Shown: piece by piece, positions 1 to 64,000 of the stretch | How positions within the stretch are numbered: the stretch's first letter is position 1 | Layout: the number at the start of each line of letters is the position of its first letter | Source: Sulfurovum sp. AR | Lineage (GTDB): Bacteria; Campylobacterota; Campylobacteria; Campylobacterales; Sulfurovaceae | DNA: 64,000 nucleotides | Direction of reading: 5' to 3' | Assembly: GCF_000296775.1 (NCBI RefSeq) | Contig: NZ_AJLE01000006.1 | Span: 1 to 64,000, forward strand | The notes under the pieces: model-generated | What the model was told of the DNA's origin: nothing | Database searches by the model: none | The model's input: the letters and a program-made list of their open reading frames with translations, nothing else | Program-made: the position numbers and the translations under genes

Positions 1-17
1 AAAATAATGCCTTTCAT
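1..17 (-). CDS. Start of a further gene, possibly a sugar-1-phosphate nucleotidyltransferase (partial)
   Basis: An ATG overlaps the fcl stop codon by one base (TAATG), and the five complete codons seen before the window edge read MKGII. That opening is typical of sugar-1-phosphate nucleotidyltransferases of the RfbA type and fits the nucleotide-sugar neighbourhood. Five residues cannot prove identity. The tight TAATG junction is the main reason to think the operon continues past the edge. Confidence 0.4.
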
Positions 18-1111
18 TAAACACACTCCTTATGAAGATACCAATTATAAATTCTCTCAATCCCTTCACGCAATTCCACTTTATGCTTCCACCCAAGATT
101 ATGCAACTTAGAAACATCAGTTAGTTTCTTCATCGTACCATCAGGCTTGTCTGCATTAAAGTAGAGTTCTCCTTGAAATCCAATGATTGCTTTAATCATT
201 TCTGCAAGTTCTTTAATGGAGATATCTTCACCCGTACCAATGTTAATATGGGTATTACGTATCTCTTTATTTTTCACTTCATTTGGCGTACAAGTAGTAT
301 TTGAACTATCTTCGACAGAATAGGTATCTTTAAAGTCACGGTTTTCCATCAAGAATACACAGGCATCTGCCATATCCTCTGACCATAGGAACTCACGCAT
401 AGGTTTACCTGAGCCCCATATCTCTACTCTGTTCTCATCCACACCAAAGTTTGAAAGGTAGGCTTTTGCTTCATCAATGCTTTGTACACCAAGATCTTTC
501 ACAACTTCATCATATCTGCTTTCATTGAGAAGTTTCGCACAATGAATCTTTCTGATAAGTGCAGGAAGTACATGAGATTTTTCAAGGTCGAAATTATCAT
601 TTGGACCATAGAGGTTTGTCGGCATGACTGAGATGTAGTTGGTGCCATACTGTAAATTATAACTCTCACACATCTTTATACCCGCAATCTTTGCTATGGC
701 ATAAGGTTCATTCGTATATTCAAGTGTATCGGTAAGAAGACAATCTTCTCTCATGGGTTGTGGTGCATTTTTTGGGTAGATACAAGTAGAACCAAGGAAC
801 ATCAGTTTCTTGACACCATTTTTATAACTTTGATGGATGATGTTGTTCTGTATCTGCAGGTTCTCATAGATAAAATCAGCACGATATGTGTTATTAGCCA
901 CTATGCCCCCTACTTTTGCTGCTGCAAGGAATACATATTCCGGCTTTTCACTCTCAAAAAAAGAAGCTACTGCCTGTTGATCTAAGAGATCCAGTTCGGC
1001 ATGTGTCTTACCTATGACATTGGTATAACCTTTGGACTTAAGGTTAGAGACAATTGCCGAGCCTACCAATCCTCTATGACCAGCTACATATATCTTAGCA
1101 TCTTTATTCAC
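17..1111 (-). CDS. fcl: GDP-L-fucose synthase
   Basis: NADPH-dependent epimerase/reductase that converts GDP-4-keto-6-deoxy-mannose to GDP-L-fucose for cell-surface polysaccharide. The 364-aa protein has the extended-SDR dinucleotide motif GHRGLVGSA (residues 11-19), a GSTCIYP stretch and a YxxxK pair in YAIAK. It is about 40 residues longer than the E. coli enzyme, with extra sequence around residues 190-230 and again before the NIGTG motif; I take this as a lineage insertion, not an error, because the frame is intact. It lies 8 bases downstream of gmd, which makes its substrate, in the same transcription unit. Confidence 0.93.
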
Positions 1112-1119
1112 TATGGTGC

Positions 1120-2241
1120 CTATTCGAAATAATTCATGATCGTGTAACCACCATCTTTAAGATACTGGTCTTTTGTCATTAGTTTAAGATCTGATGCCAT
1201 CATATCATTCACAAGTTCTTCTAACTTATACTCTCTTTTCCAGCCCAATTTCTCTTCTGCTTTGGACGGATCACCGATAAGAAGATCTACTTCTGTCGGA
1301 CGGAAGTAACGAGGGTCAACACCAACCACTTCTTTTCCTATCTCTACTTGATACTCAGGATTGGAGCAAGAGACCACATAGGCTTTTTCATCTATACCTT
1401 CACCTTTAAACTCTAACTCTATACCAGCATATGCAAATGCCATACGTACAAACTCTCTTACCGGAGTCGTAACACCTGTAGCAATAACCCAGTCTTCTGG
1501 TTCATCAGCCTGGAGGATCATCCACATCATCTTCACATAATCTTTCGCATGACCCCAGTCACGCTTGGCATCTAGATTTCCAAGATAGAGTTTATCCTGA
1601 AGGCCAAGAGCGATCTTAGAAGCAGCCCTGGTGATCTTACGAGTTACGAATGTCTCTCCACGTACCGGTGATTCATGGTTGAACAAGATACCGTTACATG
1701 CGAACATACCATAGGCTTCACGGTAGTTCACTGTGATCCAATACGCATACATCTTTGCTACAGCATATGGGCTTCTTGGATAAAAAGGAGTAGTCTCTGT
1801 TTGTGGTACTTCTTGTACTTTTCCATACAGTTCTGATGTAGATGCCTGATATATCTTTGTCTTTTTCTCAAGTCCAAGGAGTCTGACTGCTTCCAAGATT
1901 CGCAAGGTTCCTGTACCATCTGCATTAGCAACATATTCAGGTGTTTCAAACGACACGGCAACATGAGACATGGCAGCAAGGTTATAGATCTCATCTGGCT
2001 GCACTTCCTGGATGATACGAGTCAGATTCATAGAGTCAGTCATATCTCCATAATGAAGAATAAGGTTTCTATTTTCTACATGTGGATCTTGGTAAAGGTG
2101 ATCGATACGGTCTGTGTTAAAGAGCGATGCTCTTCTTTTAATACCATGAACGATATAACCCTTTTTAAGTAAAAACTCTGCCAAGTAAGAACCATCTTGT
2201 CCTGTAATTCCTGTGATCAGTGCTACCTTTTTATCTGCCAT
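1120..2241 (-). CDS. gmd: GDP-mannose 4,6-dehydratase
   Basis: Catalyses the first committed step from GDP-mannose toward GDP-fucose and related deoxysugars in the cytoplasm. The 373-aa length is normal for the family. Visible features are the NADP-binding GITGQDG motif (residues 11-17), a STSELYG segment and the catalytic Tyr-Lys pair in SPYAVAK. An AGGAG-like ribosome site sits just upstream of the ATG at 2241. It lies between the GDP-mannose hydrolase and fcl, so GDP-mannose made by ManC can be passed straight into the fucose branch. Confidence 0.95.
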
Positions 2242-2253
2242 TTAACTCTCCTT

Positions 2254-2739
2254 TTATTGTGGGACTGTACCATTTTGCGTGGTGAAATAATCTTTCACAT
2301 ACGTATGCACTTCATCGCTTTGTATCAGTTCTTCAAGACCAAACCAACGATACTCATTGTGCTGATCTCTTGGCAGATCTTCAAGGTCTGATACTTCTAT
2401 CTCATACCCAAGGTTCACATAGTGCGTCGAAACATCATCAAAAATGCCATCGTCATAAAGATGTTCAAACACACCTATAAACCTTGGATGTTCAGGTGGG
2501 ATTATACCTATTTCCATATTACAGATACGATGTATGGCACTCTTAATAGTCTCATTTTTAAATACTCTGCCACCCAATGTAAACCAGTAATCTTTAGCTG
2601 GTTTATTGACTCTTTTTCCCAGTAATACTTTACCCTTGAGCTTCACAATAAGATCGATGGATACAAGAGGTGTATTCTTAATGACGGTTTTAAAGACATC
2701 ACCTGTGAGATACCCTGGATTAGTTTCTTGCAAAATCAT
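2254..2739 (-). CDS. gmm: GDP-mannose mannosyl hydrolase (Nudix family)
   Basis: Nudix-fold enzyme expected to hydrolyse GDP-mannose to GDP and mannose, usually thought to tune nucleotide-sugar supply. The 161-aa protein contains a modified Nudix box beginning GGRVFKNE followed by an R about eight residues on; this incomplete box (the second glutamate is lacking) is characteristic of the GDP-mannose hydrolase branch. Its start overlaps the end of manC by 20 bases, implying translational coupling. The family assignment rests on the altered box and the context. A different Nudix activity on nucleotide sugars is possible. Confidence 0.82.
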   Translation of the reverse strand: MILQETNPGYLTGDVFKTVIKNTPLVSIDLIVKLKGKVLLGKRVNKPAKDYWFTLGGRVFKNETIKSAIHRICNMEIGIIPPEHPRFIGVFEHLYDDGIFDDVSTHYVNLGYEIEVSDLEDLPRDQHNEYRWFGLEELIQSDEVHTYVKDYFTTQNGTVPQ

Positions 2740-4072
2740 CCTCTATACGTACGATGTCATCTTCACCAACATATTCTCCAACCTGTGCTTCGATCATCAC
2801 CAGTGGGATCTTCCCCACATTCTCAAGACGGTGAATTTCACCCATAGGAATATAGGTTGATTCATTGGCTTTTACAGAATACTCTTTTGTACCATTTGTC
2901 ACTAACGCTGTACCGCTTACTACAACCCAGTGTTCAGAGCGGTGATGGTGCTTTTGTAAAGAGAGACGTTTACCTGGTTTCACGACGATACGTTTAACCT
3001 TATAGCCATTAGACTCATCCAGTATGGTATAGGTACCCCAAGGACGATGTGCGGTGACATGAATATTTGGCAGTTCAGAATTTTCTTCTTTGAGTTTTTT
3101 AACGACCTCTTTCACCTTTTGGGATGAACCTTTTTTGGATACGAGAAGTGCATCTGCTGTGTCAATGATGATAAGGTCATCTACATCAATGGTAGCTACC
3201 TGTTTAGGTGAGAGGACCAGGTTATTTTTTGAGCCAATATTAATGATCTGATTACTTGAATCTATCTCTACATCCAAAGATTCAAAGCTACCAAGATCAC
3301 TCCAAGCGATGTCTGAAGGTATCACTTTTACCTTATTACTTTTTTCCATCACTGCATAGTCTATACTGTCTTCTGGAATAGTAGACATGTCTTCATAAGT
3401 GATACGGATCATCTCATCTGTTTTTGCATTATTATAGGCTGACAAAGAAGCCTCATAGATCTCAGGAGAATATTGTTTTAACTCTTCAAGAAAGACACCT
3501 GCTTTAAAACAGAACATTCCAGAGTTCCAGTAATAGTTTCCAGCATCCAAGTATGCCTGAGCAGTAGCGGCATCTGGTTTCTCTTTAAATGAGAGAACGG
3601 ACTCACCATTTGCCTCAATGTAACCAAAACCTGTCTCCGGGTATTGTGGTGTGATGCCAAACGTTACGAGATTGTCTGATTGTGCTAATGTTTTTGCTCT
3701 CTCCATAGCTTCAATATAGGCTGACTCATCTTTAATAAGATGATCAGACGGAGTGACAAGAACGATCTCTTGGGGATCTAGGGCAAGACAGGCGAGTGCT
3801 ATGGCAGGTGCAGTGTTACGGCCAACTGGTTCAAGTAGATAATTGGCTGTATAGCTTGGTATTGCCATCTCTTCTATCTGATCTATGGCAAGAAAATACT
3901 GTTCTGCATTAGAAACGATGAACTGTGAATCACATGCTTTTTGGTTACGTGAAACTGTTTTTTGGAAAAGAGATTCACCTTCAAAAAGTTTTACAAACTG
4001 TTTTGGCATAAGCGTACGACTAAGCGGCCATAGTCTTGTTCCACTACCTCCACATAATATGATATTTGTCAT
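2720..4072 (-). CDS. manC: Mannose-1-phosphate guanylyltransferase / mannose-6-phosphate isomerase
   Basis: Bifunctional type II enzyme making GDP-mannose: an N-terminal nucleotidyltransferase domain (GGSGTRLWPLSR, residues 8-19) and a C-terminal cupin phosphomannose isomerase region with the RPWG...KPGKRLSLQKHHHRSEHW signature from about residue 345. The 450-aa length is slightly shorter than the usual 470-480 but both parts are complete. It is the first gene of the GDP-mannose/fucose operon on this strand. Its upstream region is the border with the integrative element, so its promoter may lie within 4073-4400. Confidence 0.94.
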   Translation of the reverse strand: MTNIILCGGSGTRLWPLSRTLMPKQFVKLFEGESLFQKTVSRNQKACDSQFIVSNAEQYFLAIDQIEEMAIPSYTANYLLEPVGRNTAPAIALACLALDPQEIVLVTPSDHLIKDESAYIEAMERAKTLAQSDNLVTFGITPQYPETGFGYIEANGESVLSFKEKPDAATAQAYLDAGNYYWNSGMFCFKAGVFLEELKQYSPEIYEASLSAYNNAKTDEMIRITYEDMSTIPEDSIDYAVMEKSNKVKVIPSDIAWSDLGSFESLDVEIDSSNQIINIGSKNNLVLSPKQVATIDVDDLIIIDTADALLVSKKGSSQKVKEVVKKLKEENSELPNIHVTAHRPWGTYTILDESNGYKVKRIVVKPGKRLSLQKHHHRSEHWVVVSGTALVTNGTKEYSVKANESTYIPMGEIHRLENVGKIPLVMIEAQVGEYVGEDDIVRIEDDFARN

Positions 4073-4412
4073 CTACTTACTCTCCCAAACATAAACTTAA
4101 AAAGATTATATCCAAACTTCATTAAGTGCTATGAATAGGAGATGAGATATAACCTTCACATTTACCTTTAAAAGCAACTTCTTTAGCATTATCAAAAATG
4201 ATACCATCTGGCAAGGTTTTTTCTCTCTTTTTTTATTGTGAATTAAGTCAAAAAAGTAACCAGTTTGAATTTAAGTGAAAAGTTATGTTTTGTACTATGG
4301 AATCAAGTGTCAGGAGAGATATTTTTGACGTTTTAATTATATATTTTTTCGTCAATATGAACATGGTGGTAAACTCTATAGAAAATATCTTATAGAGCAC
4401 CTCCATATTGTC
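4073..4412. other. Intergenic boundary between the polysaccharide operon and the integrative element
   Basis: These 340 bases contain no intact gene. They hold a possible gene remnant (4122-4232, minus strand), a weak dyad TTGACG...CGTCAA at 4325-4355, and near the right end a dyad with CTCTATA/TATAGAG arms (about 4374-4399) just beyond the stop of the gene at 4413. I looked here for a copy of the tRNA-Asn 3' end that would mark the far attachment site and did not find one. Confidence 0.5.
4122..4232 (-). pseudogene. Possible C-terminal gene remnant
   Basis: Reading the minus strand, 36 sense codons run to a TAA at 4122 without any plausible start codon of their own. The translation includes LPDGIIFDNAKEVAF and ends ISSPIHST, with a residue mix more like real protein than random AT-rich DNA. 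It is cut off upstream by a TAA inside an A7 tract, where a slippage frameshift is plausible. I do not recognise the family. It may be the tail of a gene displaced from the operon by the nearby insertion; chance cannot be ruled out at this length. Confidence 0.28.
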
Positions 4413-5873
4413 TTAGTCGGTTGATATTTGCACATTAAACCCAGTATTCTCAAATACTTTCTGCTCTATTATTTTTGTGTCAATTCGTTCTTTTGAATAA
4501 ACAGCATCGTGCACTTCTATGCCATCAGGAAAACATTTCAGCATAGCCTTTCTTATGACTCTTTCATAATACGTCCATACAAAGAAAAAGACTGACGCTT
4601 TGTTTCGTGCCACATAATGTGAGTACTCTGGGGACAAGTCAAACCAGTCTATATCTTCAGATAAAGTTCTTTTGGACTGCTTCTTAGCTTTTTCCAATAA
4701 CAAAGGATTATGCTTTGCTGTATATGCTATAACCTCTCTTCTTAGTCGATCACTTTCTTCTTGGAACGTCATATACATTGGGTGTTTGTCTTTACCACTT
4801 ATACCGCCATTTGCAAAGGCTGTAAGTTTTGCTTTTACCTCATCTATAGGTATGTTTGAATCACAGGCAATAGAAGACCGTAGAGAGGTTTTGAAGGCTT
4901 TATCTGTTGAATAGGATGTTAGTATAGGGTAATCACTTTTAGAGGCTCCTATAAGCTGTAAACAGATTGTTTGTAAAGCTGCGGAAATATCATAATTTAT
5001 GTATCCAAACTTTAATCTTTCGTATGAACGCAACCGGCAAAAGAGATTATAGTTCCTACCTAATGTTTCATCTGTGGTAGATGTATGTTCCATTGATACA
5101 AGCAATTCATTGGTACTTGGGTTATAACCTACGGACATATTAAGGATATGAAGTATAGATGATAAGTTTAAGGTCTTCACTATACTAAGGTCTATAGGTG
5201 TCCCATGAAGTGGACTACATATACTACTATATGTAGCACAGTTGGTGGGACATTGAATATGCACCAAGTGTATTCTGTCTAATAATATATCTATAGCCTG
5301 TTCAATCACCTTTGTTGATAAATTAGTAAGTTTCCATTTCTTAGATGTGTAACCTGCATAATAACCATTGGTACGTATAAATAATTCATCTATAAATTTA
5401 AGTTTATTAGATTTGAATAAAGTCTTAACAGATTTGGATTGGCTATGTATGGGTGTACCCTTAGAAGTATCCTTTTTACTTTCAATGAGACATATGAGTT
5501 CAGTTACCGCCTTACCAATTTCGATGACTTTTGTATTCTTTTGTATATGGGCCAATAGATTATACTCCCACTTCAAAAGGTATCCAACAACTGCCCCAAG
5601 AGTATCTCTATATATAAATTTATCTTTCTTATTGAAAGCTATATTCATATATACATCAATATTTCTATTACTGAAAAACGTATAATCACTCTTAGTAGCT
5701 TTTGCTGCCGTATCATAATAAGCTTGTATAGATAGTTTATTCCGTTGGATATACTTTCTGTTGAGTCCTGCAATGTCTGATAACTGACTATTGGAAATAT
5801 CTTCTATGGTATTACCAGAGTTTTTTAAGACTCTGATAATCTTTTGAAGGTCAGGGTTGATTTCCTTAGTCAT
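4413..5873 (-). CDS. Element-borne protein with single-subunit-polymerase-like motifs (function unproven)
   Basis: I do not recognise this 486-aa protein as a named family. Its C-terminal half has three blocks in the order and spacing of the palm of family-A DNA polymerases or T7-type RNA polymerases. A motif-A-like strand is YINYDISAALQTI (291-303, Asp295). A motif-B-like helix is EVKAKLTAFANGG (345-357), where ANGG replaces the usual YG. A motif-C-like turn is IEVHDAV (452-458), preceded by a long helix at 424-446. The N-terminal 280 residues have no motif I can place. The start overlaps the preceding gene by ATGA. Alternatives: a replication protein of another fold with chance similarity. 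Confidence 0.45.
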   Translation of the reverse strand: MTKEINPDLQKIIRVLKNSGNTIEDISNSQLSDIAGLNRKYIQRNKLSIQAYYDTAAKATKSDYTFFSNRNIDVYMNIAFNKKDKFIYRDTLGAVVGYLLKWEYNLLAHIQKNTKVIEIGKAVTELICLIESKKDTSKGTPIHSQSKSVKTLFKSNKLKFIDELFIRTNGYYAGYTSKKWKLTNLSTKVIEQAIDILLDRIHLVHIQCPTNCATYSSICSPLHGTPIDLSIVKTLNLSSILHILNMSVGYNPSTNELLVSMEHTSTTDETLGRNYNLFCRLRSYERLKFGYINYDISAALQTICLQLIGASKSDYPILTSYSTDKAFKTSLRSSIACDSNIPIDEVKAKLTAFANGGISGKDKHPMYMTFQEESDRLRREVIAYTAKHNPLLLEKAKKQSKRTLSEDIDWFDLSPEYSHYVARNKASVFFFVWTYYERVIRKAMLKCFPDGIEVHDAVYSKERIDTKIIEQKVFENTGFNVQISTD

Positions 5874-6145
5874 TTACTACTCTTTGGAGTATGCATATCT
5901 GCTTCTTTGATACCTCTATCCATATCAGGATTTGCTTGCAAGAACTTACTCTTTGCTCTTGTTAAAGGATGAACCGTGGATGCTATATCATCATGAACTT
6001 CTGTGTTATATACATCTTTAAAGTATCTTTGTACAATTCTGTTGTTAACACCATCAGTTGCATATAAATCAGGATCCATCATGATTAGGTATTCAACATA
6101 ATCATTGATAGTGTCATCTATAAAGGCTACATAATTATTTCCCAT
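5870..6145 (-). CDS. Small hypothetical protein, 91 aa
   Basis: Unrecognised acidic protein of 91 residues. The start chosen is the ATG at 6145 (MGNNYVAFIDD), because a GAGGTG ribosome site lies just upstream; the longer reading frame to 6187 would run through the preceding gene. Its first 11 bases overlap the end of the AlpA-like gene, and its last codons overlap the 486-aa gene by ATGA. The three are therefore almost certainly translated as one coupled unit, so this protein probably works with or regulates the large downstream protein. No membrane segment or cysteine pattern is seen. Confidence 0.6.
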   Translation of the reverse strand: MGNNYVAFIDDTINDYVEYLIMMDPDLYATDGVNNRIVQRYFKDVYNTEVHDDIASTVHPLTRAKSKFLQANPDMDRGIKEADMHTPKSSK

Positions 6146-6347
6146 TATGCACCTCACTAAAAAGTGATAATACTTCTTGTGTATCAAATACAGTAACTCT
6201 TGGACTTACATGTATAGGTGTTAGTTTTCCTTCCTTGGCATATAGCCATACTGTTGATAAACCAATTCCAAACTCTTCAGCTATTTTTTTAGCCCTTAGT
6301 TTCTTTGGCAACTCTGTAATGAAATGCATTGTTGTAGCATCATTCAT
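6135..6347 (-). CDS. AlpA/excisionase-like helix-turn-helix protein
   Basis: A 70-aa DNA-binding protein: residues about 18-45 (LRAKKIAEEFGIGLSTVWLY) form a MerR/AlpA-type helix-turn-helix followed by a short wing (AKEGKLTPIHVSPRVTVF). Proteins of this kind next to P4-type integrases act as excisionases or as activators of element genes. A GGAAAG sequence about ten bases upstream of the ATG at 6347 can serve as ribosome site. A perfect 12-bp palindrome at 6382-6393, in the putative promoter, is a candidate binding site. Confidence 0.75.
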   Translation of the reverse strand: MNDATTMHFITELPKKLRAKKIAEEFGIGLSTVWLYAKEGKLTPIHVSPRVTVFDTQEVLSLFSEVHNGK

Positions 6348-6381
6348 TTTTTAGTCTTTCCCTATTCACCAATAGGTTGGA

Positions 6382-6393
6382 CTAAGGCCTTAG
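6382..6393. promoter_or_regulatory. 12-bp palindrome upstream of the AlpA-like gene
   Basis: CTAAGGCCTTAG is a perfect palindrome 35 bases upstream of the AlpA-like start. A second small dyad, CCTATT-CACC-AATAGG, lies next to it at 6361-6376. The rest of the roughly 190-base gap to the next gene shows no coding potential. Operator function for an element regulator is an inference from position. Confidence 0.4.
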
Positions 6394-6540
6394 ATTTGAG
6401 CATATAAGCTTGTGTTTGAATTTGCCTATATGGGCCTAATCGTCATTAGACTAAAACAAGTATAATTGAAAGATTATGTTGAAGTTATGGAAGTGGGAGT
6501 TTGATAAAAAATGTGTACCGTAGAAGAATAAAATTAAGAC

Positions 6541-7314
6541 TTATTTAAGTTTAGAGTTCCGAATAATAGCTTTTGCTATATCAATGGTGTTTATGTTAAT
6601 GATATTTTTTCGCAATAACAAATGTGCTTTATATAGATTGGGAGAGTTATAATTTTCATCTTTTATAATCATTAAACAATTGTTTATAAAACTTACATCC
6701 TTTCCCTCTGTAAGATATTTTCTTTTTAAGATTGATAACTTATCTATTTTGTGAGTAATATTATAACTTGACGAAGTATTTGATAATATAAATTTTCGCA
6801 CTTTATTATATAGATTAATCTCTTCTATTAATTCGTATAACTTTTCGATGTTATTATCTTTTATCATGTAGTCATACATCCCATCCTGAATATCAAATAT
6901 AACAGGGTTACTGGTTAGTTCAAATTTACTTTCTGTAAAGTTATAATCAATAGAGAAGTCGAGAACTTTATCCTTTCCGTAATTTATTACATTATTGAAT
7001 GTGTAGTCAGACATTGAGCCTTGATTTACTATATCAGGCGTATAATATTTACCATATAAATCTTTGGTTTTTTGGATTCGTGCCGCAGGCTCACCAATAT
7101 ATTTTATATCATCCTTATCCTTTTTCAATGTGTCTTTTTGTTTTTTATGAATGTATCTAATCATATCTTCAACATTATCTACATCAATACTTTCAGGATA
7201 ATCAAATATGTAATATTTACTAACCCTACCAGAGGTAATTAGTTCTTTGTAGTTTCTATATTTTAGAAATAAGTGATATGTTTTAGTATCTGGGGTTTGC
7301 TTTCTATTTTTCAT
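6541..7314 (-). CDS. Hypothetical protein coupled to the integrase, 257 aa
   Basis: No family recognised. The 257-residue protein is rich in Asn, Ile, Lys and Tyr, has no membrane segment or signal peptide, and appears largely helical in its C-terminal half. Its start overlaps the integrase stop by ATGA (7311-7314), so it is translated right after the integrase and may act in integration, excision or element maintenance. Its strongly AT-biased codons differ from the housekeeping genes beyond the tRNA, which supports arrival by transfer. Confidence 0.6.
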   Translation of the reverse strand: MKNRKQTPDTKTYHLFLKYRNYKELITSGRVSKYYIFDYPESIDVDNVEDMIRYIHKKQKDTLKKDKDDIKYIGEPAARIQKTKDLYGKYYTPDIVNQGSMSDYTFNNVINYGKDKVLDFSIDYNFTESKFELTSNPVIFDIQDGMYDYMIKDNNIEKLYELIEEINLYNKVRKFILSNTSSSYNITHKIDKLSILKRKYLTEGKDVSFINNCLMIIKDENYNSPNLYKAHLLLRKNIININTIDIAKAIIRNSKLK

Positions 7315-8561
7315 TTTTTCACCCCATCCAAATAATCACTCCACCATTGCATCATCTTTTTTCTCTGCGGTAAATACTCAGCATGATTATATGCAGCTTT
7401 TACTCTATTTCTCTCCTTATGAGCCAACTGGCGTTCAATTATATCACTATGGTATCCATGTTCGTCAATTTTACCATGTAGAATTGTGGAAAACATGGCT
7501 CTGAAAGAGTGAGGATTCATTTTATCTTTATAGCCAAGTCTTTTCATTGCAGATGAAAGTGTATTATCTGACATTGGTCTATCTTTATGTAATGCACTTG
7601 GGAATAGATACGGCCCATCCCCAGTGAGCTTTTTTAGTTCTTTAATAATTTTCATTGACTGTTTTGAAAGGGGTACAATGTGAGGTTGTACCTCATTAGT
7701 ACCTTTAAATTTTACTTTTATTTTCATCTTTTCTCCAGGTATGATCCACTCGGAATTTTCAAAGTCTATCTCCTTCCACTCTGCTACTCTTATATTGCCT
7801 GGTCTGGATGCGAGATGAGGAAGCAATCTTAAGGCGTATTTTGTCGAAATATCGCCTTGATAATCCTCTATTACATCTAATAGAATCTTTATCTCTTTTT
7901 CATCAAGTATGACCGGGTAATGTTTTTCATCTGGTTGTTTAAAAACACTCTTCTTATCAATATCCTGTAAAATATTATAAGGGATTTTATCATTTGCCGC
8001 AGAATATCTGAATACTTCATTGCAAAGAGAAAATACTCTACTAGCCATTTCCAGTGTACCATTTGCTTCTATTAATCTAATAAGTTCAATAATATCAGCT
8101 CTAGCAATACTTTTTATAGGGACGTTTTTTAAAGATGGGAATATATGCCGTTCCAATCTACGCAGTTGCATATCTTTATAATCATCTGAGATTTTTGTTT
8201 TATGTGCAAGAAAATCTAGAGCAATTTTACCAAAAGTATCAGATCTTTCATTTTCATTTATAATTCGTACTTTTTTATTTTCTTGTTTTTCTTGTGATGG
8301 ATCTATCCCAGATTTTATGAGTTGACGTAAACGTTCACGTTCTGCTCTTGCTGCTGCAAGTGTTATCTCTGGATACTTGCCTATAGAATATGTTTTTTCT
8401 TTTTGAGAAACTGGTGAAGTATATTTAAGTCTCCAAAGTTTACCACCAGCGGTATTGATCCAAAGGAATAGACCATCTCCATCAAATAGCTTGTATCCCT
8501 TCTCTTTAGGCTTTGCTTTCTTTATCTCAGTATCGGTTAGGGGTAATGTTCTTCTTGCCAT
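7311..8561 (-). CDS. int: P4-type tyrosine site-specific integrase
   Basis: 416-aa phage-type integrase. The N-terminal arm-binding domain (residues about 1-90, opening ARRTLPLTDTEIKKAKPKEK) is the kind found in P4-family integrases. The C-terminal catalytic domain shows the first active-site Arg in ASRPGNIRVAEW, the HxxR box in NPHSFRAMF, a later LAH block, and the Tyr nucleophile in the AAYNHAEYLPQR segment followed by MMQWWSDYLDG, all family hallmarks. It sits 183 bases from the tRNA-Asn 3' end, its presumed target. The frame is intact, so the element may still be mobile. AAGGA upstream of the ATG at 8561 supports the start. Confidence 0.93.
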   Translation of the reverse strand: MARRTLPLTDTEIKKAKPKEKGYKLFDGDGLFLWINTAGGKLWRLKYTSPVSQKEKTYSIGKYPEITLAAARAERERLRQLIKSGIDPSQEKQENKKVRIINENERSDTFGKIALDFLAHKTKISDDYKDMQLRRLERHIFPSLKNVPIKSIARADIIELIRLIEANGTLEMASRVFSLCNEVFRYSAANDKIPYNILQDIDKKSVFKQPDEKHYPVILDEKEIKILLDVIEDYQGDISTKYALRLLPHLASRPGNIRVAEWKEIDFENSEWIIPGEKMKIKVKFKGTNEVQPHIVPLSKQSMKIIKELKKLTGDGPYLFPSALHKDRPMSDNTLSSAMKRLGYKDKMNPHSFRAMFSTILHGKIDEHGYHSDIIERQLAHKERNRVKAAYNHAEYLPQRKKMMQWWSDYLDGVKK

Positions 8562-8621
8562 AGGGGTATTTCCTTTTATGCATGGGGGTACTTTTCTTAT
8601 TTAGGCCCCAGAAATGCCCCT
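8562..8621. repeat. Three copies of an AGGGGYAYTT-like motif before int
   Basis: Between int and the tRNA end, AGGGGTATTTCC (8562-8573) and GGGGGTACTTTTC (8584-8596) lie in direct orientation, and AGGGGCATTTCTGG (8608-8621) is on the opposite strand. The first overlaps the int ribosome-site region. Their place between integrase and core site is where arm-type sites of P4-like integrases normally lie; assignment to that role is an inference. Confidence 0.4.
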
Positions 8622-8744
8622 AAAAGTCCTAGATTCTATTAATTTACCTTAGACTTTATCAGACAGAATAATGAGGATAAAGTGGATATTATATCGTATT
8701 TTAGGGCTTTGTTAGATTATATGGGATTATTTTATATTGAAGAA

Positions 8745-8819
8745 TGGCTCCGGCACCAGGATTCGAACCTGGGACCAAATGATTAACAGTCATCTACTCT
8801 ACCGCTGAGCTATGCCGGA
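8745..8819 (-). tRNA. tRNA-Asn (anticodon GTT)
   Basis: A 75-base cloverleaf with encoded CCA. The acceptor stem is TCCGGCA/TGCCGGA with discriminator G. The anticodon stem GATGA/TCATT closes the loop CTGTTAA, giving anticodon GTT for AAC/AAT. The T-arm is CCAGG-TTCGAAT-CCTGG. All stems pair as expected, so the gene is intact after integration of the element at its 3' end. Confidence 0.97.
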
Positions 8820-8859
8820 ACAATGGTTGAAATAAGCGAGTGCTTGTTTCGTGGGTGAG

Positions 8860-8888
8860 ATTATAGTAAAAAAGTTTTTTAAAGTCAA
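8860..8888 (-). promoter_or_regulatory. Sigma-70-type promoter of tRNA-Asn
   Basis: On the minus strand TTGACT (8888-8883) and TATAAT (8865-8860) are separated by exactly 17 bases, a near-perfect housekeeping promoter. It is placed about 35 bases before the 5' end of the mature tRNA and starts right after the stop codon of the radical SAM gene. Confidence 0.8.
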
Positions 8889-8895
8889 GGATATT

Positions 8896-9852
8896 TTAGG
8901 CTTTTTTGTAAAAATCTACGCCATTTGTTGAAACTTGCTTTATTTTCTTTTCATGGAGAAGATCTTGTACCCTGTTTTGACTCTCATCATCAAAAAGTGC
9001 TTCGATGTCTTCTGCTGTCAAAGGACGTTTCGATAAGGTTTCCAGTATCTCTTCTTCAGAGTAGCTGGAAACGGAGATCTCGGCTTTCTTTCGTGAGGCG
9101 ATGTAGACAGGCAAAGCGCTGTCAAAAAGATGGCTAATCTCCAGCAGTTTTTCATAACTGACAGGTTTTACATCATAGGCAGGCGGTCTGTCTATGGTGC
9201 CTATATCTATACGTGTAGGTTGCAGTTTCAGCAGGTATTCGTTGAGCTTGGCTATCTCTTCTTCGGAGTCATTGAGTGTTTTGACAATGAGTATCTCTAT
9301 GACGAGCGGTCCGTCATATCTGTTTTTAAAGGCTAACATCCCTGCTTTGATCTTCTCGACATCGATACCCTTATGGGAACGGTCAAGTTTTTGCAGGCAT
9401 TTTTGAGTGGCACAGTCCAGAGAGAGTTTCACTTCATCCAGTTTCAGCAGTGCATCCTGTATCTTCATATCATCGATGTTGGCTGCATTGGAAAGGATGA
9501 GTGTCTTGGTCGACCCTTTAAAGGTATTGATCTCATCTATGAGTTCTGAGAGATAGGGGTAGAGCGTGGGTTCACCATTGGCCGTGAGGGTGATGAAGTC
9601 TATATCGCCATGCTCTTTCAGCGCTCCTTTCAGTGCAGTGGTGACTGCTTCTACACTTACGACATCCTCATAGGTATCCATCGTTTTGGCCGGGTCCAGT
9701 TCACAGTAGAGACAGTCAAAATTACACTGTTTTTTACCGGGACTCAGGTCAACCCCTAAAGATTTACCAAAACGTCTGGAATGTATGGGACCGAAGATCA
9801 CCTTTGGTGAGTGTTCAGCGGTAAGCGTTAAACGTTCAGTTTTATCAGACAT
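8896..9852 (-). CDS. Radical SAM protein (COG0731-type)
   Basis: Iron-sulfur enzyme of the radical S-adenosylmethionine superfamily. The CX3CX2C cluster ligands are C43, C47 and C50 in KQCNFDCLYC, followed by the TLTANGEPTLYP glycine-rich SAM-binding segment. The N-terminal VIFGPIHSRRFGKSLGVDLSP stretch is typical of the COG0731 group, which is related to tRNA wybutosine-type enzymes; the actual substrate in bacteria is not known to me. The last 80 residues look like a small helical accessory domain. It overlaps the HD-domain gene by 8 bases, indicating co-translation. Confidence 0.85.
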   Translation of the reverse strand: MSDKTERLTLTAEHSPKVIFGPIHSRRFGKSLGVDLSPGKKQCNFDCLYCELDPAKTMDTYEDVVSVEAVTTALKGALKEHGDIDFITLTANGEPTLYPYLSELIDEINTFKGSTKTLILSNAANIDDMKIQDALLKLDEVKLSLDCATQKCLQKLDRSHKGIDVEKIKAGMLAFKNRYDGPLVIEILIVKTLNDSEEEIAKLNEYLLKLQPTRIDIGTIDRPPAYDVKPVSYEKLLEISHLFDSALPVYIASRKKAEISVSSYSEEEILETLSKRPLTAEDIEALFDDESQNRVQDLLHEKKIKQVSTNGVDFYKKA

Positions 9853-11254
9853 GACTTCTCTTTTTTAGTAATCTTTGACGCTTCTTTTCCAACTTCTTTT
9901 CAAAAGCCTCTACCGTATGCTTATCTACAAGTTTATCACGGTTGTCCAGTTGATACCCCAGTTCTGCTTCAAACTTCAAGAGGGATATCTTCTTATAGAT
10001 TTCCATGATCTTCAGGTTGGTCAATCCTCCCAGAAAATTCCGCATGAGACTCAACTTCTCTCTCAGATAGACTTCCTCACCTATATTACTCATTTGCAAT
10101 TCTGTCAGCTTCTCTTTATAGGTATTGCTGTCGATCAGTTCCAGATCGAACTCTTTGTTAATAAAGTAGTCTGCTACCGTCGTAAAATAGTGACTAAAAG
10201 GTTTCTTGATATTCTGCACTTTTTTTGAACCCCAGAGATACTTCGCCGCGACTTTCTGGAACTCTTTTCTTAAGGCTTCTATCTCATCATCCACAGGCAC
10301 CAGTTTTCCGTCTTCTCTTAATCGGAAGTTCCTGTTAAAAGCCATGGAGATAGCGTTCATAGTATTTTGAAACTCCGTTTTGGCGTTGCTTGAACGGTTA
10401 AGCAGTGCGATAAGCAGCTCTTTGATCTTCATCTTGTCATAATGCACGCTCTCATAGCCAGGTACTGTGAGTGTTTTCAAATACACCAGTTTTCGTATAT
10501 CCTTTACCCGTACTTCACTTTTGATGGAACGCAGCAGGATCTCCTGCAGTTTTTCTTTGGTGTAGATGTTGAGCGAATCGATGATATCGGTCACGCGGTA
10601 CCTGTTCTCATCTGCCAGATCCATCGCCTGACACAAAATAGTTTTACCTGTAATGTTTTGGATCATGATGCCTTTGGATCCAAGGTACTTCTCCTCCAAG
10701 GCAATGGCATTGAGAACATACTGTTTTAAATAGAGATACTCAGGATACTCTTCAAGCTCATGTACACGCTTGACCAAAGAAGCCAAAGCATACTCTCTAA
10801 CATCCTCTGGTAGGTTTTCATAGAATTCATACTTGAGGATACGTCTGAAGTTATTGAGGTTTGCATTAAATCGTAAAGGAGAATCCAAGGTAGCTGAAGC
10901 CTTTTGTAACATCGTATCCAGGATAGTTTCTCCATCATGGCTGAATGCCGTATGACCGATGTCATGCAACAGCCCTACGATCTTTCCTATCTTGAAAAAG
11001 TTCAAGTCGACATCATTACCAAGTTGTCTACTCAGATGGTTCAGTATGTACTCTGTGCTTAGGCCTACTTCCATAGAGTGGCTATAGCGATTTCGAATAC
11101 TGTCTTTGGTACGTTTAGAGAGGTACATAGGGATATCTTTCAGGCGTACGAACACTTTGTGTCCTACGATCCCCAGTTCACATTCTTCGACGGTTTGGAG
11201 CGCCTTTGGCGAGAGTTGAGTAGTGAGCATTGAGCGTTGAGAATTACTCTGCAT
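9845..11254 (-). CDS. HD-domain phosphohydrolase (dGTPase-like)
   Basis: 469-aa metal-dependent phosphohydrolase of the dNTPase-like HD group. Metal ligands are visible as H59 (RYSHSMEV) and the H97-D98 pair in GLLHDIGHTAFSH. The remaining C-terminal 300 residues are helical, as in other members. The natural substrate is unknown; dGTP or another (d)NTP is the usual guess. The first residues (SNSQRSMLTTQLSP) are encoded by the TGAGCGTTGAG-type repeat flanking the neighbouring cassette, and no good ribosome site precedes either the first Met or Met9 (11230), so the native start may have been altered by that insertion. Confidence 0.82.
   Translation of the reverse strand: MQSNSQRSMLTTQLSPKALQTVEECELGIVGHKVFVRLKDIPMYLSKRTKDSIRNRYSHSMEVGLSTEYILNHLSRQLGNDVDLNFFKIGKIVGLLHDIGHTAFSHDGETILDTMLQKASATLDSPLRFNANLNNFRRILKYEFYENLPEDVREYALASLVKRVHELEEYPEYLYLKQYVLNAIALEEKYLGSKGIMIQNITGKTILCQAMDLADENRYRVTDIIDSLNIYTKEKLQEILLRSIKSEVRVKDIRKLVYLKTLTVPGYESVHYDKMKIKELLIALLNRSSNAKTEFQNTMNAISMAFNRNFRLREDGKLVPVDDEIEALRKEFQKVAAKYLWGSKKVQNIKKPFSHYFTTVADYFINKEFDLELIDSNTYKEKLTELQMSNIGEEVYLREKLSLMRNFLGGLTNLKIMEIYKKISLLKFEAELGYQLDNRDKLVDKHTVEAFEKKLEKKRQRLLKKRSHV
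11211..11245. repeat. Flanking repeat of the four-helix-bundle cassette (3' side)
   Basis: On the plus strand this stretch repeats TGAG-type units (GAGTAGTGAGCATTGAGC then GTTGAG). It resembles, in inverted orientation, the block at 11600-11623 on the other side of the small gene. It overlaps the beginning of the HD-domain gene. Confidence 0.55.
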
Positions 11255-11609
11255 AATTTTTCTTTAATGAACCAAGCATTCTTAATAACTCTTTTATTTC
11301 TTTCACCCATGACATACCGGTATTTTTATCGATATATCCAATTTCTATGCCAATATAGGTTTGTGTGATAAGTTCTGCACCCGAACCTTTAGCAATTTCA
11401 ATATAACGTATTTTTTCTTTAGAAGATTCTTTTTCAAGTCCTTCTGCAATATTACTGGCAATGGAAAGGGAACTACGAGTAATTTGATCTTTAAAACCAA
11501 AATCTTTCGAATCAGAAAATAATTTATATACTTCTACAGATAAACGACAAGATCGTTTCCAAACATCCAATCTCTCACATCGCATATTTGCTCCTTTTTC
11601 ATCGCTCAA
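11244..11609 (-). CDS. Four-helix-bundle protein (23S rRNA IVP family)
   Basis: 121-aa protein of the four-helix-bundle family named after the open reading frames in 23S rRNA intervening sequences. Typical features are the WKRSCRLSVEVYKL opening, FGFKDQITRSSLSIASNIAEG and the final helix ending LRMLGSLKKNY. Function is unknown; no catalytic residues are expected. A GGAG ribosome site lies before the ATG at 11609. It is not in an rRNA operon here but between hemE and the HD gene, bracketed by inverted TGAGCGTTGAG-like repeats, as is often seen for dispersed copies. This looks like an inserted cassette. Confidence 0.88.
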   Translation of the reverse strand: MSDEKGANMRCERLDVWKRSCRLSVEVYKLFSDSKDFGFKDQITRSSLSIASNIAEGLEKESSKEKIRYIEIAKGSGAELITQTYIGIEIGYIDKNTGMSWVKEIKELLRMLGSLKKNYAE

Positions 11610-11623
11610 CGCTCATCTCTCAG
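11600..11623. repeat. Flanking repeat of the four-helix-bundle cassette (5' side)
   Basis: Read on the minus strand this is a GCTGAGAGATGAGC then GTTGAGCGATG series, the inverted partner of 11211-11245. Right beside it, palindromic AGAGCTAGAGCTCT and AGCGCAGCGCT occur in the short gap after the hemE stop. Confidence 0.55.
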
Positions 11624-11640
11624 CGCTGCGCTAAAGAGCT

Positions 11641-12690
11641 CTAGCTCTTCGCACTCACTCTCTGACACTCTTTTACGAAATGTTTTGCATTTTCTACCGG
11701 AACGTCCGGGAGGATACCGTGTCCTAGGTTAAAGATGTGTCTTTTACCGCCCATGATCTCCTGGATCGCTTCTACACACGCTGTTGTTGCCTCTTGGGAG
11801 TAGAGTCTACATGGTTCCATATTTCCCTGAAGGACGTATTTATCACCCAGTTTCTCTTTGGCCAAGGCCATAGGTGTTCCCCAGTCCACACCGAATACAT
11901 CAAAGTTCCCATACACCAAACCACGCTCGATAAAGGCTGCAACACCTTTAGGGAACATGATCACAGGGATATGCGGATACTTCTCTTTGAGATATTCAGC
12001 GATCTCCACCATATATTTCCATGAGAACTCGTCATATTTACCCGGTTCGATCGCTGCTGCCCAGGAATCGAAGATCTGTACGACATCCACACCTGCTTGG
12101 ATCTGTTTTTCCATATAAAGCTTCACGACATCGGTGACTTTTCTAAGGATGTTATGGAGAAGTTCAGGATTGGAGTACATCATCTTCTTACAGATATTGT
12201 AGGTTTTAGTCCCCTGCCCCTCTATCATATACGTTGCCAATGTCCAAGGAGCACCGGTAAAACCGATAAGCGCTTTCTCATCACCTCTTGCATCCAGCTG
12301 CTCTCTGAGAAGTGCGATCGTCTCATAGACATAGGTCAGTTTACTTGCCGCCTCTTCACCACCGATGAGTCTATCCAGGTCTTCTTGTGATGTCAGAGGG
12401 TCAGAGAACTTTGGTCCCTCCCCTTTCACAAAACTAAGGTCCATACCCATTTCATCCGGAATAACCAAAATGTCCGAGAACAAGATAGCCGCATCCACAC
12501 CCACGATATCGAGTGGCTGGATGGTTACTTCTGCTGCTTTTTTGGGATCATGACACAAGTTAAGGAAGTTACCTGCTGCGGCACGTACTGCCATGTACTC
12601 CGGCAGATAACGCCCTGCCTGTCTCATCATCCATACCGGTGTATATGGTGTCTCTTTCCCTAGACATGCGTCTACAAAAATTTTGCTCAT
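11641..12690 (-). CDS. hemE: Uroporphyrinogen decarboxylase
   Basis: Removes four carboxyl groups from uroporphyrinogen III to give coproporphyrinogen III in heme synthesis. The 349-aa length is standard. Signature segments are the N-terminal [10 protein letters not shown] and the [16 protein letters not shown] motif, with the catalytic Asp in ILFSDILV. It is followed by the four-helix cassette and preceded by yqhA with only 2 bases between, so it belongs to the gyrA-asd-yqhA-hemE run. The stop codon lies in a palindromic stretch shared with the cassette border. Confidence 0.97.
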
Positions 12691-12692
12691 TA

Positions 12693-13199
12693 CTATTTAC
12701 CTACTTTCCCTAAAAAATATAATCCTACTGCCAATGCGGTAATAGAAAGTGCAAAATACATCATCTCAATAGGTGTAGCAAAGTTCGTATGCAATACCCT
12801 TTGAAAGAAGTTCACCACAAGTACCATGACGATAACTTTTGCGATCTTGTCTTTAAGCTGGTCAAGTGAATGGATCGCCAGTAATTTACTGCCATTCTTC
12901 CCGCTTGCCTCATCAATATCTGAAATGAAAAGCTCATACAGTCCAAAAGAGAAAATGAACATTACCACGGCGATCAAATAGAGATCCACCGCACCGATGA
13001 TCCCTGCTACGATATCTTCATGAAAGTTTTCAGGGTGTGCATGGGTGAGGATCGTATTGAGTGTATAAACACCGACACTCCAGATATCCATTGAAGCAAC
13101 CACAAAAAGGATCACGGCACCTAGTAAACCAAAAATAACAGCCAAAAGTACGATAAATCTACTTCTCCAGATAGCGCCTTCAAATAGTTTTTCTAACAT
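12693..13199 (-). CDS. yqhA: YqhA family (UPF0114) membrane protein
   Basis: 168-aa inner-membrane protein of unknown function in the UPF0114/YqhA family, with predicted segments near residues 10-32, 55-80, 95-115 and the C-terminus. Start: the ATG at 13199 ([15 protein letters not shown]) overlaps the asd stop as TAATG and gives the conserved family N-terminus; the longer frame would add a non-conserved extension inside asd. The tight linkage to hemE and asd seems to be operon convenience; no function follows from it. Confidence 0.88.
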
Positions 13200-14236
13200 T
13201 AAGCATTTTCCTCTAGTTTGATCCATTTTTGTGCGATTCTTACTGCATTGGTCGCAGCACCGACTCTTACCTGGTCAGCAACACCCCAAAGATGCAGGAT
13301 ATTCTTCGCATAGATATCTTTTCTGATACGCCCAACATAGGTATCATCTGTATCTGTTGCAGTCAAAGGCATAGGATACTCATTTTTAGACATATCATCT
13401 ACCACCTTGACATTTTCAAAGTTACCTAATGCTTCTCTTGCTTCGTCTACATTCACATCTACATTCTCATCAAATGTGATCGTGATAGATTCAGAGTGGC
13501 TTCTTAAAACCGGTACACGCACACAAGTTGCAGATACGGCAAAGTCGCTATGCATGATCTTGTTGGTTTCGTTGACCATTTTCATCTCTTCTTTGGTGTA
13601 ACCGTTTTCCTGAGGCACATCAATATGAGGAATGACATTGAGTGCGATACGGTGTGCAAATGCTTCGACTTTTGCATCATCCAGTGTAAAGTTGAAAAAA
13701 GCCTGCATTTGCCGTACTAGCTCTTCCATCCCTTTTTTACCTGCACCACTTACGGCCTGGTAGGTACTTACATCCACTCTTTTGATCCCATAGAGGTCAT
13801 GAAGCGGCTTGAGAAGCTGTACCATTTGAATGGTAGAACAGTTAGGGTTCGCGATGATACCTGACTCTTTCCAAAGTGCGATGTCTCCAGGGTTCACTTC
13901 AGGCACTACCAGTGGTATATTCGGATCCATTCTGAAGTGAGAGGTATTGTCAATGACCACTGCCCCAGACTCTACTGCATACTTCGCATAATGTGCAGAG
14001 ATACTTCCACCGGCTGAAAAGAACGCGATATCTATGTTGCGTCCTTCAAATACCTCTTCAGTGAGTTCTTCTATCTTGTACTCATTCCCTTGAAACTCTA
14101 TCGTTTCACCTGCAGATTTTGCACTTGCCAAAGGTAAAAGATCTCCTACGGGAAAGTTTACCTCTTCCAACACTCTAAAAAGCTCTTCACCTACGGCACC
14201 GCTTGCACCGACTACTGCTACGTTATATTTCTTCAC
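13199..14236 (-). CDS. asd: Aspartate-semialdehyde dehydrogenase
   Basis: NADPH-dependent enzyme forming aspartate semialdehyde for lysine, threonine, methionine and diaminopimelate. The 345-aa protein carries the GASGAVGEE nucleotide motif (10-18), the catalytic C133 in NPNCSTIQM and the SGAGKKG phosphate-binding segment. The frame begins one base after the gyrA stop, so the two are transcribed together. Confidence 0.97.
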   Translation of the reverse strand: MKKYNVAVVGASGAVGEELFRVLEEVNFPVGDLLPLASAKSAGETIEFQGNEYKIEELTEEVFEGRNIDIAFFSAGGSISAHYAKYAVESGAVVIDNTSHFRMDPNIPLVVPEVNPGDIALWKESGIIANPNCSTIQMVQLLKPLHDLYGIKRVDVSTYQAVSGAGKKGMEELVRQMQAFFNFTLDDAKVEAFAHRIALNVIPHIDVPQENGYTKEEMKMVNETNKIMHSDFAVSATCVRVPVLRSHSESITITFDENVDVNVDEAREALGNFENVKVVDDMSKNEYPMPLTATDTDDTYVGRIRKDIYAKNILHLWGVADQVRVGAATNAVRIAQKWIKLEENA

Positions 14237-14237
14237 G

Positions 14238-16730
14238 CTATTCTAATCCTAATGTATTATCTGTTTCTTCACCGTCATTCTCATCCGGTATCTCTTCTTT
14301 TTGGCATTTAGCAATGCTCACCACTCTATCTTTTGCATCTACGTTGACGATCTTCACACCTGATGTGTTACGCCCCGCTTTACGTATGGTTTCCATATCT
14401 ACACGTATCATTTTACCGATACTCGTCAGACACATGAGGTCTTTGTCTTCTTCTACGAACACTACGCCGACCACATCACCTGTTTTAGGTGTGAGCTTCA
14501 TAGAGATGACCCCTTTACCCGCACGGTTCTGTTCACGGTACTCACTTGCAGTGGTACGTTTACCCAGACCTTTTTCACTGATCATCAGCAATTCATCTTC
14601 TTCATTCTCGATGGTTGTAGCACCACATACATGATCACCCTCTATCTTGAACTTGATCGCAGTTACACCACGTGATACTCTACCGATCTCTCTTGCATCT
14701 TCCACTTTAAATCTGATACAAAGACCCTTTTTCGTTGCAACGAAGAGCCATTTCGTATCTGGCTTCACGATCTTCGCATCAACTAACGCATCATTTTCGT
14801 CAAGATTGATCGCTCTTACACCATTGCTTCTGATGTTTGAGTACTCTGAGAGGTTGGTTCTCTTCACGATACCGTTTTGGGTAAAGAAGACCAATCCTTT
14901 GTCCGCTTCAAAATCCTCCGTAGGGATGATCGCCATGATCTTCTCATCCTGCTGAAGGTTGATAAGATTCACCACCGCTTTACCTTTGGCGGTACGAGAT
15001 CCCTCTGGGATACGATAGACTTTGAGCCAGTAGAGCTGTCCTCTGTCTGTAACGAACATGAGTGTATCATGCGTATTGGAGGTAAAGAACTTCTCGATGA
15101 AGTCATCATCATAGGTCGTCACAGCGATCTTACCTTTACCGCCACGGTGCTGCTTCTCGTACTGTTTCACAGGTACACGTTTGATATATCCACGGTGTGT
15201 GATCGTCACAACCATCGGCTCATTTGGAATAAGATCTTCAATATCGATATCATCATAGTCATCTACGATCTCTGTACGGCGTGGTGTGGTGTATTTTTCA
15301 CGGATCTCTACAAGCTCCTCACGGATGATCGCATTGATCTTCTCTTCACTTTTCAGGATGGCTTCAAGTTCTGCAATGAGTTTGAGCAATTCATTCAACT
15401 CATTCTCGATCTTCTCAATCTCAAGACCTGTAAGACGTCTAAGTCTCATCTCCAGGATCGCTTTTGCCTGTATCTCTGAAAGCTTGAAACGTGACATAAG
15501 ACTCTCTCTGGCTTCCACATCATCAGCAGAAGCACGGATGATCTTGATCACTTCATCGATGTTATCTACAGCGATCTTGAGACCTTCCAAGATGTGTGCT
15601 CTTGCTCTTGCTTTTTCAAGGTCGAAGATCGTTCTTCGGATCACGACTGTTTTTCTATGTTTCAAGAAAAGGTCGAAGAGCTCCATGAGATTAAAGACTT
15701 TTGGCTCTTTATCTGCGATCGCAAGCATGATGATACCAAACGTCACTTGCATCTGAGTGCTTTTGAAAAGGTTGTTCAGTACGATCTCACTCATCGCATC
15801 ACGTTTCAGCTCGATCACCACACGGATACCTTCTCTATCCGACTCATCACGAAGTTCCGAGATCCCCTCTATCTGTTTGTCACGTACAAGCTGTGCAATG
15901 TTCTCTATAAGTCTGGATTTATTGACCTGGAAAGGCAGTTCATCGATGATGATGATCTCTTTGGAACCTTTTTGTTCTATGTGTGTCTTCGCACGCACTT
16001 TGATACGCCCGCGTCCCGTTGTATAAGCATCTGTGATACCCTTACGACCGAAGATAATACCACCTGTCGGGAAGTCAGGCCCCTGAACGACCTTCATCAT
16101 ATCTTCTACCGTTGTGTTCGGGTTATCGATACGCATAACCAGTGCATCTACCAATTCATCCAGTCTGTGTGGAGGAATGTTCGTGGCCATACCGACCGCG
16201 ATACCGCTTGAACCGTTCAGAAGCAGGTTCGGGACACGCGAAGGGAGTACATCAGGTTCCTGCATGGAATCATCATAGTTCGGTACAAAGTCTACCGTAT
16301 CTTTTTCAAGGTCAGAGAGAAGCTCTTCAGCGATCTTTGTCATACGTGCTTCAGTATATCTCATCGCTGCAGCATTGTCACCATCGATCGAACCGAAGTT
16401 CCCTTGGCCATCCACAAGCGGTGCCTGCATAGAAAAGTCTTGTGCCATACGTACAAGTGCGTCATAGACTGAAGAGTCACCGTGTGGGTGATACTTACCG
16501 ATCACATCCCCGACAATACGTGCAGATTTTTTATACGGACTTCTATGCGAAAGACTGAGATCGTTCATCGCATAGAGGATCCTTCTGTGTACAGGTTTCA
16601 ACCCGTCTCTCGCATCAGGTAATGCTCTACCAATGATGACGCTCATAGAGTAGTCAAGGTAACTTGACTTCATACTATCTTCAATTAACACTTGTCCGGT
16701 ATTTTGTTGCTCTTCAAACAGATCGCTCAT
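14238..16730 (-). CDS. gyrA: DNA gyrase subunit A
   Basis: Breakage-reunion subunit of gyrase, 830 aa with the start at 16730 (MSDLFEEQ), which has an AAGGAA site six bases upstream; the longer frame to 16775 lacks one. The catalytic tyrosine is Y125 in [10 protein letters not shown], and the C-terminal pinwheel carries the GyrA box (HRGGKGK). In the quinolone-determining region the sequence is [11 protein letters not shown]86 and D90 (equivalent to E. coli S83 and D87) are the susceptible-type residues. It heads the asd-yqhA-hemE transcription unit. Confidence 0.98.
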
Positions 16731-16802
16731 GCATTTCCTTGTTGTGTAAAAAATTGTATTGATTGTATCTAACATCGGCTTAAATAAAAAGGCTAAAAAG
16801 CG

Positions 16803-16834
16803 CTTAAAATGGACGCTAGGTGTCTTAAAATGGA
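16803..16834. promoter_or_regulatory. Direct repeat between gyrA and exbB, with a downstream -10
   Basis: CTTAAAATGGA occurs at 16803-16813 and again at 16824-16834, exactly 21 bases apart (two helical turns), on the strand reading toward exbB. A TATAAT box follows at 16863-16868, about 30 bases before the exbB start. The spacing suggests a dimeric regulator site upstream of exbB, or downstream of the gyrA promoter on the other strand. The protein involved is unknown. Confidence 0.45.
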
Positions 16835-16899
16835 TTTAACATAGTTTTAACACTATATTCTATATAATGCAGGCTAAATTCATATATTGAGGAAAAATA

Positions 16900-17343
16900 G
16901 TGCCAATTGAACAACTGAAAGATATCGTAGATTATGGGATCATAGGATTTCTCTTTTTCTTAAGTTTTATTACCTTTGCCTTTGCTATTGAAAGAGTACT
17001 TTTCTACCGTGGGCTCAAAGTAACAGACTATAAAAATAAAACCGCGTTGGAACTTGACATTTCAAAACGTTTGGCAACCATTGCTTCTATCGGTTCAAAT
17101 GCCCCATATATAGGACTGCTTGGTACAGTACTTGCTATCATCCTTACATTCTATATCATAGGTGACCAACAAGATACGATCAACCCCGGTGAGATCATGA
17201 AACACTTGGCACTCGCATTGAAAGCGACCGCAGCCGGACTGGTCGTAGCGATCCCTGCAACGGTTATCTATAATGCACTGCTTACAAGAGTGGATACCAT
17301 CTTGGCCAAATGGGAAATTGCACAGGATCCAAACGCAGTATGA
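16900..17343 (+). CDS. exbB: ExbB-type proton channel subunit (MotA/TolQ/ExbB family)
   Basis: 147-aa inner-membrane protein using the proton gradient to energise TonB-type transport. The start is a GTG at 16900 with GAGGAAAA upstream. Three membrane segments are visible, near residues 12-32, 60-85 (APYIGLLGTVLAIILTFYI) and 103-125, with the conserved proline-rich loop. It is shorter than enterobacterial ExbB, as usual in this phylum. The end overlaps exbD by ATGA. No tonB gene follows in this window. Confidence 0.9.
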   Translation: MPIEQLKDIVDYGIIGFLFFLSFITFAFAIERVLFYRGLKVTDYKNKTALELDISKRLATIASIGSNAPYIGLLGTVLAIILTFYIIGDQQDTINPGEIMKHLALALKATAAGLVVAIPATVIYNALLTRVDTILAKWEIAQDPNAV

Positions 17344-17717
17344 GGAGAGAACGCTTTGACAAAATGAATGTCGTACCATTCATAGATATTGTACTTGTTC
17401 TACTGGTCATCGTACTTGCAACAGCTACGTTTGTAGAAAATCGAGCCCTCAAAGTGGACCTTCCGAGTGCCAGTTCTAAAAAAAGCGAAGAGAAGAAAAA
17501 TATCCAAATTGCTGTCAATAAAGAAGGGGTCTACTCTTATGAAAAAGAGGTCTTGAGTCTTGACCTCATCAAAGAAAGACTGATGAAACTTGATCCCAAA
17601 AAGGATCTTATCTCACTGCGTATGGATAAAAGCAGTGAATTTCGGTACTTTGTGGATATTATAGATATTCTTAAAACCAAAGGTTTTGAGAATATTTCGA
17701 TCATTACGAAACAGTAA
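17340..17717 (+). CDS. exbD: ExbD-type biopolymer transport protein
   Basis: 125-aa partner of ExbB with one membrane helix (residues about 10-31) containing the conserved proton-path Asp in FIDIVLVLL, and a periplasmic C-terminal domain. Start: the ATG at 17340 overlaps the exbB stop (ATGA) and gives MRRERFDKMNVVPFID, the family N-terminus; the longer frame runs back into exbB. It is followed by the structured inverted repeat region. Confidence 0.9.
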   Translation: MRRERFDKMNVVPFIDIVLVLLVIVLATATFVENRALKVDLPSASSKKSEEKKNIQIAVNKEGVYSYEKEVLSLDLIKERLMKLDPKKDLISLRMDKSSEFRYFVDIIDILKTKGFENISIITKQ

Positions 17718-17797
17718 TTACTTCAGCATTGATACCCTCCTGGTTTATACCGGGGATCTCTCTTATTTAAACCCATATTACTTCTGACATTTTATTT

Positions 17798-18099
17798 GAA
17801 CTTCCAATCATATAAACTGCGGTGATGTTACCCTCTTTACTTTTCTAGAAAAGTAAAACAAAAGTCGACACTACTCTCAAATCGCTTCGCTTTCAAGGGT
17901 GTTCGTAGTGTCAGATGAACGTACTTCGTACGATTAATGAAGGGGGCTTTTTTAATTATTGATCGCACGAATGTGCGCCTCTGTCATGGTGAACGCCCTT
18001 GAAAGCGAAGCGATTCGAGAACCATGACGCTTTTTTGCTTCGTTTTTTCTAAAAAAATGAAGAGAGAAACAACGCCTCAATGAGGATAAAGGGAAGTTC
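17798..18099. repeat. Inverted pair of about 150-bp structured repeat units
   Basis: The 455-base gap between exbD and the convergent thioredoxin gene holds two related units in opposite orientation, running from GAACTTCC (17798-17805) to its complement (18092-18099). Each unit has, in order, a T-rich hairpin (a 22-bp palindrome at 17836-17857; CTTCGTTTTTT...AAAAAATGAAG on the other side), an 8-bp stem enclosing a 30-base loop, and a small CGYAC hairpin. Stem A is GACACTAC/GTAGTGTC (17867-17874/17905-17912). Stem B is GTCATGGT/ACCATGAC (17983-17990/18021-18028). The two loops match in 28 of 30 bases when inverted, although the stems differ completely. The bases outside the units hold nothing recognisable. 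Confidence 0.75.
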
Positions 18100-18172
18100 C
18101 ATCAAACTTCAAAAACCTTCATTACTCTTAGCAAAAAAATTACCCATCAAGTACAAGGATGACAGACTTGCA

Positions 18173-18490
18173 CTATTCCGTCATCATCCCATATGGACGC
18201 TTCAGTTTCTCAGTCAATTGATGCATACTGACAGAACGTCCCTCTCTGGCAAACTCTCGTCCATCCATAAAGACTATCATTGTAGGCACGGAAAAGACTT
18301 GGAAATGTGCAGAGATCTCTAGATTTTCATGTGCATCAAGGTATATCTGCTTGAGCAGAGGAAAATTCTCATCAAACACCTCTTTAAACTTGGGTCTGAG
18401 CGCATGACATACACTACAGTGCTCTCCAGAGAAGTAAAGCAGAACGCCTACTTCACTTCTTATAGTCTCTTGCAGTTCTTCTAGTGTCAT
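18173..18490 (-). CDS. Thioredoxin-like protein
   Basis: 105-aa cytoplasmic thioredoxin-fold protein with a CSVC active site (residues 23-26, in GEHCSVCHALRP), then the cis-proline region VFSVPTMIVF. The CxxC dipeptide differs from the CGPC of classical TrxA, so it is more likely a specialised disulfide reductase than the main thioredoxin. There is no signal peptide. It follows selO on the same strand after about 35 bases; SelO proteins depend on redox state in other bacteria, so a functional link is conceivable but unproven. Confidence 0.88.
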   Translation of the reverse strand: MTLEELQETIRSEVGVLLYFSGEHCSVCHALRPKFKEVFDENFPLLKQIYLDAHENLEISAHFQVFSVPTMIVFMDGREFAREGRSVSMHQLTEKLKRPYGMMTE

Positions 18491-18525
18491 ACCTTATCCT
18501 TGAATGATTTTTAAAATTATAACGA

Positions 18526-19962
18526 TTAGGAGCTACAACTGAGCTTCTGATTTTTAAATTCTTCCGGTGTCGCACCAGCCCATCTTTCATGCGTTTCATG
18601 TTCGGCATAGGGATCTTTTGCGATCTCAAATAGATTATCTACAACACTGAAGTCGCCATTTACAGCTGCAGTGATGGCTTCTTGCAGCATGTAGTTCTTG
18701 AGCACGAACTTTGGGTTGGTCTGTAACATTGCACTGTGTCTCTCTTTAGTGCTGGAAGTATTTGCTTTCAGTCTCTCATCATAACTGTCTAACCACTCAT
18801 TCATCGGCTTATGATAGAGCCCCAGTTTCAAAAGTGCTGTTCTCTCTCCATCATAACGACTAAGGGTTCTAAAAAAAAGTGTATAGTCTATACTCATGCC
18901 CTGCATCATACTAAGCAGCTGTTTGAAAAGCTCCAGATCACTATCCTGAAGTTTATCCAACCCTATCTTTTTACCCATAAGTTCCAAGTAGCGTTCAGTA
19001 TAGACTCTTGCATAGTCGTCGAGGGCTTTTTCCATCTTATCACTATTCACCATTGGTGCCAATGCATGCATAAGCGCCTGCAGATTCCATGCTCCTATAT
19101 TGGGCTGGTTGCCAAAACTGTAACGTCCGCCTTGGTCTGTATGGTTACAGATGTATTGAGAGTCATAGTCATCCAAGAAGGCATAGGGGCCGTAGTCTAT
19201 GGTAAGCCCTGCGATGGACATGTTGTCTGTGTTCATCACGCCATGGTTAAACCCTACTGCCTGCCACTCTGCCATGAGTCTGGCTGTTCTACTGACCACT
19301 TCTGTAAAAAACTGTAGATATTTGTCGGGTACCTCTACCAAGTGCGGGTAACTCTCTGCAATAGCATAATCAGCCAATGCTTCCAATTCTTCATATCTTT
19401 TTTTGTGTGTAAAGTACTCAAAAGTACCAAAACGTACCCATGAAGGAGAGACACGAAGTACTATGGCCCCTGTCTCCCACTCTTCTCTATAGACTTTATG
19501 TTCTGAACCTATCAGTGCCAAAGCTCTTGTACTCTCTATGCCAAGTCCATGCATCGCTTCACTCATAAGATACTCACGAATAGAAGAGCGAAGTACAGCA
19601 CGCCCATCACCTGAACGTGAGTAACGTGTCTGGCCTGCACCTTTAAGCTGCAGATGCCACTGTTTGATCGTACCTATATTGATAGCCCGTCCGTCTCCCA
19701 GACGTGGCACAAAATGCCCGAACTGATGACCGGCATAACACATCGCAAAAGGATCTGAGCCTTCAAGCTGCCAGGCACCATTGACAAATTCCACAAAAGC
19801 ATCACTGTAGAGCTCTTCAATATCTATATCCAATAGCTCTGCCACATCTTCATTGGCATGGATCAAAAATACATTCTCCAGTGGTGTGGGTTTGACTCTT
19901 GTATAGCACTCGTCCGGTAATGCCAAATAGGGATTGGTCAGTTTTATTTCATTTAGTTTCAT
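18526..19962 (-). CDS. selO: SelO/YdiU family protein AMPylase
   Basis: 478-aa pseudokinase-fold enzyme of the SelO family, known elsewhere to transfer AMP to protein substrates. Recognisable segments are AGHQFGHFVPRLGDGRAINIG near residue 77, GAGQTRYSRSGDGRAVLRSS, and the NHGVMNTDNMSIAGLTIDYGPYAFLDDY metal/nucleotide-binding region. It is complete and of normal length. The C-terminus ends CSS; the selenocysteine seen in eukaryotic SelO is not implied here. Confidence 0.93.
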   Translation of the reverse strand: MKLNEIKLTNPYLALPDECYTRVKPTPLENVFLIHANEDVAELLDIDIEELYSDAFVEFVNGAWQLEGSDPFAMCYAGHQFGHFVPRLGDGRAINIGTIKQWHLQLKGAGQTRYSRSGDGRAVLRSSIREYLMSEAMHGLGIESTRALALIGSEHKVYREEWETGAIVLRVSPSWVRFGTFEYFTHKKRYEELEALADYAIAESYPHLVEVPDKYLQFFTEVVSRTARLMAEWQAVGFNHGVMNTDNMSIAGLTIDYGPYAFLDDYDSQYICNHTDQGGRYSFGNQPNIGAWNLQALMHALAPMVNSDKMEKALDDYARVYTERYLELMGKKIGLDKLQDSDLELFKQLLSMMQGMSIDYTLFFRTLSRYDGERTALLKLGLYHKPMNEWLDSYDERLKANTSSTKERHSAMLQTNPKFVLKNYMLQEAITAAVNGDFSVVDNLFEIAKDPYAEHETHERWAGATPEEFKNQKLSCSS

Positions 19963-20047
19963 AGTTAAATTCTACATAGCATGGCTTTGATGCTACTTAA
20001 GCCAAATAGGAGTATAATCACACAATTAAATTTGTAAGGAATCACTA

Positions 20048-20785
20048 ATGGGTAGAGCGTTTGAATACCGTAAAGCAGCGAAAATGAAAAGATGGGGAAC
20101 CATGTCTAGACTTTTCCCTAAATTAGGAAAGATTATCACCATGGCAGCCAAAGAAGGCGGTCAAGATCCTGATATGAACCCTAAACTTCGTACCGCTATT
20201 CTTAATGCCAAAGCGCAAAACATGCCTAAAGACAATATCGATGCAGCGATCAAAAGAGCTTCTGCTAAAGATGCTGCAGATATCAAAGAGTTGACATACG
20301 ATGTCAAGGCTGTACATGGTGTACAGATGATCGTAGAGTGTGCTACAGACAATAATACAAGAACGGTTGCCAATGTAAAAGCCATACTGGCCAGAAACGG
20401 TGGAGAGATGCTTACTTCAGGATCACTCAACTTCATGTTTACACGTAAATGTGTCTTCGTCTTCAACAAAACAGAAGATATGGACCTTGAAGAGTTGGAA
20501 TTAGAACTCATTGACTTTGGTTTGGAAGAGATAGAAGAAGATATAGAGCCTCAAGAGGTTGGTGATGATATCAAGATCGTGAGAGTCTATGGTGATTTTA
20601 CTGCATTTGGTGAATTAAGTAAAGCATTGGAAGATATGAATATAGAGGTCAAAAAAGCGACATTAGAGTATATTGCCAATACACCAATAGAGCTCAGTGA
20701 TGAACAGATGGAAGAAGTCGATGTACTTATCGATAAACTGGAAGAGGATGAAGACGTTCAATCTGTCTTTACGAACATCGCTTAA
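20048..20785 (+). CDS. yebC: YebC/PmpR family protein
   Basis: 245-aa member of the widespread YebC/PmpR family, described as a transcriptional regulator and more recently tied to ribosome/translation function. The N-terminal [21 protein letters not shown] and the [17 protein letters not shown] stretch are diagnostic. A GTAAGGA sequence precedes the ATG. It is followed by a 10-bp hairpin (20805-20832) that separates it from the convergent small genes. Confidence 0.94.
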
Positions 20786-20804
20786 AGCCTAACATAGGAG
20801 GAGC

Positions 20805-20832
20805 AAGCATATCCGTAATAGTGGATATGCTT
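20805..20832. terminator. Hairpin after yebC
   Basis: AAGCATATCC (20805-20814) pairs perfectly with GGATATGCTT (20823-20832) around an 8-base loop. It lies between the convergent ends of yebC and the small peptide gene, so it probably terminates one or both. The T-run is short (CTTTCTT). Confidence 0.55.
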
Positions 20833-20852
20833 AGGAGAGAAAATAGTCTTTC

Positions 20853-20990
20853 TTAATAAAATGTCATCAATAGATGCGGTGAATCTTCATCAATATTCAA
20901 CCCCGCAGTGTCTGACTGCGCCATATGATGCGCTGATGCACTTGAAGCTAAACCGATTGCCAATAGTAATAGTGTTATTAGTTTTTTCAT
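20853..20990 (-). CDS. Small secreted peptide, copy 1 (45 aa)
   Basis: A 45-residue reading frame too short for usual gene calling. MKKLITLLLLAIGLASSASA is a textbook signal peptide with an ASA cleavage site. The predicted mature part begins HHMAQSDTAG, then L, then NIDEDSPHLLMTFY. AAAGGA lies at the right distance upstream of the ATG. Twenty-one bases upstream is a second gene whose mature part is nearly identical while its signal peptide differs, showing selection on the mature peptide. The family is not known to me. The two leading His and the Met could bind metal, but that is speculation. Confidence 0.82.
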   Translation of the reverse strand: MKKLITLLLLAIGLASSASAHHMAQSDTAGLNIDEDSPHLLMTFY

Positions 20991-21011
20991 AGTAATCCTT
21001 TCTTCTTTTTA

Positions 21012-21146
21012 TTAAAATGTCATCAATAGATGCGGAGAATCCTCATCAATATTCCAACCTGCCGTGTCTGACTGCGCCATGTGATGTGCTGATACATTTG
21101 ATACCAACGCTGCTGCTAAAAGTAAAATTGCTGTTAATCTTTTCAT
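21012..21146 (-). CDS. Small secreted peptide, copy 2 (44 aa)
   Basis: Tandem paralogue of the preceding entry and first in the pair's transcription direction. The signal peptide is MKRLTAILLLAAALVSNVSA, with cleavage expected after VSA. The mature part begins HHMAQSDTAG, then W, then NIDEDSPHLLMTF: 22 of 23 aligned residues match copy 1 (L/W exchange), and copy 1 has one extra C-terminal Tyr. A GAAAGGA ribosome site precedes the ATG, and a TATACT box lies about 30 bases upstream. The periplasm is the expected location. Function is unknown. Confidence 0.82.
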   Translation of the reverse strand: MKRLTAILLLAAALVSNVSAHHMAQSDTAGWNIDEDSPHLLMTF

Positions 21147-21231
21147 TTGAATCCTTTCTTTTGTAAAGATGAGGAAGTATAAAATAAAAGTATGAAGAGA
21201 GTGTGAAGATATATCGGATATTAAAGTGTAA

Positions 21232-21257
21232 TGATCACAGCCTAGATACTGTGATCA
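21232..21257. terminator. Hairpin after the ABC-F gene
   Basis: TGATCACAG and CTGTGATCA form a perfect 9-bp stem around an 8-base loop, just beyond the stop of the ABC-F gene on the minus strand and upstream of the peptide pair. The U-tract is weak, so termination is likely but not certain. Confidence 0.5.
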
Positions 21258-21274
21258 CTGAGAGAGAAAAAGTT

Positions 21275-22870
21275 TTACTGTTCGTGTTGTTCCACAAACT
21301 CCTCATAACCACCCTCAAAATCGATCACAGTTCCATCTTCATTGAGTTTAATGATACGGTTTGCAAATGCATCGATGAGCTCTCTATCGTGAGAGACACA
21401 GATCACGCCACCTTGGTAATTATGTAATGCTTCACCTAAAGCAACGATCGCTTCAAGGTCCAAGTGGTTGTTTGGCTCATCCATCACAAGAAAGTTCGAG
21501 GCATCCATCATCATTTTAGACATCATAACACGGTGTTTTTCTCCACCCGAGCATGCATCTATTTTCTTTTTCTGTTCTTCACCGCTAAAAAGCATACGAC
21601 CCAGCGTTTTTCTGATATCATCGATATGCCATTTAGGGTCAAATCCCTGTATCCACTGTGGCAATTCTTCATCGCCTACGACAAGGTCTGTCGTATTTTG
21701 CGGGAAATAACTGGTGGTAATGGTCTGTCCCCATTTAAACGTACCTGCATCAGGTTCAGTCTCTCCCATGAGAATTTTAAGGAGTGTTGTTTTACCTGCA
21801 CCATTGGTACCTATAAGAGCAATCTTGTCACCTTTGTTTACCTTGAAAGTAAGATTTTCAAAGACTGTCTCTCCATCATAGCTTTTAGAGAGTCCTTCTA
21901 CTTCAAGGACCTCATTACCGATCTCTCTATGTGCCTTGAACATAATAGAAGGGTCACGTCTTGAAGAGAGTTTGATCTCACTGACATCCAGTTTATCCAA
22001 TTGCTTTTGACGACTTGTTGCTTGTTTTGCTTTCGAGGCATTCGCAGAGAATCTGGCGATGAACTTTTCAAGCTCTTCTTTCTCTTTCAGCGCCTTACCT
22101 CTATCTGCCTCAGCCTGCTTAGCTATAAGGTTCGCAGCAATATACCACTCATCATAGTTCCCTGTGAACTCACGGATGTTTTGGAAGTCAAGGTCAAGAA
22201 TGTGCGTCACGACACCGTTAAGAAAGTGTCTGTCGTGAGAGATCACAAGCAGTGTACCTTCATGACGTTTCAGTTCATTCTCCAACCAAGTAATCGTATC
22301 CATATCAAGGTTGTTCGTAGGTTCATCAAGCAGGAGGACATCTGGCTTCAAAAAAAGCACCTGTGCCAATAAGATCTTAAACTTGTCTCCACCCGTCAGT
22401 GTAGACATAAGCTCATCATGCTGTGATGCAGGAAAACCTAAAGCTTCAAGCAGTTTTTCTATCTTGACATCAGATTCATAGGTAGGGTCTTCATCCGCAC
22501 AGATCATTTCAAGTTCAGCTAAACGGTTATTGACCTCATCACTCTCAAAGTCACCTTCCATGTAGAGTTTTTCTTTCTCTTTTTGTGCATCAAAAAGTTT
22601 TTTGTTTCCATAGAGTACGGCATCTTTGAGCGTATAGTTTTCAAATGCATACTGGTTTTGGCCCAAAACGCCCAATTTGAGTCCAGGCTGAAGCTGCACT
22701 TCACCATCACTTGGCTCTATCTCACCTGAAAGAATTTTGAGGAATGTTGACTTCCCTGCTCCATTTGCCCCGATCAGGCCGTAACGTTTACCGGCATCTA
22801 AAGTGATATTGATCTTATCAAAAAGCACTCTTTTTCCATAGCGCTGAGTTAAATTAACTGTACTAAGCAT
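21275..22870 (-). CDS. ybiT: ABC-F family ATPase (YbiT-like)
   Basis: 531-aa cytoplasmic protein with two ATP-binding cassettes and no membrane segments, the ABC-F type that acts on ribosomes. Walker A motifs are GANGAGKST (residues about 35-43) and GTNGAGKTT; each half has its LSGG-type signature (LTGGDKFK, CSGGEKHR) and Walker B (LLLDEPTNNLD, LVMDEPNNHLD). The length and N-terminal LTQRYGKRVLFDKI fit the YbiT branch best. The linker between cassettes (residues about 240-300) is rich in Lys and Glu, as expected for the P-site tRNA interaction motif. Confidence 0.92.
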   Translation of the reverse strand: MLSTVNLTQRYGKRVLFDKINITLDAGKRYGLIGANGAGKSTFLKILSGEIEPSDGEVQLQPGLKLGVLGQNQYAFENYTLKDAVLYGNKKLFDAQKEKEKLYMEGDFESDEVNNRLAELEMICADEDPTYESDVKIEKLLEALGFPASQHDELMSTLTGGDKFKILLAQVLFLKPDVLLLDEPTNNLDMDTITWLENELKRHEGTLLVISHDRHFLNGVVTHILDLDFQNIREFTGNYDEWYIAANLIAKQAEADRGKALKEKEELEKFIARFSANASKAKQATSRQKQLDKLDVSEIKLSSRRDPSIMFKAHREIGNEVLEVEGLSKSYDGETVFENLTFKVNKGDKIALIGTNGAGKTTLLKILMGETEPDAGTFKWGQTITTSYFPQNTTDLVVGDEELPQWIQGFDPKWHIDDIRKTLGRMLFSGEEQKKKIDACSGGEKHRVMMSKMMMDASNFLVMDEPNNHLDLEAIVALGEALHNYQGGVICVSHDRELIDAFANRIIKLNEDGTVIDFEGGYEEFVEQHEQ

Positions 22871-22936
22871 TTATCATCCTTGTAAATAATTATCGGCATT
22901 TTAACATAATGGTCTGAAAGTGTCAGAAAGTATGGG

Positions 22937-22968
22937 GTAAAGGGTCTTTAGAGAAGAAAACCCTTTAC
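22937..22968. terminator. Hairpin after the ArsC-like gene
   Basis: GTAAAGGGT (22937-22945) pairs with ACCCTTTAC (22960-22968) around a 14-base loop, immediately after the stop of the ArsC-like gene on the minus strand. The following sequence is not U-rich, so it may be an RNA-stabilising hairpin rather than a strong terminator. Confidence 0.5.
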
Positions 22969-22978
22969 ATGAAGGAGA

Positions 22979-23329
22979 TCAATCAAGCAGATCGATAATA
23001 TTCTCTATAGGACGACCGATAGCTGCTTTACCATCTTTAATGACAATAGGTCTCTCTATAAGCTTAGGATTTTCCACCATCGCTTCTATGAGTTTCTCCT
23101 CATCTGTCTCTTCTTTTAAATTCAACTCTTTATAGATCGCTTCTTTGGTCCTCATCAGTTCTCTCGCAGAGATACCCAGCATTTTAAGCACTGCTTTTAG
23201 TTCCTCTTTGCTCGGAGGTGTATCCAGGTATTTCACTACCTCTGCTTCAACACCTTTCTCTTCTAAAAGTGCCGCAGCATTTCTTGATTTTGAGCATCTT
23301 GGGTTATGCCATATGGTTACATTTGCCAT
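22979..23329 (-). CDS. arsC: ArsC family (glutaredoxin-type) reductase
   Basis: 116-aa thioredoxin-fold protein of the ArsC/Spx family with the active cysteine C12 in HNPRCSKSRNA, followed by the RTKEAIYKEL and RPIVIKDGKAAIGRP regions of glutaredoxin-linked arsenate reductases. Start: the ATG at 23329 with AAAGGAG seven bases upstream; the longer frame to 23359 extends into ppk2. It overlaps the ppk2 end by 26 bases. No ars operon genes are nearby, so whether arsenate is the real substrate is open. Confidence 0.87.
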   Translation of the reverse strand: MANVTIWHNPRCSKSRNAAALLEEKGVEAEVVKYLDTPPSKEELKAVLKMLGISARELMRTKEAIYKELNLKEETDEEKLIEAMVENPKLIERPIVIKDGKAAIGRPIENIIDLLD

Positions 23330-24152
23330 AGTATTCTCCTTTATTATGTAATTTAGCAATTTTTTTATCTACCCCGTTTATGAGACGTTTATCTTTGCCT
23401 TTATAAGGTATGTTCGAAAGCAAGTATCGAATTGCATTGAGACGTGCTCTTTTTTTATCGTTGGCATCCAGCTCGCACCATGGAGCATGCTCTGTACCGG
23501 AGAGCTTGAACATTTTATCACGTAGCATGGCATACGTGTCATAGGCATCCAGTGAGAGGTAATCCAATTTAGAGAGTTTCCAGCCTTTGAGGGGATCATT
23601 TTCTCTGTCTTTCAGACGGTTTTTTTCTGTCTCATGCGAAATGTTCAGATAAAATTTGAATATGAGCACACCGTCATCTATCAGCATCTCCTCCACACCG
23701 TTCACCTGTCTGTAAAAGTGATCATGTTGTTCTTGTGTACAGAAACCGAAGACCTGTTCTATCCCGGCCCTGTTGTACCAGCTTCTATCAAAAAATACGA
23801 TCTCACCTGCATTAGGTATCTGTTTTAAATGACGCTGGAAATACCACTGTCCCAACTCTTTGGAATTTGGTTTGGGAAGGGCGACCGAACGTGCTTCTCT
23901 TGGATTGAGATAGTTGTTGAACTCTTTAATGGTGGAGCTTTTCCCTGCCGTATCCATACCTTCAAAGATCACTAGAACTCTTTTTCCATGGTCGATCACC
24001 CATTTTTGAAGTTTGACCAGTTCATACTGAAGCCTAAGAGACTCTTTTTCATAAAATTCCCGTTCTATCTTTCCAGATTTTTTAAAGACTTTGGAAGGCT
24101 TCTCATGATACTCAGGAAGATCTTTTGTATAATGGATCTTTTGTCTAGTCAT
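23304..24152 (-). CDS. ppk2: Polyphosphate kinase 2
   Basis: 282-aa PPK2-family phosphotransferase moving phosphate between polyphosphate and nucleotides. The P-loop is FEGMDTAGKSST (residues about 64-75), the lid/Walker B region is FFDRSWYNRAGIE, and the conserved Arg-rich LKDRENDPLKGWKLS follows. Length fits single-domain class I PPK2 enzymes. The start overlaps rmuC by 8 bases. Whether it mainly makes GTP/ATP from polyphosphate cannot be told from sequence alone. Confidence 0.94.
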   Translation of the reverse strand: MTRQKIHYTKDLPEYHEKPSKVFKKSGKIEREFYEKESLRLQYELVKLQKWVIDHGKRVLVIFEGMDTAGKSSTIKEFNNYLNPREARSVALPKPNSKELGQWYFQRHLKQIPNAGEIVFFDRSWYNRAGIEQVFGFCTQEQHDHFYRQVNGVEEMLIDDGVLIFKFYLNISHETEKNRLKDRENDPLKGWKLSKLDYLSLDAYDTYAMLRDKMFKLSGTEHAPWCELDANDKKRARLNAIRYLLSNIPYKGKDKRLINGVDKKIAKLHNKGEYYGKCNHMA

Positions 24153-25695
24153 CTTTATCTCCTTTCAACCCTTTAGGGATATGCTTGTTTGTCTGTGCAC
24201 CCATTTCTTTGAGTTGTTCTACTTGTCTTACAAGGTTTCCTTTACCGTCACTCAATTTATTTCGTGCTGCAGAGAAACTGCTCTGTATACCGTCGATCTG
24301 CTTGGATATCTTCATCAAGTCTTCAGAGAAACCGACAAACTTGTCATACATAGCACCTGCTCTTCTGGCAATCTCTTGCGCATTTTGATTTTGACGTTCA
24401 TATTTCCACACATTTTCAACCGCTCTCATTGCTACCAGCAGCGTTGACGGTCCGACAAGCAATATCTTGTTTTTGAAGGCATTGTCATAAATACTGCTGT
24501 CATGCTCGAGTGCCACAGCCAGTGCACCTTCTATAGGCATAAACATAAAAATAAAATCTAAGGTATTGACTTCTTTAAGTCGTTCATAGTTCTTATTGGC
24601 AAGTCCTTCGACATGCGCTCTGATGGAATTTAAGTGTGTCGTAAGATGCAGTGCCCTTGTATCATCATCTGCTGCATTCACAAAACGTTCATACGCCACA
24701 AGTGATGTTTTTGCATCTATGATCACATCTCTGTTGTCAGGCAGATGGACCACCACATCGGGGCGTAAGATCTCATTGTCATCCGTACGCAGACTCACTT
24801 CACGTTCAAACTCAAATCCTTTACGGAGTCCGGAAGCTTCCAGTACATTTTCAAGTACCATTTCACCCCAGACCCCTTGCTGCTTACTGTCTCCCTTAAG
24901 GGCATTCGTAAGATTGATCGCATCTTTGCTGATCTTTTTATTGAGCTCTTTGAGCGAATTGATCTCATTTTTCAACACTGCCCTCTCCTGGCTCTCACTA
25001 TTGTAGGTATCCGCCACCTGTTTTTTAAACTCTGAGATCTGTGTTTGAAGCGGTTTGATCATGTTATCTAAGTTCTCTTTTGAGAATTCTGCAAACTTTT
25101 GGGAATTTCCGTCAAAGACTTTTTTAGCCAGTGCTTCCAACTCATCTTTGATCTCTTTTTTATGGTTGAGCATCATCTCTTTTTGAGAAGAGGCATGTCT
25201 CTCTTCACTCTCAAGTTTCATCAGTAAACGTGCATTGTTTGTACGGTACTTACTGTTCTCTTCAAGAATAGTGTCTTGACGATCTTTGAGGGTGTTATAC
25301 TCCTCCAAGAGTGCTGCATGTCTCTCTTCTGCACTCTCAAGCTTGGCCTTGACCTGACTGAGCTCTTTTTCCAGTTCATTGTATTTTCCCTGCAGTGTGT
25401 GCAGTCTTTCATTGGTGGAAGTCAGTGTCTCTTTCGTCTCTGCAAACTGTTGTAACTCCTGCTCATTACTGGCATTTTTGATCTTATAGGCTTGAAGCTC
25501 ATGTTCCAATGCCAGAATGTATTCCGCTTTCTCCTGGTTATCCACCTTGGTGTTCCAAAATCTATCTTTATAGATCTTAACCTTCATAGCAGAAACCACA
25601 ACGACAAGCACAATGACCAAAAGAACTACCAGTGCTAAACCTGCCATCAGCATTAAGGCAGAATCATTCTCTATTTTCATCAATAACGCTTGCAT
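24145..25695 (-). CDS. rmuC: DNA recombination protein RmuC
   Basis: 516-aa membrane-anchored protein of the RmuC family, which limits certain inversions and DNA rearrangements and has a nuclease-like core. A single N-terminal membrane helix (residues about 12-37) is followed by a long coiled coil (about 50-200) and the conserved domain with KGDSKQQGVWGE, RPDVVVHLPDNRDVIIDAKTS and DFIFMFMPIEGAL. It lies between lolA and ppk2 on the minus strand with 2-base and overlapping junctions. Confidence 0.93.
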   Translation of the reverse strand: MQALLMKIENDSALMLMAGLALVVLLVIVLVVVVSAMKVKIYKDRFWNTKVDNQEKAEYILALEHELQAYKIKNASNEQELQQFAETKETLTSTNERLHTLQGKYNELEKELSQVKAKLESAEERHAALLEEYNTLKDRQDTILEENSKYRTNNARLLMKLESEERHASSQKEMMLNHKKEIKDELEALAKKVFDGNSQKFAEFSKENLDNMIKPLQTQISEFKKQVADTYNSESQERAVLKNEINSLKELNKKISKDAINLTNALKGDSKQQGVWGEMVLENVLEASGLRKGFEFEREVSLRTDDNEILRPDVVVHLPDNRDVIIDAKTSLVAYERFVNAADDDTRALHLTTHLNSIRAHVEGLANKNYERLKEVNTLDFIFMFMPIEGALAVALEHDSSIYDNAFKNKILLVGPSTLLVAMRAVENVWKYERQNQNAQEIARRAGAMYDKFVGFSEDLMKISKQIDGIQSSFSAARNKLSDGKGNLVRQVEQLKEMGAQTNKHIPKGLKGDKDD

Positions 25696-25697
25696 AC

Positions 25698-26219
25698 TTA
25701 TCCTTGTATCATGTCATAATCTATAGGGTAATTACATTTCATACTTTGCGCAGGTAAATTTCCTTTTCCATATTTCATCTGTTTGAAGAGTATCTGCACC
25801 TTGTTATCCAGGTCATCAAAATACGCGATGCTGTGTAGTTTTTGTTGCGCGTCGACCTGTATGGTGTATTGTTTATTTTCATACTCTGCTACATAGATAT
25901 TATTACTGTGCAGTTTTGCTTGTTTAACTATTTTAGCGATATTGATACCGTTTGATATACGATAGGCAGAAACCTGCTCGAGATCATGATCTACCACAAG
26001 CAGCTCCAAGCCATCACTACACACCTCTTTTTTTGTAGGTTCTCTGTAGCTCCATTTGAACAGTGTTTCATTTGAAAAACGTACTTTACCACTGTAGGTG
26101 ATCACTTTGTTTTTTGTATTGGTGATTGTCTGTATGAAATCTGCCTGGAAATTTTCTGGCAGTTCTATGCTTGCAGAGAGCAGAGAAGATGCGAATAACA
26201 GTAACGATAATAGTCTCAT
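25698..26219 (-). CDS. lolA: Outer-membrane lipoprotein carrier LolA
   Basis: 173-aa periplasmic chaperone that carries lipoproteins from the LolCDE transporter to the outer membrane. The signal peptide covers residues 1-16 (MRLLSLLLFASSLLSA). The mature part has the LolA pattern: ENFQADFIQTI, YSGKVRFSNETLFKWSYREP and a WSY-type aromatic cluster. A LolC/E-like permease is encoded 3 kb away beyond secA, consistent with shared lipoprotein traffic. Confidence 0.88.
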   Translation of the reverse strand: MRLLSLLLFASSLLSASIELPENFQADFIQTITNTKNKVITYSGKVRFSNETLFKWSYREPTKKEVCSDGLELLVVDHDLEQVSAYRISNGINIAKIVKQAKLHSNNIYVAEYENKQYTIQVDAQQKLHSIAYFDDLDNKVQILFKQMKYGKGNLPAQSMKCNYPIDYDMIQG

Positions 26220-26419
26220 TCTTTTCCTTTTAAATGAACACTCTGATTCACCTTATGTTCATGTTGAAATATACCAAAATAGCACTTGTACCGTGTTAAT
26301 ATCTGTCATATTGTCATAAAATTGTGAAACATGCGTGTGGGGCATCCACCTTTTCTTAACGGAATATTAATCGCTATTTGGATAAAATAATCACAATTTA
26401 TGCAAAGGCACAATCTACA

Positions 26420-29059
26420 ATGATAAAAAGCGTACTCAAACTCTTTGGCACACAAAATGACAAGATCGTAAAGAACTATCTCAAAAAAGTAAAAATCATC
26501 AATCAACTTGAACCACAATATGAATCTTTGGATGATGAAGCACTCAAAGCTGCATTTGAAACACTTAAAGATGAAGTACAAAGTGGCACTAAAACACTGA
26601 ATGATGTACTCTATGATTCTTTTGCTATCACCAGAGAAGCTGCGAAACGGGCTTTAGGTATGAGACATTATGATGTACAGATGGTCGGGGGATTGGTACT
26701 CAACGATGGAAACATCGCAGAGATGAAGACAGGTGAAGGTAAAACACTCGTAGCGACACTGGCAGTTGTCCTCAATGCGATGACAGGCAAAGGTGTACAT
26801 GTCGTAACGGTCAATGACTACCTTGCAAAAAGAGACTCTGAAGAGATGGGACAACTCTATGAATTCCTAGGTTACAGTGTAGGATGTATCACCACAGACA
26901 TCCATGATGACATGGGTAGGAAAGCGCAGTACGATGCGGATATCACCTATGGAACGAACAATGAATATGGTTTTGACTACCTCCGTGACAACATGAAAGT
27001 AAGAGTGGAAGAGAAAGTACAGCGTGAACACCATTTTGCCATAGTCGATGAAGTTGACTCCATCCTGATAGATGAGGCAAGAACACCGCTGATCATCTCG
27101 GGACCTACACAACGTGACCACAACCATTATGCCCAGGCAGATGCCATCGCTAAGCAGATGAAGCGTGGAGAAAAGATAGAGACAAAACCGGGTGAACCAG
27201 AGCAGACTACGGGTGATTTCATCGTTGATGAAAAAAACAGAACGATCATTATGACAGAAGACGGGCTCCAAAAAGCACAAGATCTCTTTGAAGTGGAAAA
27301 CCTTTACAGTCTTGAAAATGCTGTCCTCTCTCATCACCTTGACCAGGCACTCAAAGCACACTATATCTTTGAAAAAGATGTCGACTATGTCGTACAGAAC
27401 AATGAGATCATTATCGTGGATGAATTTACAGGAAGACTCTCTGAGGGGCGTAGATATTCTGAAGGATTGCACCAGGCACTTGAAGCCAAAGAAAATGTGG
27501 AAGTGCAGGAAGAGTCTCAAACACTGGCTGAGATCACCTATCAAAACTACTTCAGACTCTATGACAAGCTTGCCGGTATGACAGGTACAGCACAGACTGA
27601 AGCTACGGAATTCTCACAGATCTATAACTTGGATGTTATCTCTATACCGACCAATGTGCCTGTTGCCAGAATAGATAAAAATGACCTGATCTACAATACA
27701 GAACGTGAAAAGCTGGACGCTGTAGTAAGAAGGATCAAAGAGCTCAATGAAAATGGACAGCCGGTACTCATAGGTACAGCTTCTATTGAAAAATCTGAAA
27801 TGATCCATGAGAGACTCAAAAAAGAGAAGATCGCACATAATATTCTCAATGCAAAAAACCATGCACAAGAAGCAGAGATCATCGTCAATGCAGGACAAAA
27901 AGGTGCGGTAACCGTTGCAACGAATATGGCAGGACGTGGGGTAGATATCAAGATCGATGATGAAGTAAGAAGCCTTGGCGGACTAGTGATACTTGGTACA
28001 GAGCGTCATGAGAGTAGACGTATAGACAATCAGCTCAGAGGTCGTTCCGGACGTCAGGGGGATCCGGGAGAGAGTCAGTTCTTCCTCAGTCTTGATGACA
28101 ATCTACTTCGTATCTTCGGTGGAGAAAAGATCAGAAATATCATGAACAGACTTGGGGTTGAAGAGGGAGAATACATCGACTCCAAGATCGTGACACGTTC
28201 TGTAGAAAAAGCACAGAAAAAAGTAGAGAACCAACACTATGAGTCAAGAAAACATATCTTGGAATATGATGATGTGGCCAACCACCAAAGAAAAGCGATC
28301 TATGCCTTTAGAAACCAACTTCTCGACCCAGAGTTTGATATTGCTGCCAAGATCAAAGAGAACCGTGCAGAATATGTAGACTACCTTTTAGGAGAAGCTG
28401 AGATCTTTGCAGGGATGCCTACAGAAGATTTTGATGTCGAGAGACTCGCTGCATTGATCAAGGAAGAGCTGCGTATTAAAGTGCAAAGTGAACAGTTCAA
28501 AGACAAAGAAGTAGAAGCGCTTACTGTAATGATCACAGAGATGATGGAGAACCTCTATGAACGCAAAATGTCGCAGATCGTTCCGGAACAAAGACAAGAG
28601 ATAGAACGTATCTTATACCTTCAGGTACTTGACCCTCAGTGGAGAGACCACCTGTATGAAATGGATGTACTTAAAACAGGTATCGGGCTGAGAGGATATA
28701 ACCAAAAAGACCCATTGACCGAGTACAAACAAGACAGTTATAAACTCTTTACAGATCTTGTGTCACGTATCAAAATAGAAGCTGTGAAGGTACTTCAGCT
28801 TGTACAGTTTGACTTTGAGTCTCCTGAGGAAGAGGAAGCTGCAGTGGAACACATCAGAGAAGAGTTGGAGAGCGATATCGCAAATACAACACTTAACCAG
28901 TCTTATGAAGAGGGTGTCATTGCTGAAGATTCCTCAAAACTCAAGCCTATTACAGGATCAAAAAAACCTAAAAGAAATGATCCATGTCCATGTGGGTCAG
29001 GTAAAAAATATAAAAACTGTTGTGGACAGAGCGGGCCTAAAAAAGGTCTCTTGGCATAA
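26420..29059 (+). CDS. secA: Preprotein translocase ATPase SecA
   Basis: Motor of Sec-dependent export, 879 aa with the start at 26420 ([14 protein letters not shown]), which has AAAGG upstream and matches the family N-terminus; the longer frame adds 14 residues without support. The Walker A MKTGEGKT lies near residue 104, and the [19 protein letters not shown] signature follows. The C-terminal zinc-binding tail ([16 protein letters not shown]) is present, so SecB/ribosome interaction is expected. It overlaps the permease gene by one base (TAATG). Confidence 0.97.
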
Positions 29060-30285
29060 TGTCCACGCCTGCCAGAATCTCCTCGCCTAATACAAAGTTC
29101 ATTAGGCATATCATCAAACACTATCTCAAATACGATAAAGAGAACCCTTTTATCTTTATCTCTGCGATGTTGGCCTTCTTAGGTATTGCTGCAGGTGTGA
29201 TGGTACTGATGATCGCTATGGGGATCATGAATGGGACACAAAAAGAGTTTACCAAAAAACTTTTTGTGATGAACTACCCTCTGACCGTACTTCCCCTGGA
29301 AGAAAATGCCGTCAATGATACCCTCATAGCATCACTGAAAGAACAATTCCCCCACCTTCAATTCAGTCCCTATTACACCACACAGGTCATCACGAAAAAT
29401 GACGGTGCTGTGCAAGGCTCTTTGGTCTATGGTGTGGATTTCGATAAAGAGAGCAAGATCAATGCTATCTTTAAAGAAGCAACAGGCCATGAAACAAGCA
29501 AATTCAGAGTGGTGATAGGTGAAGGACTCTCTTTTGAGATGAATGCCCCTAAAGGTGAAAAGGTCACACTCTACTTTTCAGAACAGCAGGCAATAGGCTT
29601 TGGAACCATGCCGCTTCAAAAACGTTTCATCGTCGATGGTGTTTTCAAATCCGGTCTTAAAGCCTATGACAAAGCCATTATGTATACCTCTTTGGAGGCA
29701 TTTGAAAAACTGCTTGATCGAAAGCATGGAAGCTATGACGGTCTGCATATCTATACAGAAAATCCTCTCGATGAAATAGATGCTATACGAAGTGAATTAC
29801 CTGAAATGGTCGTCATAGAAGGGTGGTGGCAGCAGAACGGAAATTTCTTTGCAGCCATGGAAATGGAGAAGAAGGCTCTTTTCCTGGTGTTACTGCTCAT
29901 CATCCTTGTAGCCTCACTCAATATCATCTCCTCTTTGCTTATGACAGTGATGAGCCGAAGAAGAGAGATCGCCCTGATGCGTACACTGGGTGCCACCAAG
30001 GTAGAGATCAAAGCGATCTTCTTTCGGTTAGGGCTTATTATAGGAAGTACAGGTATCGTAGCGGGTACCCTACTTGGCGGACTTGGAATCTGGATACTCA
30101 CCACTTTTGACATCATCTCTATGCCTGCGGATGTGTACGGTACTTCAAAACTGCCCGTGGATCTCACCTTCAATGATTTTGGATTGATCATTTTGGGTAC
30201 AAGTATCATTATACTGCTTTCAGCCCTCTATCCTGCAAAAAAAGCATCTCAGACGGATCCTTTGACCGTACTTAGAAATGAATAG
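29059..30285 (+). CDS. lolC: LolC/LolE-type lipoprotein-releasing permease
   Basis: 408-aa inner-membrane ABC permease of the FtsX/LolCE type. One helix near residues 35-60 (FIFISAMLAFLGIAAGVMVLMIA) is followed by a large periplasmic domain and three C-terminal helices (about 275-300, 325-350, 370-395), with the MSRRREIALMRTLGA coupling segment between the first two. It starts by TAATG overlap with secA. No LolD ATPase is adjacent, so its partner is encoded elsewhere. Campylobacterota generally have a single LolCE-like (LolF) subunit, so lolC is used loosely. Confidence 0.87.
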   Translation: MSTPARISSPNTKFIRHIIKHYLKYDKENPFIFISAMLAFLGIAAGVMVLMIAMGIMNGTQKEFTKKLFVMNYPLTVLPLEENAVNDTLIASLKEQFPHLQFSPYYTTQVITKNDGAVQGSLVYGVDFDKESKINAIFKEATGHETSKFRVVIGEGLSFEMNAPKGEKVTLYFSEQQAIGFGTMPLQKRFIVDGVFKSGLKAYDKAIMYTSLEAFEKLLDRKHGSYDGLHIYTENPLDEIDAIRSELPEMVVIEGWWQQNGNFFAAMEMEKKALFLVLLLIILVASLNIISSLLMTVMSRRREIALMRTLGATKVEIKAIFFRLGLIIGSTGIVAGTLLGGLGIWILTTFDIISMPADVYGTSKLPVDLTFNDFGLIILGTSIIILLSALYPAKKASQTDPLTVLRNE

Positions 30286-30313
30286 ATAATCATCTTTTCA
30301 TAATACACCCTGC

Positions 30314-32905
30314 TTATTTGTTGATAATATGCTCCGGTGACTCCAATGCTCTTTTGAGTATTTTGAGAGGCAGTGAGAGGATATCTCCTCCTGCGGATGT
30401 CTTGACCTGAGGATCATCCAATGTGCCTGTAATTTGGAGTCCAAAGGTCATACTCTTGTCTTCTCCCATCAAGATATACCCTACCAGAGGTAAACTTCCT
30501 ACCAGTTTACCCAACTCTCTTGCCGATTGGATAGCAAGATTGAGATCGATGGTTTTTTTCTCAAGATCAATTTCTCCTGTACCTGCGATAGTTGCCGATG
30601 TGCCTTTGATATAGATAGAATCAAATATGATCTTCTCTTGTTTGATCATTCTATATTCGGCTACACCCTTCTCTATTGTAAAACCTTTGTCGGAATAACC
30701 GGGGTTCTGCAAAGAAGCTAAAGCCGGTATGGTATTGATAAAGGCCAGAGTGTTATTGTAGGCCTTAAAATCTTTCATCACACCACCCTCAACAATGATC
30801 TCACCTTTCATGGTCTCTTCAGGATCACCTGAGAATTTTAATGTATAGCGTCCATGCTGCAAACCCTTAAAATCTATGAGAGGGTGGAGGGCTTTATCCT
30901 GTATACGCAGTGCCTGTATAGAGAAGATATTGTTCTTTTTAGAAAACTTTATAATGTCTCCTGATGAACTTCCTATGGCTTTTATGTCTCCATTGGGTTT
31001 TACTTCCACATCATAACTGTCCGTCACCAAGCTATGATCACCATATCTTAATTGGCTGTTTTCACCCAAAATGATTAAACTTTTCTCTTCTGTAGTTTTT
31101 TCCTTCTTCTTCGTCTTTTCGCTTTTTTCTTTTTTTGCTTCTACCGTCAAGAATTTTTTAAGATCAAAATTGAGATTGCTGAGTTTAATGCGTGCATTGG
31201 CTTTATTGTAATAAAAACGTTTATCAAACGCGTAGAAATCCAACTCTTTCTCTTTCAAGACCCCTTCAAAAGGCACTCTTGTTTTACATTGATCATTTTT
31301 TTCATAGAGAAAACATGATTCTCTTTTCAAGATGCCTTTAAATGTATAGGTGTTGAAATCGTTTGTTTTAATGGTCACTTTTCCACCATTATCAATCGGA
31401 CCCGGATCTGGTAGATAAGGTTTGACCTTATTCAAGTCATTGAGTTGAATGGAGGTTTCATTGGTATCATTTGTAAATTTCATAGAGAGTTTAGGTATCT
31501 TGATTTGGATGTTGTTCTCATAGTTGAGTGTAAAAGGAACTGTTTCATTGTTCAATATAAAGAAGGTCTCTTTTTCATCTCCAAGTGTGATACGCTTGGC
31601 ATCAAAGAGGAAATCTGCTTTTTTCTTTTTCACATCCAACTTACCATCGAGCTTACCTTCATAGAAGGTATCTTTTAAATAAATATTTTTTAAAGTGATC
31701 AAGCCTTTGTTATACTGTACATTCCCTTTGGTAATAGGAAATTTGGTTTTACCCAACAACACGTCACTTTTGCTAAAATCCACATTCACAAAAAAATCCT
31801 GATAACTGTTCTTCAAAGCTAGATCTGCCATAAACAACACTTTGACCTTCCCGCTTTGCTGGTCTAGGGGCAAGACAATATCATACGCCTTGAGTAAGTT
31901 CTGCATGGTATCCTCAAAACGGTGATCAGATTTTATTTTCAGTTTTAAATGCGTATCGGCATTGAGTAGATTAAGTATGCTGACCTTGCTGCCATCTAAA
32001 CTTATACCTTCATAGGTCGGATCCTTCAGATCAAAATAGAGTCCGCCATTGCGATAGGTCAATATAAAACTCGGTGCCAAGACCGGTGGTAGTTCTTCTT
32101 TAAAATGTATCTGCGTATCGGTAAAGAGAACTTCCCCGTTCAGTGCATCAAAATCCATTTTAAAGGTACCATTTTTCAAAGTTCCTTTGCCCGTTAAAGA
32201 GCGCAGTTTATACTGGTCAGCTTTGACTTTATCTACGACCCAACTTCGCACATTTTCCTCAAGATCAAACATATCAATGATACTTTCCAGGTCACTGAAA
32301 CTGTCACTCTCCAGTCCAAAATCGATACTGTTGCCATCTTTGCTCGCGTGAAATCTTCCCAATGCATCATGGAGTCTAAAAAAACCTTCTGTTGACAAGA
32401 TCTTTTCATGCAGGTCGTAGGTCAGTTTTCCACTCATCGTTACATTATGTTTTTTCAAAAAAAGCAGAGGAATCGTTGCCTTTAACATTTTCCCTTCACG
32501 TCTTGCTGTTCCTATGATCTCATAGTCTTTACTTGAGAGCCCTAAGAAATCGTCTTTAAACCTGATACTCATGGTATTATTATTGAATGTAATATTTTTC
32601 ACTACGATAGATTCAAAAAAGGTCAACAGATATTTGATACGCTCAAAGGTATCATGTACACTGGTAAAAGAGGGTTTGGCTTTACTTTGGGGGAGAATGA
32701 CATGATCTGCTTTTACTATAAGCTTTTTATTGAGTTTAATGTATAATCCCTCTACATTGTAGTCAGCGACTTTAACGGTATCCAATTTGATACCTACCAT
32801 TAGCCACATAAAAAAAGCGATAAAAAGGACAACCAGGAAGATGAGTGTATTACGTAAAAGCACATGGATAGCATGCGCAGAAAACATTATACTGGTTTTG
32901 ATCAT
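30314..32905 (-). CDS. Large AsmA-like (DUF3971-type) envelope protein
   Basis: 863-aa protein with one N-terminal membrane helix (residues about 16-38) and a long beta-rich periplasmic region, ending in an AsmA-like C-terminal domain (IAGTGEIDLEKKTIDLNLAIQ near 790-815, then GYILMGEDKSMTFGLQITGTLDDPQV). Such proteins (YhdP/TamB/AsmA group) are thought to bridge the membranes and move phospholipid. A Lys/Glu-rich linker lies near residue 595. The GAAAGAG before the ATG at 32905 supports this start, which overlaps the divergent mltG by 65 bases. Confidence 0.8.
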   Translation of the reverse strand: MIKTSIMFSAHAIHVLLRNTLIFLVVLFIAFFMWLMVGIKLDTVKVADYNVEGLYIKLNKKLIVKADHVILPQSKAKPSFTSVHDTFERIKYLLTFFESIVVKNITFNNNTMSIRFKDDFLGLSSKDYEIIGTARREGKMLKATIPLLFLKKHNVTMSGKLTYDLHEKILSTEGFFRLHDALGRFHASKDGNSIDFGLESDSFSDLESIIDMFDLEENVRSWVVDKVKADQYKLRSLTGKGTLKNGTFKMDFDALNGEVLFTDTQIHFKEELPPVLAPSFILTYRNGGLYFDLKDPTYEGISLDGSKVSILNLLNADTHLKLKIKSDHRFEDTMQNLLKAYDIVLPLDQQSGKVKVLFMADLALKNSYQDFFVNVDFSKSDVLLGKTKFPITKGNVQYNKGLITLKNIYLKDTFYEGKLDGKLDVKKKKADFLFDAKRITLGDEKETFFILNNETVPFTLNYENNIQIKIPKLSMKFTNDTNETSIQLNDLNKVKPYLPDPGPIDNGGKVTIKTNDFNTYTFKGILKRESCFLYEKNDQCKTRVPFEGVLKEKELDFYAFDKRFYYNKANARIKLSNLNFDLKKFLTVEAKKEKSEKTKKKEKTTEEKSLIILGENSQLRYGDHSLVTDSYDVEVKPNGDIKAIGSSSGDIIKFSKKNNIFSIQALRIQDKALHPLIDFKGLQHGRYTLKFSGDPEETMKGEIIVEGGVMKDFKAYNNTLAFINTIPALASLQNPGYSDKGFTIEKGVAEYRMIKQEKIIFDSIYIKGTSATIAGTGEIDLEKKTIDLNLAIQSARELGKLVGSLPLVGYILMGEDKSMTFGLQITGTLDDPQVKTSAGGDILSLPLKILKRALESPEHIINK

Positions 32906-33785
32906 CTCTTTCGCCTTTTATACAACACTGCCCATTCAAACAACGCGGACACTTTTAGTACCGCAGGGATCTATTACGCACATTATATCACAGCTGACAC
33001 AAAAAGGGTATGCCTTAAGCCCTATTGATAAATATATTTTGGTCTTTCTGGGGAAACCTCAAAGTGGATGGGTGGATATAGGTGCGACCGATTTGAACCG
33101 TATCGATTTTTTATACAGACTGACCACAGCAAAAGCGAAGATGGAAGAGATCACACTGATCCCTGGTGAAACCACAGAACTCTTCTTCACTTCTGTAGCT
33201 GCTGATCTAAAACTTGATAAAACAAAATTGGATGCCTATTATCAAGAGTTTTCGCACTATCCTGAAGCGGGTATCTATGCAGATACCTATTATGTGCCCT
33301 ATGGTATCAGTGAAAAACATTTTATTCATTTTCTTCTTTCTGCCTCTGAGAAAAAATATCAAGAGATCTCTGAAAAGATTTATGGAACCTATAATGAAAA
33401 ACAGTGGTTAAATATACTCATTATTGCTTCTATAATCCAAAAAGAAGCGGCCAATACCGAAGAGATGCCTATCGTTTCATCAGTTATCTATAACCGTCTT
33501 AAGAAAGGTATGCGTCTTCAAATGGACGGGACACTGAATTACGGTAAATATTCGCATGTTAAAGTCACCCCGGAGCGCATTAAAAATGATACAAGCAGAT
33601 TTAACACCTACAAATATAAAGGGCTGCCTCATATGCCTATAGGTGCTGTCTCTTTTAATGCGATCATAGCAGCGATCAAACCGGCCAAGACAAATTACCT
33701 TTACTTTATGAAAAATGCCCAAGGGGTACATGACTTTACCGACAGCTATAAAACGCATCGTAAAAATATTCAAAAAGCACGTTAA
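32841..33785 (+). CDS. mltG: Endolytic murein transglycosylase MltG
   Basis: 314-aa inner-membrane enzyme that cuts growing glycan strands, terminating peptidoglycan polymerisation. One membrane helix (residues about 17-36) is followed by a LysM-like/YceG domain. The catalytic Glu is in IIASIIQKEAANTEEM, followed by VSSVIYNRLKKGMRLQMDGTLNY. Start: the ATG at 32841 has AGGAAG right upstream and gives a short basic N-terminus before the helix. The start lies inside the 5' end of the divergent AsmA-like gene. The end is one base from the convergent kinase gene. Confidence 0.9.
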   Translation: MSVLRKSTWIACAENIILVLIISFAFYTTLPIQTTRTLLVPQGSITHIISQLTQKGYALSPIDKYILVFLGKPQSGWVDIGATDLNRIDFLYRLTTAKAKMEEITLIPGETTELFFTSVAADLKLDKTKLDAYYQEFSHYPEAGIYADTYYVPYGISEKHFIHFLLSASEKKYQEISEKIYGTYNEKQWLNILIIASIIQKEAANTEEMPIVSSVIYNRLKKGMRLQMDGTLNYGKYSHVKVTPERIKNDTSRFNTYKYKGLPHMPIGAVSFNAIIAAIKPAKTNYLYFMKNAQGVHDFTDSYKTHRKNIQKAR

Positions 33786-33786
33786 T

Positions 33787-35430
33787 CTAGAACCACAAAA
33801 ACTGAACGATATTCAACACGACCATTCCTATAAAACCTATACGACATACCAGAAGTGGATCTCTTTCCATAATAGATGTACTTTTATCAAAGTAGGGTTT
33901 TACCTTCAAGGGATTACTGATCTCATAGAACATTTCTGAATAGTTTTTGTAACGTTGATCCGTATCAGTATCCAGTGCTCTTAAAATTACACTTTCAAAC
34001 CATGCAGGTATTTTAGGGTTTAATTTAGAGGGTGCTTTGATACTTTTTTCAAAAGAGGGATTTTGAAAAGGCTCTATCTCTCCGAACGGAAACTTTTGTG
34101 TGAGTACTTCATAGAGTGTCACACCTATGGCATAGATCTCTGTCTGTTCATTGATCGGCGCTTGTTTAAAACGTTCCGGTGCCAAATACGAAGGTGTACC
34201 TGCCCGTGTCACATTGGAATAGGCTTCAGTGATACTTCCAAAATCTACCATTTTAAATACCAACTTCCCTTTACGCTCCGTCACGATAATATTTTCAGGC
34301 TTGATATCACCATGGACCAGATCGTATTTCATAAGGAAATTTGACATCTTGAGCAAAAAACAGGCCAATGCAACACTCAAATCTACTGAGAGCGGTTTTT
34401 TTGCACTGTACGCTTTGAGTGTCTGACCTTCTATAAAACTCATAATATAGTAACGGTGTGTACGATTTTTGGGGATCACTGCTTTTGGGAAAAAGCCTGC
34501 TTTGAGTCTCTTTGCCATCCATGCTTCTTTGACAAACAGGTCAAGTATCATCTCATCATCCATCGCTTCATACGGTATGAACTTCATCACATACTTGAAT
34601 CCCCGTTTTTCACAAAGCCAGGTACGTTCATTTTGGATCAATGGTTTGATCAGCCTGTAGCCATCGATCACTTCACCTGCTTTATAATGCTCACGTACAA
34701 TAAGATCACTTTGCTTCAACCTGAACCGGGGATCCACCTCTTTGATCTCCAGGACGATGGCCGTGGTATCATCAGGAAGATCATCATGATGGAGTTTACT
34801 TGCTTTTTTTACTAAAAAAGAGGCGCCCATTTTTATATCTGATCTCAGTTCATCTTCCGAAAGCTCGTGATAGAGTCCATCACTACAAAGAAGTATCAGA
34901 TCTCCGGCTGATAGGTTGTTCTCAAAATAGTAAGGCGAAACACTCTCCTCCAGTCCCATCGCTGCCGTCAGTACATTTTCCATACCCTCTTCATCCATGA
35001 TATGATCTTCAGAGAGTTGGGTAAGTTGCGCATTACCTTCAATATTTCTATGTAAATAGATACGGCTGTCCCCTACATTTGCACCGTACAATCTGTCACC
35101 CTCTATCACAACCAATGCAAGCGTAGTGACAAGTTCTTCACGATCATATTCTGCCATCGAATCAAGATAGAGCACTCTGTTGATATTTTCTATAAAGTGT
35201 TTAATGGACTTTTCCATCGTCCAACTTTTCGGTCTGTTCTTAAGCGAATTGATCAAAAAATTGGTCGTATGTTTAGCTGCCTGAGCCCCTTGCAGCGCAG
35301 ACCCCACACCATCACAGACAACAGCGACAGTAATGTCCTCCATCACTTTCACTTCAAAAAAATCATCCCCTCTGAGCTGTGTACCCTTAGCAAGTGTGAG
35401 TCCTGATGTTTCTATGCTTTGTTTTGACAT
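33787..35430 (-). CDS. PP2C phosphatase / Ser-Thr kinase fusion protein
   Basis: 547-aa signalling protein. Residues about 1-235 form a PP2C-type phosphatase (GDDFFEV at 21-27, VVCDGVGSA at 38-46, GANVGDSR, LLCSDGL, DDTTAIVLEI). Residues about 255-510 form a Hanks-type kinase with the catalytic loop HGDIKPEN (H373-N380) and MVDFGSI as the DFG motif. The glycine-rich loop is degenerate. The extreme C-terminus (about 526-547) is a membrane helix. Such fusions occur beside nitrate assimilation genes in other bacteria; here narK is the next gene on the strand, so control of nitrate uptake is a reasonable inference. Confidence 0.9.
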   Translation of the reverse strand: MSKQSIETSGLTLAKGTQLRGDDFFEVKVMEDITVAVVCDGVGSALQGAQAAKHTTNFLINSLKNRPKSWTMEKSIKHFIENINRVLYLDSMAEYDREELVTTLALVVIEGDRLYGANVGDSRIYLHRNIEGNAQLTQLSEDHIMDEEGMENVLTAAMGLEESVSPYYFENNLSAGDLILLCSDGLYHELSEDELRSDIKMGASFLVKKASKLHHDDLPDDTTAIVLEIKEVDPRFRLKQSDLIVREHYKAGEVIDGYRLIKPLIQNERTWLCEKRGFKYVMKFIPYEAMDDEMILDLFVKEAWMAKRLKAGFFPKAVIPKNRTHRYYIMSFIEGQTLKAYSAKKPLSVDLSVALACFLLKMSNFLMKYDLVHGDIKPENIIVTERKGKLVFKMVDFGSITEAYSNVTRAGTPSYLAPERFKQAPINEQTEIYAIGVTLYEVLTQKFPFGEIEPFQNPSFEKSIKAPSKLNPKIPAWFESVILRALDTDTDQRYKNYSEMFYEISNPLKVKPYFDKSTSIMERDPLLVCRIGFIGMVVLNIVQFLWF

Positions 35431-35504
35431 AGGTTGCCTTTATGATTAGTCTAAATTATAGGATACAAATTATCACATAATTTAAAATAATAACGAAAAG
35501 ATTA

Positions 35505-35565
35505 TCTCACTTGATGTGATAGAAGCATGAACGTAATGTTCATGCTTCTATGTTATCAAGCGAGA
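35505..35565. terminator. Long hairpin downstream of narK
   Basis: A 61-base dyad: a perfect 14-bp inner stem (35519-35532 with 35538-35551) around the loop GTAAT, extended after a 3-base internal loop by CTTGAT/ATCAAG and TCTC/GAGA with one mismatch. It starts 2 bases after the narK stop and is followed on the minus strand by CTTTTCG and T-rich sequence, so it should end narK transcription before the kinase gene or reduce read-through into it. Confidence 0.75.
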
Positions 35566-35566
35566 T

Positions 35567-36847
35567 TTAGATCATACCACCTGCTTTCAATCCCCACGTT
35601 GTTCTCCATCTGGTCTTCACAAGTGAGATACCTGCGATCGCTACAAAAACAACTGCTGCAAATATCATAAACCCGGCCATGTACCCATCAAATGCACCTT
35701 TCGACCAACCCAATGTCTTGATCAGCGCCGTACCGCCAAGACCACCAGCTGCACCAATGATACCTGTCATAATACCTATATCTTTACCAAATCTTTGCGG
35801 GACCAGCTGGAAGACAGCTCCATTTGCCATACCCAAGTTTGCCATGATAAGAAAAAGCACCACGATCGCTAACCCAAACGGCAAGGAAACCGTAGCATTC
35901 ACTACAGCCAGTGTTGCAACAGTACCGAAGAAAATATAAAGAGATTTTACACCACCCATTTTATCTGCAACGGCACCACCTACAGGTCGAAGTACTGCAC
36001 CGGCAAAGATACACAGTGCACCAAAATAACCTGCAACGACTTTCACATTATCTTCATTCAATATATCCAGTCCAAACGCACTCATCTCTACTTGATATGT
36101 GTTCATCAAATAAACTTTCATATACCCTGCAAAACCTACAAACCCACCAAAACTCACGGCATAGAAAAGGTTAAACCACCACGTATCTTTATCTTTAAGA
36201 AGTTTCCCGTAATCAGAGAGTTTTTTAGGTCTGGCTTTATAGACAGATTCCGGTGCATTTTTCGCCAAAAATGCATACGCTATCCACACCACAATAGCCA
36301 TAATGGCACCCACCAGAAAGACGGATTCCCAACCCCATTTTTCTGCGATCTTAGGCGCAAACAAGAAGTCAATAACCACACCGATGTTACCCGCTCCAGC
36401 AAGGCCAAGTACAATACCTTGAGACTTAGGCGGATACCATTGACCTGCCTGAGGAAGTGCCACAGCAAATGAAGCTCCGGCAAAACCAAGTCCCAGGGCG
36501 ACAATAAGTAAAGCATTGTAAGTAATGCTCTCACCCATAAAATATGCCGTAAGCAATGCTGCGATCACTACAGACTGTGCCATGAGCGCTGTGAGTTTCG
36601 CACCAAGTTTATCAACCCCAAAACCAAGTAAAATTCTTAGCAATGCTCCAGATAAAATGGGAAGTGAAAGCAACGTAGCTTTTTCACCTGCTGTGATCAT
36701 ATAACCTGTAGCCGCTAATGCCTCACTTATTTCTGTAGAAAGTGGACCTAACATGGTCCAAACCATAAAACTCATATCAAAATATAAAAAAGCCATGAAC
36801 AACGTAGGTGTATGTCCCTGCCCTTTCAACGCTTTAAATCCTGCCAT
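35567..36847 (-). CDS. narK: NarK-type nitrate/nitrite transporter
   Basis: 426-aa major-facilitator membrane protein of the nitrate/nitrite porter family, with about twelve helices. The start at 36847 (MAGFKALKGQGHTPTLF) has AGGAG upstream; the longer frame adds 18 residues without support. Gly-rich helices (GLGFAGASFAVALPQAGQWYPPKSQG and the later GIIGAAGGLGG) are the family's nitrate-signature regions. It is divergent from the siroheme/nitrite/nitrate reductase operon, so assimilatory nitrate uptake is the likely role; the direction of nitrite movement cannot be read from sequence. Confidence 0.9.
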   Translation of the reverse strand: MAGFKALKGQGHTPTLFMAFLYFDMSFMVWTMLGPLSTEISEALAATGYMITAGEKATLLSLPILSGALLRILLGFGVDKLGAKLTALMAQSVVIAALLTAYFMGESITYNALLIVALGLGFAGASFAVALPQAGQWYPPKSQGIVLGLAGAGNIGVVIDFLFAPKIAEKWGWESVFLVGAIMAIVVWIAYAFLAKNAPESVYKARPKKLSDYGKLLKDKDTWWFNLFYAVSFGGFVGFAGYMKVYLMNTYQVEMSAFGLDILNEDNVKVVAGYFGALCIFAGAVLRPVGGAVADKMGGVKSLYIFFGTVATLAVVNATVSLPFGLAIVVLFLIMANLGMANGAVFQLVPQRFGKDIGIMTGIIGAAGGLGGTALIKTLGWSKGAFDGYMAGFMIFAAVVFVAIAGISLVKTRWRTTWGLKAGGMI

Positions 36848-36914
36848 TTTTTCTCCTCTAAGATGAATGTTGCGTGAAGTATACAATGATAAGAGAGGCA
36901 TATTTTCTTATTAA

Positions 36915-36931
36915 TGGTTAATTTTTAATCA
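36915..36931. promoter_or_regulatory. Nitrogen-type 17-bp dyad between narK and cysG
   Basis: TGGTTAATTTTTAATCA, whose complement is TGATTAAAAATTAACCA, matches the dyad found before amt1 (TGATTAAAATTTAATCA) in 15 of 17 positions. It sits 68 bases before the narK start and 114 before cysG, a position that could serve both divergent units. A single half-site TGATTAA also lies at 36992-36998. The binding protein is not identified. Confidence 0.55.
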
Positions 36932-37044
36932 TTTAATTTCTACATAAATATGGACTAAAACAGATATTTAAATTATATATTAAAGACATATTGATTAAAA
37001 AATATACAATTTTATGCATAGGTGCCCATCCTTTAGGAGATATA

Positions 37045-38340
37045 ATGACTTCAATCAAAAATAGGATGAACATAGAGATGAAAAAGAGAGAAACTTTACC
37101 CATACTACTGAAAGAACAGCATATTCTTTTGATCGGTGGTGGGAATGTTGCATTACAAAAAGCTGAAGTATTGTCAGAGAACAATATCTCTTTTTCTGTG
37201 ATCTCTAAAGAGATTCATCCCAAGATCAAAATATTGTGTTCTGATATACAAATAAAAAATTTCAAAACGAAAGATATTCAAAACACTCTCATCGTGATAG
37301 ATGCAACAGGGAATGAGAAAGTCACACAAAAACTTTTAAAGTATAAACGCAAACACCCTCTTATACTCAATGTGGTAGATCAACCTAAAGTATGTGATTT
37401 CTACTTTATGGCATTGACAAAAAATGCACCTCTGCAAATAGCAGTATCAAGTTCCGGGGCAAGTCCTACTGTGGCTAAATACTTCAGAGATAAGTGTCAG
37501 GCACTCATGCCCGATAATATGGAAACATTTTTAGAAGCATTACAGGCACAAAGAAACAAAGGTATTATAGAGATAGAAAAAACGCTTGAAGAAATCGAAA
37601 AAATGACAGCCAAAGCGTATCTGGTAGGCTGCGGTCTTGGAGACCCTGAACTGCTTACACTCAAAGCCTATAACATTATCAAAGAGGTTGATGTCGTTCT
37701 CTATGACCACCTCATCTCTGACGAGATCATGGCAATCGTACCCAAGCATACAAAAAAGGTCTTTGTGGGAAAAGAAAAAGGATTTCATACCAAACCTCAA
37801 GAAGAGATCAATAGGCTCATACGCAAATATATTAAAAAAGGTTATTCCGTTGCACGATTAAAAAGCGGTGACCCGTTCATCTTTGGTCGTGGTGCTGAAG
37901 AGTTGTTCTACCTTTCAAAAAAAGGCATAAACACTGAAGTGATCCCAGGTATCTCTTCTGCAGTCTCAGGACCGTTGATGGCAAATATTCCTATCACGGC
38001 TAGGGATTACAGCAATGCCTTTACTGTGGTCACAGCCCACTTAAAAGGCAACTCCATCAATCTTGACTGGATACCGATGCTAAAAAACAGAGATCATACG
38101 GTGATCGTACTGATGGGGCTTACACGGATCAAAGAGATCGTGCAGCAGGCAAAATCATTAAACATTGAGATGGACACACCTTGTGCCATTGTTTCCAATG
38201 CAAGCCGAAAGAACCAAACTGTACTCACCACTACACTTGAGAATCTTGAAGAGGTTTCTCTTGGGGCTTCAAGACCTTCTATTTTGGTCTTTGGAGATGT
38301 CATACACTATACCAACAGATTGAAAGAGAGTCAAAAATGA
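37045..38340 (+). CDS. cysG: Siroheme synthase (CysG-type fusion)
   Basis: 431-aa fusion making siroheme from uroporphyrinogen III. The N-terminal precorrin-2 dehydrogenase/ferrochelatase domain has LLIGGGNVALQKAEVL near residue 30. The C-terminal SAM-dependent methyltransferase has YLVGCGLGDPELLTLKA near residue 190 and RLKSGDPFIFGRGAEE. Start: the ATG at 37045 (MTSIKNRMNIE) is preceded by AGGAG at ideal spacing; the upstream TTG frame is not supported. It overlaps the nitrite reductase gene by ATGA, and siroheme is that enzyme's cofactor. Confidence 0.94.
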   Translation: MTSIKNRMNIEMKKRETLPILLKEQHILLIGGGNVALQKAEVLSENNISFSVISKEIHPKIKILCSDIQIKNFKTKDIQNTLIVIDATGNEKVTQKLLKYKRKHPLILNVVDQPKVCDFYFMALTKNAPLQIAVSSSGASPTVAKYFRDKCQALMPDNMETFLEALQAQRNKGIIEIEKTLEEIEKMTAKAYLVGCGLGDPELLTLKAYNIIKEVDVVLYDHLISDEIMAIVPKHTKKVFVGKEKGFHTKPQEEINRLIRKYIKKGYSVARLKSGDPFIFGRGAEELFYLSKKGINTEVIPGISSAVSGPLMANIPITARDYSNAFTVVTAHLKGNSINLDWIPMLKNRDHTVIVLMGLTRIKEIVQQAKSLNIEMDTPCAIVSNASRKNQTVLTTTLENLEEVSLGASRPSILVFGDVIHYTNRLKESQK

Positions 38341-40259
38341 GCATTTTAGAAAAAGCCTTTAAGGCAAGAAATAACAAAGTCAATAAAGTAGAAACAACCA
38401 AAGCACTGAAAATGCCGATGGATGTCTATGCCAAACTCGAAGAGATCGCTGCAGCCGGATATGAAAATCTAGCCAAAGAGGACAGTGCCTATTTTTTAAA
38501 ATGTTTTGGACTCTTTGACAAGGGTGAAGACTTTATGCTTCGTGTCCGTGTGCCGGCAGGTCAATTGAACTACGAACAGGCGTTACGTATCGGTGAAGTG
38601 GCCCAGAAGTATGGGAATGACTACATCGATCTGACGACACGTATGCAGGTTGAACTGCGTTACTTACAAATAGCAGACATTGCCAAAGTCTTACAAGAAC
38701 TCAAAGAAGTAGGTATCTCTACCTTTCAGACCGGTGTGGACAACCCACGTAACATCGTGACCGATCCATTGGATGGCATCGCTTATGATAACATCATCGA
38801 GACCAAATCCATCATCAATGAGCTCCAAGATATCTTTGGAGAAAATCCGGATTGGATCTCTGCATTACCTCGTAAATTCAATACAGGTATCTTAGGATCT
38901 CTTTCCAACTCCTGTAACATCTTTGGACATGACTGTTGTTTTGTATTGGCACAAAAAGATGGAATATTTGGATTTAATATCTATTTGGGTGCCCGTGTAG
39001 GTGTGCAGGCCCAAGATGCTGACCTTTTTGTACATATGGATGAAGTGGGTCTTTTTTATCAATCACTTTTAACTGTGTTTAAAACCTACGGATACCGGGA
39101 CAACCGTAACAAGAACCGTTTGGTGTTCCTTATCAATGATGTCGGTATTGAGAACTTTGTCAACGCCATTAAAGAAGAGGCCAATGCCGAGTTTAGTTCT
39201 GCAGGTACGACGATGGTACAGTCTCAAAATATTGCACTGGGCTCCAATAAAGTATTGGGACGTAATGGTAGATTTAATTACAAGGTCATCGTACCATCTG
39301 GAATATTTAGCGGTAGTGATATGATGGCTGCTGCCCAAGCAGCAAAGAAGTTTGGTACTGGGGATATCAGACTTACCTATGATCAAAATCTTTATATCAT
39401 AAACATTGCAAAAGATGTAGTGGAAGAGTTTCAAGCAACAGAACTTATCACAAGCTATGAGAAGTTCAATAACCTCTACTTTAATGACATGATAGCCTGT
39501 GCAGGGACAGCTACTTGTAGCTTTGGTGTCATACCTAACAAAACTGATGCTATAGAGATGGCGCACTATCTCAATTCTGAAATACCTATAGAGAATGCAA
39601 ATGTGCGAATGAACTGGTCTGCCTGTCCTAAAGGGTGTGGCGTGCATGGTATCGCTGACATAGGCTTTGAAGGATGTAAGGCCAAAGATGATGGGGGCAA
39701 TAAAGTAGATGGGGTACACATATTTGTCGGCGGTAAGATCACAAGAATAGCAAAAGAAGCACATACTCTACACAAAGCATTACCTATCACTGAAGCGAAA
39801 CATCATGTAAAATATCTGCTTAAAACCTATAGTGCTTTTAAACAAAAGGGCGAAACCTATGAAGCCTTTGATGACAGATATGTATCGACGAACTACTCTT
39901 TTCAAGCCCTTGCATTTTACACAAAGATAAATTATATCCTCAATGAAAAACTTGGATTGGATCTTTGGTTTGAACTTGAAAGTAACCCCAAAACATTTAA
40001 AAAAGAAGAGTTTGAACTGTTTACTTTCGGATTGAAGCTCTTTAAACTGCTTACCGGTGAAAAGCGTTATGAATCGGTGGAAAATTTTGAACCCGTACTG
40101 ACTAAACCCAGAAGCATCACAAGAGATGAAGTCACGAAACTCAATCCAAAAGTCCCAGCTAAGCTCTCAGAAGTCATCTATACTATGACCCATCCAGAGA
40201 AAAGAGAACGGGCACAGGTATTCTCCGAACTGATCGTAGCACTCAAAGAAGTGGATTAG
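38337..40259 (+). CDS. nirA: Siroheme nitrite reductase (NirA/Sir family)
   Basis: 640-aa assimilatory nitrite (or sulfite) reductase reducing nitrite to ammonium with six electrons. The [4Fe-4S]-siroheme ligands are visible as C388-x5-C394 (CAGTATC) and C430-x3-C434 (CPKGC). Two ferredoxin-like half domains begin near LRVRVPAGQLNYEQALRIG and YKVIVPSGIFSGSD. The C-terminal 80 residues go beyond the usual family length. Context decides for nitrite over sulfite: it is translated between cysG and the nitrate reductase. No NADH-linked partner (NirD/NasB type) is adjacent, so a ferredoxin or similar donor is expected. Confidence 0.9.
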   Translation: MSILEKAFKARNNKVNKVETTKALKMPMDVYAKLEEIAAAGYENLAKEDSAYFLKCFGLFDKGEDFMLRVRVPAGQLNYEQALRIGEVAQKYGNDYIDLTTRMQVELRYLQIADIAKVLQELKEVGISTFQTGVDNPRNIVTDPLDGIAYDNIIETKSIINELQDIFGENPDWISALPRKFNTGILGSLSNSCNIFGHDCCFVLAQKDGIFGFNIYLGARVGVQAQDADLFVHMDEVGLFYQSLLTVFKTYGYRDNRNKNRLVFLINDVGIENFVNAIKEEANAEFSSAGTTMVQSQNIALGSNKVLGRNGRFNYKVIVPSGIFSGSDMMAAAQAAKKFGTGDIRLTYDQNLYIINIAKDVVEEFQATELITSYEKFNNLYFNDMIACAGTATCSFGVIPNKTDAIEMAHYLNSEIPIENANVRMNWSACPKGCGVHGIADIGFEGCKAKDDGGNKVDGVHIFVGGKITRIAKEAHTLHKALPITEAKHHVKYLLKTYSAFKQKGETYEAFDDRYVSTNYSFQALAFYTKINYILNEKLGLDLWFELESNPKTFKKEEFELFTFGLKLFKLLTGEKRYESVENFEPVLTKPRSITRDEVTKLNPKVPAKLSEVIYTMTHPEKRERAQVFSELIVALKEVD

Positions 40260-42275
40260 ATGAGTCAAACAGTTTGTGCATATTGTGGTGTGGGATGCAA
40301 ATTTGAACTCATCAATCATAAGCTTAAAGGTGTAAAAGATTATCCTTCAAACCAAGGAATGTCATGTGCCAAGGGTATCTCACAATCCCAAACCATCCAT
40401 ACTAATAGATTGTTAGAGGTACACTATAGAGACTCCATAGAAGAGAGTTTCAGACCATCCACCTATGAGGATAGCTTTCAATTGATCGCTGAAAAAATCA
40501 AACAGTCTACCCACCCTGATAGAATCGGATTTTATCTTTCCGGGCAAATGCTCAATGAAGACTATTACGTAGCCAATAAACTTGCAAAAGGTTTTGTTGG
40601 AACAGCCAATTGTGATACCAATTCACGAACATGCATGGCAAGTGCCGTTGTAGGATACAAAAAATCTTTCGGTATGGATTATGTCCCTGTAAGAATGGAA
40701 GAGATTGAACACTGTCATTTAATGATACTCATTGGTGCCAATACTGCAGAAGCCCATGTTGTCTTGCACAACAAAATCAAAAAAGCACAAAAAAAAGGAT
40801 TAAAGGTTGTCGTCATTGACCCAAGATTTACACTGACTGCACAAAGTGCTGACCTCTACTTACCTCTTAAAGTCGGTACTGATATCGATCTTTTAAATCT
40901 ACTTGCAATCAAACTGATAAAAGAAGACCAACTAGATCATGATTTTATCAAGGAGCATAGTAACCATTTCAATAGCTATAAAGAGAAGCTCTTGGCACTT
41001 GATGAAAAGGTACTCTTGAAGAGCACACAACTTTCTGAAGAGATTTTTGAAGCCTTTTATAGACTTTTCAAACAAAGTGAAAATATCATCACTGCATGGA
41101 CCATGGGGATCAACCAATCCGTTCAGGGTGTAGATAAAAATCTTGCGATTAACAATCTACATATACTGACAGGACAGATCAATAAAAAAGGCTCAGGTCC
41201 CTTATCTCTAACAGGACAACCCAATGCAATGGGTGGAAGAGAAGTAGGAGGTTTGAGTACAACGTTGGCCGTCCATTTGGACTACAATGAAGAGAACTGC
41301 CAAAAAGTAGCTGATTTCTGGAAGAGTAATAAAATACCCAAAAAAAATGGTCTCACAGCGTTTGAGATGATAGAAAAAGCTAATCAGAAGGAACTGGATA
41401 TACTTATCATCTGTCATACGGATCCTGTCTATCATCTGCCTCATAGAAGATTTGTTGAAGAAGCATTCAAGAAGATCCCTCTGGTGATTGAGATCAATGC
41501 GTATCAAGGAAGTGAAACATCAAAGTTCGCTCATATCCTCATACCAGCTGTACCCTTTGGAGAAAAAGAAGGGACACAAACAAACCTTGACAGAACATTG
41601 ACACGTGTAGTAGCTTTTGAAGCCAAAGATGGTTTACTTCAAGATTGGGAAGTGTTTGCCCAAATAGGGAAGCATTTAGGTCATGAAAAATCATTTGATT
41701 TCAGATCATCCAAAGAAGTCTTTGAAGAGTACCAGGAGATGACAAAATTAAGTTATAGAAAGCACCTTGACATCTATAAAGCACAGTATGATGATCTTGA
41801 ACATACACCGTTTATATGGGGAGAAACACTCTATGATCAAAATCACTTTTTGACGCCAGACAGAAAAGCGAATCTTTTTTTCATAGAAAACCAAAATCTA
41901 TCAGAGCAGCCATCGCAAGCGTATCCCTTTATTCTCCTCACAGGTCGAACAAGAGATCAATGGCATACAGGCAGCAAGACAATCTATTCAGAAAATCTTT
42001 TAAAATATAAAGCCTTGGAGTTTGTAGAAATCAACCAAAAGGATGCTGCAGCCCTTCAGCTCAATGAGGGTGAAATAGTAAAAATTGTCTCTAGCAGAGG
42101 AGAACTCAGAGCAAAAGTGGTTTTCGCAGAACTCAATGCCAAAACTATTTTTATTCCAATCTCACATAGAGATATCAATTATCTTACCGATGATACACTT
42201 GACCCACTTTCAAAAGAACCTGATTATAACCATAGTGCAGTAAGAATAGAAAAAATAGAGAGCATGATACTCTAA
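40260..42275 (+). CDS. nasC: Assimilatory nitrate reductase, catalytic subunit
   Basis: 671-aa molybdopterin enzyme reducing nitrate to nitrite in the cytoplasm. The N-terminal [4Fe-4S] ligands are C6, C9, C13 and C36 (CAYCGVGC...GMSC). Next come NSRTCMASAVVGYKKSFG, which binds the cofactor, and the C-terminal molydopterin-dinucleotide domain (ILLTGRTRDQWHTGSKT near 560). It has no Tat signal, which fits an assimilatory cytoplasmic type. The ATG directly follows the nirA stop. It lacks the extra C-terminal [2Fe-2S] domain found in some relatives. Confidence 0.92.
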   Translation: MSQTVCAYCGVGCKFELINHKLKGVKDYPSNQGMSCAKGISQSQTIHTNRLLEVHYRDSIEESFRPSTYEDSFQLIAEKIKQSTHPDRIGFYLSGQMLNEDYYVANKLAKGFVGTANCDTNSRTCMASAVVGYKKSFGMDYVPVRMEEIEHCHLMILIGANTAEAHVVLHNKIKKAQKKGLKVVVIDPRFTLTAQSADLYLPLKVGTDIDLLNLLAIKLIKEDQLDHDFIKEHSNHFNSYKEKLLALDEKVLLKSTQLSEEIFEAFYRLFKQSENIITAWTMGINQSVQGVDKNLAINNLHILTGQINKKGSGPLSLTGQPNAMGGREVGGLSTTLAVHLDYNEENCQKVADFWKSNKIPKKNGLTAFEMIEKANQKELDILIICHTDPVYHLPHRRFVEEAFKKIPLVIEINAYQGSETSKFAHILIPAVPFGEKEGTQTNLDRTLTRVVAFEAKDGLLQDWEVFAQIGKHLGHEKSFDFRSSKEVFEEYQEMTKLSYRKHLDIYKAQYDDLEHTPFIWGETLYDQNHFLTPDRKANLFFIENQNLSEQPSQAYPFILLTGRTRDQWHTGSKTIYSENLLKYKALEFVEINQKDAAALQLNEGEIVKIVSSRGELRAKVVFAELNAKTIFIPISHRDINYLTDDTLDPLSKEPDYNHSAVRIEKIESMIL

Positions 42276-42291
42276 TAAATCCAGACATACA

Positions 42292-43140
42292 CTACAATAA
42301 ATGCTCCAGATCATTCAAGTCGAACAAAAGCAGGTCATTATCCTGTGTTTGTAACAGTTCATTTGAAAATCCGCTTTTGGAAAAGAGTGCATAGACATCT
42401 ACGTTTATACCTGACTCCTCTGCTTTGGCTTTGAGCTTTGTCAGTTCATTTTTACACACTTTTCGGTCTTTGTACTTGCACTCACCCAAGATGACCTTTT
42501 TATCTTGACTCACCGCTAATATATCAAATTCACTGTGAATATTCCAAAAACTTCCACTATCTACGATAGTATTATGCTCTGCATAATGCTGTATTAAAAG
42601 TGCATCACAAAGTTGTTCATAGACCAGCGAACGTAAACGCTCATAGTGTTTCTCAAAGTTCTTTAAAAAAGCATCACCCTTCCCTAGAGCCAGATCTTTT
42701 TTATAATAGGTCACAAAACCAAACCAAAAACGCATAAATGGCTGTACAAAACGGAGTTTATCCTGTACACGGTAAGAGCGTTGCTCTTTCTTAAGTTTAT
42801 GTTTGGGATGACTGCGCAGCGGAGATTCTCTTGAGGCTTCGACTTTCAGTACATTTAAGTCGACCAATTCTTGGACGATCTTCTCTCCAAGAGCCTCACT
42901 TACTTTTGCTTTTCTAAGTACAGAATAAAGTTTTCCATCCCCTCTAGCTACTGCCATGAGTATTTCACGATAGGGACTTTCTAAAAGATACGAGGGAGAG
43001 ACAAGTGCTTGAAATTTTGAGAAATTTTGCACAAAATTTGACTCGACCATAGAAAAGACATCATCAAAATAGTCTAATTCTATATTTTTGCCAATACCGC
43101 CCAAAATAGAGAAATACTCAACAGCCTGTTCCAGTTCCAA
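42292..43140 (-). CDS. DUF234-type protein without an ATPase domain
   Basis: 282-aa protein whose second half resembles the DUF234 region of archaeal-type ATPases: YRVQDKLRFVQPFMRFWFGFV near residue 142, then WNIHSEFDILAVSQDKKVILGECKYKDRKV near 205-235, which has the E/D...E-x-K pattern of a restriction-endonuclease-like fold. The first half looks like winged-helix DNA-binding sequence. The usual N-terminal P-loop ATPase is missing. It is convergent with nasC and appears unrelated to nitrogen. Function is unknown. Confidence 0.7.
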   Translation of the reverse strand: MELEQAVEYFSILGGIGKNIELDYFDDVFSMVESNFVQNFSKFQALVSPSYLLESPYREILMAVARGDGKLYSVLRKAKVSEALGEKIVQELVDLNVLKVEASRESPLRSHPKHKLKKEQRSYRVQDKLRFVQPFMRFWFGFVTYYKKDLALGKGDAFLKNFEKHYERLRSLVYEQLCDALLIQHYAEHNTIVDSGSFWNIHSEFDILAVSQDKKVILGECKYKDRKVCKNELTKLKAKAEESGINVDVYALFSKSGFSNELLQTQDNDLLLFDLNDLEHLL

Positions 43141-43278
43141 GTAAGAAAAATGCCGGTAAAACCTTTGAAATGATGCTTTGATGTAATCCCTTTATCCATA
43201 AATTAAATTATTTTAACATACTTTTATTTTAATTTTTGTATGATTGATGCCTAATAATTAAACAAACCAAAGAGTATT

Positions 43279-44013
43279 ATGGAAACATTTTTTAGCAAAT
43301 CAGATAAAATACAACATATAATCAAGAGTTTTACCCTCACAAAGACACTTTTTGTTTCATCTATCATCATCGGTGAAGCACATACCGGTAAAAAGTCACT
43401 TGCACGATACCTTTTTCCAGATACACCTTTAGTTTCAGGTAACAATCAAAAAGAAGTTGAAGAGGCACTTGAACAGAATGATGAGCTAATCATCACCAAT
43501 TTTGAAAAGCTCAGTAATCAAAATTCTCTTGATTTTACCAATAAACGTATCATTGCCACAGCAGATTATATGGGTAATCCAGAGCTTATCGATGACCTTT
43601 TTGCTTTTATCTATACCATGCCATCACTGCAAGAACGTCCTGAAGACATCACATACTTAAAAGATCTCTTCATCAAAGAGGCATGTTCTACTTTAATGAT
43701 AGATGAGAATACATGTGACTCTGAACACATTCCTCTTAATCTTACTAAAAATACTAAAAGTCTAAAAAGGTCTGTCTATATACACGTGATGAAACAAAGT
43801 ATGCATGCACAAGATATAGAAGAGATACTTTACCACTATTTACTCAAACACCTTGATGGTAATGATGCATACAGGGAACATCTTGGCTTATATGAAAAGC
43901 CTCTTATAGAAGCAGGACTTCATAAATTTGGTTCACAACTGCAACTTTCGCAGGTGTTAGGAATCAACAGAAACACACTTAGAAAGAAGATACATGAGCA
44001 CAACATCGATTGA
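43279..44013 (+). CDS. Shortened NtrC-like regulator
   Basis: 244-aa protein related to NtrC-type activators but much reduced. A P-loop GEAHTGKKSLA (32-42), a sensor-like KRIIATADYM (89-98), LQERPEDI (117-124) and a Fis-type helix-turn-helix LSQVLGINRNTLRKKI (223-238) are in the right order. The receiver domain is absent, the Walker B acidic pair is replaced by LIITNFEKL, and the region that should carry GAFTGA is missing. It is therefore unlikely to activate sigma-54 polymerase. Position beside the nitrogen genes and the DNA-binding domain suggest it binds the local dyad. Confidence 0.72.
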   Translation: METFFSKSDKIQHIIKSFTLTKTLFVSSIIIGEAHTGKKSLARYLFPDTPLVSGNNQKEVEEALEQNDELIITNFEKLSNQNSLDFTNKRIIATADYMGNPELIDDLFAFIYTMPSLQERPEDITYLKDLFIKEACSTLMIDENTCDSEHIPLNLTKNTKSLKRSVYIHVMKQSMHAQDIEEILYHYLLKHLDGNDAYREHLGLYEKPLIEAGLHKFGSQLQLSQVLGINRNTLRKKIHEHNID

Positions 44014-44695
44014 TTTTAAATCTTTTATAGAATGGGATAACAATCCATTTATCCTTTTTAATGATCAGGGGAAAATACTCTACCTCAATAACGCTGCAGA
44101 AATTTTATTTGGGTATGTGACTAAAAAAGAACTCTATGATATTGCTTTATCTTATGCGCCTCAAACATTTGGTTATAAGACTACTTCACTCTCACTTAAT
44201 TATGATACCTATACCTTTCACGCTATTACAGTAGGATATGAGAATGAAGAGCAAATTTCCTTACGTCTATACAACATGCCACGTATTAAACCCGCACGTA
44301 AAATAGAAAAAGACAAACTTATTGCCACGGATATCAACATCCTGCTTGAGGCTAACATAGCCCTATTTAGAACAAAAAACAGTAATCCTCTTAAGCTTTT
44401 AACCGATCAGGATCTACCCGCATTTAAAATAGATCAAAATAATTTTTCTAAACTTCTAAGAAAAACACTCAATGCCTTTAGAGCTTCGGATTCAATTGAT
44501 ATATCTCTTACACTACTTTTTGGTCAGCATGTCATGATAGAGGATCAAAAAGTCTCTATTGCTCAACTTTCTATACTGGCAAATGGACGCTACACAGATA
44601 CAGATGATGAGATATGTATGCATGCAGAAATGAGTCAGATCAAATGTATTCTCAAAGAACACTCTATTAAACTTGAAATACCACTTATTCAATAA
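43994..44695 (+). CDS. NtrB-like PAS protein lacking kinase motifs
   Basis: 233-aa protein: a PAS domain at about 8-90 (WDNNPFILFNDQGKILYLNNAAEILFG) and a C-terminal half that follows the layout of NtrB's histidine-kinase region, ending LKLEIPLIQ-like, but without the phospho-accepting His box or the ATP-binding glycine boxes. It overlaps the NtrC-like gene by 20 bases, the order of a degenerate two-component pair. I infer a sensory or protein-binding partner with no kinase activity. The similarity to NtrB beyond the PAS domain is my own reading and is weak. Confidence 0.6.
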   Translation: MSTTSIDFKSFIEWDNNPFILFNDQGKILYLNNAAEILFGYVTKKELYDIALSYAPQTFGYKTTSLSLNYDTYTFHAITVGYENEEQISLRLYNMPRIKPARKIEKDKLIATDINILLEANIALFRTKNSNPLKLLTDQDLPAFKIDQNNFSKLLRKTLNAFRASDSIDISLTLLFGQHVMIEDQKVSIAQLSILANGRYTDTDDEICMHAEMSQIKCILKEHSIKLEIPLIQ

Positions 44696-44705
44696 AAAAC
44701 CGTAT

Positions 44706-44722
44706 TGATTAAAATTTAATCA
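44706..44722. promoter_or_regulatory. 17-bp perfect dyad upstream of amt1
   Basis: TGATTAAAATTTAATCA: 8-bp arms around one central base, 71 bases before the amt1 start. Close relatives lie before amt2 and between narK and cysG. The length and TGN...NCA ends resemble the 17-bp sites of NtrC-type Fis helix-turn-helix proteins. Confidence 0.65.
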
Positions 44723-44729
44723 TCCACCT

Positions 44730-44747
44730 ATGATAAAAAATTATCAT
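44730..44747. promoter_or_regulatory. Second dyad upstream of amt1
   Basis: ATGATAA-AAAA-TTATCAT, perfect 7-bp arms, with its centre about 24 bases from that of the previous dyad and a similar TGAT...ATCA shape. A possible -10 (TACTAT, 44754-44759) follows at once, so binding here would affect polymerase access. Confidence 0.5.
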
Positions 44748-44792
44748 TCATGTTACTATTGTCTTGTAAAAATTAATTTAAAAGGAAATAGC

Positions 44793-46100
44793 ATGAAACT
44801 AAAACTTTCGGCTCTAATGGCAATGTTTTTGCCTATCTTCGCTTTTGCAGAAGATAAACTGGACACAGGTGATACTGCATGGATGATGGTATCAACAGCA
44901 TTTGTACTTCTTATGACACCAGCAGGACTGGCACTTTTCTATGGAGGTATGACAAGAGCTAAAAATGTACTCAATACTTATGCAATGGTAATGGGTGCAT
45001 TTGTCGTAGCATTTGTTGTATGGATAATTGCAGGGTATTCTATCGCATTTGGAACCAATGAAAGCGCTATGCTTCAAAATGTATTTGGTGGATTTGGTAA
45101 TGTAATGCTAGATGGTATTAAGTGGACGGATCTATCTGGTTCATACCCTACTTATGTATTTATTGCATTCCAAGGTACGTTTGCCGCTATTACCGTAGCG
45201 ATCGCTGCAGGTTCTGTGATCGAACGTATGAAGTTTTCAACTTGGATGGTAGTTGTGATCCTTTGGGGCCTTCTTGTTTATGCTCCAATAACACATATGG
45301 TATGGGGTGGTGACGGTGCACTTCTTTTTGATGCTGGTGCGCTTGATTTTGCCGGTGGTACTGTTGTACACATGAATGGTGGTTTAGCTGGTCTTGTTCT
45401 TGCACTGTTGGTTGGTAAAAGAGCTGGTTACCCTAAAGTGGCTATGAAACCATATAGTATCCTTCTTACTGCTGTAGGTGCAGCACTCTTATGGTTCGGT
45501 TGGTATGGATTCAACGGTGGTTCTGCATTTGGTGCGAACGCTATCGCTGGTCTTGCTGTAATGACAACAACTGTTGCAACTGCTGCAGCTGCTGTAACTT
45601 GGATGCTTCTTGAGTGGTTTGTCTTTAAAAAGCCAACACTTCTTGGAATTGCCTCAGGTATCATTGCCGGTCTGGTTGCGATCACTCCTGCTGCTGGTTT
45701 TGTAAGCGTTGGTGGAGCATTTGTAGTAGGTATCGTTGGTTCTATCATTGCATTCTTCGGTGTCGTAACACTTAAGAAAAAACTTGGTTACGATGATTCT
45801 CTTGATGCATTTGGTATCCACTTCCTAGCAGGACTCTGGGGTGCACTTGCAACTGGTCTTCTTGCTCTTGATGATAAAGATCTACTTTGGGATGGTCCAC
45901 TTAAAGAGAGTGGTGATAGAATGGGACAATTCATGGTACAACTTGAGTCAGTAGTCGTTGTTGGTCTCTTTACACTTATCGGAACTGTCATCGTTTACTA
46001 CATCGCTTCAGCGGTTACAGGTGGTGCAAGAGTAGATGAGGAAACTGAGTCAGCTGGTCTTGATGAAATAGTTCACGGTGAAAATGTAGTGAATGCCTAA
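44793..46100 (+). CDS. amt: Ammonium transporter Amt, copy 1
   Basis: 435-aa ammonium channel of the Amt/Rh family. The start at 44793 (MKLKLSALMAM) has AAGGAAA upstream and begins a cleavable signal peptide ending IFAFA, typical of bacterial AmtB. Eleven helices follow. The conserved Asp (GALDFAGG) and the twin pore histidines (TVVHMNGG and FGIHFLAG) are present. The C-terminal tail (about 400-435) is acidic and carries the GlnK-contact region. It is followed by glnK1 after 37 bases. Confidence 0.96.
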   Translation: MKLKLSALMAMFLPIFAFAEDKLDTGDTAWMMVSTAFVLLMTPAGLALFYGGMTRAKNVLNTYAMVMGAFVVAFVVWIIAGYSIAFGTNESAMLQNVFGGFGNVMLDGIKWTDLSGSYPTYVFIAFQGTFAAITVAIAAGSVIERMKFSTWMVVVILWGLLVYAPITHMVWGGDGALLFDAGALDFAGGTVVHMNGGLAGLVLALLVGKRAGYPKVAMKPYSILLTAVGAALLWFGWYGFNGGSAFGANAIAGLAVMTTTVATAAAAVTWMLLEWFVFKKPTLLGIASGIIAGLVAITPAAGFVSVGGAFVVGIVGSIIAFFGVVTLKKKLGYDDSLDAFGIHFLAGLWGALATGLLALDDKDLLWDGPLKESGDRMGQFMVQLESVVVVGLFTLIGTVIVYYIASAVTGGARVDEETESAGLDEIVHGENVVNA

Positions 46101-46134
46101 GGCATGCACTACACTATAATTTATAAAGGATTGA

Positions 46135-46479
<345 letters not shown>

Positions 46480-46502
46480 TCTGTTAGGGGGGGAGGAAAA
46501 CA

Positions 46503-46520
46503 ATGCCTTATGAACTCTAA
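46503..46520 (+). CDS. Possible five-codon leader peptide (MPYEL)
   Basis: An unusually strong GGGGGGGAGG ribosome site a few bases before an ATG opens a five-codon frame, MPYEL-stop, directly before a 9-bp hairpin. The arrangement resembles a translated leader with an attenuator, but there is no codon enrichment to suggest what is sensed and it could be accidental. Confidence 0.25.
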   Translation: MPYEL

Positions 46521-46527
46521 GCTTTTC

Positions 46528-46552
46528 AGGGAGAAGAAAAAACCTTCTCCCT
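46528..46552 (+). terminator. Hairpin between glnK1 and amt2
   Basis: AGGGAGAAG (46528-46536) pairs perfectly with CTTCTCCCT (46544-46552) around a 7-base A-rich loop. It lies 48 bases beyond the glnK1 stop and is followed by CTCCTTCT, so it is a moderate intrinsic terminator separating the two amt-glnK modules. Confidence 0.6.
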
Positions 46553-46559
46553 CTCCTTC

Positions 46560-46576
46560 TGATTAATAATTAATCA
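46560..46576. promoter_or_regulatory. 17-bp perfect dyad upstream of amt2
   Basis: TGATTAATAATTAATCA, perfect 8-bp arms around a central A, 120 bases before the amt2 start. A TACAAT box at 46662-46667 would put the dyad about 100 bases upstream of transcription start, an activator-like distance. Confidence 0.6.
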
Positions 46577-46696
46577 ATTTTTCCCTAAATTCCTTATTTT
46601 TCTTATAAAACTGCCTTATTTTCGAACACTATAGACACTTCCAATATATTCAAATAACCGATACAATACCCATAACTAGAATATAAGGAACTAATT

Positions 46697-47869
46697 ATGG
46701 AAATAAATTACGTTATAGATACCCTCTTCGCACTCTTTGCCATGACACTTATCATCTTTATGGTACCTGGTTTTGCGATGCTTGAAGCAGGATTGGTACG
46801 AACAAAAAATGTCACTTCTGTACTGACTGTAAATGTAATGATCTATGCCGTCGCTTCTCTTGCATTTTTACTGATAGGGTATGAGCTTGCATTTGGAAGC
46901 TGGGATCATCAAGACGGTATGAGCAAATGGGCATTTTTTATGTTTCAAATGGCCTTTGTAGGGAAAGTCGTCAATATAATGAGTGGTGGAGTGAGTGAAC
47001 GTTCTCGTATCCTGCCTTTAGCTATATTCACCATTGCTGTTGGTGCATTGATCTATCCGATCATCGTTAACCTTACATGGGGAGCAAATTTTTTAGCCGG
47101 CACAGCCTTGGATATCTCAGCACTTTCCGATCTTGCAGGATCCACTGTGATCCATTCTACCGGAGGTTGGGCACTGCTCGCAGCTATACTCATTATGGGA
47201 CCTAGACGAGGAAGATACAAAGACAATATCGTTCGTGTTATCCCCGCATCTAATATTCCTTTGGTCACATTGGGAGCGCTATTGCTTTGGATCGGTTGGT
47301 TTGGATTTAACGGTGGTTCTGTGGGAGCGATCTCATCAAAAGAGAATGCGGATACTGTCGCACTCACTATTATGAATACCAATACTGCTGGTCTTGCCGG
47401 AGCTATCGCAGGATGGCTACTGACTTACTTTAGATATAAGAAATTTGATATCACGGTCATACTCAATGGTGCACTAGGCGGACTTGTCGCAGTTACAGCC
47501 GGACCAGACCAATATGATATCCATACCCCTATACTCATAGGTGCGATCGGGGGAGCTTTGGTTGTCCTATTTGTACCTATTTTTGATAAATTCAGAATGG
47601 ATGATCCTGTGGGTGCATTATCCGTTCACTTAATCAATGGTATCTGGGGTACACTTGCAGTAGGTATTTTTGTAGCAGATGTAAGCATTTGGACACAATT
47701 AAAAGGTATACTTGTTGTAGGTATGATTGTTTTTCCACTTTCATGGATTACAATATACATTATTAACAAAATCTTTGTACTTCGTGCAAATGATGAAGAA
47801 CAACTTGAGGGAATCGATGCGACAGAGTGTGGTATAGAATCATACCCAGAATTTAAACGTAGTATATAA
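46697..47869 (+). CDS. amt: Ammonium transporter Amt, copy 2
   Basis: 390-aa second Amt channel, clearly diverged from copy 1: it has no signal peptide and begins directly with the first helix (MEINYVIDTLFALFAM). The conserved Asp (LSDLAGS) and the two pore histidines (TVIHSTGG and LSVHLINGIWG) are kept, so it should conduct. The C-terminal tail is short and acidic. TAAGGA lies upstream of the ATG. It is followed by its own PII gene after 11 bases. Confidence 0.95.
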   Translation: MEINYVIDTLFALFAMTLIIFMVPGFAMLEAGLVRTKNVTSVLTVNVMIYAVASLAFLLIGYELAFGSWDHQDGMSKWAFFMFQMAFVGKVVNIMSGGVSERSRILPLAIFTIAVGALIYPIIVNLTWGANFLAGTALDISALSDLAGSTVIHSTGGWALLAAILIMGPRRGRYKDNIVRVIPASNIPLVTLGALLLWIGWFGFNGGSVGAISSKENADTVALTIMNTNTAGLAGAIAGWLLTYFRYKKFDITVILNGALGGLVAVTAGPDQYDIHTPILIGAIGGALVVLFVPIFDKFRMDDPVGALSVHLINGIWGTLAVGIFVADVSIWTQLKGILVVGMIVFPLSWITIYIINKIFVLRANDEEQLEGIDATECGIESYPEFKRSI

Positions 47870-47877
47870 GGAGATAA

Positions 47878-48222
<345 letters not shown>

Positions 48223-48258
48223 GTACTAGGTGTACCCCATAATGCTGACGAAGAGGCT

Positions 48259-48816
48259 TTATAGTCCTTCCTCTTTAAACTGTTCAATCTTCTTTTCACT
48301 CCCAACTAGCCTCCAGACCACTTTATCCACACCAAAATCACGTTCATAATTCACTAGACCTAAATGTTTGAGTCTATAGAGTGTCTTATCCACCTCGTTA
48401 TAGTTCGTCGAAAATATATAGACAATTTCTTTTTCGTAAGGAACCAGTTTAGCTTCTTTCAATACTTCTTTCACTGCTAAAGCATACGCTCTAGCCATAC
48501 CACCTGTACCAAGCTTTATGCCTCCAAAGTAGCGTACTATGAGTACTGCACAATTGATAAGTGCTTCACCACGCAAAACATTCAGTGCCGGTACACCTGC
48601 ACATCCTTTAGGTTCTCCATCATCAGAAGCATTTTCAACAATTTGCCCAAACTCATTGAAGTAACGTAAGGCATAGACCACATGATTTGCTTTGGGATGT
48701 TCAGCTTTCAGTGCTGATTGTAAACCTTCATACTCTGAAATAGGTACAAGATACGTAATGAATTTCGAACGATTTACTTCAGTAGTATGAACGATATGAG
48801 AAGCGACTGTAACCAT
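48259..48816 (-). CDS. yigZ: YigZ/IMPACT family protein (UPF0029)
   Basis: 185-aa protein of the YigZ/IMPACT family, with the conserved NEFGQIVENASDDGEPKGCAGVPALNVL segment (approximately residues 50-77) and a C-terminal domain of about 70 residues. The bacterial role is unclear. Start: the ATG at 48816 (MVTVASHIVHTTEVNRSKF) gives the family N-terminus just after the hemH stop; the longer frame to 48906 would run through hemH. No strong ribosome site precedes it, so coupling to hemH translation is likely. Confidence 0.88.
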   Translation of the reverse strand: MVTVASHIVHTTEVNRSKFITYLVPISEYEGLQSALKAEHPKANHVVYALRYFNEFGQIVENASDDGEPKGCAGVPALNVLRGEALINCAVLIVRYFGGIKLGTGGMARAYALAVKEVLKEAKLVPYEKEIVYIFSTNYNEVDKTLYRLKHLGLVNYERDFGVDKVVWRLVGSEKKIEQFKEEGL

Positions 48817-48823
48817 CAATCGA

Positions 48824-49828
48824 TTATAAATGCTGTCCTGCCCCACAGCAAAGACATATACTACAGTCAGCACAAGGGTACATAGGTGTTGGTTCTTTCG
48901 ACACATACTTTACAATAAGGTCTACAAATGTATCACTGTCATTCATACATTCGGCTACGATATAATCATCATATTTAATTTTCTCAGCAATTTCACGATG
49001 TTCTATATCCAATTCAAACAGTGTTTCAGAGTTATCGATGGTAAATGCTAAAGGATAGATCAATACTTTACGATTTACAGGATTACGTAGTACATCCACC
49101 AGGTTAGGTTCTAACCAAGCTGCAGACCCCACTTTGGATTGATAGACCAACTTCACATCTTTGAATACAATTCCTTTTAGTGCCAAGAGAGTTTTAATGG
49201 CACTGACATTGGATTCAACTTGGCGTTGGTAAGGATCGCCCGCTTTAATAATACTCATTGGTAACCCGTGTGCAGACAAGAGCAGATCATATTCACTCGT
49301 CTCCTTATCCCCTATCGCTTTTTCTATCTGAGCTACGCACGCATGAATGTAATCCATGTCATCAAAATATTGACATGTCGACATGGTAATCTTTGGATGA
49401 TAATCCAAGGCTTTACATCTTCCAACAATATCTTCATAAGAAGAGAGTGTGGTAGTTGTCGAGTATTGTGGATACATAGGAAATAAGATAAGCTCCTCTA
49501 TACCATCTGCTTTACACTGCTTTAATGCATCTCCGGCAAAAGGAGGAACATAACGCATGGCAGCATAAATAGGCATATCCAACTTAGATTTCAGTTTATC
49601 AATCAGTTTATGTGTCAAATCGGATAAAGGAGATTTTCCACCCAAATGTGTATAGCTCTCTTTAGCATCATCCAGTCGTTTGGTTATAATAATTTTACGA
49701 ATGAGTGCACGTGTCATAGAGTTTGTCGGCAAAATGTTTTTATCTGAGAACATATTATGTAAAAAAAGTTCTACTTCATCCAAATCATTGGGGCCACCCA
49801 TATTGAGCAGAAAAAGTGCTTTGTTCAT
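48824..49828 (-). CDS. hemH: Ferrochelatase
   Basis: 334-aa enzyme inserting iron into protoporphyrin IX. The catalytic His lies in LLLSAHGLPMSI, and the N-terminal ALFLLNMGGP is typical. The start at 49828 (MNKALFLL) is preferred over 49834 because AAAGG lies six bases before it. The C-terminus has a Cys-rich end, CADCSICLCCGAG, resembling [2Fe-2S]-type ferrochelatase tails; whether it holds a cluster is not known. Confidence 0.94.
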   Translation of the reverse strand: MNKALFLLNMGGPNDLDEVELFLHNMFSDKNILPTNSMTRALIRKIIITKRLDDAKESYTHLGGKSPLSDLTHKLIDKLKSKLDMPIYAAMRYVPPFAGDALKQCKADGIEELILFPMYPQYSTTTTLSSYEDIVGRCKALDYHPKITMSTCQYFDDMDYIHACVAQIEKAIGDKETSEYDLLLSAHGLPMSIIKAGDPYQRQVESNVSAIKTLLALKGIVFKDVKLVYQSKVGSAAWLEPNLVDVLRNPVNRKVLIYPLAFTIDNSETLFELDIEHREIAEKIKYDDYIVAECMNDSDTFVDLIVKYVSKEPTPMYPCADCSICLCCGAGQHL

Positions 49829-49905
49829 TGACATCCTTTAAAGTCTTGTATCTTAGCATATAAAGTGTAAAATTCATTAAAGTTATAACATATAAAGGTT
49901 AAATT

Positions 49906-50625
49906 ATGATTATTATCCCTGCACGCATAGGATCAAGCCGCTTCCCCAACAAAGTCTTAGCAGATATCGGAGGCATACCGATGGTTGTCAGAACAGCGAA
50001 GGCCGTTGAAGATATCGATAAGGTCGTCATTGCCACAGACTCACAGGAAGTCATAGATATCGCACTTACACATGGAGTTCAAGCTATACTCACATCCGAT
50101 AGACATCAGAGTGGTACCGACCGTATCTACGAGGCAGCACAAAAGTTGGACTTGGATGAAAATGAGATCATTATCAATGTACAGGGAGATGAACCGTTTA
50201 TTGAAACGGATGTTGTGCAGGCCATCTACGATCTAACAAAAAAGAATAAAGAAGATGCACGTATCATGATGAACTCCTGTTACAAAACCATTTCGAATCC
50301 AGAAGCTGATGATCCGAACATTGTAAAAGTTGTGACAGATACCAATGACCTGGCCCTCTATTTTTCAAGAGCAAAAGTACCCTACCCAAGAGACCATCAT
50401 TTTGATGCATACAAAGGACATTTAGGTATCTATGGGTTTACTGTCAAATCATTACATCAATTTTGTATGCTTGAACCTGCACCATTGGAAGATATAGAAA
50501 AACTTGAACAACTTAGAGCCCTCTACCATGGCTATGAAGTTGCTATGATAGAGGTAACTACAGAGAGTTTTGGTATAGACACTATGGAGGATTTAGAAAA
50601 AGCCATTAAACATCATCGCCTATAA
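49906..50625 (+). CDS. kdsB: CMP-KDO synthetase
   Basis: 239-aa 3-deoxy-manno-octulosonate cytidylyltransferase activating KDO for lipopolysaccharide inner core. The nucleotide-binding start PARIGSSRFPNKVLADIGG (5-23) and NVQGDEPFI (residues about 89-97) are diagnostic. It stands alone on the plus strand between hemH and the convergent MSHA operon, with a bidirectional hairpin downstream. Confidence 0.96.
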   Translation: MIIIPARIGSSRFPNKVLADIGGIPMVVRTAKAVEDIDKVVIATDSQEVIDIALTHGVQAILTSDRHQSGTDRIYEAAQKLDLDENEIIINVQGDEPFIETDVVQAIYDLTKKNKEDARIMMNSCYKTISNPEADDPNIVKVVTDTNDLALYFSRAKVPYPRDHHFDAYKGHLGIYGFTVKSLHQFCMLEPAPLEDIEKLEQLRALYHGYEVAMIEVTTESFGIDTMEDLEKAIKHHRL

Positions 50626-50636
50626 TATTTCTACAA

Positions 50637-50663
50637 ATATATAGAGAAAATTTCTCTATATAT
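50637..50663. terminator. Bidirectional terminator between kdsB and mshG
   Basis: ATATATAGAGAAA and TTTCTCTATATAT form a perfect 13-bp stem around a single base. It is set between convergent genes and followed by T-rich sequence on the plus strand (CTTTTAGTTTTTC). Confidence 0.65.
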
Positions 50664-50670
50664 GTATCTT

Positions 50671-51918
50671 TTAGTTTTTCACCGCTTTTCCAAGATCCCA
50701 CATTGGCATAAAGATACCTAAAGCCATAAGAAGTACCAATCCTGCAATAAAGAACATCATAATAGGCTCTATATACGCTGAAAGGTTATCGATCAGATCC
50801 TGGAATTGCATATCATAATAATCCGTCACCTTATCCATCATGGCATCCAATTGACCACCTGATTCACCTGCTTTTATCATCTGGAGCAGCATATTCTCAT
50901 ACAGGCCCGTCAACTGGAAAGCTTCAGCCAAACTCATACCACGACCAATATTTGCATTCACTGTTAATAACTTTTCTTTGATCACAGCATTATCCACCAT
51001 ACCAACAGCCGTTTCTAATGCTTCAGAGACCGGAATACCCGCTTTAACCAACTGGCCAAAGACCAAATTGTATTTATGCATCGTAGAGAGAAAGATCGCT
51101 TTATTGATCAAATAAAACTTTGGATGTATCATCAACTTATCCATCTGATATTTGAAATCTACATTATTTTTATAGAAAAATTTCACAGCAAAAATAGCAG
51201 CAAACAAGATAAAAAGAATCAATAACCCATAATTGTTAAATGCCCATTCCAATTTAAGAAGTATTTGTGTAGGAATTGGAAGTTCAGTTTTAAATTTGGC
51301 AAATATATCTTTAAATTTTGGTACAACCACCATAATCAAAATAGTAAAAGCTATACCCATTGCAGCCAATGTGATCAATGGTGTTCTAATCGCTTTTTTA
51401 AATTTTGCTGTATTATCTCGAATGGTTTCAAGTATATCTGCAAGCTTATGATAAGACTCAGAAATATTACCCGTTCTCTCTCCAAGGTTTGTCATGGCAA
51501 TAGCAACATGTCCAAACTCTTCTGTATAAGGTTCTATCGAATCTGAAATACTATTACCGGAATTGATATCCTTATTGATCGTTGTATAGATCTCTTTGAG
51601 CTGTTTATTCTCGGTATTTTCTGCAACTTCCAACAATGTATCATTGATCGGAATACCCGCATCGGTCATAACGGCTATTTGCCGTATCGTTGATATTTTA
51701 TCATTGATCGGTATTTTGGATTTAAAGGATTTTCGAAGTCCTGAAAAGAGTTCAGATAAGCTATCTTCAAGAGGAGCCGAAGTCTCCATCGCCTTCATCA
51801 CCATTGTCATAGGAAATTTTTGTTTGGCAAGGTTTATGGCCGCCATTTTATTGACAGCTTTCACTAATTCTTGTCGTTTTTTACCCTTTTCCATTACTGT
51901 TACATTAAAATATTTCAT
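50671..51918 (-). CDS. mshG: Type II secretion/pilus inner-membrane protein (GspF/PilC/MshG)
   Basis: 415-aa polytopic platform protein of type IV pilus-like machines. Two F domains are visible (residues about 70-195 and 275-400), each ending in membrane helices (about 183-206, 236-256, 385-408). Motifs include PINDTLLEVAENTENKQLK and GIPVSEALETAVGMV. It is the last gene of the eight-gene operon, 1 base after mshE. In Campylobacter the equivalent (CtsF) is needed for natural transformation. Confidence 0.9.
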   Translation of the reverse strand: MKYFNVTVMEKGKKRQELVKAVNKMAAINLAKQKFPMTMVMKAMETSAPLEDSLSELFSGLRKSFKSKIPINDKISTIRQIAVMTDAGIPINDTLLEVAENTENKQLKEIYTTINKDINSGNSISDSIEPYTEEFGHVAIAMTNLGERTGNISESYHKLADILETIRDNTAKFKKAIRTPLITLAAMGIAFTILIMVVVPKFKDIFAKFKTELPIPTQILLKLEWAFNNYGLLILFILFAAIFAVKFFYKNNVDFKYQMDKLMIHPKFYLINKAIFLSTMHKYNLVFGQLVKAGIPVSEALETAVGMVDNAVIKEKLLTVNANIGRGMSLAEAFQLTGLYENMLLQMIKAGESGGQLDAMMDKVTDYYDMQFQDLIDNLSAYIEPIMMFFIAGLVLLMALGIFMPMWDLGKAVKN

Positions 51919-51919
51919 C

Positions 51920-53659
51920 TTATAACCTCGCTACTCTATAAATTTCTGCAATTGTCGTTTTACCTTCCAATGCTTTATGGACACCATCTTCAAACATCGT
52001 AATGAATCCTTCTTCCTCAGCTTGCTGGGTCAATTCTTCTTTGGATGCATTGTTTGCGATCATACGTGACATCGTTTCACTGACCGTTAACACTTCAGAG
52101 ATCATCTCCCTTCCCGCATAACCACTATGTCCGCACTCTTTACATCCTTCCCCCACATAGAATGTAGGGTTTTCAGGAAGATACTCTTCTACTGATTTTC
52201 GAAGTGTCACATCAAGCACCGTCTCTTTTTTACAATGCACACATATTTTTCGTACAAGTCTTTGTGCCTGTATCGCAACCAATGCACCACTAACCAGATA
52301 CTCTTCAATACCCATATCCAAAATTCTGGTCACAGCAGAGATCGCATCATTCGTATGCAGGGTAGAAAGTACCAAGTGACCCGTCAATGCTGCTTGAATA
52401 GCAATACGCAATGTCTCCTTATCCCTGATCTCTCCGATCATAATTTTGTCTGGATCCTGTCTAAGAATAGATCTTAGTGCATCTGCAAAACTCAATCCGA
52501 CATTCGGGTTCACGTGCACTTGCTGCAAACCAGCCATCTGATATTCCACCGGGTCTTCCACTGTGATGATCTTATCTTTTACATCTTTGATAGCATTGAG
52601 TGCACCATAAAGCGTTGTCGTTTTACCAGATCCAGTAGGCCCGGTAACAAGTACGATACCATAGGGTACCTTGATCGATTCAGAAAACCTGTCATAACAA
52701 AATTTACTCATACCTGCTTCTTCAAGCTTGATCATCGCTTTAGATTTATCCAAAATACGAAGAACAATAGACTCTCCAAATATTGTAGGTAGTGTCGAAA
52801 CCCTAAAGTCAAAATCTTTTTTTGATACAGTCGCGGAAAACCTACCATCCTGAGGTTTTCTTTTTTCTGCAATATCCAAGTTTGAAAGCAGTTTCATTCT
52901 TGAAGCCAAAGGGTTGAAAATATCTTTATCAAATGTGAAGCTTTGACGTAATATACCGTCTACACGAAACCTGACAATACAGTTCTTTTCCATCGCTTCA
53001 ATATGAATATCACTTGTACCTGCAAAGATAGCTGATTTCAAGATCACGTCAATCAGTTTTAAGACAGCAGGTGATTCATCCGCTTTTTCATCCGCTTTTC
53101 CCTCTTGTGCCAGGTCTTTACGAATATCGGCGACCAACCCTTTAATACTCTCATTAATTTCCAAACGCTGTAAATGCTGATGGATCTGTGATGGTTTAGC
53201 AATAGCAATACGTATAGGTTTCTTCGGAAAAAGTCTTTGTATGGCATCTTGGGCTGCCATATCAAGAGGGTCGTCAAATACAATCAGTACATTTAGATCA
53301 CTCTCTTCTATAGGAATAATATTATATTTGAGTAGTTGACTGTATGAAATTTTTGAGAAGAGTTTCATATCAATTTCGACATCATCCAGATCCACATATT
53401 CTACATGTAGTGTTTTTGCCACCTCTTCTATAATAGGAACAATGTTTATTCCCTCTATCTTCTCAAGATGTGATAGCGTAATCACACCTTGTCTTATCTT
53501 CTTAGCCAGAAAGATCTCTACTGTATGTAGATCTGTCATCCCTTCAGCTAAAAGGTTTGCAAAAGAAATCTTTTTAGGAGGTCTGCTTTTTACCAATGTA
53601 GAAATTGCTTCTTTTGTAATAAGATTTTCTTTAAGCATGATTTCAATAAGTTTTACCAT
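51920..53659 (-). CDS. mshE: Assembly ATPase (GspE/PilB/MshE)
   Basis: 579-aa hexameric ATPase that powers pilin polymerisation. The N-terminal MshEN-type region (about 1-150) is followed by the core with Walker A GPTGSGKTTT (residues about 332-341), the Asp box, MIGEIRDKETLRIAIQAALTGHLVLSTLHTND and a four-Cys zinc site (CVHC and CKEC near 470-505). All motifs are intact. It corresponds to CtsE in Campylobacter; the N-terminal domain may bind cyclic-di-GMP as in Vibrio MshE, which I cannot confirm. Confidence 0.92.
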   Translation of the reverse strand: MVKLIEIMLKENLITKEAISTLVKSRPPKKISFANLLAEGMTDLHTVEIFLAKKIRQGVITLSHLEKIEGINIVPIIEEVAKTLHVEYVDLDDVEIDMKLFSKISYSQLLKYNIIPIEESDLNVLIVFDDPLDMAAQDAIQRLFPKKPIRIAIAKPSQIHQHLQRLEINESIKGLVADIRKDLAQEGKADEKADESPAVLKLIDVILKSAIFAGTSDIHIEAMEKNCIVRFRVDGILRQSFTFDKDIFNPLASRMKLLSNLDIAEKRKPQDGRFSATVSKKDFDFRVSTLPTIFGESIVLRILDKSKAMIKLEEAGMSKFCYDRFSESIKVPYGIVLVTGPTGSGKTTTLYGALNAIKDVKDKIITVEDPVEYQMAGLQQVHVNPNVGLSFADALRSILRQDPDKIMIGEIRDKETLRIAIQAALTGHLVLSTLHTNDAISAVTRILDMGIEEYLVSGALVAIQAQRLVRKICVHCKKETVLDVTLRKSVEEYLPENPTFYVGEGCKECGHSGYAGREMISEVLTVSETMSRMIANNASKEELTQQAEEEGFITMFEDGVHKALEGKTTIAEIYRVARL

Positions 53660-53711
53660 TTATTACTCCCTCCTCTACTCATTAAAGTATACTATAATAC
53701 TCAATTTAATT

Positions 53712-54446
53712 TTACAATTTATCATTCTCAATCCGATATAATAACTTTTTTGCCTCTTTGGAATCTGATTGTTTCACATAGGATGTTAAAATAGAAAGTG
53801 CTTCATTTTTGTGACCTAATTTTACTTTTGATTTGACAAAAATAAGTAAACTTTCTTCCTTACTCTCATCTAGTTTATTTGTCTCTAATGCCCAATATTC
53901 TGCTTTTTCATAATTTCCATTTTTATAATAACTTCTCGCGAGAAACAGAGCATCATCGATATCATGGGATTCAAAAAAACGCTTTTCTACATCTTTATAT
54001 CCTGAAACACTTGTTGAATCAATGATCTCTAGATGTATTTTCTTTCTTTCTTCAATCTCTTCAGTTGTGTCTTCATCTTTATCATCAAGTATAGGTATAT
54101 CAACCAATAGATTGTCAGGTGCCTTCACAGTATTCTCGGCCATCTCTATTATATTGTCTTTTACTTCCAACGTCTCCAAAGCCTCATCAAGCAATACAGT
54201 CTGTTTTGCATTCATCTTGTTAGGCGCTACTGCAGTTCCACGCTTTTCATAATTTTCAAAACTCTGAAGCTCTTTTGACGTTTCAAAATAGCTTTTCAAT
54301 GCACCAACATTTATGTTAATATTTGTTTGAAGAAAAATAATGAAAAACACTAAAAGAACAAGAATTCCAGAACCTATATACCAAGGTTTTAATTTTTTCT
54401 TCTTATATCGTTTCCATTCCTCTTCCAATTGTTTGATATCATACAT
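53712..54446 (-). CDS. Membrane-anchored TPR-like protein at the MshN position
   Basis: 244-aa protein with a short basic cytoplasmic start, one membrane helix (residues about 22-40), a Glu/Asp-rich middle and a C-terminal region (about 165-240) with helical repeats such as ALFLARSYYKNGNYEKAEYWALE, typical of TPR units. It overlaps mshM by 8 bases. Position and architecture match MshN in the MSHA operon and probably CtsX in Campylobacter transformation, although sequence similarity cannot be judged here. Confidence 0.72.
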   Translation of the reverse strand: MYDIKQLEEEWKRYKKKKLKPWYIGSGILVLLVFFIIFLQTNININVGALKSYFETSKELQSFENYEKRGTAVAPNKMNAKQTVLLDEALETLEVKDNIIEMAENTVKAPDNLLVDIPILDDKDEDTTEEIEERKKIHLEIIDSTSVSGYKDVEKRFFESHDIDDALFLARSYYKNGNYEKAEYWALETNKLDESKEESLLIFVKSKVKLGHKNEALSILTSYVKQSDSKEAKKLLYRIENDKL

Positions 54447-55251
54447 GGATGTATCCTAATTTCAGTGCTGCCATTTCAATAATTCGGTCTGATATCTTTG
54501 TATAGTTCACTTTAGAGGGTTCATTTTTATCATAATACTCACAAATTTCAAAAATTGTGAATAAAAGTTTATTACACTCTCTATAATTACCTTTTGTATA
54601 TTTATGAATACGTTTTATATTTTTTGCTTTAATACTATTAGCTATTTCAAAAAGATTCTTTTTTAAAAGTTTTTTATGTATATAGGCAGTTTGATCTTCT
54701 TTTGTAGCATTTTTAAGTTCGATCACTTCCCATATGCGTGATTGGAAATGTTCTTTTGCAATAAGGTCTTCATCATCGGTTTTATGTAATGAAACCACAA
54801 ATTTGACAGCACGACTGTCCGAAAGAAGACGTATCTTTTCCATCATCTCTGGACCATACATTTGCGCTTCATCAAGCAGTATAATAATTTCTCTTTTACC
54901 TCTAAGTTTTTTACAAAAATCAACCAAAGAAGCAAAATTGACTTCGGTATTACTTGGTAGATCTTTTTTCGTTAAAACTTTGAAGAGTTTATAAAAAAAC
55001 TCTTTTTCATTAATTGCAGGTGTATCGAAATAATGAATTTCTTTTTGGTGTTTCAGTTTTTCCTGGACACGAGTAAGTAAAATACTTTTCCCCGTACCAG
55101 GTTTTCCAAAAAGCAAGATCATCTTCAACGGCTTATTCATACTATGCTGCAATTGTTGAAAAGCCGTGACTGAAGAATCTAGATCAATGTAATCGTCAAT
55201 ATCTACCGAATCAACGAATACATTTTTAGCAGCTTCATATCTACTTTTCAT
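54439..55251 (-). CDS. mshM: AAA ATPase at the MshM/ExeA position
   Basis: 270-aa P-loop ATPase with Walker A LFGKPGTGKSIL (residues 44-55), Walker B IIILLDEAQM (about 118-127) and a sensor-like FVVSLHKTDD. There is no membrane helix. Relatives (MshM, ExeA) help assemble the secretin; CtsP is the likely Campylobacter counterpart. It overlaps the secretin gene by 11 bases. Confidence 0.85.
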   Translation of the reverse strand: MKSRYEAAKNVFVDSVDIDDYIDLDSSVTAFQQLQHSMNKPLKMILLFGKPGTGKSILLTRVQEKLKHQKEIHYFDTPAINEKEFFYKLFKVLTKKDLPSNTEVNFASLVDFCKKLRGKREIIILLDEAQMYGPEMMEKIRLLSDSRAVKFVVSLHKTDDEDLIAKEHFQSRIWEVIELKNATKEDQTAYIHKKLLKKNLFEIANSIKAKNIKRIHKYTKGNYRECNKLLFTIFEICEYYDKNEPSKVNYTKISDRIIEMAALKLGYIHV

Positions 55252-56875
55252 TTAACTTTGAATAGCCCAAATCTTTTAATGAAACAGACTTAGAGTTTTT
55301 AACGATATGTGGTGTAATAATAAATACCAATTCCTCTACTTTATTAATTTTCTCTTGGCGTTTAAATAAAGTACCTAGACCTGGAATATCACCCAATAGT
55401 GGCACATGATTGTCTTTGAAACCTGTTTGAGTTGATATCAAACCTCCAAGAATAGCATGTTCTCCATCTTTCACTTTTATCACAGAAGCAATTTGTCTTC
55501 TTATAAGATCAGGTGGGATCGTTCTTTCTGCACCATCTTGACTTGTAACAGGAGCAACTGTATCAGAGACTGATGGATTAATTTTCAGTGTGATCATCCC
55601 ATTGTCATCAATCTCCGGTGTGATATCCAGGAGAATACCTGCAAATACAGAATCAACTTGTTGACCTTGAGCAGTATTAGTGTTCGTTGTTGTACTACCA
55701 CCTAAAGCACCTAGAGTTTCTAATTTATAGAAGAGTTCCTTACCCACACTGATAAGTGCTGGCTGATTGTTCAATGTCATTACACGTGGACTTGAAACAC
55801 TTTTCACATCCCCTTGCGTTGATAAGAATCTAACAACGTCCTTTACTTCAACATTTCCATTCAGATTAAGTATCTGCACAGGACTTGGAGCTGCAAGAGC
55901 ATCTAGTCCAGGCAATGTCACTTCAGTGATTCCGGTACCATTCTCAAATTCATATCCTGAAACATTTTTTTGTGCTGATATAAATGTATTTACCGTAAGA
56001 TTTTGCAAACTGTAGAGTTGTGACCAGTCAACACCCGTTGTCGTACTATCATCAAAGGATACACTAATAATACGTATATCGATCAAAACCTGCGACTTGA
56101 TCTGCTTTGTTAATGTATGTATATATTGAGATACTCTATTGACCTGTCTATCTGTACCTGTGACTGTCACCATACCTGCCTCTGGATTAATCACAGGAGC
56201 CAAAGGATTGTATTCCCATACTTTACCATCTGGACCAGTCCAAGTATTATTAGATGATCTTGTATAGTGTGTACTTCCATCTGCCGCACCTATAAGTATA
56301 CGCTGTACCTCTTTTTCCACTGTCTTCCAAAATTGGAACTCATCATTGGTTTCTATACTGATACCTGTTTTAGACATATCACCACCAGTACCACCATTCA
56401 TACCAGTATTACCACCGCTAGTACCTCCAGCACCACTCATATTACCATTAGTCTCACTTGAACTTGCTATAGTGACATTCGCAGTACTAGTCCCTTTTCT
56501 TTGTCCTGAAATATAATGGATACGGAATGTACGTGTGATTAAATACGAAATCGTCAGTTTATTTCCATTTAATGTATAATTCAAGTCATTGTCTTTAAGG
56601 ATCGTATTTAAGAAACCTTTCAATGTACTATTTTTCAATTTTACATAATAGAGTTTTTTATCCATACGTAATTTTGCAGCATCATCCTTGATAATAACGC
56701 TTAATCCACATGTTTCTGCAAGATTATCGATTACGTCTCCAATGGATAATTTATTGTCAATTGTGACACTAAATAATTTTGTGGAACAACTTCCTGCTGA
56801 TAGGTTATGTGTAAATCCTATTAGCATAGCAAATACTATAAGAAACTTAATCCCTGATGTTTGTACTTTTTTCAT
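55241..56875 (-). CDS. mshL: Outer-membrane secretin (MshL/PilQ type)
   Basis: 544-aa secretin forming the outer-membrane pore. The signal peptide covers about residues 1-28 and an STN-type N-domain follows (SIGDVIDNLAETCGLSVIIKDD). Next come a Gly/Ser/Thr-rich linker (about 130-165) and the secretin domain, with VPLLGDIPGLGTLFK near residue 495 and a final FIITPHIV strand. Three Cys are present (30 and 52 among them), so disulfide bonds are possible. It is equivalent to CtsD. Confidence 0.93.
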   Translation of the reverse strand: MKKVQTSGIKFLIVFAMLIGFTHNLSAGSCSTKLFSVTIDNKLSIGDVIDNLAETCGLSVIIKDDAAKLRMDKKLYYVKLKNSTLKGFLNTILKDNDLNYTLNGNKLTISYLITRTFRIHYISGQRKGTSTANVTIASSSETNGNMSGAGGTSGGNTGMNGGTGGDMSKTGISIETNDEFQFWKTVEKEVQRILIGAADGSTHYTRSSNNTWTGPDGKVWEYNPLAPVINPEAGMVTVTGTDRQVNRVSQYIHTLTKQIKSQVLIDIRIISVSFDDSTTTGVDWSQLYSLQNLTVNTFISAQKNVSGYEFENGTGITEVTLPGLDALAAPSPVQILNLNGNVEVKDVVRFLSTQGDVKSVSSPRVMTLNNQPALISVGKELFYKLETLGALGGSTTTNTNTAQGQQVDSVFAGILLDITPEIDDNGMITLKINPSVSDTVAPVTSQDGAERTIPPDLIRRQIASVIKVKDGEHAILGGLISTQTGFKDNHVPLLGDIPGLGTLFKRQEKINKVEELVFIITPHIVKNSKSVSLKDLGYSKLNEK

Positions 56876-56879
56876 ACTA

Positions 56880-57284
56880 TTACCTTTCTTCCAACTTTAT
56901 GAAATTATCTCTTTTTTTATTAAGAAATAATTTTTTAATGTGATTTTCATTTCGAAGTACCACACCTCTTTCACCTATATATTTTAATGTATACCCCATC
57001 ACACTGTCATCAAGACTTTTCCATGAATCATTAATATAAGCTTTTCCATTTACAATCGCATGTAATACTAGCTTTGCTTCGTTTTTATCATGCAGTGCCA
57101 CTGTCGTAACATTATTCTCTTCTTCTAATCGCACAAATGGGTCTTTGGTACTCTCTAACGTCGCTAAGTTTACACCTTCACGTTTTTCATGTATTTTAAG
57201 AATCATATCTTGTATCTGTTTCACAGATAAATCTGCATTTAAAAGCATTGTCAGTGGTAATAGTAATAAAAATATCTTTTTCAT
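56880..57284 (-). CDS. Small exported protein at the MshK position
   Basis: 134-aa protein with a signal peptide (MKKIFLLLLPLTMLLNA) and a periplasmic part that includes VNGKAYINDSWKSLDDSVMGYTLKYI and GVVLRNENHIKKLFL, a pattern seen in pilotin/PilP-type beta domains. The start at 57284 overlaps the previous stop as TAATG. Order suggests MshK; CtsR may be the Campylobacter counterpart. Confidence 0.7.
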   Translation of the reverse strand: MKKIFLLLLPLTMLLNADLSVKQIQDMILKIHEKREGVNLATLESTKDPFVRLEEENNVTTVALHDKNEAKLVLHAIVNGKAYINDSWKSLDDSVMGYTLKYIGERGVVLRNENHIKKLFLNKKRDNFIKLEER

Positions 57285-57940
57285 TAGTGATTTATCCCCC
57301 ATACTGAAATATTAATATCTGCTATAGTATCTGATGAATTACTGTCAGAAACCAAATGAGATTCAAAAATATCTGTAACCAAAACATTTTGCTCAAGTTC
57401 ATTCATAAACTTAACAATATTCTTATATGGTCCCTTACTACCTATACCTATCTCTAATACATGACCAAAACTACCTGTATTTTCATTGACATACTTATTT
57501 GTAATATACTCCAGGTCAACATTTTGTATTTCTGCTGTATTGGTAATAGAATTTAAGAATCTAGACCAACTTTTTTGATTGAATAACATATCTGATAATT
57601 TTTCTAAATTAGAGTCTATGAACTTGATCTTGTTTGTTGTATCGACGATCTTTTTCTTTTTGACAATGATATCATTATCAAATTTTTTCACATAATACTC
57701 ACGATCACCACCCACTGTGATAGAGTTGAGATATGTATGATTATCTGTAATACTTTTTTGTATGCTTTTTTTACTTCGTTCACTTTTTTTGTAAAGGTCT
57801 TCTGTATAAGGTAAGAGCAACTCATAGCCAAGATATGCGATAACGGCTGCTAACCCCAAAATCACTACCCATTTTTCACTCTCTTTTTTAGGAGCAAAGT
57901 AGATATCTAATGCTTCTAGTTTATCTTCTAAATATTTCAT
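57284..57940 (-). CDS. PilO-like membrane protein at the MshJ position
   Basis: 218-aa bitopic protein: a cytoplasmic start of about 22 residues, one helix (about 24-45), a coiled coil (about 48-115) and a compact periplasmic domain resembling PilO/MshJ. ATGA overlaps with the upstream mshI-like gene. It is expected to form an alignment complex with the PilN-like C-terminus of that protein. Confidence 0.75.
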   Translation of the reverse strand: MKYLEDKLEALDIYFAPKKESEKWVVILGLAAVIAYLGYELLLPYTEDLYKKSERSKKSIQKSITDNHTYLNSITVGGDREYYVKKFDNDIIVKKKKIVDTTNKIKFIDSNLEKLSDMLFNQKSWSRFLNSITNTAEIQNVDLEYITNKYVNENTGSFGHVLEIGIGSKGPYKNIVKFMNELEQNVLVTDIFESHLVSDSNSSDTIADINISVWGINH

Positions 57941-59469
57941 CTCAACACCACCTTTAACAGACCTTTATAGTAGTTACTCGCAGGGTCTTTTTGGATTTTT
58001 TCAATATCTATTTCAATAATTTCATCAAAATGGGTATCAGACATATATTTAATGACTTCTGTAAATTTTCTATCATCTGAACTAAGCAAGGACAACCATA
58101 ATGTATCCTTCTCACTTTTTAACATCTCTACATGCACATCAAATTGATCAAGTTCTTTAGCAAGTGTATGGTATATGCCAGATTTCAGACGGTAATTTAC
58201 TTTTTTATCATAAATAGAGGTAAGCATCTTTGATTTTCCATCATATGTATCTGATAATACTTTTATCTTTTCATCTAAAACTTTGATCTGGCTTTTCTTC
58301 TCGCTAAGAATTTTTTTGTACTTATTCGATTCAGCTGTAAGTTCATTATTTTCAATCGTTAAGGCATAAATCTTTGCATCATTTACATAAGACCCGACCA
58401 GGTAAACCAAAGGATAGGCCAGACTCAAAGCAATAGCGGCAGCGGTAGAAATAATGAACTGACCACTTGCTCTATTAACAAAAGATGGTGCGCGTGGGTA
58501 CGTAGATAAATTGACTAAAGAAGACTCATCTTCCATATAATCAAATGAACTTAAAAGCATCAAATACTGTAATTGATCTGTATACCATTCATCACTTGAT
58601 ACATTATAATTAAAATTAAAATCTGATGAGTGGAGGCCTAAATAGTTCTGACTATAATCATCTAGTCCAATAATAGGACCTTTTTCACTACCTATAAATA
58701 TTTGATCTATACTATCTAACTCAAATGCTCTCTTTACATAAATAATAATGTCATTAATAGTAATAAAGACTTCAGCAAAAATTTTCATAAAGGTTTGTTG
58801 ATAGTCACTATTCGTTGTTTTAAGACCCTCTGATTCTAAAACACTGTAAAACTCTTTTTCATCCACTTTTTCACCTATGGATTCACAATATTTATCATAA
58901 ATTTGTTCTAATGAAAACTCTATGGATTTCGAATAGAGATATTGACCATTCTCATACACTGTTACAAACGCATCATTTTGCATGAAATAAACAAAACAGT
59001 GTGCTTTATTGTCTTGGAGTATCTCTTTTTTATAAAGTGGTTTATACAGAAGTGGTGCAGGAACTATGAGGTCTATATATTTCGTTTCTTCTTTTAATGG
59101 AAGATAGAGTTCATCAAGAGACTCCGGTTCAGCCACAAAGATATGATATTCCCTCTCTTCTCCTGAAGTTTCAACTTCAACCGAAGAGATCGTATAGGTA
59201 TTAGCCTGATCCAGGCCTAACTCTTCATACGCTTTGATATCGATGATATCTACAATATCTTCTTCTGGGATATTTCTACTTATATTTACTTTTGTAGTAA
59301 TAATATCTTTATTATTCACATACGAGGTAATAAAGTTTGAAGTATTGTAGGTGAGCTTATCTAAAGGTTTAAAGACATCATTTTTAAATGCATAACTTTT
59401 ACCTGTATATGCATTAACCGTAACAACATTTTTTACAGTCGATTCTGACGATTTTTTTTTCAAAAACAT
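57937..59469 (-). CDS. mshI: PilM/PilN-like fused protein at the MshI position
   Basis: 510-aa protein. The N-terminal 330 residues have the length and alternating pattern of an actin-like PilM domain, then one membrane helix (about 338-361), a coiled coil (about 363-415) and a PilN-like periplasmic tail. It therefore looks like a fusion of the two proteins that are separate in type IV pili, as in MshI. It is the first gene of the operon. GAAGGAAG precedes the ATG at 59469. Confidence 0.75.
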   Translation of the reverse strand: MFLKKKSSESTVKNVVTVNAYTGKSYAFKNDVFKPLDKLTYNTSNFITSYVNNKDIITTKVNISRNIPEEDIVDIIDIKAYEELGLDQANTYTISSVEVETSGEEREYHIFVAEPESLDELYLPLKEETKYIDLIVPAPLLYKPLYKKEILQDNKAHCFVYFMQNDAFVTVYENGQYLYSKSIEFSLEQIYDKYCESIGEKVDEKEFYSVLESEGLKTTNSDYQQTFMKIFAEVFITINDIIIYVKRAFELDSIDQIFIGSEKGPIIGLDDYSQNYLGLHSSDFNFNYNVSSDEWYTDQLQYLMLLSSFDYMEDESSLVNLSTYPRAPSFVNRASGQFIISTAAAIALSLAYPLVYLVGSYVNDAKIYALTIENNELTAESNKYKKILSEKKSQIKVLDEKIKVLSDTYDGKSKMLTSIYDKKVNYRLKSGIYHTLAKELDQFDVHVEMLKSEKDTLWLSLLSSDDRKFTEVIKYMSDTHFDEIIEIDIEKIQKDPASNYYKGLLKVVLR

Positions 59470-59494
59470 TTTAAACTTCCTTCCTTGTTGACCA

Positions 59495-59521
59495 ATTATA
59501 TATGTTATAATATTAAAACAA
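59495..59521 (-). promoter_or_regulatory. Putative promoter of the MSHA/transformation operon
   Basis: On the minus strand TTGTTT (59521-59516) and TATAAT (59500-59495) stand 15 bases apart, about 25 bases before the first start codon. The short spacing lowers confidence. The surrounding roughly 180-base gap to era has no gene. Confidence 0.35.
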
Positions 59522-59653
59522 TCTTACAAAATGTAAAACTTTCTAAAAATATAACTTTTTTTAATCATTGGTCTTTAATTTAACGAGAAGTGCCCCTATA
59601 TAGGCTATTTATACGGTTTATAAAAATGATTCTTTCTCTCATACATAGAAGTT

Positions 59654-60562
59654 TTAAATAATATAACCAAACTCTTCTAAGCCATCTTTATTTTTACTCC
59701 ACCCTTTTTTAACCGCTACATGAAGGTCTAAAAATATTTTTTTACCTGAAAAAAGTTCCATCTGTTCACGTGCAAGTTTTCCTACACGCTTGATCCCTGC
59801 ACCTTTTTGACCTACGATCATACCTTTTTGTGTCTCTTTTTCAACAACGATCGTTGCATAGACTTTATCAATCGTATCACTCTCGTCGATCTTTTCGATG
59901 GTGACATCGCTCTCATAAGGAATTTCATCACTAAGATTCTCAAAAATAGACTCACGGATCAATTCTTTATAGATATTCCGTATATGTTCTGTTGTAAGGA
60001 TCTCGGGGTCATAAAGGAAAGGAGATATCGGTAGATGCTTACATATCTCATCAAGCAGTTGTTTTTTCCCTACTTTTTTATTGACAGAAAAAGGAATGAT
60101 CGCTTCGAAAGAGTCTTGATATTTCTGATACTCACCCAGCTTGGCCAATATATCACCCTGCTTTACATGATCGATCTTGGTAAGCACAACGATGTGCTTG
60201 ACACCTTTGGCTTGAGTAAGTTTTAAAAATTTTTCATACTCTGTTAGCTTGTCTGTGACAGGTGCAAGGAAAATGATAAGATCACTGTCTCCCATCGCTT
60301 TGAGTGCTTCATCCAACATGAATTGATTCAATAGTCTCTCTTTTTCATGAATTCCCGGTGTATCTACAAAAATAATTTGTGCATCATCATGCATGACGAT
60401 GATATTCATACGTTTACGGGTTGCCTGCGCTTTTTTTGAGACCATGGCAAGCTTTTCACCTACTATATGATTAAGTAATGTGCTTTTTCCTGCATTGGGT
60501 CTTCCCACTACTGCAACAAAGCCAGCTTTTGTATCTATTTCTTCTTTCTCATGCTCAAACAT
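59654..60562 (-). CDS. era: GTPase Era
   Basis: 302-aa ribosome-assembly GTPase acting on 16S rRNA. The GTPase motifs GRPNAGKST (residues 20-28), DTPG and TKID are present, and the C-terminal KH domain has VGQKGAGIKRVGKLAREQ. The length and TKAGFVAVVGRPN start are normal. It follows hslU on the same strand after about 120 bases. Confidence 0.96.
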   Translation of the reverse strand: MFEHEKEEIDTKAGFVAVVGRPNAGKSTLLNHIVGEKLAMVSKKAQATRKRMNIIVMHDDAQIIFVDTPGIHEKERLLNQFMLDEALKAMGDSDLIIFLAPVTDKLTEYEKFLKLTQAKGVKHIVVLTKIDHVKQGDILAKLGEYQKYQDSFEAIIPFSVNKKVGKKQLLDEICKHLPISPFLYDPEILTTEHIRNIYKELIRESIFENLSDEIPYESDVTIEKIDESDTIDKVYATIVVEKETQKGMIVGQKGAGIKRVGKLAREQMELFSGKKIFLDLHVAVKKGWSKNKDGLEEFGYII

Positions 60563-60683
60563 TTCATTTTCCTTTTAAGTGAATCGTGACTTGCATCTAC
60601 TTCTAAAATCATCCTAGTATAGTGATTTAATAAGACATAGTGCCAATATTATCATTGGTGTTTTATTCTAAATGCGTACTTAT

Positions 60684-62012
60684 TTATAATATATAACGGG
60701 TTGCATCTTCATCTTCAACCACTTTACTTATCTTCTCTTCTACCAATGCTTTATCCACATGGATGGTTTCACCTTTGTGTTCATCCGCAGAGAAACTGAT
60801 CTCTTCCAGGATTTTCTCCATTACTGTATGTAGACGTCTGGCACCTATATCTTCAGTCTTTTCATTGGCAAGCAGTGAATAGTGTGCAATGGCTCTCAGT
60901 GCTTCCTCCTCAAAGACCAATTCCACATCTTCGACCTTCATCAATGCTTCATACTGTTTAATCAGTGCATTTTTTGGTTCAGTAAGGATACGATATAAAG
61001 TCTCTTCATCCAGGCTGTTAAGCTCAACACGAAGAGGAAATCGTCCCTGGAGCTCTGGCATAAGATCACTGGGTTTACTCACATGAAATGCACCTGCAGC
61101 GATGAAAAGAATATGGTCTGTATTGACCATACCCAACTTCGTATTGACAGCGGAGCCTTCCACAATTGGAAGGAGATCTCTTTGTACCCCCTCTTTACTA
61201 GGGTCTTGCCTGCTTTGTGAGTTGGAGGCTACAGCGATTTTATCTATCTCATCTAAAAATACAATACCGCCCTTCTCTACCTTTTCAAGTGCCAGAGATT
61301 TAAGTTCTTCTTCATCAAGAAGTTTTTCACTTGCCTCAGATGCCAATATCTTTTTGGCATCTTTCACAGTGACCTCTTTCTCAGGACCTTTCTTACCCAT
61401 ACCGCCTAGGACCTTTACAATAGACTCCTGTACCTGTATCATCTGCGGAGGAAGTCCCTCTTCCGGCATGGCAGGTTTATTCGGTACTTCTACTTTGATC
61501 TTGAGATGGTCAAGCTCACCTTTGGCATACTTCTCCTGCATACGTGCAAAAGAGGCATCATACTCTGCTTTCTTCTGTTCACTTGCACCGGCTGGAAGGG
61601 GTGGAAGAAGTTTTTCTATGATCTTGTTTTCTATATAGTTTTCTATCTTCTCTTTGTTTTTTTCATTTTCACTCTCACGGACCAGAGTCATAGAGGTTGC
61701 AGCCAGATCACGTATCATCGACTCGACATCACGTCCTACAAATCCCACTTCCGTATATTTACTGGCTTCTACTTTGATGAATGGCAGGTTCATCATTTTT
61801 GCCAAACGTCTGGCGATCTCTGTTTTACCAACCCCTGTACTCCCTATCATCAAGATATTTTTAGGCGTGACATCCTGCTGCATCTCTGGAGTGAGCTGCA
61901 TACGTCTGTAACGATTTCTCAGGGCTACGGCGATCGTCTTTTTTGCTTCATTCTGTCCTATGACATATTTATCCAGGTAAGTGACTATCTCTTTAGGTGT
62001 TAAATTATCCAC
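60684..62012 (-). CDS. hslU: ATP-dependent protease ATPase subunit HslU
   Basis: 442-aa AAA+ unfoldase that feeds HslV. The N-terminal LTPKEIVTYLDKYVIGQ, Walker A GSTGVGKTE (residues about 57-65), the long I-domain with acidic/Lys-rich sequence (about 125-230), and Walker B GIVFLDEIDKIA are all recognisable. The C-terminus ends RYIL, as needed to insert into HslV. It is 9 bases after hslV. Confidence 0.97.
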   Translation of the reverse strand: MDNLTPKEIVTYLDKYVIGQNEAKKTIAVALRNRYRRMQLTPEMQQDVTPKNILMIGSTGVGKTEIARRLAKMMNLPFIKVEASKYTEVGFVGRDVESMIRDLAATSMTLVRESENEKNKEKIENYIENKIIEKLLPPLPAGASEQKKAEYDASFARMQEKYAKGELDHLKIKVEVPNKPAMPEEGLPPQMIQVQESIVKVLGGMGKKGPEKEVTVKDAKKILASEASEKLLDEEELKSLALEKVEKGGIVFLDEIDKIAVASNSQSRQDPSKEGVQRDLLPIVEGSAVNTKLGMVNTDHILFIAAGAFHVSKPSDLMPELQGRFPLRVELNSLDEETLYRILTEPKNALIKQYEALMKVEDVELVFEEEALRAIAHYSLLANEKTEDIGARRLHTVMEKILEEISFSADEHKGETIHVDKALVEEKISKVVEDEDATRYIL

Positions 62013-62021
62013 TACACTTCC

Positions 62022-62552
62022 TTACAGTTCTAATATTTTAATATTCTTATTCGTATAGATACAAAGTTCACCTGCGACTTCAAGTGACTCTTGTACCAGT
62101 GTTCTTGGATCAAGGTCTGTGTGTTTGTCCAAGGCGCGCGCTGCAGAGATGGCATAGTTACCGCCAGATCCTATCGCTGCTATTTTTCCGTCTTCAGGTT
62201 CTACCACATCACCAGTACCCGAAAGTATAAAGATATGTTCCTGGTTCAGTACGATCATCATCGCTTCAAGCTGACGCAGATGTTTATCTTTTCTCCACAT
62301 TTTGGAAAAACCAATGACAGACTTGAAAAGATCACCTCTTTTTTCGGCCAATATACCTTCGAACATATCAAAAAGGTTAAATGCATCTGCTGTACTTCCT
62401 GCAAAGCCCGCCAATACTTTTCCTTCATGCAGTGTACGTATCTTTGTAGCATTACCTTTGAGTACCGTATCCCCAAAAGTCACTTGACCATCACCGCCTA
62501 TGACTGCTTTACCATTACTTTTATACCCCAGTATCGTAGTTGCGTCAAACAT
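62022..62552 (-). CDS. hslV: ATP-dependent protease peptidase subunit HslV
   Basis: 176-aa proteasome-like peptidase. The catalytic Thr is T5 ([10 protein letters not shown]): compared with E. coli, which begins M-T-T, there is a short MFDA propeptide that must be removed beyond the Met. The [19 protein letters not shown] and [10 protein letters not shown] blocks are intact. It is 2 bases after rplI. Confidence 0.96.
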
Positions 62553-62554
62553 GA

Positions 62555-62998
62555 CTAGACACCTACCACTTCTACTTTGAGTGTCGCATGTATCGCATGC
62601 CCCAGTTTTGCGTCTACTTCATGTGTGCCTGTTGATTTGAGTGCTTTTTTAAGATTAATATTTTTTTTGTCAAGTGCTATATTCAATTGTGCTTCTATAG
62701 CATTTGATATATCGGCATTTCCTACTGAACCTTTGATACCCACTGGGGCCAATGGTTTTTCAATTTTAATGGTTGCTGCTTCAAGTGTTACTTTTTCAGC
62801 TTCAAGTCTGGCCAATTCCTCTTTAAGTTTTTTTGCCATCTCTTCTTGTTCGGCTTTCCAGTTTTCTACAACCTCAGGTGTAGCCAACTTTGCCAACCCC
62901 TTGCCTATAAGGAAGTTTTGTCCATAGCCATCTTTCACTTCTTTTATTTCACCTGCTTTTCCAAGTGTTTTCACATCTTTTATCAATAGTACTTTCAT
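62555..62998 (-). CDS. rplI: 50S ribosomal protein L9
   Basis: 147-aa ribosomal protein with the classic start [31 protein letters not shown], a central helix rich in Lys/Glu, and a C-terminal domain including [19 protein letters not shown] precedes the ATG. It heads the hslV-hslU unit, an order common in this phylum. Confidence 0.97.
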
Positions 62999-63136
62999 TC
63001 ATTTATTCCTTATTGTGCTATATAGTGTTATAATTTTAACAAACTTTTACTAGACATCGGTTAAAGAGAGACCGGGGTTTCACATAAAGTGACACTATAC
63101 GAACTATAGTTTATGAAAGATAAACAGGGATTTGTA

Positions 63137-63973
63137 ATGAAACTTTTATACTTCTTCTTTGCTATTACACTTTTTATATTTCAGGGATGTGCTACCAATG
63201 ACGCCGCTGCACATTTAAATTCTCCACAAGTTGATACGCAAGTCACCTCGTCAGAAAAGTTCTCTGAAAGCATCACTGACGATCAAGAACCAGAAACGCA
63301 AATAGAAGAGTTTGAAGAAGAATTTTCATTTGAGGAGACAAAAAGTGTCAGTGATCCATTCAGCGGGTACAACAGCGCAATGACATCATTCAATGATCTC
63401 TTTATCACCTATCTTTTAAACCCTGTTTCAGAGGGTTATGCAGCTGTCCTGCCTGAACCTTTTCGTATAGGTATTTCTAATGCTTTTGATAACATACAGT
63501 TTCCTGTCCGCTTTGCCAATAACCTTCTCCAACTGAAATTTAAAAACAGTTCCGATGAACTCCAAAGATTTCTGGTCAACTCGACCATAGGTTTGGGAGG
63601 ATTGATGGATCCTGCAAAAGAATATATGCATATTCCTGCGCATAAGGAAGATTTTGGACAAACTTTAGGCCACTACGGGGTAGGTTCCGGTTTTCATATT
63701 GTCTTACCGTTCATCGGACCGTCCAATATAAGAGATGTGGTTGGGCTTACCGCAGACGCTTATGTCTCACCTCTTGTCTACACAGAAGGCCTCGAAGAGT
63801 ATAAAATACCAGACCACCCGGACCACTCGATCGCTATTCTCTCAGGAGAAATGATCAATAAAACCTCTCTACACCTGGGAGAGTATGAAAGTCTTAAAGA
63901 AGATGCGATACAATTCTATCAATTTTTACGGGACACGTATGAACAGAAGCGTGATTCTGACATCGCTGAGTAA
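63137..63973 (+). CDS. mlaA: MlaA (VacJ) family lipoprotein
   Basis: 278-aa outer-membrane lipoprotein of the Mla system, which returns misplaced phospholipid to the inner membrane. The start at 63137 gives a signal peptide with lipobox IFQGC (Cys18). An acidic linker (about 30-70) follows, then the MlaA domain (DPFSGYNSAMTSFND, RFLVNSTIGLGGLMDPA, EDFGQTLGHYGVGSGFHIVLP). AGGGA lies upstream of the ATG. The next gene begins 20 bases downstream. Confidence 0.92.
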   Translation: MKLLYFFFAITLFIFQGCATNDAAAHLNSPQVDTQVTSSEKFSESITDDQEPETQIEEFEEEFSFEETKSVSDPFSGYNSAMTSFNDLFITYLLNPVSEGYAAVLPEPFRIGISNAFDNIQFPVRFANNLLQLKFKNSSDELQRFLVNSTIGLGGLMDPAKEYMHIPAHKEDFGQTLGHYGVGSGFHIVLPFIGPSNIRDVVGLTADAYVSPLVYTEGLEEYKIPDHPDHSIAILSGEMINKTSLHLGEYESLKEDAIQFYQFLRDTYEQKRDSDIAE

Positions 63974-63992
63974 CTAAAGACAGGAGAAACAT

Positions 63993-64000
63993 ATGGTAAA
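63993..64000 (+). CDS. Start of a further gene, probably an Mla component (partial)
   Basis: An ATG preceded by AGGAG (63982-63986) begins 20 bases after the mlaA stop and is cut by the window edge after two codons (M-V). A downstream mlaA partner such as a MlaC-type protein is expected from neighbourhood only. Confidence 0.4.

Follow-up and report, generated by a model that had tools for sequence, protein, structure and literature searches.

The window analysed here is a 64,000-nucleotide stretch of the genome of Sulfurovum sp. AR (contig NZ_AJLE01000006.1), and between yebC (20048-20785, plus strand) and an ABC-F ATPase gene (21275-22870, minus strand; both names were taken from the translated sequences) it holds a tandem pair of very short genes on the minus strand (Table 1). 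The second gene lies 21 bp downstream of the lead gene and has its own ribosome site but no box of its own; the two are probably cotranscribed as a two-gene transcript. A first-pass annotation of the window had already proposed two tandem frames of 45 and 44 codons, each with a good ribosome site and a signal peptide, and all of this stands: the frames are present and have homologous precursors in other genomes, AAAGGATT is found ahead of each of them, and both precursors have the composition of a Sec signal, i.e. a basic start, a hydrophobic core and an Ala at position -1. The signals, 20 residues each, end in VSA or ASA, a composition that, judged by eye, is that of a signal peptidase I site, and the predicted mature peptides HHMAQSDTAGWNIDEDSPHLLMTF and HHMAQSDTAGLNIDEDSPHLLMTFY are one substitution and a final Tyr apart. 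Chance ORFs or an artefact are excluded because of the homologues, the synteny and the substitution pattern described below, and on this comparative evidence both twin ORFs are real, conserved genes. Two antisense ORFs on the plus strand (20861-20992 and 21017-21166) were rejected, as they have no support and only mirror the duplication. An inverted repeat, GCATATCC...GGATATGC (20808-20832), lies in the gap that separates yebC from the end of the pair; it has no clear T run and is possibly a weak terminator.

Table 1. Features of the twin-gene locus, in positions of the window.
Feature	Position	Strand	Basis
Lead gene, 44 aa	21012..21146	-	ORF and translation (MKRLTAILLLAAALVSNVSA followed by HHMAQSDTAGWNIDEDSPHLLMTF); homologues in other genomes
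Lead-gene signal peptide (predicted), 20 codons	21087..21146	-	K at position 2, hydrophobic core; judged by eye
Lead-gene mature peptide (predicted), 24 codons	21015..21086	-	H2, A9, G10, S17 and H19 invariant in 37 distinct precursors
Second gene, 45 aa	20853..20990	-	ORF and translation (MKKLITLLLLAIGLASSASA followed by HHMAQSDTAGLNIDEDSPHLLMTFY)
Second-gene signal peptide (predicted), 20 codons	20931..20990	-	Family comparison
Second-gene mature peptide (predicted), 25 codons	20856..20930	-	Family comparison
Candidate regulator box and core promoter	21175..21207	-	TTCACACT-CTC-TTCATACTT...TATACT; half-sites 11 bp apart

The genome of the strain (G000) contains six copies of the family, namely the twin pair, one copy on contig C9 (HHMAAYDDAGIYIPETSPHLDMVF) and three copies of a second, HHP-type with the mature sequence HHPAPVDQAG[ST]GIPDNSGHWDA.... 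The family is present in 10 of 78 Sulfurovum genomes (an eleventh match, in G014, was dropped as a match to the signal peptide only), and seven other species have at least one member of the pair in the same, syntenic yebC/ABC-F neighbourhood. When a profile was run against 399 Campylobacterales genomes, eleven further genomes from three genera were added, all of one other family, which we guess to be Sulfurimonadaceae. In total there are 29 different mature peptides among 37 distinct precursors from two Campylobacterales families, so the question of whether the mature segment has relatives elsewhere in Campylobacterota, raised by the first-pass annotation, is answered in the affirmative.

The signal is exactly 20 residues long in all 37 distinct precursors and has Ala at position -1 in every one of them, with Ala, Val or Leu at position -3. 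In the mature part H2, A9, G10, S17 and H19 are invariant, a count that has to be read with the search motif in mind, as the motif itself demands these five residues and members without them would escape; the independent profile matches, both in Sulfurovum and order-wide, all fit the motif if the signal-only match of G014 is set aside. Thirty-six of the 37 precursors have an acidic residue, Asp or Glu, at position 7. The mature peptide had been expected to start with two His, which holds without exception for the second and in 36 of 37 cases for the first, the remaining member having Asp. Met3, Met22 and the NIDEDS stretch vary across the family, and the emphasis formerly placed on the Met residues and on an acidic core is not borne out. 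Two sequence classes of mature peptide occur together in single genomes. In G100, G004 and G047 there are tandem pairs (L041, L026 and L028, respectively) made up of one HHMA... peptide and one HHNSP.../HHMSP.../DHPSP... peptide; unlike these mixed pairs, the window pair has both members in the HHMA class.

As far as sequence comparison can tell, the peptides are a previously undescribed family, in agreement with the earlier remark that no described family was known: they have no relative in Pfam, NCBIfam or PDB, the Pfam profile search was empty up to an E of 1 apart from noise due to lipoprotein signals, and a literature search, with most subscription journals outside its reach, found nothing on them. 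Kinship with CopC (PF04234) was suspected from the N-terminal His and an SPH...F ending and was rejected, as no profile match was obtained. Away from the syntenic locus the copies sit among unrelated genes, from which no function can be read.

The impression that the signals of the twins have drifted and the mature parts have not is confirmed by Nei-Gojobori estimates, rough as they are for such short regions: dN is 0.295 in the signal and 0.018 in the mature part (10 nonsynonymous changes over 41 sites vs 1 over 57.7), and synonymous divergence is comparable in the two, with dS at 1.04 and 0.61, respectively. The contrast in dN supports the further claim that the mature peptide is under selection, but part of the likeness of the twins looks like homogenisation within the genome. 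The signals share 91% of their bases between orthologues (G000 vs G003) and 67% between twins; for the mature part the values are 82-85% between the same orthologues and 90% between twins. Since the mature halves of the twins are closer to each other than those of the orthologues, and the signals are not, the mature halves seem to have been homogenised within the genome, either via gene conversion or via selection for sameness.

Upstream of the lead gene, TTCACACTCTCTTCATACTTTTATTTTATACTT contains half-sites that run into the -10 box TATACT (21181-21176). At the window pair this box has the form TTCAC-N6-TTCAY, i.e. a direct repeat with an 11-bp period that abuts the -10 box, and it is the only match in the window. 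If one mismatch is allowed, the genome of the strain has eight sites and the reversed control none; the reversed control is also zero across the 78 Sulfurovum genomes. Five of the eight sites are ahead of peptide genes, one (C9:31755) separates an OmpR-family regulator/kinase pair from the small exported proteins encoded divergently to it, and two are ahead of DUF2202 ferritin-like proteins (C9:34722, exported, and C10:163122). The regulator (C9:31837-32508) has a receiver and a Trans_reg_C domain and the kinase has HisKA and HATPase domains, as in two-component systems, and the direct repeats, about 11 bp apart, over the -35 region are common to the regulator locus and the targets, as in OmpR-type regulons. 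The general pattern of a repeat plus a -10 box is found in 32 of 42 distinct upstream regions vs 1.9 expected from shuffles, an expectation that flatters the result because the pattern was picked after the sequences had been viewed; the three genome-wide scans with reversed controls are independent of the pattern. Seven of the ten regions without it belong to second genes of pairs, and the other three are near-matches of the form CTCGC-N6-CTCAC. Across the family, every lead gene has a direct repeat of this period against its -10 box.

The box is present in all 15 of the Sulfurovum genomes that have an orthologous regulator (71% identity or more; 78 genomes in total) and in 6 of the 63 that do not (Fisher p 1.2e-11), the absence of the regulator being uncertain in the incomplete genomes G004 and G100 and more solid in G028, which is 99% complete. 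That the peptide pair belongs to a two-component regulon is well supported by these comparisons. Further boxed targets are more DUF2202 lipoproteins and small exported proteins that end in Gly/Arg. DUF2202 ferritin-like proteins, either exported or lipoproteins, recur under the operator in both families (L065:8117-8641 and L066:6176-6670; also L089, L103, L148, L151, L214 and L215); no paper on DUF2202 was found in a literature search that most subscription journals lay beyond. A second effector set appears in the form of small exported proteins with a high content of Gln, Asn, Tyr and Gly, often with a Gly/Arg end and with no Pfam family (L065:4995-5258 and L065:5342-5725; also L087, L097, L149, L217, L218, L220 and L222). 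In G057 an exact box (C193:42863-42894, L113) is located between genes for a heavy-metal ATPase and a multicopper oxidase; this region, a single case, is the only direct copper hint in the regulon.

Other lineages have drifted versions of the operator. In G028 and G047, which are without an orthologous regulator, the box is GTAAC-N6-GTAAC, and it is also found ahead of a small exported protein and of DUF2202 lipoproteins. The second family has CTAAC-N6-CTAAC: six genomes hold thirteen such sites between them, against none for the reversed control, and every site leads to a His-His peptide, a DUF2202 protein or a small exported protein rich in Q/N/Y/G. Since G028 keeps the peptide without the orthologous regulator, other regulators must serve some lineages; a search for a cognate regulator in the second family, G028 and G047 gave best relatives of 38-48% identity, none of them with the right box adjoining. 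Given that the same targets stand under three operator versions, the three protein classes appear to be tied by regulation in three lineages, and we consider this tie to be the strongest evidence on function.

The three HHP-type copies are found in units of about 370-410 bp that are bordered by a near-palindromic 33-bp sequence, AAACCTTATAAAGTTATATATTTTATAAGGTTT. The peptide genes in them are nearly identical, and each has its own box, at three unrelated places of the genome (L019:7305, L021:7310 and L022:7312, on contigs C3, C9 and C10, respectively). A genome search for a 30-base core of AAACCTTATAAAGTTATATATTTTATAAGGTTT, allowing up to 3 mismatches, gave 23 sites, and the reversed control gave none. 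On C10 (112000-131000, L144) the sites lie between local positions 4529 and 16268 with a spacing of 0.4-1.2 kb and enclose mostly single small genes, among them those of the immunity-type proteins SUKH and Imm44; the same array encodes a tyrosine recombinase of 196 aa (L144:10507-11097, minus strand). Further 33-bp sites are present on C2 (L145: 5940, 7078 and 7970), and in G038 (C72:24292-24378, L037) there is an HHP-type copy without a start codon or intact signal, i.e. a broken cassette copy. The bordered units look like a cassette array that is integron-like in layout; to our knowledge the 33-bp sites do not resemble attC. Our guess is that the tyrosine recombinase moves the cassettes. Since the peptide cassettes carry the box inside, a move to any new place would bring them into the regulon.

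It is very probable that the peptides are exported and, at the same time, members of the regulon. What they do there is a matter of more tentative argument. The reading we prefer, and regard as a serious possibility, is that they are exported, metal-binding effectors of a two-component envelope-stress regulon that buffer periplasmic metal under stress; metal binding as the activity of the peptide is something we infer and hold with slightly more reserve still. In Sulfurovum the phosphorylated OmpR-type regulator would bind the box and activate transcription of the pair, and signal peptidase I would free a peptide of 24-25 residues with a free N-terminal His-His at the predicted cleavage site. 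The mature peptide may then buffer a transition metal such as Cu(II), Ni(II) or Zn(II) by holding it with the N-terminal amine and His1/His2 at one end, together with the acidic residue 7 and His19. The envelope-stress or metal role suggested in the first-pass annotation has become more concrete on its regulatory side, through the box common to the OmpR-type pair, DUF2202 and the small exported proteins. A strict N-terminal-His site cannot be universal, since the first His is replaced by Asp in one member and the Met is not conserved. If cleavage falls before His-His, position 3 is Met, Pro or Asn and not the His of an ATCUN site; cleavage one residue earlier (A-H-H) would give such a site. 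A structure model predicts a helix for the signal and no secondary structure for the mature part, which would suit a ligand- or partner-binding peptide and proves nothing. We also speculate, well below the general proposal in likelihood, that the peptide could be a histidine brace of peptide size, i.e. a minimal extracytoplasmic site of 24 residues in which the N-terminal His-His and a distant invariant His hold copper or a similar metal, made by the regulon in several copies and spread as boxed single-gene mobile cassettes.

A different role would be signalling or feedback: by docking on the periplasmic domain of the kinase, or on some other receptor in the envelope, the mature peptide would adjust the system, much as CpxP acts on CpxA. 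This seems unlikely to us, even though a number of observations agree with it: the small exported proteins encoded divergently from the regulator and kinase have the same box as the peptides, no secondary structure is predicted for the mature part, and the twins of a given genome stay alike, which a receptor common to both would lead one to expect. However, the peptide persists in genomes without the orthologous regulator, a single genome can hold mature peptides of two classes, and the closest fit for a ligand of the kinase would be the divergent small proteins. Somewhat more doubtful is a structural or protective role, in which a small disordered peptide, its His not being for metal, would coat or shield the outer membrane or the proteins of the periplasm during stress. 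Co-regulation with other small, low-complexity exported proteins and the absence of a predicted fold would be in line with this, but the invariant H2, H19, S17, A9 and G10 within 24 residues point to a specific contact rather than to bulk protection. The cassettes, and the SUKH and Imm44 proteins of the C10 array, bring to mind an antimicrobial or competition peptide, the three cassette-like copies being part of a mobile arsenal; this is improbable, since the locus of the pair is chromosomal and syntenic in seven other species, the copies have no immunity or export gene of their own next to them, the peptides are neither cationic nor amphipathic, and the promoter is common to stress-type proteins. 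A precursor of a modified peptide, such as the RiPP metallophore HvfA, is hardly credible: four members have weak NCBIfam matches to HvfA (best E 0.084; that of the window protein covers residues 1-30, mostly signal), but these are far below the curated cut-off of NF050188 (95 bits), the peptides have no Cys and no modification enzymes were seen adjoining the copies examined.

With these results an undescribed peptide family gains a regulatory home and partners, and its function becomes testable. They define, across two Campylobacterales families, a co-regulated exported set that consists of a His-His micropeptide, a DUF2202 ferritin-like protein and a small low-complexity protein, and in which the operator sequence varies between lineages and the target classes stay constant. 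The set bears on the purpose of DUF2202, and perhaps on that of the poorly understood DccRS system of Campylobacter.

Several known systems lend themselves to comparison. Histidine-brace copper proteins such as CopC and LPMO also have a mature chain that starts with His, as is predicted here, and a second, distant invariant His; the present peptides differ in having 24 residues, no predicted fold and no sequence match in Pfam, NCBIfam or PDB. The cre tag of the CreBC/BlrAB systems, TTCACN6TTCAC (PMC4689548), equals the Sulfurovum operator in spacing and core. The cre targets, on the other hand, are creD and others, and the alignment of the Sulfurovum regulator with E. coli CreB shows no more than a general kinship within the OmpR family. 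The CpxRA/CpxP-type envelope-stress systems, which have a small periplasmic effector, provide a parallel in as much as the regulator and kinase genes of Sulfurovum lie divergently to genes of small exported proteins and share their control; the His-His peptides have no sequence relation to any Pfam family. The DccR box is reportedly WTTCAC-N6-TTCACW (attributed to MacKichan, 2004), and the Sulfurovum box fits TTCAC-N6-TTCAC. According to the accessible parts of two papers, DccRS of Campylobacter jejuni controls a few periplasmic and membrane proteins and the regulator itself (PMC9449129, PMC7118207), and neither His-His peptides nor DUF2202 partners are among the targets described there. An OmpR-type regulator with its kinase, and a regulon composed of a few periplasmic or membrane proteins and the regulator, are nonetheless found in both, and we would call the Sulfurovum system DccRS-like, not DccRS, the likeness coming from the box and the make-up of the regulon rather than from orthology of the regulators.
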